From a virus, in IMG/VR virus record IMGVR_UViG_3300044691_000099, positions 1-26,540 of that record: a stretch of DNA of 26,540 bases. The stretch is one strand, 5' to 3'. Every line of letters starts with the position of its first letter. The first letter of the stretch is position 1. The notes under the pieces are model-generated. The model was not told where the DNA came from and did no database searches. It saw nothing but the letters and a program-made list of their open reading frames with translations. This document shows positions 1-26,540 of this stretch, one piece after another. The translations under genes were made by a program, and so were the position numbers.

Positions 1-660
1 CTGGGCAAGGAGAAGGTTCCAGAGATGAAGCGGTTCTGGATACGGTCCAAGGTTCAACTGAACAAGCGGGCGCACAACCTGAGCGAGAAGCAACGGTTCA
101 ATCTGGGCATGTGGCTGGACAACGAGCCAGAGCTGGCCGAAGCCTACCGGCTCAAGGAAGCGTTCTACGACATCTACGACTTGCCCAAGGAACAGGCGCA
201 GGTAGCCTTCGACGCATTCAGCGCCAGCATCCCGTCCAACCTGAAGAAGGACTTCGCCGAACTGACGCGCCTCATGAAGAACTGGCGCGCCGAGATTTTG
301 GCTTACTTCGACCATCCATACACGAACGCCTACACGGAGGCGGTCAACGGGCTGATGAAGCACATCGCCAGAGCTGGGCGAGGCTACAGCTACGAGGTGC
401 TCCGCGCGCGCATCCTGGCGACGGCCGGTGTGGCGAAGCGGAAGCCACTCAAGCTGGAGTTCCTGCTGAGGGACGACGGGAACCCGTGCGGCAACTGCGG
501 GCTGCCGTGCCGCGCCGCAGACATGCACCTCGTCACGTTGCCGCCAGTGACTCGTGGCCAGCGTGCGAAGCGCGCCCTGGTCTGCGAGGTCTGCGAGCCG
601 CGTTTCAACACGGAGAAGGTTATTGCTCATCGCAAGCCTTCCACACGGAAAACCGGATAG
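1..660 (+). CDS. ISL3-family transposase, C-terminal part (cut by window edge)
   Basis: The frame is open to base 1 (eight codons precede the first ATG at 25), so the 5' part lies outside the window. The visible 219 residues match the C-terminal half of ISL3-type DDE transposases: the segment KNWRAEILAYFDHPYTNAYT followed by EAVNGLMKHIARAGRGYSYE carries the TNA-x-x-E-x-x-N signature in which the glutamate is the third catalytic acid. After the family domain ends (near residue 146 counted from ATG 25) there is a tail of about 65 residues with five cysteines (C155, C158, C162, C187, C190), which looks like a zinc ribbon; in ISL3 proteins the zinc finger is normally N-terminal. I could not find a terminal inverted repeat downstream, so it may be a resident phage gene or an IS remnant rather than a mobile IS. 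The family call is firm, mobility is not. Confidence 0.8.
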   Translation: MGKEKVPEMKRFWIRSKVQLNKRAHNLSEKQRFNLGMWLDNEPELAEAYRLKEAFYDIYDLPKEQAQVAFDAFSASIPSNLKKDFAELTRLMKNWRAEILAYFDHPYTNAYTEAVNGLMKHIARAGRGYSYEVLRARILATAGVAKRKPLKLEFLLRDDGNPCGNCGLPCRAADMHLVTLPPVTRGQRAKRALVCEVCEPRFNTEKVIAHRKPSTRKTG

Positions 661-693
661 CCGCTTTACCGAGAGGCTGTTTATTGGCGTTCA

Positions 694-786
694 ATGCAGT
701 CGTGGAACGGAAAGGTGGCATTGAAGAAAGCCATCGCAGCCGTTGACGCTGCTATCGAGTCGCAACGAAGCGGGGATGGATCGTGA
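694..786 (+). CDS. possible 30-residue protein, unknown
   Basis: A short frame begins with ATG 34 bases after the transposase stop and ends with a TGA that overlaps the GTG start of the next gene (GTGA). Such an overlap is typical of coupled phage genes. The product is 30 residues, Lys/Ala-rich and probably helical (KVALKKAIAAVDAAIESQ). No good ribosome-binding site stands before the ATG; the GAGAGG at 671-676 is too far away. The frame is continuous with the transposase frame, separated from it by the TAG at 658-660, so it could also be an old C-terminal extension beyond that stop. I do not recognise it. Confidence 0.3.
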   Translation: MQSWNGKVALKKAIAAVDAAIESQRSGDGS

Positions 787-1034
787 GCAACGTCGAACAA
801 TTTCCCGTCAAAGGCATGAGCGAACGACCGGCACCGCGCCGAATAATAAGGCCATGTGAATGGGGATTGCTCGGCACCGTGCGTGATCTCGAAACTCAAA
901 TGGGTACCGTGGAGGCATACAACCGTCTATGCGATGCGGCACAACAATTGAAAGCAAAGATTGATCGTGGTGACGCCGAGCATCAACACAAAATGTGGGC
1001 CACAGATCCCAAATTCATTTATCCAGCGGGTTGA
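783..1034 (+). CDS. small phage protein, unknown function (83 aa)
   Basis: The gene starts with GTG, overlapping the stop of the preceding mini-ORF by four bases, and has a purine-rich GGGGATGGA tract just upstream as ribosome-binding site. The product is soluble, with no membrane segment or signal peptide. Its middle part (residues about 32-62, RDLETQMGTVEAYNRLCDAA and following) looks like a helical hairpin, and the end is rich in aromatic and charged residues. It sits directly before the palindromic leader of the excisionase-integrase pair, on the same strand. That places it among small early or lysogeny-region genes, but no domain could be named and no function is proposed. Confidence 0.55.
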   Translation: MSNVEQFPVKGMSERPAPRRIIRPCEWGLLGTVRDLETQMGTVEAYNRLCDAAQQLKAKIDRGDAEHQHKMWATDPKFIYPAG

Positions 1035-1044
1035 CTGAATAACT

Positions 1045-1059
1045 CCCGCTACTAGCGGG
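1045..1059. promoter_or_regulatory. 15-bp perfect palindrome upstream of excisionase
   Basis: CCCGCTACTAGCGGG has perfect 7-bp arms around a single central base. It lies 11 bases after the stop of the preceding gene and about 30 bases before the excisionase start. There is no T-tract after it, so it is not a good terminator. An operator for a dimeric regulator, or an mRNA hairpin in the leader, are the plausible readings. Confidence 0.45.
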
Positions 1060-1068
1060 AACGGGGAA

Positions 1069-1081
1069 AACCGGACCGGTT
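1069..1081. promoter_or_regulatory. 13-bp perfect palindrome upstream of excisionase
   Basis: AACCGGACCGGTT has perfect 6-bp arms around one central A, 8 bases before the excisionase ATG and 9 bases after the first palindrome. It occupies the place where a ribosome-binding site would be expected, and no clear Shine-Dalgarno sequence is present. Folding or protein binding here could therefore control translation or transcription of xis-int. This is an inference from position only. Confidence 0.4.
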
Positions 1082-1089
1082 AAACGAAA

Positions 1090-1368
1090 ATGCTACGCTA
1101 TATCACCGTCCTGAAATTCTGCGAGCTGTCTGGCTACACGGAAGACGCGATTAAATCGAAGCGTCGGGACGGCGTGTGGCTGGAAGGGCGAGTCTGGATC
1201 AAGGCCCCTGACGGCCGAATTCTAATTGACCTCCAAGGATACGAAGAATGGGTCGAGACGGCACAGGTGTTCGCCCGATCAGCGGCAGTTCGATCGAAGT
1301 CACCTTCTCCTATAAAGGCCAGCGTTGCCGCGAACGCCTCAAGCTTGAGCCCACGCCCGCCAACCTGA
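1090..1368 (+). CDS. xis: excisionase-like protein (recombination directionality factor)
   Basis: The first 55 or so residues have the pattern of small winged-helix excisionases that accompany DUF3596-type integrases: YITVLKFCELSGYTEDAIKS, then VWLEGRVWIKAPDGRILIDL and a final GYEEWVE. Members bind the attachment-site arms and tip the integrase toward excision. The remaining C-terminal part (residues about 56-92) overlaps the integrase gene in another frame for 121 bases; it is Ser/Ala/Pro-rich and low in complexity, so it may be simply what the integrase sequence dictates. The gene immediately precedes the integrase on the same strand, as expected for an xis-int pair. No strong ribosome-binding site is visible; palindromes occupy the leader. 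Confidence 0.75.
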   Translation: MLRYITVLKFCELSGYTEDAIKSKRRDGVWLEGRVWIKAPDGRILIDLQGYEEWVETAQVFARSAAVRSKSPSPIKASVAANASSLSPRPPT

Positions 1369-2438
1369 AGCGCGCAGGCGACTTTCTCGGTGCGGTTAGA
1401 ACTGCGATCGCCACCGGCACCTTCGATTACCGCGTTTCTTTCCCCGAATCGAAGCAGGGCGCCAAGTTCGTCGAGCGCCAGGGCGATGCGCTGCTGATCC
1501 GCGATTTTCTCGAGAAATGGATCGCGCGCCAGAAGAAGGTTCTTTCGGCCAGCACTACGGAAGGGTACGAGAGCATCATCAAGACGCACCTGAACCCAAA
1601 GTTTGGGCATTACGCCATGTCCGACCTGAAGAAATCGCACGTGCGCGAGTGGGCAGCGGACACGGAATTCAGCAACAAACGCATGATGAATGTGCTGTCT
1701 GTACTGCGCGCTGCGTTCTCGGAGGCCGTCACCGACGAGATAGTTTCCGCAAATCCCCTGACTGATTTCACCTACAAACGCAAGGAAGCGATTCGCTCCG
1801 AAGATGATGTCGACCCGTTCACGGCAGAAGAGCAGCGCGCGATCACTGAACAGTTCGAGGCGGGGCAGGAGCGCAACCTGTTCCAGTTTGCTTTCTGGAC
1901 CGGGCTCCGTACATCGGAGTTGATCGGGTTGCGTTGGCAGGATGTGGATTGGAACCGCGAGACGATCAGGGTTCAGTGCACGGTGACGCGGGCAGGGCGC
2001 AAGGCGGGCATAGAGGAAACGACGAAGACTACCAAGAGCACACGCGATGTGAAGTTGCTCAAGCCCGCCATGGATGCGCTGCTGGCACAGAAGCCGTACA
2101 CCTTCCTGCTGAATGCCAGCGTCTTCCACAATCCCCGAACCGGGAAATCGTGGCACAACGACAAGTCAATTCGCAATGCATGGAACCGATCGATTCATTA
2201 CGCCAAGGTACGTTACCGCAGGCCATACCAGACGCGCCACACCTACGCATCAATGATGCTTTCAGCCGGCGAACCGCCTATGTGGGTAGCAAATCAGATG
2301 GGGCATACGAGCCTGAAGATGATCGAGGAACGGTATGGCAGATGGATCAAAGACTCCGCGCCGGATGCAGGAAATAAGGCTGTTTTGATGTTCGGGGGAT
2401 TCGAGTCAAATGCTGGCAGAAAGGCTGGCAATTTATAG
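1248..2438 (+). CDS. int: phage tyrosine integrase
   Basis: This 396-residue site-specific recombinase joins attP to the host attB. Residues 1-65 form the arm-binding N-terminal domain typical of DUF3596-type integrases (start MGRDGTGV), residues about 80-175 the SAM-like core-binding domain, and 185-370 the catalytic domain. The catalytic set can be read: R221 in GLRTSEL, K263 in the beta-hairpin, Y327-x-x-R330 (tyrosine in place of the usual first histidine, common in this group), H353 in MGH, and nucleophile Y363 in ERYGRW. AAGGA lies 8 bases before ATG 1248, which supports this start even though it falls inside the excisionase gene. It reads toward the attachment core at 2510, only 72 bases past its stop. 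Confidence 0.95.
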   Translation: MGRDGTGVRPISGSSIEVTFSYKGQRCRERLKLEPTPANLKRAGDFLGAVRTAIATGTFDYRVSFPESKQGAKFVERQGDALLIRDFLEKWIARQKKVLSASTTEGYESIIKTHLNPKFGHYAMSDLKKSHVREWAADTEFSNKRMMNVLSVLRAAFSEAVTDEIVSANPLTDFTYKRKEAIRSEDDVDPFTAEEQRAITEQFEAGQERNLFQFAFWTGLRTSELIGLRWQDVDWNRETIRVQCTVTRAGRKAGIEETTKTTKSTRDVKLLKPAMDALLAQKPYTFLLNASVFHNPRTGKSWHNDKSIRNAWNRSIHYAKVRYRRPYQTRHTYASMMLSAGEPPMWVANQMGHTSLKMIEERYGRWIKDSAPDAGNKAVLMFGGFESNAGRKAGNL

Positions 2439-2460
2439 CCCCGCGGAGCCACTTATAGCC
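2433..2460 (+). repeat. direct repeat TTATAGCC x2, 20 bp apart
   Basis: TTATAGCC occurs at 2433-2440 (covering the integrase stop codon) and at 2453-2460, with a 20-bp start-to-start distance, about two helical turns. Tandem short repeats beside an attachment core are typical of binding sites for integrase arms or for excisionase. The role is inferred from position. Confidence 0.45.
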
Positions 2461-2509
2461 ACCCTGTCATTTTAGAGCAGCCCGCAAAGCCTTACTGCAT
2501 ATAGAATTC

Positions 2510-2535
2510 TGGCGGAGAGACGGGGATTCGAACCC
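2510..2535 (-). other. att core: 3' end of a tRNA-Ser gene (not a complete tRNA)
   Basis: Read on the - strand this gives TTCGAATCCCCG of a T-arm, then TCTCTCC (acceptor strand pairing with the GGAGAGA start usual in tRNA-Ser), G and CCA. The bases before it do not form anticodon, D or variable arms, and the T-stem 5' strand (GCGGG) does not pair fully, so only the 3' segment is present. Phages that integrate in tRNA genes carry such a segment so that the host tRNA stays intact after insertion. Its place 72 bases after the integrase stop supports an integration core. Confidence 0.75.
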
Positions 2536-2607
2536 GCGTTCAAGCACCATTCTATAAGGTTCAGATGGGGAAGGGTGGCAGAATCCTGTCATTCACGCGG
2601 GACAAGG

Positions 2608-2635
2608 CAAAGCCACCTGAGCGGTGGCTTTTTTT
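2608..2635 (+). terminator. rho-independent terminator
   Basis: AGCCACC (2611-2617), loop TGAGC, GGTGGCT (2623-2629), then a run of T to 2635. The 7-bp GC-rich stem followed by a T-tract is a good intrinsic terminator for transcripts on the + strand, such as int read-through. It separates the integrase region from the small + strand genes that follow, and it lies inside the right arm of the attachment region. Confidence 0.75.
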
Positions 2636-2728
2636 GCGCGCGAGGCTTTGCGGGAGGAAATATTAGAAGATTTTGCCGACTTCAAGAAATCGGCGTATTG
2701 TGCCGATATCGAAAAATTAGACGAATAA
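2624..2728 (+). CDS. possible 34-residue acidic peptide, unknown
   Basis: An open frame from GTG 2624 (or TTG 2648) to TAA 2726 encodes a strongly helical, acidic stretch (EEILEDFADFKKSAYCADIE) with coding-like composition. The GTG lies in the terminator stem and neither start has a convincing ribosome-binding site, so this may be the leftover 3' end of a longer gene moved here by recombination near the attachment site. The next small gene begins 12 bases after its stop on the same strand. I do not recognise the sequence. Confidence 0.3.
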   Translation: MAFFAREALREEILEDFADFKKSAYCADIEKLDE

Positions 2729-2740
2729 CCGGAGTGAGCG

Positions 2741-2848
2741 ATGCTACCCGCCAAACTGTGCAAGACGAAACAAATTCGCCTCGGCGTGTTAATCGGCAGC
2801 ATTGTTGCCTATGCGCTTCTGTTCGGCACAATCCTGATGATGACCTGA
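2741..2848 (+). CDS. 35-residue single-pass membrane peptide
   Basis: ATG 2741 is preceded at the right distance by CCGGAGTGAGCG, a good ribosome-binding site. The product is 35 residues: a positively charged start (KLCKTKQIR) followed by a hydrophobic helix, LGVLIGSIVAYALLFGTILM, then the end. This is the build of a small inner-membrane peptide with its N-terminus probably in the cytoplasm. It lies between the attachment region and the late operon, on the opposite strand from the late genes, where temperate phages often carry lysogen-expressed accessory genes such as superinfection-exclusion peptides. It could also be a lysis regulator. The function is not readable from sequence. Confidence 0.55.
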   Translation: MLPAKLCKTKQIRLGVLIGSIVAYALLFGTILMMT

Positions 2849-2860
2849 TAGAGAACAAAA

Positions 2861-3088
2861 ATGAAAAATCTAACCGCTGCCGGAAGTCCAGACCGTGCGG
2901 CATTAATGGTGACGGCAGTAGCCGCCATAAAAAATTGGCTCTTCAAGTTGGTCGGTGCCTTCCTTCTCCTGATGCTGATCCTTGGGATGGCGACCGCATG
3001 TCTTTACGTATTGGGCATCGGTTCGGATGACCCAAGTTGTATCGATCATGCGTGCCACGAGATCAACGCGCCCACGCCAAATCAATGA
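2861..3088 (+). CDS. 75-residue membrane protein, unknown
   Basis: The gene begins 12 bases after the preceding peptide and shares its strand, so the two are probably cotranscribed. Residues about 27-52 form one hydrophobic segment (LFKLVGAFLLLMLILGMATA) after an Ala-rich, weakly charged N-terminus; the C-terminal tail has two cysteines (CIDHAC) that could form a disulfide if the tail is periplasmic. A later start at M16 is possible because the upstream AGAGAAC is a poor ribosome-binding site. Its stop overlaps the convergent end of the late operon by seven bases. With its neighbour it makes a small accessory cassette; a role at the lysogen membrane is a guess. Confidence 0.6.
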   Translation: MKNLTAAGSPDRAALMVTAVAAIKNWLFKLVGAFLLLMLILGMATACLYVLGIGSDDPSCIDHACHEINAPTPNQ

Positions 3089-3774
3089 TAGCGCTGCGCC
3101 CAGATCGTACAGTTGGCGGTCATGGTGCTTGTGGTGAAGGTCGTTTGACCAACTAGAAAAATCGTAGTCGTGGCTGATAGATTCTTAACCTGCATCGGCG
3201 CGACGATTGAGAAGACGGAACCGGCGCCGAGCGTCAGGCCATTCATACCGGCCTCATTGGGGAACCCGGGTAGTGTTCCCGTCGTGGAGCTGACGCCAGC
3301 GAAGCCAGAGTTTAGGACGGTTGTGCCGGCGCTGACGAATTCGATATCGCCCCATACATTCCAGTCGCCAGCCGACAAGGTAATGCTTGCGCAGTTCGCG
3401 GGCACATTGGTCGTATAGGAGACAGCAGCACCGGTGCCCGGTGTCGGGTTTTCTCCGAGGCTTCCGGCCGATGCACTGCTACCGTTCGTCACGCCAACGA
3501 TGTTCGGCGTCGTGACCGTCGGCGACGTGCCGAGCACAATGCCACCTGACCCGGTAACAGCCGTGGCGAGGGCTGTTCCAACGCCTGTACCGAGCCCGGT
3601 CAGAGATGAAACCGCTATCCCTCCCCAAGCCGGGGCCGTCGATGGTCCAGTCGAGACGATCGCCTGACCACTCGTGGAACCTGCCGGGTTCAGAAGCTGA
3701 ATCGGAAGCAGCGTAGCGGCACTAGCGCCAATCGAAATCGCGGCGGCGGTGAATAGTGCAAAGAGTCGTTTCAT
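3082..3774 (-). CDS. exported tail-fibre-like protein, last gene of the late operon
   Basis: The start is ATG 3774, not the upstream ATG at 3798: AAGGA stands 6 bases before it, and it begins a clear Sec signal peptide (MKRLFALFTAAAISIGASA, cleavage after about residue 19-20). The mature part of about 210 residues is Gly/Ser/Thr/Ala-rich with the pattern LTGLGTGVGTALATAVTGSG found in many phage tail-fibre proteins, followed by a beta-rich C-terminal domain ending in WAQRYH, a fibre-like terminus. A signal peptide is unusual for a fibre protein, because virion proteins assemble in the cytoplasm. It follows the lysis genes with a single base between stop and start. It could be a secreted or surface-exposed protein made from a fibre module. 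Confidence 0.65.
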   Translation of the reverse strand: MKRLFALFTAAAISIGASAATLLPIQLLNPAGSTSGQAIVSTGPSTAPAWGGIAVSSLTGLGTGVGTALATAVTGSGGIVLGTSPTVTTPNIVGVTNGSSASAGSLGENPTPGTGAAVSYTTNVPANCASITLSAGDWNVWGDIEFVSAGTTVLNSGFAGVSSTTGTLPGFPNEAGMNGLTLGAGSVFSIVAPMQVKNLSATTTIFLVGQTTFTTSTMTANCTIWAQRYH

Positions 3775-3775
3775 G

Positions 3776-4009
3776 TCAGTCCTTGATGATGGCGTCATCG
3801 CCGATGGTTGATGTCAGGGCGTTATCGCAGTGGCCGGGGTTGATCCAGCCGAGGAACTTGCAGAGCACGCAGCCCCATTCCTTGCCTTCGTTACGGGCCT
3901 TCGCTGCGCGCTCGCTGATAGTCTCGTTTGGTGAGCCACCGGTAAGCGTGTTGCCAGCTTGATCGAGCAGAATCAAAAGATTGAGCAGGTAGCGACCGAG
4001 GATCTTCAT
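3776..4009 (-). CDS. small conserved lysis-region protein (77 aa)
   Basis: ATG 4009 has GGAGGT six bases upstream and overlaps the holin stop (ATGA). The N-terminus is a short amphipathic to hydrophobic helix (LGRYLLNLLILLDQ), too short and broken for a confident membrane span. The rest has the pattern GGSPNETISERAAKAR, then WGCVLCKFLGWINPGHC with three cysteines. I know similar small proteins from lysis regions of proteobacterial phages, where they are annotated as hypothetical. It is probably a soluble or membrane-associated helper, and metal binding by the cysteines and histidine is possible. The function is unknown. Confidence 0.7.
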   Translation of the reverse strand: MKILGRYLLNLLILLDQAGNTLTGGSPNETISERAAKARNEGKEWGCVLCKFLGWINPGHCDNALTSTIGDDAIIKD

Positions 4010-4584
4010 GATTGACCTCCGGGCGTCTGATTGTTGGACGGCACTGACTTGGCCAGCAGATCATTGACCTGGGTGGTGTCGCTGGTCGATCCAAACCAGA
4101 AATGCACCACCACCAGCCACACGGTGCCGAGCGTGCCGGTCGCCGAATAGATCAGGGCTTTGCTCGCTTCCGGAACTGGCGCGCAAAACAGGCCGATCAG
4201 CAGCCCGAAGAATCCGACCGTAATCACGAACGTAAGCCATGCCGGAACAACCGATTTGTTGGTCGTCTGCATATCCCGCGCGCTGACCGTGTCCTGAACC
4301 TTCAGGCTTGCCAGTGTCTCGGTGTCCTTGAATCCGGCCTGCGCCATCGCGACCGCATAATCTTGGTCGGCGTGCCTCATATCCGCAAGCTGCTGAGGCG
4401 TCGCACCCACAACCGCTGCGGCCACATCATTGAGCCGATCAGATGGGCTCGCAGACGGCGCTGGCGTCAGTCCGAATAGCTTCTCAAGGGCCGAAACGCC
4501 TGAGCCCGCCAGCGGGCCGCCGATGACACTGGCGATGGTTGGCGCAAGGTTCTCTACTACGCTTGCTACGTCTGTCCAGCTCAT
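4006..4584 (-). CDS. holin, 3-TM type
   Basis: This 192-residue membrane protein is encoded immediately downstream of the endolysin, overlapping its stop by ATGA. The N-terminal part (residues 8-40) is an Ala/Gly-rich hydrophobic segment, VENLAPTIASVIGGPLAGSG; residues about 112-135 (VVPAWLTFVITVGFFGLLIG) and about 144-165 (IYSATGTLGTVWLVVVHFWF) are strong membrane helices. The layout fits the GTA_holin_3TM family, whose members open the inner membrane so that a cytoplasmic muralytic enzyme can reach the cell wall. The long charged middle (60-110) and hydrophilic tail are usual in the family. The paired endolysin lacks an export signal, so a large-pore holin of this kind is needed. Confidence 0.75.
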   Translation of the reverse strand: MSWTDVASVVENLAPTIASVIGGPLAGSGVSALEKLFGLTPAPSASPSDRLNDVAAAVVGATPQQLADMRHADQDYAVAMAQAGFKDTETLASLKVQDTVSARDMQTTNKSVVPAWLTFVITVGFFGLLIGLFCAPVPEASKALIYSATGTLGTVWLVVVHFWFGSTSDTTQVNDLLAKSVPSNNQTPGGQS

Positions 4585-5051
4585 AATGCCGCTCCCACGT
4601 TGAAATTTGCACCGAGCAGGAAAAGAGCCTTCTCGGCGTCACGCCGCTTGGTTAAGCCATCAATGACGCGGCCACCGGCCATGTTCCAGCGGTCGAACTG
4701 ATCGGCTGCACCCTGGATGTCGCCCGAGTTCAGTAGCGCGAGCAGCGTTGACTTCTGCAGCGCCCCGAGCCCGAGGTTGTATGCGAAGTCGCACAGCGCC
4801 CCCTTCTGCTCATCGCTGATTGCCTGCGTCACAATCTCATCGATACGCGCGCCGATGGCTGTCATCCGGTTTTGCAGATCGGAATCGGCCTGCTGCTGCG
4901 TCCAGACGGTGCCCCGAGCGATACCGTTTCCGGTTGCGCCATAGCCAACCGTCCACGGATCGCCGCCAGAGATCGGATCGGGGTATGCCTGCAACTTGCA
5001 GCCTTCGAACTGCTTAGCGAGGCTCGTCGCCATATCTATCCAGCTAGCCAT
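4581..5051 (-). CDS. endolysin, GH24 (T4/P22-type lysozyme)
   Basis: The 156-residue enzyme hydrolyses the MurNAc-GlcNAc bond of peptidoglycan to release progeny. The catalytic segment is FEGCKLQAYPD (E16, D25), followed after a short SGGDP insertion by WTVGYGAT (T34), the E-D-T triad layout of phage lysozymes. Further family marks are ALCDFAYNLGLGALQKSTLL and, near the end, WNMAGGRVIDGLTKRRDAE. There is no signal peptide or SAR anchor, so the enzyme is cytoplasmic until the holin triggers. The start at ATG 5051 overlaps the upstream gene end, with GGGG about ten bases before; M7 is a possible alternative. The length is normal for P22 gp19 relatives. Confidence 0.93.
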   Translation of the reverse strand: MASWIDMATSLAKQFEGCKLQAYPDPISGGDPWTVGYGATGNGIARGTVWTQQQADSDLQNRMTAIGARIDEIVTQAISDEQKGALCDFAYNLGLGALQKSTLLALLNSGDIQGAADQFDRWNMAGGRVIDGLTKRRDAEKALFLLGANFNVGAAL

Positions 5052-5340
5052 GGTGACTACCCCTATATTCGAGCAGCGTGTCTAGCTTGGTTTCAAACCG
5101 CGCCATGACCGCAAAGATATTTGTCTCCATGCGCTCGACGCCAGACAGCCGCGCATAGGTCTCGGCAACATGCGTTTGGAATCGCAGGCTTTCCAGCTTG
5201 AATGCGTTCAGTTCTTCGAGCGCCTTCTCGGCATCCGCCTGGGCGTTATCCACGTGGCGCCATACGAGCACGCCGACGCCGCCGAGAACGAGGACCAAGA
5301 TGCCCGAGATAATCAGAGCCCATCCACCGTCAAGGCTCAT
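5044..5340 (-). CDS. membrane-anchored coiled-coil protein in lysis region (spanin-like topology)
   Basis: The 98-residue product has one N-terminal membrane helix (residues about 8-27, ALIISGILVLVLGGVGVLVW) and a charged helical remainder (DNAQADAEKALEELNAFKLE and the MARFETKLDTLLEYRG end) likely to form a coiled coil. This N-in, C-out topology matches i-spanins (Rz), but no nested Rz1 lipoprotein frame was recognised. Similar short proteins in phage lysis regions are usually left as hypothetical. The start overlaps the stop of the preceding small gene by ATGA and is preceded by AAGGGG. A lysis role is inferred from position, between tailspike and endolysin. Confidence 0.6.
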   Translation of the reverse strand: MSLDGGWALIISGILVLVLGGVGVLVWRHVDNAQADAEKALEELNAFKLESLRFQTHVAETYARLSGVERMETNIFAVMARFETKLDTLLEYRGSHHG

Positions 5341-5510
5341 GGCTTAACCCCTTTCCAATCGTCATGCGCGGGCCGGTCAGCGGGCGTGAGGAATTCAACG
5401 CGCTTCGGCGTGATGCCGTCTTCGTAGAATTCGAGCGCCTTCACTTGCGGGCATAGATCGCCGTGTACATGCCCGCACCAGCGGCATTGCGGAATGTTGT
5501 CGATAGTCAT
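5337..5510 (-). CDS. small Cys-rich phage protein (57 aa)
   Basis: ATG 5510 follows a strong GGGGGAA ribosome-binding site, and the frame runs 57 residues to a TGA overlapping the next start (ATGA). The N-terminus has a CxxC-x2-H-x-H-x3-C arrangement (QCRWCGHVHGDLCPQ) suited to bind one zinc ion, followed by VKALEFYEDGITPKRVEFLT and a Trp/Lys end. I have seen closely similar short proteins in many phage genomes near lysozyme or tail genes, always without assigned function. The coupling on both sides and the excellent ribosome-binding site make it a real gene despite its size. A regulatory or assembly role is possible. Confidence 0.75.
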   Translation of the reverse strand: MTIDNIPQCRWCGHVHGDLCPQVKALEFYEDGITPKRVEFLTPADRPAHDDWKGVKP

Positions 5511-5529
5511 TTATTCCCCCGTTTTATTA

Positions 5530-7752
5530 TCAAAAGTCTGCTTCAGCGCGGTAGGTAACTTCAACCACGTTCCCAGAGCCGGTCGCGACTGCGGAAATAG
5601 TGCAGCCGGCCGTTGTCGCCCCTTGTGCGCTCGCAGCGAACGGGTTCGTGCCGCCGCTGGGCGACGCCACTACCAAAGGCGTGGAGAGGAATAGACCCGA
5701 TGGGAAATTGACCGGAGTATTGCCAGTGAAATTACCTCCAAAGCCCGTACTGCATGTCACATTTACTTTGGCCTGAATGACGCGCTTTTGAATGGACACA
5801 TTGGGGCATGCGTTCGAAAGTGGATTTGCCAAATTCCGATAGGTCACCGCACCAATCGTTCCGATGTTGCAGGTCGCATCGATCAAAATGCCGAACTGGG
5901 ACCCGGTGCTGCCAATGCAATTCCCGCCATCGATCGTGAATGTGTCGACGTGACTAAGTTCGATACATGAGCCCGTTCCGGGTGCTACCACGATATTGAA
6001 GCCGGTAATCGCTATCTGGCTGAACGCCCCTGACGAATCCGTGCCGATACCTCCACTGCCTCCCGCGCCAGCTCCGCCACAATTAGCAATCTGCAGGTTA
6101 TTCAACACGATCGCGCCGAACGTATTGGCTCCTGAGGTCCGGCCGAGAAAGACTGCAAACCCCGTCATGTTTTCGATCGAGGTGTTGTCGATAAGCAGAT
6201 CGCCGGTCGTCATGTTGCCCGTGAAGGACAGAACATAACCGTTGGCGCCTCCGAGCAACTTGGTATTGGTAATCTTCAGGCCGCCCGACGCATTCTGCTG
6301 GATAGCAGTGCCAGTGCTGATCGTCGTCGACAGGAACGTGTCGGAGATGAATGAATCGCCCGAGTCAGCAACGTTGGTGTTGTCAACAAGGATACCGACC
6401 GCAGAATAGTTATAGCAGCGGAATTTCGAGATCGCGAACTTGCTAGCCGCACCGAACCATATCCCGGTTGGCACGTTGAATACCATCGTGTTGTCCAGCA
6501 CCGCGTACTGCACCTCGCTAGAGGCTGGCGGATTGAAGTAGATGCCTGCGCCAGCGCTCTTCTGCGTGGGCGTGGAGCACTGCAGCAGGAAGTCCCTGAA
6601 TAGCGGCGTACCGGTGCTGAACAGTTGCCCCGTGTAGGTGATCAGATTGGCCGCAGTGGCATCGATAGACGTAAGGATCGATTGACCAATGCTATCCCCG
6701 ATAATCCCGCCAGCCGCGAAACTTATCGTGCTGAACTTGTACAGGCCAGCGGGGTAGTAAATCAGCCTACCCGTGTTGTGAGCCGCCTGCATGCCAGTCG
6801 TTGAATCCGCCACCCCGGTAGGATCAACTCCAGGGAAGTCGAGCACAGATACTATATCGCTGAGTTTCGACAGTACCGTTCGTTGTCCCGACCCAGCGAC
6901 GCTGCTCTTAAATGCCAGCTTCGAGCTGTTGATATTTGCACCGGCCGCTACGCTCACGTCCGTCACTGTCCCCGCACCGGGCGTGCCAACGGTCGCCGTC
7001 GTTCCGCCTTTCACATTGACTTCTAGCGTGCCAACCGGGATCGGCGCATTAAACGTCAATACGAAGCCGCTCAGGCTGTACTGGTCGGGACCCTGAGAAC
7101 CGGCATCGAATTCGACCCACAGATTGGACTTGGCGCCATAAAATCCTACGAGCGTCAGGCTTGTGCTGAAACCCGGTGCAAACTGCAGTGCGCCGGCCGC
7201 ACCCATGGGTTCGCTTATGACGGTCTGCGGCGTGCTGACGGTGTAAGTGCCGGCGCCGCCCGTGCCCGTTCCCAGCGCGGTAATCGTAGTGCCCGCGGTG
7301 ATGCCTGCACCGAATAGCGTCTGGCCGACTGCTAGCGGCGCACCGCTTGCGAATGCGCTAACCGTCAGCTGGTTTGTGGTGATCGAACCCGTGAAGTTAG
7401 GACCCGCAAGGAACGGCCCTTCATCCGTCATCTGACCGGTCGCTGACGTGCCCTGCGCCGTCACATTATTGGCGACCCAAATCTGATTCCCACTGGCGTC
7501 TTTAAGCGTGAGCGTGTACGTGACACCTTGTGCCAGATAGAGTTCGGATGACACCCCCGATGTGTTCGAAATCTCGCCGCGTGAGTTCAGGGGGATCGGA
7601 TTCGGGAGCGGGGTGGTGCCTGCTGCATCCTGCCACGTCGGGTAGTTGACGCTTCCGACCTGCGTCAGAAGGCTACCGCCGACATTCATCAATCCCGCAT
7701 TTGAAAAGAACTGCAGGATTGGCGTGGGTGCTTGCGCGACGCTCTGTGCCAT
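5530..7752 (-). CDS. tailspike with pectate-lyase-like beta-helix
   Basis: This 740-residue protein occupies the P22 gene 9 position, after the ejection proteins. Residues 1-105 ([20 protein letters not shown], then [20 protein letters not shown]) are the usual N-terminal virion-binding segment of phage spikes. Residues about 112-185 are a Gly/Thr-rich beta module. Residues 192-252 form a module shared with the protein at 13878-14681. From about 300 the [20 protein letters not shown] entry marks a pectate-lyase-superfamily right-handed beta-helix, which runs to about 660 with repeated short strands (N-T-x and G-x-x-I turns). The C-terminal 75 residues are a compact beta end-domain. Spikes of this kind bind and often cleave surface polysaccharide. 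The start overlaps the preceding stop (TAATG) and has AAGGGGAA upstream. Confidence 0.88.
6997..7179 (-). repeat. tailspike copy of a shared ~60-residue module
   Basis: Codons 192-252 of the tailspike encode SLTL-x3-YG-x3-NLWV-x-FDAG-x-QG, then Y-x-LSG-x2-LTFNAPIP and VKG. A second copy, over half identical by eye, lies at 13983-14171 in another structural gene. The pattern looks like a small beta-sandwich. See the matching entry for comparison. Confidence 0.8.
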
Positions 7753-10391
7753 TAAGGATTCCCCTTGGTGCTTTTTAATAGTGAGTTCAGCGGAACGCCC
7801 TTCGTCTGATTGCCAAGACGCGCATTGTTTTGCATTTCTTCGTTGACGGATCGGAGTTGTTGGGACGCGCGCTTGCCGCCTGCGAGATTGGAAATACCGG
7901 TTCCTATGCGTTCACCAGCCGCGGCACCGAGCCAACCTGCGCCAGGGATCGGAATGGCTCCGCCGATTGCTGCGCCAGTTGACGCACCAGCGGCGGGCGC
8001 ATACTTTTCCACGAACCCCGGCTTATTGAGGCGTGCGAGTTGATTGCCAGCGCCTTCATACGAGTGGACGCCGGGCATGATCTGGCCGCCGTAGTTCAGC
8101 GTATGGAAGGCCTGAACTTCATCTGGCGGGAAGGTGCGCGCGATCTTCTGGCCCACCGACGAGTTGAGCGTCTTATTGACCGAGTTCTGATTCCATGCTC
8201 CGGCCTTGTCAGCGCCAGCCTCAAAGACTGAGCGCGCCAATGAACCGTGCATCTCATTGAGAGCCTGCCCAGCGGCCTGCTGCACCTCGGTAGGTACTGG
8301 CGGCATACCTTCGGGCGCACCGCGCACCTGACCGCGGGAGAGATCGTCGAGCGTGTCGTGAATGTGCTGCCACTGATCCAGCGGCATTGAGTTCAGCTTT
8401 GTCGGGATGCTTTCAAGAGACGGACCGGGCTTGATGCCATTGGCGTCGTATTCGCCGAGCACCGAACCAATCCCCTTGGAATCGAGCAGCGTCTTTTGTA
8501 CCTGGTGGATGCGATCCCCCAGCTTGTACATTTCGTTGCCGCCGGCCGCCGCTGTATCCCGATCGATCGCGCTGTTGATCTCCCGTATCGTGCCGGCGGT
8601 CGCTGGGCTCCAATTCGAGTTCATCGACTTGCGTACGGCGTCCCACGCGGCCACGCTGCCCGGCGGGTACATCTCGCCCGATACCGGATCTTTAAAGCCT
8701 GTTTTACGCGCCAGATTGATCAGGTCCTGCGCGCCAGCAAGCGCGCTGTCATTGCCACGCAGACGCACGCCGGCCTGAAACTGCGGGTCAGAGAACAGTT
8801 TGTCGACATGCCCCGTTTGAATTGGGTTGTCGCCCTGCGTCGCGCGCGCGGTATCGAAGATCGTTTTCTTGGCATCCTGAAGATACGAACTCAGGCTGTT
8901 ATCTGGGCCGTACAGCGCATCGTTGATAACCCGGCCGCGCTCTTCGTTGGTCCCGATAACCGGGCTTGCGCCCGTGGCGTTCACGCGCTGCTCGGCGTAG
9001 TTCGATAGCGCCTGCTGTTCATTGGCGATCTGGCCGCGAATAGCCTGCGTGACCGGCGTTTGATTCGGTGTCTTCGCCGCGGCGTATTCATCGCGCAGCG
9101 TATTTTCGTTACCCGTCCGGACGCCAGTGCGAACCGCGCCCGCGTTCTCGCCCATGATCTGATTGGCGATGTCCACGCGCACGCTCTGCTCCTGCGGAGT
9201 CACGTCTTGCGCCATCTTCGAAAGCTTGACCTGCGGGAATGGCCCGCGAGAGGCTTCCTCACCCGTCAGTTGCGGATAGGGATTCAGGTTTGCCGAGGCT
9301 GCGCCGCCGCCCACGATGGGGCGCTCTGCCATTGCTGGTCCGGTGGGCGTGACAGGCGCTTGCGGGCGCACATTCATATCGTCGGCTGCGGTCGCTATTG
9401 CGGCATCTCCCGCCACGCGCCCGACTGACTTCAGTGCACCGGGCACTGCCAGAGACAGCGAGCCGGCCATGTTCGCCACGTCCTGCGGCGCCGCGCCGGT
9501 CGCGCTCGCTACTGCATTGACGCCCTTGCCGACTACGCCGCCCACGGCCTGCCCGAGCCGCTGCGACGCCTCGTTCTGATACCCGGGTGTGTTCGTGACG
9601 CCAAACGCATTGCCGACAGGATGAACAGCGCCGCCGAAGTCGCCCTGAGACGCCGCCTGAGCCTGTTCGGGGCTTTGCTGGAATGCACGGCGCACGGCAT
9701 AGTCGGCAGCGCCAGCAGCAGCACCGGGAGCGCTCAGGAGTGTATCGGCGAGTCCTGCCGAAGCTTGGCCGAATTGCTTGAGCGCACCGACTTGCGGTTG
9801 CTGCGGAGCGGCGGGAGCGGGCGTGGCCGGCGCGGGAGCCTGAGCAGTTTTAGGCGCGCCCTGCTGAAGCGTCGAAAACAGATCCGACATCGGCCCGGTA
9901 TCAGCCGGCGCTTGTGCGCCCGAATTAGATTGACCTGGCGTCGTCGGAGCAGGCGCCACGCCGTTCATGGCCTTCGCGACATACTGAGTAGGGTCAGCGT
10001 GCACGAAGCCGCCATAAGCCTTCAACGCGCCTTCGTAGGTGCCGCCAGTCTTCCCTTTGAGCTGCTGCATGTAGTAGTCAGCCGCATTGCGCGCCTGAAC
10101 CGGGTCAAATGGATCGAACTTGACGCCTTGCTGATGCAGCATTGCGACCGTCGATGGCGTGAACTGATACGGGCCCATCGCCTGAGTCGTCTTATTGATC
10201 GCATACGAGTTGCCGCTGCTTTCCTCGGCCCGTAGGTTATCGAGCAGCTTTGCGGGCGTGCCGTAGCTCTTCGTCGGATCAAATCCACCAGATGCTTGAG
10301 GCGCGGGCGCAGCAGCAGGAGCAGCCATTAGTGCAGCAGCCGGCGGGGCACTCGGATTCGCACCTTGGATCGTGGCGAGCAGATCATCCAT
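7752..10391 (-). CDS. ejection protein with lytic transglycosylase domain (P22 gp16 position)
   Basis: The 879-residue virion protein carries an SLT-type lytic transglycosylase domain near its N-terminus: [20 protein letters not shown] with catalytic E57, then [10 protein letters not shown], through about residue 135 (LKAYGGF). It would cut the peptidoglycan locally while DNA enters the cell. A Pro/Ala/Gln-rich linker (about 143-205) follows, then a long mostly helical body, and a Gly/Ala-rich hydrophobic stretch near the C-terminus ([20 protein letters not shown], about 810-850) of the kind that inserts in membranes. It is the last and largest of three consecutive ejection-type genes before the tailspike, matching P22 7-20-16-9 order. 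Start and stop are joined to neighbours by TAATG overlaps. P22 gp16 itself lacks this enzyme domain. Confidence 0.82.
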
Positions 10392-11905
10392 TACTCAAGA
10401 CTCCCGCTATTCGAGAGCTTCTGAAGGTTCTGCGCCTTCTGCATCATGGCGTTATAGCCCTTCGAATTCAGGCCGCCTAGACTCTTGACGACGGCCTGCT
10501 GCTCGGCGGTGTCGCCCGACTTGATCGCGTTGTAATACTTGAAGATGTTCGGGTCGAAGTTCGCGCCCCATTGCTGATCGAATTGACGCTTGGCGAATAC
10601 GCCTGCCGACGGGTTCGATGCAATCGCACGCTCAAGACCGGGCTGGTAGGACTGAACACCTGTCGTCAAGGCATCGTTGAGTTTCGTGACTTCCTTGATT
10701 GCTTGCGGTGTGTAGCCCAGCGATCCATTGGCTTTGATCTGCGCATCGAGACCGGCATTCGTGTTCGGCCCCATGCTCTGCGCCGCCTGCAACGCCGAGC
10801 GCTCAAGACCCTTGCCGACGAGGTCGTATGCGGTGGCTGCGTCGGAGTTCGGATTGACACCAAAGCCGCTGAGCAGGTTGCGCGCCTTTATGCCGAGCGG
10901 GCCAGTAGCCGCAACCTGGTCGATGTTCTGCAAGACAAGTTGATTGTTCGTGTGCGCTGCACCGGCATTTGCATACGCGCCGCGTGCCGTCTCGCGCTCG
11001 GCCGAAAGACCGGGAAGCGCCTGCGCATCGCCCGGTTGCGGCACATAAACGCCCTGCGTCGGCGCGTTCGTGATGCCCGTGACTTGCCCCTGCCCATTCT
11101 TGTTGACGACAACAGGACCACCCGTAAGGCCGTTCGTGCCGACATTTGAGCGCTCGCCCAGCGGGACACCCTGTGCCACTTCCGGACCGACTGCACCCAT
11201 CGGCGTAGCGGAATTCGGATTGGTCTGGAACGGCTGCACGCCACCGCCGGGGCCAGTCGTGGTGCCCATCTGCGGAGCCTGCTGTCCGGCGGTCGTCGCG
11301 GCTGGCTGGAACTCCATCGAAAGATGCTGCAGCGCTTGATCGCGCTGTGCCTGCGGCATTTGAGGACTCAGGTGCTGAAGCAACGCTTGAGCGCGCGCGA
11401 TAGCCGGGGCAGCATTCGGATTCTGCTGTCCGTAGGCACTGAGTGCCGACCCGATCGCAGAAGGGTCCTGCGTGCCGATCCCGGAACGCACGATTCCAGA
11501 GATGTCATTTCGAAAGTTCTGGCCGAGGCTGCGAACGGAATCATTAAGCAGCAAGCGGTTATTCATCGTCGAAATGATCGACTGCTGTACGCCCTGCCCT
11601 GTGAGCGGCAGATACTTGTTCGCGAAACCAGCGAGCTTTGTGGGATCGACTTCGCCATCGGCCCCTTTGATCGGGTTGCCGTCCGGGTCTTGACCGCTCG
11701 CCATGGCCTTCTGCAACAACTGACGCTCCTGCATCTGCTGCTGTGCCTGTTGAGCCTGACCGGCGCCAACCTGAAGCTGTTGCGCGCCTTGTTGAAGCGA
11801 CTGCTGCTGCTGAGCGACACCCATCAGACCCGAGAGAGTCTGGATTGATTGCTGAGCGTTGGGTGGCGTAATTTGATCTGCTACGGGTGCGCCGAAATCC
11901 GCCAT
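10391..11905 (-). CDS. ejection (internal virion) protein, P22 gp20 position
   Basis: The 504-residue product is rich in Gln and Ala, with a long Gln-heavy helical N-terminus (residues about 18-62, QSLQQGAQQLQVGAGQAQQA), a Pro/Gly/Asn-rich disordered middle (about 205-290), and a helical C-terminal third (about 320-490). It has no signal peptide or membrane helix. Composition and place between two other ejection-like genes fit the gp7/gp20/gp16 group of P22, which are injected with the DNA and form the conduit across the envelope. A GGGGCC tract precedes ATG 11905. The assignment rests mainly on gene order, as these proteins diverge fast. Confidence 0.65.
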   Translation of the reverse strand: MADFGAPVADQITPPNAQQSIQTLSGLMGVAQQQQSLQQGAQQLQVGAGQAQQAQQQMQERQLLQKAMASGQDPDGNPIKGADGEVDPTKLAGFANKYLPLTGQGVQQSIISTMNNRLLLNDSVRSLGQNFRNDISGIVRSGIGTQDPSAIGSALSAYGQQNPNAAPAIARAQALLQHLSPQMPQAQRDQALQHLSMEFQPAATTAGQQAPQMGTTTGPGGGVQPFQTNPNSATPMGAVGPEVAQGVPLGERSNVGTNGLTGGPVVVNKNGQGQVTGITNAPTQGVYVPQPGDAQALPGLSAERETARGAYANAGAAHTNNQLVLQNIDQVAATGPLGIKARNLLSGFGVNPNSDAATAYDLVGKGLERSALQAAQSMGPNTNAGLDAQIKANGSLGYTPQAIKEVTKLNDALTTGVQSYQPGLERAIASNPSAGVFAKRQFDQQWGANFDPNIFKYYNAIKSGDTAEQQAVVKSLGGLNSKGYNAMMQKAQNLQKLSNSGSLE

Positions 11906-11908
11906 GAT

Positions 11909-12688
11909 TTAGGCCCCTGTCGTGAAATAGTTCGTATTGCCTGCGGCAGTAGTGCCATAGGACGGATTCGCAGCAGCAGCAGAGTTGTTATTCAAGATGC
12001 TGCTGAGCGCGTAACCACTGCCTGCGTTGCTAATGCCACTGCCAAGCGCATTTGCGGCGCCGACCGTGCCGGCTGCCTGAGATGCGCCCGCTGCTGCTGT
12101 TGACTGTGCTGCGCCGGTACCAAGTGACGTGCCGGCCGTGCCGACATTGCTTGCCGCGTTCTGACCGAGGCCCGCGATTCCAGATAGGCGCGAGAAGATG
12201 TTGTTCTGCTGCGTCTGCTGCGCGTTGAAGTTGGTGTTGTACTGACTCTGGGCCTGATTGAAATAGTTGTTGTAGTACTGCTCTGCATTGCCCGTTGAGT
12301 AGTTCGTCAAGGCCTGCAAAGCGGGACCAGACAGAGCGCCCACGTTCGGCGCTATTGCGTTCTGGGTTTGTTGCAACCCTTGAGTCTGCGAAAACTGATA
12401 ACCCGGCGAGCTGGTGATGCTCGATGGATCAAACGAAAAGGGAGTGGAAGTCTGATTATTAAGATACCCGCCCGGAGCGGTCATGCTACTAAGCTGATTC
12501 GTCGCAGTAACGCCAGCATTCATGAACGGCTGTTCTTGGCCGTTGATAGTGTCGAACATCCCCTGCTGCATAGCAGTAGCGTTGTTCTGCGCAGACGCTT
12601 GAGTATTGGCCGCCGATTTCGCACCGGCTGCTCCGATTACGCCACTAATAACCGCGCCGCCTACAACGGCTGTTGCTATGGCAGACAT
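11909..12688 (-). CDS. ejection (internal virion) protein, P22 gp7 position
   Basis: The 259-residue protein starts with a Gly/Ala-rich hydrophobic segment (VVGGAVISGVIGAAGAKSAA), followed by a Gln/Asn-rich helical region (NTQASAQNNATAMQQGMFDT) and an Asn/Gln/Tyr-rich low-complexity middle (about 150-190, YYNNYFNQAQSQYNTNFNAQ). Similar proteins in many podoviruses are annotated as DNA transfer or injection proteins. It is the first of three consecutive ejection-type genes, ahead of the gp20- and gp16-position proteins. ATG 12688 has a near-perfect AAGGAGG four bases upstream, the strongest ribosome-binding site in this stretch, and lies 13 bases inside the end of the preceding gene. Confidence 0.65.
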   Translation of the reverse strand: MSAIATAVVGGAVISGVIGAAGAKSAANTQASAQNNATAMQQGMFDTINGQEQPFMNAGVTATNQLSSMTAPGGYLNNQTSTPFSFDPSSITSSPGYQFSQTQGLQQTQNAIAPNVGALSGPALQALTNYSTGNAEQYYNNYFNQAQSQYNTNFNAQQTQQNNIFSRLSGIAGLGQNAASNVGTAGTSLGTGAAQSTAAAGASQAAGTVGAANALGSGISNAGSGYALSSILNNNSAAAANPSYGTTAAGNTNYFTTGA

Positions 12689-13533
12689 GCGTCCTCCTTG
12701 ATTTTGATGCCGGATAGAGAAAGCGCCTGTCGGTAATCAATTGTGATTTCTTCGCCGTCCTGCCCACCGTGGCATCCAGTGATTGGCCGCAGCGCGCACA
12801 AATCGACATCCCCATTCAGGAGAAGAACCATTTCCGCATTCGGTGCTTTTGCATGATTCGTGTAACGGCCTGCGGGAGTACGTTTGCCGTCGATGCGCGC
12901 CGGAGCGATCAGTTCGCCTGAGCCAATGGGCGCGGTCGCAAATAAACCGGTTCCTTCGATGGCCGATGCGCCGGTCTTGACTCGCCATGCGCCGAACGGG
13001 AATGCGCACTGGTCGCCCTCATTCTCCGACTGCGCACGCGCTGTTTCGTGGCTGAAGCCAGTCTCTTCCAGCATCGCCAGATAGTCGGCCTGGTCATCCT
13101 CGCGCGGCTCGCTATGCTGTGATTGAGCAAACCCTTCGCTCTTTTCGAGAAACATCGCCTCGATCTTCTGAATGTCGGTTTCTTCAGTCGCGTAGATGTT
13201 CTGCCAGACGACATCTTCGAGCACATAGCCCGCCTTGCGCCCCGGCTTGCCGACGAACATCATCGGCGCGACCAGTTCATCGGTACTGCCATCGTCCTTC
13301 AGCATCAGCACGCGCCCTTTCAGGAACACGTTCAGATGGTCAAATTTCTGGTAATGCCCAATGGCGAGAATCCCCGTCGGCATGTGCACTTCGCGCACAC
13401 AGAGCCCCGGCCCGAAATGGTGAATCACCGAGCATTCGGCTTGCGGGAGTTGGAGCATTCCGGCTTCTGCCTTCGCTAGATCGCGCGACTGAAGCGCGTC
13501 AACAATCGCGCCGCTGAGTGAGGTGAGCATCAT
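12676..13533 (-). CDS. cupin-SET fusion protein (putative lysine methyltransferase)
   Basis: This 285-residue two-domain protein has residues about 33-130 forming a cupin-like barrel: VIHHFGPGLCVREVHMPTGI, then GHYQKFDHLNVFLKGRV and VGKPGRKAGYVLEDVVWQNI. A charged linker of about 50 residues follows, then a compact SET domain (about 181-275). SET marks visible are GTGLFA (194-199) for the S-adenosylmethionine loop, NHAKAPNAE (226-234) in place of the classical NHxC-x-PN motif, and GEEITIDYR (260-268) with the catalytic tyrosine. SET proteins methylate lysine side chains. The cupin half resembles stand-alone phage proteins I know as uncharacterised. The gene lies at the P22 gene 14 position, coupled to both neighbours, so it is late-expressed; its target, and whether it is packaged, are unknown. 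Confidence 0.78.
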   Translation of the reverse strand: MMLTSLSGAIVDALQSRDLAKAEAGMLQLPQAECSVIHHFGPGLCVREVHMPTGILAIGHYQKFDHLNVFLKGRVLMLKDDGSTDELVAPMMFVGKPGRKAGYVLEDVVWQNIYATEETDIQKIEAMFLEKSEGFAQSQHSEPREDDQADYLAMLEETGFSHETARAQSENEGDQCAFPFGAWRVKTGASAIEGTGLFATAPIGSGELIAPARIDGKRTPAGRYTNHAKAPNAEMVLLLNGDVDLCALRPITGCHGGQDGEEITIDYRQALSLSGIKIKEDACLP

Positions 13534-13868
13534 TGGATGATGATTCCAGAGGCCGTAAAGCTCACCGATGCGGCGGCGCCCGCAAAGGCGTGAAGCTGTG
13601 CACCCTGAGGAATAACAGCGCCCGCTAGTTCAGGCGAAACGTAGGATTCGCCGGGGGCAAGAGTTCGTTGAAAAATCATGGTGGTCGACGCTCCGAGTGC
13701 TCCACCGGCAGTAATGCCAGCAGTGATGGTGATTGCACTCGCCGCGGTGTTGGTGAACACCGCACGACCTATCTGAGCGGTCGTGTTCGTAGGCGGAGAA
13801 TATAACGACGCGTCAGCCGCGCCAAGCAATACGGGGGGTACGAGTTGGGAAGGGGTGATAGTGGTCAA
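13530..13868 (-). CDS. small beta-rich structural candidate (112 aa)
   Basis: The gene begins with TTG at 13868, supported by GGAG six bases upstream and the lack of a better start. The product has no cysteine, few charges and a repeating Thr/Ala/Gly beta pattern (FTNTAASAITITAGITAGGA, then a PGESYVSPELAGAVIPQGAQ section), which suggests a small beta-sandwich like those decorating heads or tails. It ends with an ATGA-type overlap into the cupin-SET gene. The position between the needle-slot protein and the ejection module suggests a virion part, but no family was recognised. Confidence 0.6.
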   Translation of the reverse strand: MTTITPSQLVPPVLLGAADASLYSPPTNTTAQIGRAVFTNTAASAITITAGITAGGALGASTTMIFQRTLAPGESYVSPELAGAVIPQGAQLHAFAGAAASVSFTASGIIIQ

Positions 13869-13877
13869 GGGAATCTC

Positions 13878-14681
13878 CTATGCCGGGAGGAACGCAACCG
13901 TCGGCGCGCTCGTGTATGTGATCTGCACTTTGTCGAGACGCCGCAATGGCACGAGGCCGCCTGATGCGCTGATAGTCGACGGGCTGGCACCCTTCACGAA
14001 GACGATTCCCGTGAACGATGGAATAGGGGCGTTAAAGGTCAGAGTCGTGCCGCTCAAGGTGTAGCTATTAGCGCCCTGCTCGCCAGCGTCGAATGCCACC
14101 CAGAGATTGGCCGCACTGCCGTAGTTCTTCGAAAGCGTGAGCGACGTCGTCGTGCCGGCCGTGAAATCGACACCCGCGACAAACCCAGGCTGGCCGCCAG
14201 AACCTTTCTCGTCTGCCAGGCTGCCTATGGCGCTCGCGCTCGATGACGTGATGCCGGTGGCAACGGTGACGCCCTGCCGAATGATGGAAACGCTCGACAC
14301 CGCGCCGCCGGTCACCGAGAGCACACCATTCGCCAATGCTGTGTAGGTGAATGGCGAGGCTCCGGGCGTGACGGCCTGCACCGGCTGCGCGGCGGGTGCT
14401 GGATCAGGCAGAAGCGTGTTGCTCCCGGCGAGTGCCGATAAATTGGCGATGCGCCGATAGGCCTGCGGGATATCAGCGGCCTGCGCGAATAGATTGGCCG
14501 CATCAAGCGCATCGTAGGGGGATGCTGGCGTCGACCCATTACCACCTGTGCCGAACACTGATTTCGACAGGTTGTAAAGCCAGAGATACCAGTTGATGTC
14601 TACATAGGCAGGTGCGCCGCCATCCACCGCCTCTATGAACGGCACGCTCTGTTGTGGGATCTGATTCGGTAGGCCGCTCAT
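13878..14681 (-). CDS. structural protein in the tail-needle slot (267 aa)
   Basis: The start overlaps the stop of the gp10-like gene (ATGA). In P22 this place is held by gene 26, the tail needle. Here the N-terminus (residues 1-45, with PYVDINWYLWLYNLSK-like aromatic helix) could plug into the gp10 ring; residues 50-110 are Pro/Ala-rich; the rest is beta-rich. Residues 171-233 form a module shared with the tailspike (see repeat entry). The long coiled coil expected for a P22-type needle is absent. It may be a needle substitute or a fibre adaptor bringing a knob-like beta domain to the tail tip. This is a positional inference only. Confidence 0.6.
   Translation of the reverse strand: MSGLPNQIPQQSVPFIEAVDGGAPAYVDINWYLWLYNLSKSVFGTGGNGSTPASPYDALDAANLFAQAADIPQAYRRIANLSALAGSNTLLPDPAPAAQPVQAVTPGASPFTYTALANGVLSVTGGAVSSVSIIRQGVTVATGITSSSASAIGSLADEKGSGGQPGFVAGVDFTAGTTTSLTLSKNYGSAANLWVAFDAGEQGANSYTLSGTTLTFNAPIPSFTGIVFVKGASPSTISASGGLVPLRRLDKVQITYTSAPTVAFLPA
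13983..14171 (-). repeat. needle-slot copy of the shared ~60-residue module
   Basis: Codons 171-233 encode SLTLSKNYGSAANLWVAFDA, then G-x-QG, Y-x-LSG-x2-LTFNAPIP and FVKG. Reading against the tailspike copy at 6997-7179, about 31 of 55 aligned positions are identical by eye. The two copies are almost 7 kb apart in genes of different overall build. Confidence 0.8.
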
Positions 14682-16288
14682 GCTGAACTGAACGCTTTGA
14701 TAGTCGCGCCGACGAGATCGCGATTGACTGGGTCAATGACCTCGATATCAACCACATTGTCCCGCCCCCAGCCGAGCTTTCGCCACATCGTGCGCGTGCG
14801 ATATTCGCCGATCTTTCCCAAGGGGCGAGAAGTTCTGTCTCCGAACGTGTTCCCGCCGTCGCGCGATATAGCGAGCGTGCACTGAGGATTAGAGCCCATG
14901 CCGCTAGCGTTGCCCTGCCCAACGTTGAAATCGAGTTGCAGCGTCTGCATGAACACGCGCCCGCGCTGCCCCTTGTCCCATATGTGCGGCGCGCGGCGCT
15001 TGGCGAGCAGTGGCCAGCCCGCGTCGGTATAGGAATTGCGCGTGAGCTGGTAAAGCGCTCCGTTCTGGTAGTCGCCGACGATGCGCATACCGGCAAAATT
15101 CATGAATGCATTCGAACGGTGCCGATGAAACGCCTGTGCGTACGGGTCATAGGACAGGCGCTTGTGCAGCAATCCAGACTGCCCGTCATAGACCCAGGTC
15201 ACATCGGCGGTCGGGAACGTGAGCACATAGAACTCGTGCGTGTCTTCCTGATAGGTGTAGGCGACCGCGTCATCGGTCGTCGCGTACATCGCTACTTCGT
15301 CGCCGAATGAAGCCGTGGAGACGACCTGATCCTGAAAGCCCTGCGTTTTGATGATGACGTTCTCGCCGCGTTCGGAGCGGCCGAACCACATGAGGCCCTC
15401 TCCAAAGCGCGCAACCGAAAACTTGGCTTTACAGCCCACCTGAATCAGCGTGCCGACAATGCGTTGAAATGCGAAGGTCGCGCCGACGCCGCCAGGCGCA
15501 CCGCCCGCGTTGTACCAAATTTCCGTGGTCTTATCGCCGATCAGCCAGAGCAGTTCCTTGTTTTCCCAAACGGCGATGAGGTTGTCTGCTGCAGCGTCTT
15601 TCAGTGCGAAGAACAGTGCATTGAAGGTGAGGCTGTACGGCTGCGAGTTCGAATAGAACTCTTGCGTGCCCGGTTTGTTGAAGATCCACCAGCCGTCGAT
15701 GTAGGCGACCGTGTCGGAACCTACAAAGTTCGGGTCGGTGATTTGCGAGAATGCGCGCGTCGAGATGTTGTACAGGTAGCCATTCGGGCCATCTACGATT
15801 ACCGCATTGCCGCCGCCCGTGTTGTTATCGCGGATGCACACCGGGCCGCTGCTCGTTTGAAGCGTGCCAACCGATGTCAGTGACAGAGTCGGGAAAGCCG
15901 TTGGACCAGAATATATCGCCGTCACCAGATAGCAGGCGTTACCGATGACTGCGAGGGCCGTGGTATCAACGGTATTTCCGCTGATCGCGTCATTGTTCGC
16001 CGGCAGTTCCCACATTCCACGCACAGGCAGTGAGGGGCCGGAATAGGGCTGCGGCCATACGGTCATTGTCGAGGTAAAGCCGGGTGCGCCGCCGCCCGCC
16101 GCCGCGACTAGCTGGACGAGGCCGGGCGCGCCGAGCAGCCCCAGCACTTCCTTGGAGTTGCCGGGATCAACCTCAGGATAGAAGTTGATACAGATCTGAT
16201 CGTCTTGGAGATGGTTCGGCGCGGCGTCCTGGCCGCCAGCGAATCCCCAATCGCCGAAGAAATCGAGAGGTCCGTTTGAGCCAGCCAT
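14678..16288 (-). CDS. tail hub / DNA-stabilisation protein, P22 gp10-like
   Basis: The 536-residue protein follows the gp4-like gene directly (TAATG overlap). P22 gp10 (472 residues) forms the tail hub under the portal and holds packaged DNA. Marks of the family here are the N-terminal segment PNHLQDDQICINFYPEVDPG, the repeated blade-like pattern (VIVDGPNGYLYNISTRAFSQ, then DPNFVGSDTVAYIDGWWIFN), the GENVIIKTQGFQDQVVSTAS section, and a C-terminal CTLAISRDGGNTFGDRTSRP followed by GEYRTRTMWRKLGWGRDN. The last part is a very typical ending of podoviral gp10-type proteins. Blade repeats suggest a beta-propeller core. No signal or membrane segment is present. Confidence 0.82.
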   Translation of the reverse strand: MAGSNGPLDFFGDWGFAGGQDAAPNHLQDDQICINFYPEVDPGNSKEVLGLLGAPGLVQLVAAAGGGAPGFTSTMTVWPQPYSGPSLPVRGMWELPANNDAISGNTVDTTALAVIGNACYLVTAIYSGPTAFPTLSLTSVGTLQTSSGPVCIRDNNTGGGNAVIVDGPNGYLYNISTRAFSQITDPNFVGSDTVAYIDGWWIFNKPGTQEFYSNSQPYSLTFNALFFALKDAAADNLIAVWENKELLWLIGDKTTEIWYNAGGAPGGVGATFAFQRIVGTLIQVGCKAKFSVARFGEGLMWFGRSERGENVIIKTQGFQDQVVSTASFGDEVAMYATTDDAVAYTYQEDTHEFYVLTFPTADVTWVYDGQSGLLHKRLSYDPYAQAFHRHRSNAFMNFAGMRIVGDYQNGALYQLTRNSYTDAGWPLLAKRRAPHIWDKGQRGRVFMQTLQLDFNVGQGNASGMGSNPQCTLAISRDGGNTFGDRTSRPLGKIGEYRTRTMWRKLGWGRDNVVDIEVIDPVNRDLVGATIKAFSSA

Positions 16289-17286
16289 TATCTGTACCCG
16301 CCGTGAAGAATCCAGCCCCCATCAGCACGGTTCCCGCGCGTCAGTGCGCGGTCGTATTGCGCCACGCTGGCCGGCGTCGCGTTGAGCGCCTTGATGTAAT
16401 CGCTGGCCTCTTTGGCAAGCTTCACCAGCATCCCCGGAACCGTCACGGGGCTGATGTATTCGATCCAGATATCACGCGCGAGCAGCAGCTTGAGGCAGCG
16501 CGTATACCCCTGCGGCATGACCAGCACCTGATTCAGCGTCAGGTTACCGAGGATCGTGTCAGTGAAGATATGGCACTCAGAGCTATTCCCCGGCGTCTGG
16601 TAGACGTTCAGCAGGCCATAGGGAAACGTGTTGTTGTACCAAGCGACGGTTGGCCACGGCCCCGGCTGCGCCTTGTACAGGAACTGTGTGTATTGCGTCT
16701 CCGTCGCGCAGACATCGAGCGTGAAATCAAGCGAGTTGAAGCGCGTGAAGCCGTGCGTGATGCGCAGCGGGCGCGGGATCGGGAAGTCACCCGGCACGGT
16801 GAATGTCACGCTATCGAGGCCCGTCGAGTTGCCGATCGCGTTGGCGGACATCGTGACTGTATTGGCGCCGACCGCCGTCACCGTGGTATTGAGCGGAATC
16901 AGCCCCTGCACATCGCTCAGGATCGAACCTGAGCCGATCTGAAAGGCCGGGTTCTGTCCCGCGACAAGCTGCGAGGGCAGGTTCGTAACACCCGTGATGA
17001 CGTTCGAGCCCGACGTGAGCGTGCCGGTGAATGGTTGCAGGCCGAGCAGCGCACACGTCGGATTACCGACCTTGTAAAGCTTCTGCTGCGCGGTCCACGA
17101 CAGGATGTTTTCCTGCGAACCGAAGATGAACTGTTTGTCCGTGCTCAGGGAGTCCAGCAGATCGTTCAGCGTCTCCAGGCAATCCGTCTCGTCGTAGTCC
17201 GCGAGCTGTTCGCCAGACTGGTAGGAGTTGATCTTGCGCAAGGCGCTCTTGATAATGCCCAGCGCCGTAGTCGTGCCGACGGTCAT
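16288..17286 (-). CDS. tail adaptor / DNA-stabilisation protein, P22 gp4-like
   Basis: The 332-residue product sits between coat and gp10-like genes, as gene 4 does in P22. The N-terminal helical part (ALGIIKSALRKINSYQSGEQ, then CLETLNDLLDSLSTDKQFIF) and C-terminal helices (TRCLKLLLARDIWIEYISPV, then LAKEASDYIKALNATP) match the all-helical portal-adaptor fold. Between them about 100 residues of beta-type sequence (about 85-170, TLTSGSNVITGVTNLPSQLV) are inserted, so the protein is twice the length of P22 gp4 (166). The insertion may be a surface domain. The start is ATG 17286, overlapping the stop of the PASTA-like gene (ATGA). Confidence 0.72.
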   Translation of the reverse strand: MTVGTTTALGIIKSALRKINSYQSGEQLADYDETDCLETLNDLLDSLSTDKQFIFGSQENILSWTAQQKLYKVGNPTCALLGLQPFTGTLTSGSNVITGVTNLPSQLVAGQNPAFQIGSGSILSDVQGLIPLNTTVTAVGANTVTMSANAIGNSTGLDSVTFTVPGDFPIPRPLRITHGFTRFNSLDFTLDVCATETQYTQFLYKAQPGPWPTVAWYNNTFPYGLLNVYQTPGNSSECHIFTDTILGNLTLNQVLVMPQGYTRCLKLLLARDIWIEYISPVTVPGMLVKLAKEASDYIKALNATPASVAQYDRALTRGNRADGGWILHGGYR

Positions 17287-17615
17287 GAAAATGCTCCTGC
17301 AGAGAACTGGCTTGAGACGGCCATCTTTGGCGCGTTGACCGTGAGCGTGATAGGCGGCGTATAGGACTCGTTCACGGGTGTCGTGTTAGTCACGGTGACG
17401 GGTTGGCCAGCGGCGGGTGACTGCGCCGTGACGGTCTCAACCGGACTCCCGCTCTGCCACTTGATAGCGACTGGCCACGGCGAGAAGTACCCCACCATGG
17501 GCGGAGGATTTGCAAGCGTCGGCACTGATCCATCGTTCGGGATGATGTTCGCCGTGATAAGCGCCACCGTCGCCGCACGCCAATTCAAGCCAACCAGATT
17601 GGGCATCGTTGCCAT
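17283..17615 (-). CDS. PASTA-like small protein (110 aa)
   Basis: The N-terminal part (MPNLVGLNWRAATVALITAN, then IIPNDGS) has the start pattern of PASTA domains (P-x-L/V-x-G, an Ala-rich helix, then a turn and strands). The second half (SPVETVTAQSPAAGQPVTVT) completes the usual P-G/P-A-x-G-x-x-V ending. PASTA domains in cellular proteins bind peptidoglycan or act as spacers; in a virion such a fold could decorate the particle or help it attach. No P22 gene stands in this place. The start may be ATG 17615 or ATG 17606; a terminator lies just upstream, so expression depends on read-through. The fold call is moderate. Confidence 0.55.
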   Translation of the reverse strand: MATMPNLVGLNWRAATVALITANIIPNDGSVPTLANPPPMVGYFSPWPVAIKWQSGSPVETVTAQSPAAGQPVTVTNTTPVNESYTPPITLTVNAPKMAVSSQFSAGAFS

Positions 17616-17628
17616 GTCATCTCACAAG

Positions 17629-17654
17629 AAAAAAGGGCCACCCGAAGGCGGCCC
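17629..17654 (-). terminator. rho-independent terminator inside the late operon
   Basis: Read on the - strand: GGGCCGCC, loop TTCG, GGTGGCCC (8-bp stem with one G-T pair), then TTTTTTCTT. A UUCG-type loop and T-tract make it a strong intrinsic terminator. It lies between the probable decoration gene (stop at 17687) and the PASTA-like gene (start 17615), so it can cut the late transcript after the head genes and lower expression of tail genes relative to coat. Confidence 0.85.
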
Positions 17655-17686
17655 CAAGGCCGTGAGGCCGTCGGTGGAGACTCTGT

Positions 17687-18094
17687 TTACCAGTCCAACT
17701 GGTTGCCGGAAGCAGGCTTGGTCCAGTAGGGCAGAATGCGCACGACCGATACCTGATACGTTTCGGCGGTCGGCACGATCGGCGCTGCCGTGGCATTGAT
17801 ATAAGTGATTGCGATCGTATCAACCGCAGATACGCGCGCATTCACAATACCCAAGCCAGCTTGGAAACTCGGCTTGCTGACCGTCACGTTATCGGCGACC
17901 AGAAGGCCAATGCCGGTGGCGGAAAACGTCTGCTCAGCAGTCGTATTTGCAGCCACCGATGCCGGCGTGAGTGCAATGCTGAACAATCCCTCTTTCCAGA
18001 GGTTGCCAATCGGCGTTACGGTGGTATCCGGCGCGGTGCTGGCGTTCGGGCCGGGGTTGCTGCCGTCGATATTGGTGTTTGCAGGAAATGCCAT
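17687..18094 (-). CDS. probable head decoration protein (135 aa)
   Basis: The gene follows the coat gene by 12 bases, with AAGGAG eight bases before ATG 18094. The product is beta-rich, without cysteine, membrane span or signal peptide. It begins with an extended polar arm (MAFPANTNIDGSNPGPNAST), then TPIGNLWKEGLFSIALTPAS, and ends in RILPYWTKPASGNQLDW. Small abundant proteins encoded just after coat are often capsid-stabilising or decoration proteins, and the terminator placed after this gene suggests it is made at the same high level as coat. No family was recognised with certainty. Confidence 0.55.
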   Translation of the reverse strand: MAFPANTNIDGSNPGPNASTAPDTTVTPIGNLWKEGLFSIALTPASVAANTTAEQTFSATGIGLLVADNVTVSKPSFQAGLGIVNARVSAVDTIAITYINATAAPIVPTAETYQVSVVRILPYWTKPASGNQLDW

Positions 18095-18106
18095 GATGTC
18101 GACTCC

Positions 18107-19483
18107 TTAGCCCGAGACACGAACGCCAAGCGAACGGTACAGACTGGAGAGGCCATAGGCCACATCCATCCGTGTCGGCTCAGCATCGTTGTTGATGGTG
18201 TACTGCGTCACGCATCGAATCGAGAGACCGAGGTCCTCGTCGTATGCGCGGCTCGCTTCTACGGCACTGCGCGGCAACGGCAGATCGACGAAGGCCAGCG
18301 CGTAGGCGTCCCGATGGAAGTACAAGTTTTCCGTCGAGGACGTGTTCAGCGCTGCGCCGCCGTTCAGCGTCACCACTTGACCGTTCAGCGTCTGACCCGC
18401 AGCCAGTGCGCAGTTCTGGAACTGCCCGCCGGTAATCACGCACTCGCCGATCGTCAGGTCGATCAACCCGCCTGCTGTCGCCGTGTACTGGCCGGTCAAA
18501 GCGTTGAACGTGCCGTTGGTGAGCGTGGCGGGCGAGAACTGCGGACCGCCAGGCGAAGCCGCGCCCGTCATCTGCGCATAGCCAGCCGGAGGCAGAACGA
18601 CGAATTGCTTGAGCGTCGTGCCGTAGCGGCTACGGTTCTGCGGGTTGACCGGATAGACGTTGGCAATCTGCAGCGTGTCGCCCACTCGCGCAGCTGCAGA
18701 ACTGGCAGTCAGGCCCGAGAGCGTCAGCGTTCCCGTTTGCGCCCATCCCGAGGTCAGGAACGCGCTACCCGGCGTCGCGTTGACAACAGGCGAACCAAGC
18801 AGGGAGCCCGTCGCATAGTTCGCGATGTTCGGATCTTCGAACCAGTCCGCGCCCGCGGTCTTCACCGCGACCATGCCGGTCTCGAAGAAGTCGCTGATCT
18901 TGGCTTGCGGGTTGAAGAGACCCGACAGTGCCGGCGTGAGGAACGCATTGGCGATCGGGTGCAGCATTGCCACGGGCATCACACCCTTGGGCATGCCTTC
19001 CGACACGAGCTGAGCACGGGCATTGGTGAATGCCTGCAGAGCTACCTGTGCGGTCTGGCCGGAACCCGGAGGCGTACCCGGCGTGCCCTGGCGCATTGCG
19101 GTTTGCTGAAATGCGAAATAGGCAGTGTCAGAGTCGACCCGGTTGCCCACCGCAATCATGGCCGGATCGATGAACCGCGACTGGAAGTCGTCGATATCGA
19201 GCAGCATGTTGATGGTGTTGAACTGAATGTCGACGTGGAACTGATACAGGATGTTGACCGGTACGTAGTTCTCGGTCGAGGGCTCGACGTTCAGCGCGGG
19301 GCCAAACGTACCGATGTAGCGCGGGGGCAGGCGCACGTTACACGTGCCGCCAATCTTGCGACCCTTTACCCCGAACTCCTTATCGTACTGACGGTTTACC
19401 TTATCCGACAGTACGCACATGTTTGCCAGAACCGGGAGTGCCCGGTTGGTGATCTGGCTGATGGTGAGAAGCTGATTCGCCAC
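18107..19483 (-). CDS. major capsid (coat) protein, P22 gp5-like
   Basis: The best start is GTG 19483: GGGAG lies six bases upstream, and the resulting N-terminus, MANQLLTISQITNRALPVLA, matches the family start. A TTG 12 bases further up lacks support. The 458-residue product has the P22-type coat pattern: NRQYDKEFGVKGRKIGGTCN, RLPPRYIGTFG, YQFHVDIQFNTINMLLDIDD, a central GLFNPQAKISDFFETGMVAV, and a late YFHRDAYALAFVDLPLPRSA. It is slightly longer than P22 gp5 (430). The subunit would have an HK97 fold with an inserted beta domain (about residues 220-340). It lies after the scaffold and portal genes, as expected. Confidence 0.88.
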   Translation of the reverse strand: MANQLLTISQITNRALPVLANMCVLSDKVNRQYDKEFGVKGRKIGGTCNVRLPPRYIGTFGPALNVEPSTENYVPVNILYQFHVDIQFNTINMLLDIDDFQSRFIDPAMIAVGNRVDSDTAYFAFQQTAMRQGTPGTPPGSGQTAQVALQAFTNARAQLVSEGMPKGVMPVAMLHPIANAFLTPALSGLFNPQAKISDFFETGMVAVKTAGADWFEDPNIANYATGSLLGSPVVNATPGSAFLTSGWAQTGTLTLSGLTASSAAARVGDTLQIANVYPVNPQNRSRYGTTLKQFVVLPPAGYAQMTGAASPGGPQFSPATLTNGTFNALTGQYTATAGGLIDLTIGECVITGGQFQNCALAAGQTLNGQVVTLNGGAALNTSSTENLYFHRDAYALAFVDLPLPRSAVEASRAYDEDLGLSIRCVTQYTINNDAEPTRMDVAYGLSSLYRSLGVRVSG

Positions 19484-19551
19484 AATGGCTCCCAAGCGCG
19501 CATAAGCGCAAAGCGTTGCAATTGCGCAGCTTGGAGACCACCGGGCACGGC

Positions 19552-20586
19552 TTAATGCCGCTTACGAGCGTTGAGGTTCGTGCGATTGCGCTTGGCGAAG
19601 TCTTCGATTGATTCTCGGATGTTCATATCCTTCGAATCCTTCGATGCTCCTGCGCTACCACTTCCTTCCAACGGCGTGAACACCGGGGCCGGCTTGCTGC
19701 GCGGCTTACTCAGGTCAATGCCTGTGTCTACGCTCGGTTCGGCCTTGAGGGGCTTTCCGTTGGAAGTGTCATCACTCGACTTATCGTCGTGCTGAGCCGC
19801 CTTGCGGGGCTCGAATGGCGTGAGAGTACTCTCGATCTTGCCGATTTTCACTAATTGCGAGTGCGGCGAGAGTTTCAGGAGTGATACCAGCACATCAGGA
19901 TTCTGCGCGAGATAGTAGGTAAGTTCAGCGACCATCTCTGATTCTTCGAGATAAGTTCCGATAGCGGGCGAAAGTTGGGTTTCGCCGACGGCGCCATTGA
20001 CGACATCCTCAAAATCAGGAACAAGTTCGATGGCTTTCTTGATGCGGCCGGTGGCGGTAGCCATGCGTTCATCGAACTTCCGCTTGTCGGATGCGACCCG
20101 ATCTTCTTCTGCTTTCTCGGCGAGCCGTTTCTCGATACCGTAATCGATCATTGCATCTACGTAGGCCGCCTCGTTGGCGAAATTCTCACGCTGCGGAGGC
20201 GTTGCCTCGGCCTTGGGTTCCGGCTTGGGGGTGAGTTTAGCCTTCAACTCTGTATTCTCGCGTTCCAGCCGGTCCGCACGCTGCTGGGCTAGCGTGCGCT
20301 CATTGTATTGCGCCTCTGCGAACTCTTCCGCAGCACGGAGCTTCGCCGTCTTCCTTCCGATGGCTTGCTGCATAGTCTTCGTCAGAACACGCTTCTGCTC
20401 TGCAGTCAGACCATTTTCATCCTCGTCTTCTTCAGACGGCTTGACAGGATCAGCGGCCTTGTCGACCGGCTTCACTTCCGGTTTCGCCACTTCCACTGCG
20501 GGCTTCGCTTCCGGCTGATCAAGCGTTATGCCTGCGTCAGCCAAGATTCCGGCGGTGTCGTTGCTATCGAGTGTGACTATGGTCAT
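19552..20586 (-). CDS. scaffolding protein, P22 gp8-like
   Basis: The 344-residue, highly charged protein lies between portal and coat, the standard scaffold position. The N-terminal third is acidic and Pro/Lys/Glu-rich (PEAKPAVEVAKPEVKPVDKA); residues about 60-120 form a helical coiled coil (LRAAEEFAEAQYNERTLAQQ, then RADRLERENTELKAKL); a helical middle follows to about 250. The C-terminus is basic (DFAKRNRTNLNARKRH), in line with the basic helix-turn-helix tail by which P22 scaffold binds coat. No cysteine or membrane segment is seen. The start overlaps the portal stop (ATGA). Confidence 0.78.
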   Translation of the reverse strand: MTIVTLDSNDTAGILADAGITLDQPEAKPAVEVAKPEVKPVDKAADPVKPSEEDEDENGLTAEQKRVLTKTMQQAIGRKTAKLRAAEEFAEAQYNERTLAQQRADRLERENTELKAKLTPKPEPKAEATPPQRENFANEAAYVDAMIDYGIEKRLAEKAEEDRVASDKRKFDERMATATGRIKKAIELVPDFEDVVNGAVGETQLSPAIGTYLEESEMVAELTYYLAQNPDVLVSLLKLSPHSQLVKIGKIESTLTPFEPRKAAQHDDKSSDDTSNGKPLKAEPSVDTGIDLSKPRSKPAPVFTPLEGSGSAGASKDSKDMNIRESIEDFAKRNRTNLNARKRH

Positions 20587-22787
20587 TGCTGCTCTCCGGT
20601 CGGCTGTTGTGCTGCGGCTCGGTCGGCCGCTGCGTTAAGGTTGTCGTTATGCATCGAAGTCATTGCCATTGCTGCCTCATGCTCGATCTGGTCGGCAAGC
20701 ACTCGCGCCGTATGATCGCGATCAGCGCGGGAATCGATGATCTTTCCGCCGGCGCGGATCTCTTCGACCTTGATAGCGGTATCGGCCCTGGTCTCGGTAT
20801 CGTGCGCCTTGACGACAGCGGCCATATGCGCTTTCTGAAGGCCTTGCTTGACCTCAGTTTCAGCGGCTTCCAACTTCTGCTTAAGCGCGGTGTTCTCGTT
20901 GGCAAGCGACTGAATGACGCTCTTCGCGCGGCTCGACATGCCGTCCATGACCTTCTTCAGGCCTTCAGGATTCGCAGCCATCAGACGATCAGCAAGCTCC
21001 TGCATGTACGGATGGTCGATGGAGCGGAACACGAGGTCAGGTGCAGTCTTCGAGATGATCTCGGCCAGCGCTGGGATCTTCAGCAGCTCGATCATATTTT
21101 CAGCGCCTTCTTCGCGCTTCGTGTCGTAGCCGGGGCCGGTGTCCATCACCACGTCATAGGTGCCTACCGACAGATCGTTTTTGATGCGCGTGATGCCGTC
21201 ATCATCGGTCTGCTCGTTGACCTTGACCATCTGCGGCGTCGAATCCTCACCGATGATCCGCTGCATGCGGCCGGGCTCGGAATAGTAGGTAGGAATCCAT
21301 TCGGTCATGACGCGCCAGCACTGCGCAATGGCTTGCGTCAGATGGTCGTAATACTGGAAATGTGATTGATCCGACAGCCATTGTCTGCGGTCGATCGCAC
21401 GACCTGACACCACGACACCCTTCTCATCTTGACCTGGTTCGTTAGGTGCGCCCGCCAGCCCCATCAGGTTCGATCGCATTCCCTGTACGAACTCGCTGAA
21501 CCCGGCTTCGATCTGTGCGGGCGCTTGCCGTGCCGGCGGCGGAACCATAACCGGCAGACTGCCCGTCTCAATAACGATCGGCTTGTAGACCAAGACCGGA
21601 TGTGCCTTCTGGTTCGCGTTATCCCATTCAGGATGCCCGTCAAGCTGCCCCTCGGCCGCAACCCATGGAGCCTTAGGAGCAAGGCCCAGCCGCTTGATCT
21701 TAGCGACCTCGCCATAGTTGACCATGCGCTGTGCATCCATCAGCCCATCGACCATGCCCTTACGACTTACCTTGCCATCGATATCTGTCGAGTTACCATC
21801 GACGCGGAACACGGGGATATGTTTTCCGGGAAGCTGCTGACGCTCGACGACAACAAGGCCATTCAAGCGAAACCATTCAACCTGCTGTTTCATCGAGTCG
21901 CGCTCGCCTTCGATCTTGGCACCGGCCGCGGTGAGCTGATCGACGGCATCCCTCAACACAAAGCGTTGACCCGGAAGTTTCGGCAACTCGGATTGAAACA
22001 GCATGTGCTCCTGCCCCGTCTTGTCCCGGATCATGTAGAGCTTTTCGGCCATCTCGCGAATGCGGAAATACTCGGCAAGGCGTACAGATTCTTTATCCTC
22101 CCAATCGATACGGCTCTGCGTACGCTCGGAATCAACCCAATTGACATTCTTCGCATTTGGATAACGCCGGCGGTACTCCTGCCGCTTCATCAGGACCGAG
22201 ATCACGCACCAGTTCTGGTCTGCTCCGCTCGGCATGATGGCGCTGGGGTCCATGCTCACGCTGAAAATGTTCGGGATCGGCAGGATGCGCAAATCCTTCC
22301 TGAATGACCGCGGGTTCTCGTATTCGGCGACCAGACGGAAATAGCCTTCTCCCGCATCGACTGCGCGCTCGGCGGCCAGATCGTAGGCAATGGAGGCCTC
22401 GGAGCGCGTCTCCACGTGCCGCCCAATGCCGTTGATGATCTCGGCAAGCTCAATGTCTGCGCCATCGCCTACAGGGTGGCATTTGCCGCGTGGGCGCTGC
22501 TGCTTGATGTTGTTCACCACGCGACGCACGAACGTATCGGTCAGGTTGATGGTCAACTCGATCGAATCTTCGACGTCGACATTAGGCTCATCATCCCATT
22601 GCTTCCCATCGCGAAAGATCATCGCCTCTTTCGCACGCTTGCGGTTATCCGAATAGGCTTCGTCCGCGATCTTCAGGCGGTCGCGCGCTTCTTCAAAGAT
22701 GTCCTCCTCACTGATCGCCGCAAACTCGCGGTCCTCTTCCGTGCGGTCCGAGGGGGCATTGGAGCCTTGTTCGGTTTGATCGGTCAT
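20583..22787 (-). CDS. portal protein, P22 gp1-like
   Basis: The start is taken at ATG 22787 (MTDQTEQG), which has GAGGG close upstream and overlaps the previous stop by ATGA; an ATG six codons earlier has neither. The 734-residue product is close to P22 portal length (725). Family marks are an acidic N-terminus then FEEARDRLKIADEAYSDNRK, FRDGKQWDDEP, the stem and wing segment (QQRPRGKCHPVGDGADIELA), GVVVSGRAIDRRQWLSDQSH, and a long helical C-terminal barrel (SVIQSLANENTALKQKLEAA and beyond) of the type seen in P22. Twelve subunits form the DNA entry and exit ring at one vertex. The next gene is scaffold. Confidence 0.9.
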   Translation of the reverse strand: MTDQTEQGSNAPSDRTEEDREFAAISEEDIFEEARDRLKIADEAYSDNRKRAKEAMIFRDGKQWDDEPNVDVEDSIELTINLTDTFVRRVVNNIKQQRPRGKCHPVGDGADIELAEIINGIGRHVETRSEASIAYDLAAERAVDAGEGYFRLVAEYENPRSFRKDLRILPIPNIFSVSMDPSAIMPSGADQNWCVISVLMKRQEYRRRYPNAKNVNWVDSERTQSRIDWEDKESVRLAEYFRIREMAEKLYMIRDKTGQEHMLFQSELPKLPGQRFVLRDAVDQLTAAGAKIEGERDSMKQQVEWFRLNGLVVVERQQLPGKHIPVFRVDGNSTDIDGKVSRKGMVDGLMDAQRMVNYGEVAKIKRLGLAPKAPWVAAEGQLDGHPEWDNANQKAHPVLVYKPIVIETGSLPVMVPPPARQAPAQIEAGFSEFVQGMRSNLMGLAGAPNEPGQDEKGVVVSGRAIDRRQWLSDQSHFQYYDHLTQAIAQCWRVMTEWIPTYYSEPGRMQRIIGEDSTPQMVKVNEQTDDDGITRIKNDLSVGTYDVVMDTGPGYDTKREEGAENMIELLKIPALAEIISKTAPDLVFRSIDHPYMQELADRLMAANPEGLKKVMDGMSSRAKSVIQSLANENTALKQKLEAAETEVKQGLQKAHMAAVVKAHDTETRADTAIKVEEIRAGGKIIDSRADRDHTARVLADQIEHEAAMAMTSMHNDNLNAAADRAAAQQPTGEQQ

Positions 22788-23035
22788 AGTGCCCTCAAGC
22801 GACATACGGCTGGGTTGATAAATCTATTACGAAACTCGCTTGGGTCCATCATTAAATCGGTGAACTCAAATGGACTAGTCCGCGTGTGGTTAATGCCATG
22901 CGATATTTCTAGATAGCTCAATACCGGGTCACTCGAAAATGAGACCGTGACTATCACACTCTGTGGCCGCGCAACAAGTTCGAAAGCTACATCAACTGCT
23001 ATCAATTTCAGAATATCAGTGACTCTTGTGGTCAT
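22784..23035 (-). CDS. small protein of unknown origin between terminase and portal (83 aa)
   Basis: Start ATG 23035 and stop TGA 22784 both overlap the neighbouring genes by ATGA, so this is a translated member of the late operon. P22 has no gene here. The product is soluble with a mixed alpha/beta look (ILKLIAVDVAFELVARPQSV, then IVTVSFSSDPVLSYLEISHG) and an acidic Phe-rich C-terminal third (PFEFTDLMMDPSEFRNRF). The DNA is visibly richer in A+T than the flanking terminase and portal genes, which suggests later acquisition. I do not recognise the family. Confidence 0.6.
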   Translation of the reverse strand: MTTRVTDILKLIAVDVAFELVARPQSVIVTVSFSSDPVLSYLEISHGINHTRTSPFEFTDLMMDPSEFRNRFINPAVCRLRAL

Positions 23036-24384
23036 GTCCGCATCCATCCTGTGTTGCCGCCGAGTCGACGGTGTATGAGTTGTGGCTTCGGATCAGGCAA
23101 CTTCGCCTCGGGCTTGGTCAGTTCGGGGAACAGGTCAGCCATGCCCCAGATCATGGCGTCGGCCCGGTTCGGGCTGTTCTCGCCGGTATAGCCGTATGTC
23201 GTCATCGCGCAAAGTTCCTCTTCCATAGCCAGGAAGTTGCCAGCCATGCGGACCTTCCCGGCGTCCATCAACGCAGATATAGGCTCAGCGCGTACTACCT
23301 TTCCTCGCGTGGCTGTTACGGGTCGGAATGGCACATTGGGCAGTGCGGTCCGCACGACGAATTTGACCATTGCGCCTCCATAATTGATCTCAGCAACGAT
23401 TCGGTCTGCTTCCCATCGTTTGAATGCATCGGTAGCGACCTTTCCCCACGTGGCTGGACCACCTTTGCAAGTGAGGTCTTCGAGTACATACCCGTTGCCG
23501 TCGATTCCGAGGCCACATACCACAATCCCAATCTCATCGTTGTCGACGTTATCAGCATCGTCTGCTCCAGAAGGGTCAACAGCAACCACGATGCGCAGCA
23601 TATCGGGGAGCTCGTCATCGATGTTGCGCCAGCGTTCCAAGACTTCTTCGCTAAACAGCGCATTGGGCGAGGCATCACGAAACTCTCCTTCGAGGAAGCG
23701 CTTGCGCATGCGCGGGGACATTTCCTCAAGCGTGCGCACATAGTCCGCTGATAGGTTCTGCGTGTTGTCGCGCGGATTGATCTGCATGAAGGCGTATTCA
23801 TCCGGATCGCGCAACAGCTGGCGGCTCTCCGGGTTCAGCTTCGTCTTGAACATCCGGTAGGTCCAATGGCCCTTATCCGGCGGGTTCTCGTCGTAGTACA
23901 TCTTCATGATCAGGTCGTTACCTGTCGCGTTGTCGCGGACCTTCTGCGCGAGACGTGTCATTGCCATTTCACGGCCTGAGTACGGGATCTGCGAGCACTC
24001 GTTGAGGAAGATGTCCGCGTACTCGGCGCCAAGGATCTTCTCGGTACGGGTCTTATCGTCAAGCCCTCCGAACCACTGCTCGCTACCGCCGGGCAACCTA
24101 GCGAAGCCAAGCGACTGATTCACGTCATACGGCACGCCGGGGAAGCACAGCGACATCACTTTCGGGAACGTGTCGAGCATGATCGTGTTCTTCACGTGCC
24201 CGAACCGGAAGCGCAGGATGACGCCGCGCGAGCCTGGTGCCTTCAGGCGACGCTGGATGATCTTGCGCACGATCAGGAACGTCTTGCCCGAGCGCGAGCC
24301 ACCCGCAAGCATCACGTGCTTGGCTGGGCCGTTAAGTAGCTCTTGGGCTTCTAGCTGCTTCTCAGTGAGTGTGAATTCACCCAT
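23032..24384 (-). CDS. terL: terminase large subunit (DNA-packaging ATPase/nuclease)
   Basis: The 450-residue motor protein pumps DNA into the procapsid and cuts it when full. The ATPase half has Walker A GGSRSGKT (28-35), Walker B YADIFLNE with the catalytic acid at 129 (122-129), and a coupling region around residue 160. The nuclease half begins near VVAVDPSGADDADNVD (D270, with further acids 275-283) and has AEINYGGAM (E332) and SPNRADAMIWGM (D409), the expected RNase H-like set of acids. The length is normal. It overlaps the end of the small subunit by eight bases, which is usual for terS-terL pairs. Phages with a P22-like head package by the headful mechanism; that is likely here but not proven. 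Confidence 0.95.
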   Translation of the reverse strand: MGEFTLTEKQLEAQELLNGPAKHVMLAGGSRSGKTFLIVRKIIQRRLKAPGSRGVILRFRFGHVKNTIMLDTFPKVMSLCFPGVPYDVNQSLGFARLPGGSEQWFGGLDDKTRTEKILGAEYADIFLNECSQIPYSGREMAMTRLAQKVRDNATGNDLIMKMYYDENPPDKGHWTYRMFKTKLNPESRQLLRDPDEYAFMQINPRDNTQNLSADYVRTLEEMSPRMRKRFLEGEFRDASPNALFSEEVLERWRNIDDELPDMLRIVVAVDPSGADDADNVDNDEIGIVVCGLGIDGNGYVLEDLTCKGGPATWGKVATDAFKRWEADRIVAEINYGGAMVKFVVRTALPNVPFRPVTATRGKVVRAEPISALMDAGKVRMAGNFLAMEEELCAMTTYGYTGENSPNRADAMIWGMADLFPELTKPEAKLPDPKPQLIHRRLGGNTGWMRT

Positions 24385-24820
24385 GAATGTCAGAACCCTT
24401 CAGGATGAGTTGCACAGGCGCATCAGCGTCACCCGAGTGCGTGATGCTGTCGCCGTACTTCTTGCGGTTCATCCGGGCCAGCGCCCATTTCCGCGCATCC
24501 ACGCGCAGACGCGAACGCGTAATCCACTCGCTATTCGGCTGTTCACCATGCTCGGTGGCTATCGTGTCATGACTAGTATCGTCGGCAATCTCGATGATCT
24601 GCTCGAAGTAGACCTCTTCGCGATCAAGGCATGCGCGGTCATATTGACCCTGCAGTTCGGGCGTGCGCTGACGCCAGTTGTGGAATGTCTTCCTATCCGG
24701 AGTGCCGTCTTTGACGCAGATTGAACGGAGACTTGCACCAAGCGAAATCTCCAAACAAATGCGGTCGAATATCGCCTGTGAGAACTCGACGCGCGGAGCC
24801 TGTCCTTTCTTTCCGGCCAT
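24377..24820 (-). CDS. terS: terminase small subunit
   Basis: The 147-residue protein precedes the large subunit. Residues about 15-55 form a helix-turn-helix (FDRICLEISLGASLRSICVK, then DGTPDRKTFHNWRQRTPELQ) that would recognise the packaging site, as in other small terminases of this type. A helical oligomerisation region follows (YDRACLDREEVYFEQIIEIA), and the family-typical ARKWALARMNRKKYGDS segment is at about 109-125. The C-terminal tail likely contacts the large subunit. The start overlaps the stop of the preceding gene (TAATG). The packaging site itself could lie in or near this gene, but I cannot point to it. Confidence 0.88.
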   Translation of the reverse strand: MAGKKGQAPRVEFSQAIFDRICLEISLGASLRSICVKDGTPDRKTFHNWRQRTPELQGQYDRACLDREEVYFEQIIEIADDTSHDTIATEHGEQPNSEWITRSRLRVDARKWALARMNRKKYGDSITHSGDADAPVQLILKGSDIHG

Positions 24821-25104
24821 TATCGAGCCCTCGGGTCGTGTGATTCACGGGCATACCAGGCGCTCACGAAGCTTTGGCACTCGCCCACGTTGGTGAACTT
24901 CATGCACTGGTCCTCGTGACGCGGGTCATATTCGGCCGGGTGGAGCGTGACAATGTACTCAGCGCCGTGATTGCGCACGTTGAGCAGCGCGCCCTTGCGC
25001 CAGTCGGTAGGAGGCTCGCCAGGCGCACGCACAACAGGCTCAATCTCATCGATCGAGGGATCGTGCTCGATAGGCGCAACGCGCCGGACTCTACCGCGTG
25101 GCAT
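24820..25104 (-). CDS. small unknown protein upstream of terminase (94 aa)
   Basis: The likely start is ATG 25104 (MPRGRVRRVAPIEHD), with GGAG eight bases upstream; longer readings of this frame would run under another real gene. The product has a basic N-terminus, an acidic segment (IEHDPSIDEIEPVV), and a compact middle with KGALLNVRNHGAEYIVTLHP. The end contains AEYDPRHEDQCMKFTNVGEC with two cysteines, then SFVSAWYARESHDPRAR. Proteins like this occur just before terminase genes in podoviruses, and no function is known to me. It ends by TAATG overlap with terS. Confidence 0.6.
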   Translation of the reverse strand: MPRGRVRRVAPIEHDPSIDEIEPVVRAPGEPPTDWRKGALLNVRNHGAEYIVTLHPAEYDPRHEDQCMKFTNVGECQSFVSAWYARESHDPRAR

Positions 25105-25267
25105 TCTTCTTCTCCAAGATGGCACGAGCCTGCGCAAAGAGACGATGGCGCTCTGGCTGGCTGACAGTCGCGACACAAAGCGCTTCCTCAATCCACTGGT
25201 TCTGCGTCGCGATAGCGGCAGCGATACGGGCGCGCTTGTGCATCTTTCTGGCTTGCTTGCGAGTCAT
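25091..25267 (-). CDS. small basic helical protein (58 aa)
   Basis: ATG 25267 overlaps the stop of the GroES-like gene (ATGA), and TAG 25091 lies 14 bases inside the next gene, so the frame fills the gap exactly. The product is basic and helical: TRKQARKMHKRARIAAAIAT, then NQWIEEALCVATVSQPERHR and a LFAQARAILEKKNATR end. It could bind nucleic acid or be a helical adaptor. It is too short to assign. Coupling and coding composition make it more likely real than the longer overlapping frame that begins at 25191. Confidence 0.6.
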   Translation of the reverse strand: MTRKQARKMHKRARIAAAIATQNQWIEEALCVATVSQPERHRLFAQARAILEKKNATR

Positions 25268-25701
25268 GCTGTCACCTCTTCATTGACCACGATCCCCGAC
25301 ACATCGGCCTCACGGCACACGATGTGCATAACGCTGCCCCACTGGATCTGCTGGAAGCTGTAGCCGGCGATGCGGCCATCGATATTCACCGTACCCAGTT
25401 CGACGATATCGCCTACCTTCACCTGCGTCGGCTGGAACGTACTGCTGCGCCACATCTTTGTGCGTCTGCCCTTCTCGTTGTCGTATCGGAGAGGGAAGTG
25501 CCCAGGGCCAACAGCCTTCACGATGCCGCGCACCGGTTTGATGTTCTCTATCACGGTCAGGATGCGCGAGTGCTCGATGCCAAGCGGCTCGACGACGATG
25601 TGATCATGCAAAGGCCTGATCTGCTCATCGGGCGCGATGTAGGTCAGCGAGCTCGACGACAGTTCGCCACCACGGCCATTGGCTGATAGTTTGAAGCTCA
25701 T
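25264..25701 (-). CDS. GroES-like co-chaperonin
   Basis: The 145-residue protein has the Cpn10 pattern after a 25-residue N-terminal extension: IRPLHDHIVVEPL (28-40), a mobile-loop region GIEHSRILTVIENIKP (41-56) with a hydrophobic ILT where GroES has IVL for GroEL binding, RGIVKAVGPG (58-67), KVGDIVEL (95-102), and EADVSGIV (131-138) like the ESDILAIV end of GroES. It is longer than GroES (97) because of the extension and an inserted basic stretch (about 74-92). Phage co-chaperonins such as T4 gp31 help the host GroEL fold large coat proteins, which fits its late-operon place before terminase and coat. GGAGGT lies eight bases before ATG 25701. Confidence 0.75.
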   Translation of the reverse strand: MSFKLSANGRGGELSSSSLTYIAPDEQIRPLHDHIVVEPLGIEHSRILTVIENIKPVRGIVKAVGPGHFPLRYDNEKGRRTKMWRSSTFQPTQVKVGDIVELGTVNIDGRIAGYSFQQIQWGSVMHIVCREADVSGIVVNEEVTA

Positions 25702-25886
25702 TTGAATCTACCTCCATTAGCCAAGTCTTGAATCTGGCGAATTGACTCAAATGAATAAGGAAGATCAACTCCGCGCACTCTCATCTTCCATTGCCCATTT
25801 TTCATATAGATATGATTGGCGGTGAATCTCTCGCGAAGCCATGCAGGAGCGCTTGGCCTAATCCAAGACGCGCTGAACGTGCCCAT
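25698..25886 (-). CDS. small unknown protein (62 aa)
   Basis: ATG 25886 has GGAGG five bases upstream and overlaps the preceding stop (TGATG); TGA 25698 overlaps the GroES-like start (ATGA). The product is basic and aromatic: SASWIRPSAPAWLRERFTAN, then HIYMKNGQWKMRVRGVDLPY and a SFESIRQIQDLANGGRFK end. The middle could be a small beta-hairpin. The gene is clearly richer in A+T than its neighbours, so it may have been inserted into the operon. I do not recognise it. Confidence 0.6.
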   Translation of the reverse strand: MGTFSASWIRPSAPAWLRERFTANHIYMKNGQWKMRVRGVDLPYSFESIRQIQDLANGGRFK

Positions 25887-26098
25887 CAGTGCCTCCGCCG
25901 TTCGTAGCTCGGCTCTTTCGACGTCTTCTCAGACACCTTCTCCGCCACCTTGACCGGTTCAGGCTTCGTCTCTTCGACCTTGGCGCCCTCGGTCTTCACC
26001 GGCTTGCCGTACTTGTTGCGTGGCATGAACTGTCCTATCGATGTGGTGAACTTGCTGATGAAGTCGGCGAGCGTCACGCCGTCTTTGGCTGCTGGCAT
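25886..26098 (-). CDS. small Lys/Glu-rich protein (70 aa)
   Basis: ATG 26098 has AGGA eight bases upstream. The first 40 residues (GVTLADFISKFTTSIGQFMP, then RNKYGKPV) look like a short folded or amphipathic part; the rest is a charged, repetitive tail (KVEETKPEPVKVAEKVSEKT) that is probably disordered. It belongs to the coupled series of small genes at the start of the late operon. Such proteins are common and unassigned; a scaffold-like or linker role is possible. Confidence 0.55.
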   Translation of the reverse strand: MPAAKDGVTLADFISKFTTSIGQFMPRNKYGKPVKTEGAKVEETKPEPVKVAEKVSEKTSKEPSYERRRH

Positions 26099-26107
26099 CG
26101 TGATGTC

Positions 26108-26473
26108 CTATGCAGGCTCGTAAGTCGCAGCGAAGATATCCGGCTTGCAGGGGTAGTTCTCCCCTTGAATGCCGGTGATGATCCAATCGCCTGGACAAGC
26201 GATGTGACCGCCTTCTTTCGTCTCAATCCAGCCGTGCTCGTGCATGCGCACGCCGCAGTGCTTGCAAGGCGTTTCACCTGTCATTTCGGGGGTACGGAAG
26301 TAGCGCACGATGTCGCCTTCCCAATCGTTACCCTTGCGTTCTTCGGGTGGGAAGTCGCGCAGCACGCCACCCTCTAATCCCTGGTGAGTCATGCTGTAAT
26401 CGAGCGGGTGATCGCCATTCTTGAACCACTGCGTGGCTTCGATCACAACTGGCTTCTTACGGATTTGCGACAT
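26108..26473 (-). CDS. conserved phage protein with zinc-knuckle insert (121 aa)
   Basis: The product begins RKKPVVIEATQWFKNGDHP and ends HIACPGDWIITGIQGENYPC, then KPDIFAATYEP. These two ends define a very common phage protein family of unknown function (the PGDWIITG box is its hallmark). Between them a CKHCGVRMHEHGW segment (C70, C73, H78, H80) may bind zinc, as seen in some members. ATG 26473 has AGGAG nine bases upstream. It is the first recognisable gene of the late operon in this window; the 67 bases to the right edge hold only its leader and no further gene that I can support. Confidence 0.75.
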   Translation of the reverse strand: MSQIRKKPVVIEATQWFKNGDHPLDYSMTHQGLEGGVLRDFPPEERKGNDWEGDIVRYFRTPEMTGETPCKHCGVRMHEHGWIETKEGGHIACPGDWIITGIQGENYPCKPDIFAATYEPA

Positions 26474-26540
26474 AGGTGTGCTCCTGTTAGATGGCGGTAG
26501 TCATACGTTATCCAGATCACTTACGCAAGACCTTGCATCA

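Follow-up and report, generated by a model that had tools for sequence, protein, structure and literature searches.

Our combined analyses indicate, with a high degree of confidence, that the region between the integrase gene and the late genes of the window is the attP of a temperate podovirus, which integrates by a 26-bp core at a host tRNA-Ser(GGA) gene, carries TGKCA arm sites and lies here in its unintegrated order. The window is the whole stretch of DNA analysed, a complete IMG/VR record of 26,540 bp in the linear class (IMGVR_UViG_3300044691_000099). Directly observed are the identity of the core, the two junctions as they stand in a related lysogen, flanks of phage DNA to the left and right of the core, and conserved arm-like sites. 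The site is an ordinary, genuine attP of a known type, better defined here than in an earlier, sequence-only reading of the same DNA, and it yields a defined attP, a probable attB and a set of arm sites for an uncharacterised podovirus. The features are listed in Table 1, together with matches in Paraburkholderia saeva and in L055 (IMGVR_UViG_3300046680_000278), one of 15 stretches found when viral contigs were searched with the core.

Table 1. Features at and around the attP, by position in the window.
Feature	Position	Strand	Remarks
ISL3-type transposase, C-terminal part	1-660		gene cut by the window's left end
small ORF	between transposase end and excisionase gene		
excisionase gene xis	1090-1368	+	overlaps int start; phrog_9668, E 1.4e-27
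tyrosine integrase gene int	1248-2438	+	396 aa, intact; stop 2436-2438
putative P1, GCTGGCAGAAA	2412-2422	+	within int 3' end; TGKCA starts at 2414, position matched in P. saeva and L055
putative P2, GCTGGCAATTT	2424-2434	+	12 bp after P1; TGKCA starts at 2426, position matched in P. saeva and L055
putative P3, CCTGTCATTTT	2463-2473	+	inside conserved AGCCACCCTGTCATTTT; TGKCA starts at 2465
inverted repeat, left arm, CCCGCAAAGCCT	2481-2492		unsupported as integrase site; pair unconserved
core, TGGCGGAGAGACGGGGATTCGAACCC	2510-2535	-	last 26 bases of tRNA-Ser(GGA) gene, CCA included
putative P'1, TGGCAGAA	2576-2583	+	40 nt from core end in three attPs; TGKCA starts at 2576
putative P'2, CCTGTCATT	2585-2593	+	TGTCA (start 2587) 11 bp after TGGCA of P'1
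terminator-like hairpin, AAAGCCACC-TGAGC-GGTGGCTTT, then T-run	2609-2638	+	perfect 9-bp stem
inverted repeat, right arm, AGGCTTTGCGGG	2643-2654		unsupported as integrase site; no counterpart in the P' arm of P. saeva or L055
late-side phage genes: tail-fibre-like protein, two small ORFs, lysozyme	3082-5051	-	adjoin attP

Read on the minus strand, the core (GGGTTCGAATCCCCGTCTCTCCGCCA) comprises the T arm, acceptor strand, discriminator G and CCA of a class II tRNA. The sequence-only reading had identified it as the 3' end of a tRNA-Ser and proposed looking in the host for a complete tRNA-Ser gene with the same 26 bases; a gene of this kind was found in P. saeva, where the 3' end of an intact tRNA-Ser(GGA) gene (L008:11274-11364) matches the core letter for letter (26/26). 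ARAGORN detected no complete tRNA in the window. Joining the integrase side of the window in silico to the P. saeva tRNA, as in attL, gave a complete tRNA-Ser, and the corresponding attR join gave none. Exact copies of these 26 bases were present in 13 of 60 genomes sampled within the P. saeva family, and the host is likely a member of this family-level group with this tRNA-Ser(GGA). By eye, terminator-like hairpins lie directly 3' of the tRNA end in the core-bearing viral contigs L048, L049, L050, L052, L053 and L057, as if the phage supplied the restored tRNA with a new terminator.

The integrase closest to that of the window in the genome collection (70% identical) belongs to P. saeva and lies beside an intact tRNA-Ser. 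It is encoded by a 39.1-kb prophage of strain LMG 31841, integrated in tRNA-Ser(GGA) (NZ_CAJQZC010000005.1, 38,069-77,226), whose xis is 86% identical to that of the window. The core occurs in P. saeva in exactly two copies, 39,132 bp apart; the copy beside int forms part of the intact tRNA and the other, beside the late genes, is curtailed, showing that integration restores the tRNA at the int-side junction. An intact tyrosine integrase gene also adjoins the core in the window. To the right of attP runs a long minus-strand late block encoding a tail-fibre-like protein, lysozyme, ejection and tail proteins, and a P22-like coat protein, scaffold, portal and terminase. The first three late-side genes have homologues in the same place beside the P. 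saeva attR, and also in L055, and window genes at 3082-3798, 3776-4009, 4006-4584 and most of 5530-7752 show 42-58% identity to the other end of the prophage. Because each flank of the core thus matches an opposite prophage end, the window shows the order of the P. saeva prophage, permuted about the core, and phage DNA flanks the core left and right. The sequence-only reading had called the site an attP lying between an integrase gene and phage late genes; the prophage, which has these modules at opposite ends with a core copy at each, agrees with it.

This permuted order already contradicts the suggestion that the site is the attR or attL of an integrated prophage, with host DNA or another element on one flank. 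The core copy is indeed curtailed, like that of attR, but an attR should have host DNA opposite the late genes, where we find int, xis and P1-P3 matching the P' arm, and an attL should contain an intact tRNA, of which there is none; we consider this reading extremely improbable. Nearly as improbable is an assembly chimera joining two phages that share a tRNA fragment. Most close relatives of the capsid module are without a tyrosine integrase, as such a chimera might lead one to expect, but the genes to either side of the core have counterparts in P. saeva and, next to a single core, in L055, and the arm sites of P agree with those of P'.

An unlikely reading, to which we nevertheless give more weight, is that two copies of the phage, or two related phages, stand in tandem at a single tRNA-Ser and that the site is the junction between them. 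The internal junction of such an array would be identical in sequence to attP, and the window alone cannot separate the two. Other elements gather at this tRNA: a second Arm-domain tyrosine integrase lies just outside the attR of the P. saeva prophage (L017:1690-2937), which suggests accretion of elements at the same tRNA-Ser in that genome. Against a tandem array, both flanks fit the layout of one phage, the arm sites left and right of the core form a matching set, and the record contains neither host DNA nor an intact tRNA. The sequence-only reading had proposed either an unintegrated or circular genome or a tandem pair; the unintegrated order held, and the window, being without end overlap, is compatible with either. 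Neither an overlap nor a direct repeat was found at the contig ends and the record is of the linear class, so that a complete unintegrated genome is not seen; the window falls about 13 kb short of the expected genome of about 39-41 kb and is likely a fragment. Free phage DNA is the simpler reading than tandem copies, and we infer that the window represents free phage.

We aligned the attPs of the window, L055 and P. saeva, the last joined from its two junctions. Each contains five TGKCA sites, all on one strand, whereas the expected number is 0.5-0.6 (p no higher than 0.0004 for any attP). All three attPs share the same spacing within each arm and between core and P', with P2 lying 12 bp after P1, P3 a further 39 bp on, P'1 at 40 nt from the end of the core and P'2 11 bp past P'1. 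Arm-type sites were found, by sequence, on both sides of the core. On the integrase side, AGCCACCCTGTCATTTT is kept at 17/17 bases in P. saeva and L055; on the other, the P' block TGGCAGAANCCTGTCATT is identical three ways in 17 of 18 columns, compared to 14 of 57 in the surrounding alignment (Fisher p = 1.2e-7). Conservation of P1 and P2 is weaker evidence because both sit within the int coding sequence; a tandem CTGGCA also occurs at the int 3' end in some more distant relatives, for example L031 and L033. The TGTCAT form was absent from the 120 bases past the stop of more distant integrases. When viral contigs were searched with nothing but the arm motifs, the hits other than L055 were unrelated sequence and had no integrase like that of the window nearby. 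Only the distance from P3 to the core varies, being 11 bp shorter in the window than in P. saeva and L055. Since 11 bp is about one helical turn, the shortening would leave the sites facing the same side of the helix. The three attPs thus form a small natural experiment in which this difference is tolerated and the other spacings are fixed.

Two of these sites, P3 and P'2, correspond to the CCTGTCATT direct repeats that the sequence-only reading had noticed flanking the core at 2463 and 2585. That reading had named absence of the repeats from close relatives as grounds for refutation; P. saeva and L055 both retain these two, at corresponding positions, which supports them. The TGGCA sites at 2414, 2426 and 2576 belong to the same site family and were absent from that reading. 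In mononucleotide shuffles of both flanks, 2.0% of trials gave a 9-bp direct repeat across the core and 0.08% a 12-bp inverted repeat. By themselves the 9-mers are thus only slightly improbable, and it is comparison with the relatives that makes them convincing; with these values, chance alone would rank the two repeats wrongly, and the relatives decide. The 12-bp inverted repeat is perfect and lies where it had been described. However, P. saeva and L055 lack its right arm and have the GGCTTTGCGGG motif as a single int-side copy, which is reversed relative to the left arm of the window and lies inside the 11-bp segment missing from the window; by the same criterion of presence in close relatives, we consequently rejected the repeat as a pair of integrase arms. 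Similar motifs surround the core of Xanthomonas phage PBR31 (MT119766) in inverted orientation, the motif recurring near such cores. The TTATAGCC repeat described as tandem beside the integrase stop is present in both copies (2433 and 2453, the first overlapping the stop), but these are 20 bp apart, spaced rather than strictly tandem, and only AGCC is kept in P. saeva and L055, which argues against the exact TTATAGCC as an arm site. Judged from sequence conservation, neither the 12-bp inverted repeat nor TTATAGCC is probably an arm site.

The hairpin beyond P'2 has a folding energy of -17.6 kcal/mol (z -1.6) and was not listed in the terminator scan by the folding tool. It probably ends int transcription. 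The tRNA-side strand of the P arm folds no better than shuffled sequence.

The integrase matches PF12167 (Arm-DNA-bind_2, the N-terminal domain), PF14659 and PF00589, and has recognisable catalytic-region motifs (GLRTSE 219, YQTRH 327, MGHTS 351 and ERYGRW 361). By analogy with its family, the N-terminal domain would bind arm sites of the form TGKCAnWW, P1-P3 on the int side and P'1-P'2 on the late-gene side, and the enzyme would recombine, by strand exchange, the phage core (26 bp) with its identical counterpart at the 3' end of the host tRNA-Ser(GGA) gene. Integration would place int beside the tRNA, whose 3' end would be restored by the phage copy and the gene left unbroken, with a curtailed core copy remaining beside the late genes. 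Xis, encoded just upstream of int and overlapping it, would likewise be expected from its family to direct excision.

No near DNA relative of the window was found among sequenced phage records. Side observations concern the coat-protein gene region (18107-19495) and its relatives L089-L165. No match to PF00589 (Phage_integrase) was found in 19 of the 20 larger records with close coat-protein relatives, and none to the serine recombinase family PF07508 in any of 13 such records. In G490, early genes, among them those for endonuclease, methylase and exonuclease, come after the tail-fibre gene. The integrase module looks foreign to most of the coat-protein clade. Tentatively, lysis-attP-int-xis might be a lifestyle cassette recently gained by a podophage lineage otherwise without integrases, a proposal we hold to be doubtful; if true, the phage would be a temperate branch of a group that for the most part does not integrate. 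Elsewhere in the window, the transposase at the left end has a homologue (46%) that the P. saeva prophage carries at a distance of about 4.6 kb from its attL. With this homologue, an insertion sequence that broke the assembly is less likely, and the transposase may be a resident phage gene. The two late proteins of 13878-14681 and 5530-7752 match the same places in PBR31 and P. saeva (for example, L018 at 16.6 kb and 22.8 kb), which suggests an adaptor domain shared by a short protein and the tail spike.

As far as can be read from the DNA, the architecture of the site is lambda-like, which the sequence-only reading had seen only in part. In lambda, the attP core lies between P and P' arms with integrase arm sites, int adjoins it and the late region is opposite. 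The lambda integrase comes from a different branch, the target of the window phage is a tRNA gene, and no convincing IHF site was found, the scan for IHF-type sites between arms and core giving only hits with 2 mismatches, none common to the three attPs. PBR31 is, like the window phage, a temperate podophage, its P22-like coat protein is 45% identical, and its complete genome has the same order of lysis genes, tRNA-Ser-like core, int and xis. In contrast to the window, its core is reversed relative to int and it has no CCTGTCATT sites; an attP goes unmentioned in the text of the PBR31 paper (PMC10975493). L055 differs in being a 10-kb fragment with the longer P3-core distance and without the right arm of the inverted repeat, but its attP is likewise free and has the core and the five sites of the window, its integrase and excisionase are 68.5% and 79% identical to those of the window, and it has no tRNA. 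The P. saeva prophage is integrated, has the same longer P3-core distance and has a capsid module only about 31% identical, but it shares with the window the core, the xis-int order, the within-arm spacing of the five sites and the late genes on the opposite side.

Follow-up and report, generated by a model that had tools for sequence, protein, structure and literature searches.

A cupin-SET fusion protein in the ejection gene cluster of podophages: a candidate late-acting methyltransferase at the P22 gene 14 position

Identification of the gene and its family

The window, the stretch of DNA analysed here, comes from IMG/VR as a record of 26.5 kb and carries P22-type morphogenesis genes. It encodes an Sf6-type small terminase, a large terminase, a P22-type portal and a P22-type coat, and also a gp10-like head closure protein, a gp7-like ejection protein and an integrase. 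Next to the ejection protein gene, a single gene encodes a cupin-like barrel joined to a SET domain. The question raised by this locus is what such a protein does there: whether the SET domain is an active methyltransferase, what it would modify and whether it enters the phage particle.

The cupin-SET gene is the minus-strand open reading frame running from 13533 to 12676 (12676..13533, 285 aa), and the plus strand across this interval carries stops. The coordinates of the initial annotation were thus right, and the strand is minus. Against PHROGs, the whole protein was assigned to phrog_34170 (E 3e-92), a family of unknown function, and its N-terminal part to phrog_12032/24280, which are named 'short tail fiber'/'adhesin'. 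The sole Pfam match was to SET (PF00856; 23.4 bits against a cut-off of 22.4), spanning only the C-terminal half of the profile, and 46 of 50 relatives matched this family as well. No significant match was found by a PDB sequence search with the single window protein sequence, and the defence-system and NCBIfam searches with the protein gave no match.

A search for proteins with the same domain pair had been proposed with the initial annotation, and one IMG/VR scan returned 291 relatives. The phrog_34170 family is widespread and its carriers are freshwater and soil phages; cultured phages with relatives include Rhodoferax phage P26218 and Pseudoalteromonas phage PH1. The phrog_34170 members, for example gp30 of P26218 (MW202744 'pbcV-1 histone H3-lys 27 methyltransferase structure'), are full-length homologs located in the same slot before a gp7-like gene. 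The known members of this family carry no described function or mechanism. Literature searches on phage SET and cupin proteins and on the phrog_34170-type family found nothing relevant, and SET and cupin are nowhere mentioned in the P26218 paper. The cupin-SET proteins represent a real and widespread phage family that, going by these searches, has not been described.

Predicted structure and conserved motifs

The presence of a cupin-like barrel and a SET domain in one protein, proposed initially from the sequence, was confirmed by the AlphaFold model, Pfam and VIA. Structure prediction of both halves, which had been suggested as a check, was based on a 50-sequence alignment and resulted in a SET fold and a cupin barrel with a mean pLDDT of 92.5 and a pTM of 0.88. 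On the minus strand, the model contains a cupin/RmlC-like barrel (residues 31-117, 13183..13443), also supported by VIA and carrying the conserved residues H60, Q62, H66, E106 and W110. A helical linker, seen in the secondary structure of the model (residues 121-169, 13027..13173), is followed by a mini-SET domain without the SET-I segment, delimited from the model and comparisons (residues 178-280, 12694..13002).

VIA aligned the SET half with the MLL1 SET domain (Z 10.9 over 80 residues, rmsd 1.9, 32% identity) and with vSET (Z 9.9 over 80 residues, 34% identity). For the cupin half, the alignment was to cupins of the PpnP type (Z 9.9, 10% identity); its double-stranded beta-helix barrel matched PpnP and HP0902 (Z 9.7-9.9) and, by Foldseek, TM1459. 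A profile search of PDB sequences found MLL1, EZH2 and vSET, and weakly the TM1459-type cupins. Chance resemblance to SET was ruled out by the PF00856 matches in relatives, the AlphaFold fold and the VIA alignments.

SET motifs I (GxG), III and IV, the last with its catalytic-position tyrosine, are all present and near-invariant in the 50 sequences. Delimited by conservation on the minus strand, these are motif I, S190-A-I-E-G-T-G196-L-F198 (12940..12966), motif III, R218-T-P-A-G-R-Y-T-N226-H227...P231-N232 (12838..12882), and motif IV, EEITIDYR with Tyr267 (12730..12753). Residues S190, I192, G194, G196, R218, G222, R223, T225, N226 and E262 are invariant (50/50); F198 is found in 48/50, H227 and N232 in 49/50 each, and Y267 in 49/50, the remaining row being truncated. 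The motifs GTGLFA (194-199) and GEEITIDYR (260-268) are as first described, while the middle motif had been given as NH-x4-PN and is actually NH-x3-PN (N226-H227-AKA-P231-N232). Omega of the SET half was about 0-0.2, like that of the cupin half (Nei-Gojobori, pairs with unsaturated dS), which indicates that purifying selection acts on the SET half.

A reduced SET domain

In cellular SET domains, motifs I and III are separated by a SET-I segment, which the window protein lacks. In known enzymes, SET-I contributes to the lysine channel and the substrate groove and helps to bind the substrate. The spacing from the GxG to the NH motif was 28 residues in 89/89 phage proteins measured; a host SET protein of a Paraburkholderia metagenome-assembled genome (MAG) has about 34 residues more, which make up SET-I and include YKGE and TFYF.

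With vSET (PBCV-1 A612L, 119 aa) and the MLL1/EZH2 SET domains, the phage form has the fold and motifs I, III and IV in common. It differs from them in being without most of SET-I and without a Cys-rich post-SET, in being fused to a cupin and, in the main clade, in having a GC-x-GG-x-x-G insert before motif IV. This insert (residues 253-260, window 12754-12777, minus strand) is nearly invariant in the main clade, with the conserved residues G253, C254 (48/50), G256, G257 and G260, and is absent from the PH1-type copies and from two divergent copies, L247 and L251. Stand-alone SET proteins of Burkholderiaceae resemble the phage proteins in motif I (G[KR]G[VL]FA) and in an NH(S/A)-x2-PN-type motif; however, they retain both SET-I and a Cys-rich post-SET. 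When the phage profile was compared with 200 genomes of the family to which the Paraburkholderia MAG belongs, cellular SET proteins matched only with their C-terminal half, from about residue 43 on, and the mini-SET was found in that MAG only, at two loci. The two cupin-SET loci (L098 and L194) lie 83 kb apart on the MAG contig and apparently belong to two prophages.

Activity is expected mainly because the catalytic-position residues persist, and is doubted mainly because SET-I has been lost. The cupin-SET protein is somewhat more probably than not an active SAM-dependent methyltransferase. Alternatively, the SET half could be just a second binding or scaffold module within a morphogenesis chaperone, its SAM binding being vestigial or structural. 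The lack of SET-I in all phage copies would agree with this, as would the many phages that manage with cupin-only relatives. A pure scaffold would, however, be expected to lose some of the catalytic-position residues, whereas Tyr267, N226, H227 and the GxG are nearly invariant among relatives that are 51-61% identical to the window protein, and they are seen again in the PH1-type, L247 and L251 copies, which are divergent. A non-enzymatic role is accordingly considered rather unlikely.

The cupin half and the history of the fusion

The initial annotation regarded the pairing of SET with a cupin as unusual. The fusion is real, but its explanation differs, the cupin being the usual resident of the slot to which SET was added. 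Cupin-only homologs are common and hold the same slot in many podophages. Stand-alone mini-SETs in viruses were also considered and rejected, as nearly all viral loci retrieved with the SET alone carry a fused cupin; the exceptions are L207 at the edge of a contig, L209 with a split gene, and L229 (2905-3519), whose frame begins with SET and stops close to what resembles the start of a cupin. A complete gene of reversed order is found in L247 (2833-3705), with SET at residues 49-148 and the cupin at 139-271, located after a gp10-like gene and one intervening gene. In L251, a further, divergent cupin is joined to the mini-SET. A tree of 95 cupin rows, built from few columns and midpoint-rooted for drawing only, requires three changes of the SET label, of which the well-supported branches force at least two. 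These comparisons indicate that the cupin is the usual occupant of the slot and that SET has been added more than once, in either order. Such repeated pairing argues for a joint function of the two domains.

The cupins of main-clade proteins with SET (SET+) show H60-x-Q62...H66 and E106, whereas the cupin-only podophage proteins (phrog_12032, PHA00672 superfamily), with a homologous cupin in the same slot and no SET, show K60-x-H62...H66. Position 62 of the SET+ cupins is Q in 83/85 or Y in 9/10. Of the metal-type positions, H60, H66 and E106 are conserved, the classical HxH is replaced by HxQ, and no distal His is conserved among the positions tabulated for SET+ cupins. A metal site in the cupin is possible. 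It had been suggested that the cupin might be a lysine-oxidising half; this is not supported, because the HxD/E...H metal triad of JmjC and 2OG-Fe(II) enzymes is absent from the SET+ cupins.

Genomic neighbourhood

The genes around the cupin-SET gene follow the order of a P22-type ejection cassette on the minus strand. Upstream are located a tail accessory/adaptor gene (16288..17286), gp4-like from its position, the gp10-like head closure gene (14678..16288; phrog_578, E 4e-84) and, directly upstream, a gene for a 112-aa protein (13530..13868) which shares 4 nt with the start of the cupin-SET gene and is a frequent neighbour of cupin-SET genes. Downstream follow the gp7-like DNA ejection protein of 259 aa (11909..12688; phrog_598, E 1e-20), overlapping the cupin-SET gene by 13 nt, a putative gp20-position ejection protein assigned by position alone, with no family match (10391..11905), and a gp16-position ejection protein with an SLT transglycosylase domain (7752..10391; PF01464, E 9e-10). 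A large ORF occupies the tailspike position (5530-7752). The gp7-like protein of the window contains one Lys and one Arg in its 259 residues. Near the terminase genes, a 145-aa protein (25264-25701, minus strand) matches GroES/Cpn10 with an E value of 5e-4 and 20.4 bits (cut-off 21.1) and is a possible phage co-chaperonin.

The slot of the cupin-SET gene is therefore the P22 gene 14 position, between gp10/26 and gp7. Its placement there and its coupling to virion and ejection genes, both claimed initially, were borne out: the gene lies after the gp10-like gene and directly before the gp7-like gene, which it overlaps. A gp7-like ORF was directly downstream in 87 of 90 SET+ loci, some of which are near-copies of one another and so not independent cases; most of these ORFs overlap the cupin-SET gene, and they start -25 to +2 nt from its stop. 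This coupling shows that the cupin-SET gene belongs to the morphogenesis operon.

The same slot in other phages

The protein of this slot in P22 is gp14, described as 'head morphogenesis' (L292:2001-2453; NC_002371 8911-9366). The window protein has no match to its family, DUF2824, and the folds differ (cupin plus SET versus predicted GNAT). A model of P22 gp14 from 28 viral-contig sequences reached a pLDDT of 81.6 (five models, 57 to 82), the 50 Foldseek matches shown were all GNAT-type acetyltransferases, and VIA gave Z 15.9 against a GNAT over 145 of 151 residues. P22 gp14 is thus predicted to have a GNAT acyltransferase fold. T7 gp13 is possibly of this fold too, with weak hhalign support against GNATs (E 0.0012); a direct hhalign of P22 gp14 against T7 gp13 gave no signal. 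In phage vB_PaeM-G11, the ORF between gp12 and gp14 was annotated as an acetyltransferase by HHpred (PMC10142737). In the Bcep22-like phages JC1 and BcepIL02, the slot is occupied by a GNAT whose PDB profile matches are GNAT acetyltransferases, and the gene overlaps the next one in most relatives.

P22 gp14 (DUF2824), T7 gp13 (PF11090) and the Bcep22-like GNAT (phrog_4470) have the gene slot in common with the cupin-SET protein and their products are likely not packaged, as is proposed for the latter; they differ from it in their GNAT fold (weakly seen for T7 gp13), with neither cupin nor SET. The cupin also extends to the T7-type arrangement. Sphaerotilus phage R1 carries a cupin-only gene at the T7 gene 13 position, followed by a T7_gp14-family protein, and at three other cupin-only loci (L101, L103 and L155) a downstream protein matches the T7_gp14 family above the cut-off.

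Proposed function, candidate substrates and packaging

We propose, with a probability of roughly 0.45, that the cupin-SET protein is a late, non-packaged assembly enzyme. It would be expressed late, from the slot preceding the first ejection-protein gene of podophages. The cupin half, as the ancestral resident, would most likely dock on a morphogenesis partner or help it to fold, and the added SET half would bind S-adenosylmethionine and methylate one or more lysines of a phage morphogenesis protein during virion building, the enzyme itself staying out of the virions. A late lysine methyltransferase is plausible because of the SET fold, the SAM-pocket motifs, the morphogenesis operon and the P22 gene 14 slot, and the assembly reading is further supported by the protein-modifying GNAT folds found in this slot in Bcep22-like phages and, by prediction, in P22 gp14. 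Against it stand the missing SET-I and the lysine content of the nearest candidate substrates. Among 81 gp7 homologs of SET+ phages, no column had at least 80% Lys and five proteins had no Lys at all, which rules gp7 out as an obligatory lysine substrate and leaves no conserved gp7 lysine as the target. The suggestion of a late lysine methyltransferase stands as plausible, without gp7 as a substrate of that obligatory kind. The gp10 homologs of SET+ phages likewise had no column with at least 80% Lys, and the gp20/gp16 homologs (7-9) were too divergent to align for lysine conservation. The gp4-position adaptors have conserved lysines, K205 and K299 (window numbering), and the adaptor may be taken as a lead to the substrate, drawn from SET+ phages only.

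The same lack of conserved lysines in gp7 and gp10 would suit a late enzyme with a host target, for example a ribosomal or nucleoid protein, for which the slot is merely convenient for late expression. The slot GNAT of JC1 was likened by its authors to RimL, which acetylates ribosomal L12 (PMC9144972). However, a host-takeover gene that is free to move would have no need of the strict coupling to an ejection gene observed in 87 of the 90 loci, or of the place that cupins without SET keep as well, and we regard a host target as unlikely.

The initial annotation also considered that the protein might be packaged and injected, modifying host proteins early in infection, and its gene does adjoin genes of ejected virion proteins. 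Virion proteomics nevertheless lists the neighbours and not the slot protein: in JC1, gp61 and gp64 were listed and the GNAT gp63 was not (PMC9144972), and in the T7-like phage phiPsa17, homologs of T7 gp6.7, 7.3, 8-12 and 14-17 were listed and gp13 was not (PMC4517105). T7 gp13 is also never mentioned in a T7 virion cryo-EM paper (PMC11784390). These are slot proteins of other folds, not cupin-SET proteins; by analogy with them, packaging of the cupin-SET protein is improbable, and an injected effector is very improbable. A short tail fibre or adhesin, suggested by the PHROG and GenBank names of the cupin part, is hardly credible: the slot is that of the ejection cassette (in Sphaerotilus phage R1, the place of T7 gene 13), the tailspike position is taken by another large ORF, and a literature search traced the adhesin name to no experiment.

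If the assembly-enzyme reading is true, a phage lysine methyltransferase of the SET type with a link to virion assembly would, going by the searches, be a novelty, and a SET domain that dispenses with SET-I would represent a naturally occurring minimal version of an enzyme fold that has been studied intensively. More speculatively, and with low confidence, podophage ejection cassettes could carry a dedicated gene for covalent protein modification, either a GNAT (P22, T7-like and Bcep22-like phages) or a SET (the cupin lineage). The surface of SET-I would then be supplied by the cupin or the client, and the mark, placed on a morphogenesis protein, would let the ejection machinery assemble or be released correctly. 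The slot comparison also leads to a testable idea for P22 gp14 and T7 gp13, proteins to which no role more specific than head morphogenesis or probable scaffold has so far been assigned: both may act as protein acyltransferases or descend from such enzymes. Inside the ejection cassette of Bcep22-like phages, the GNAT is followed by a PAPS reductase (JC1, L290 2925-5090), and the JC1 authors call these two genes morons (PMC9144972).
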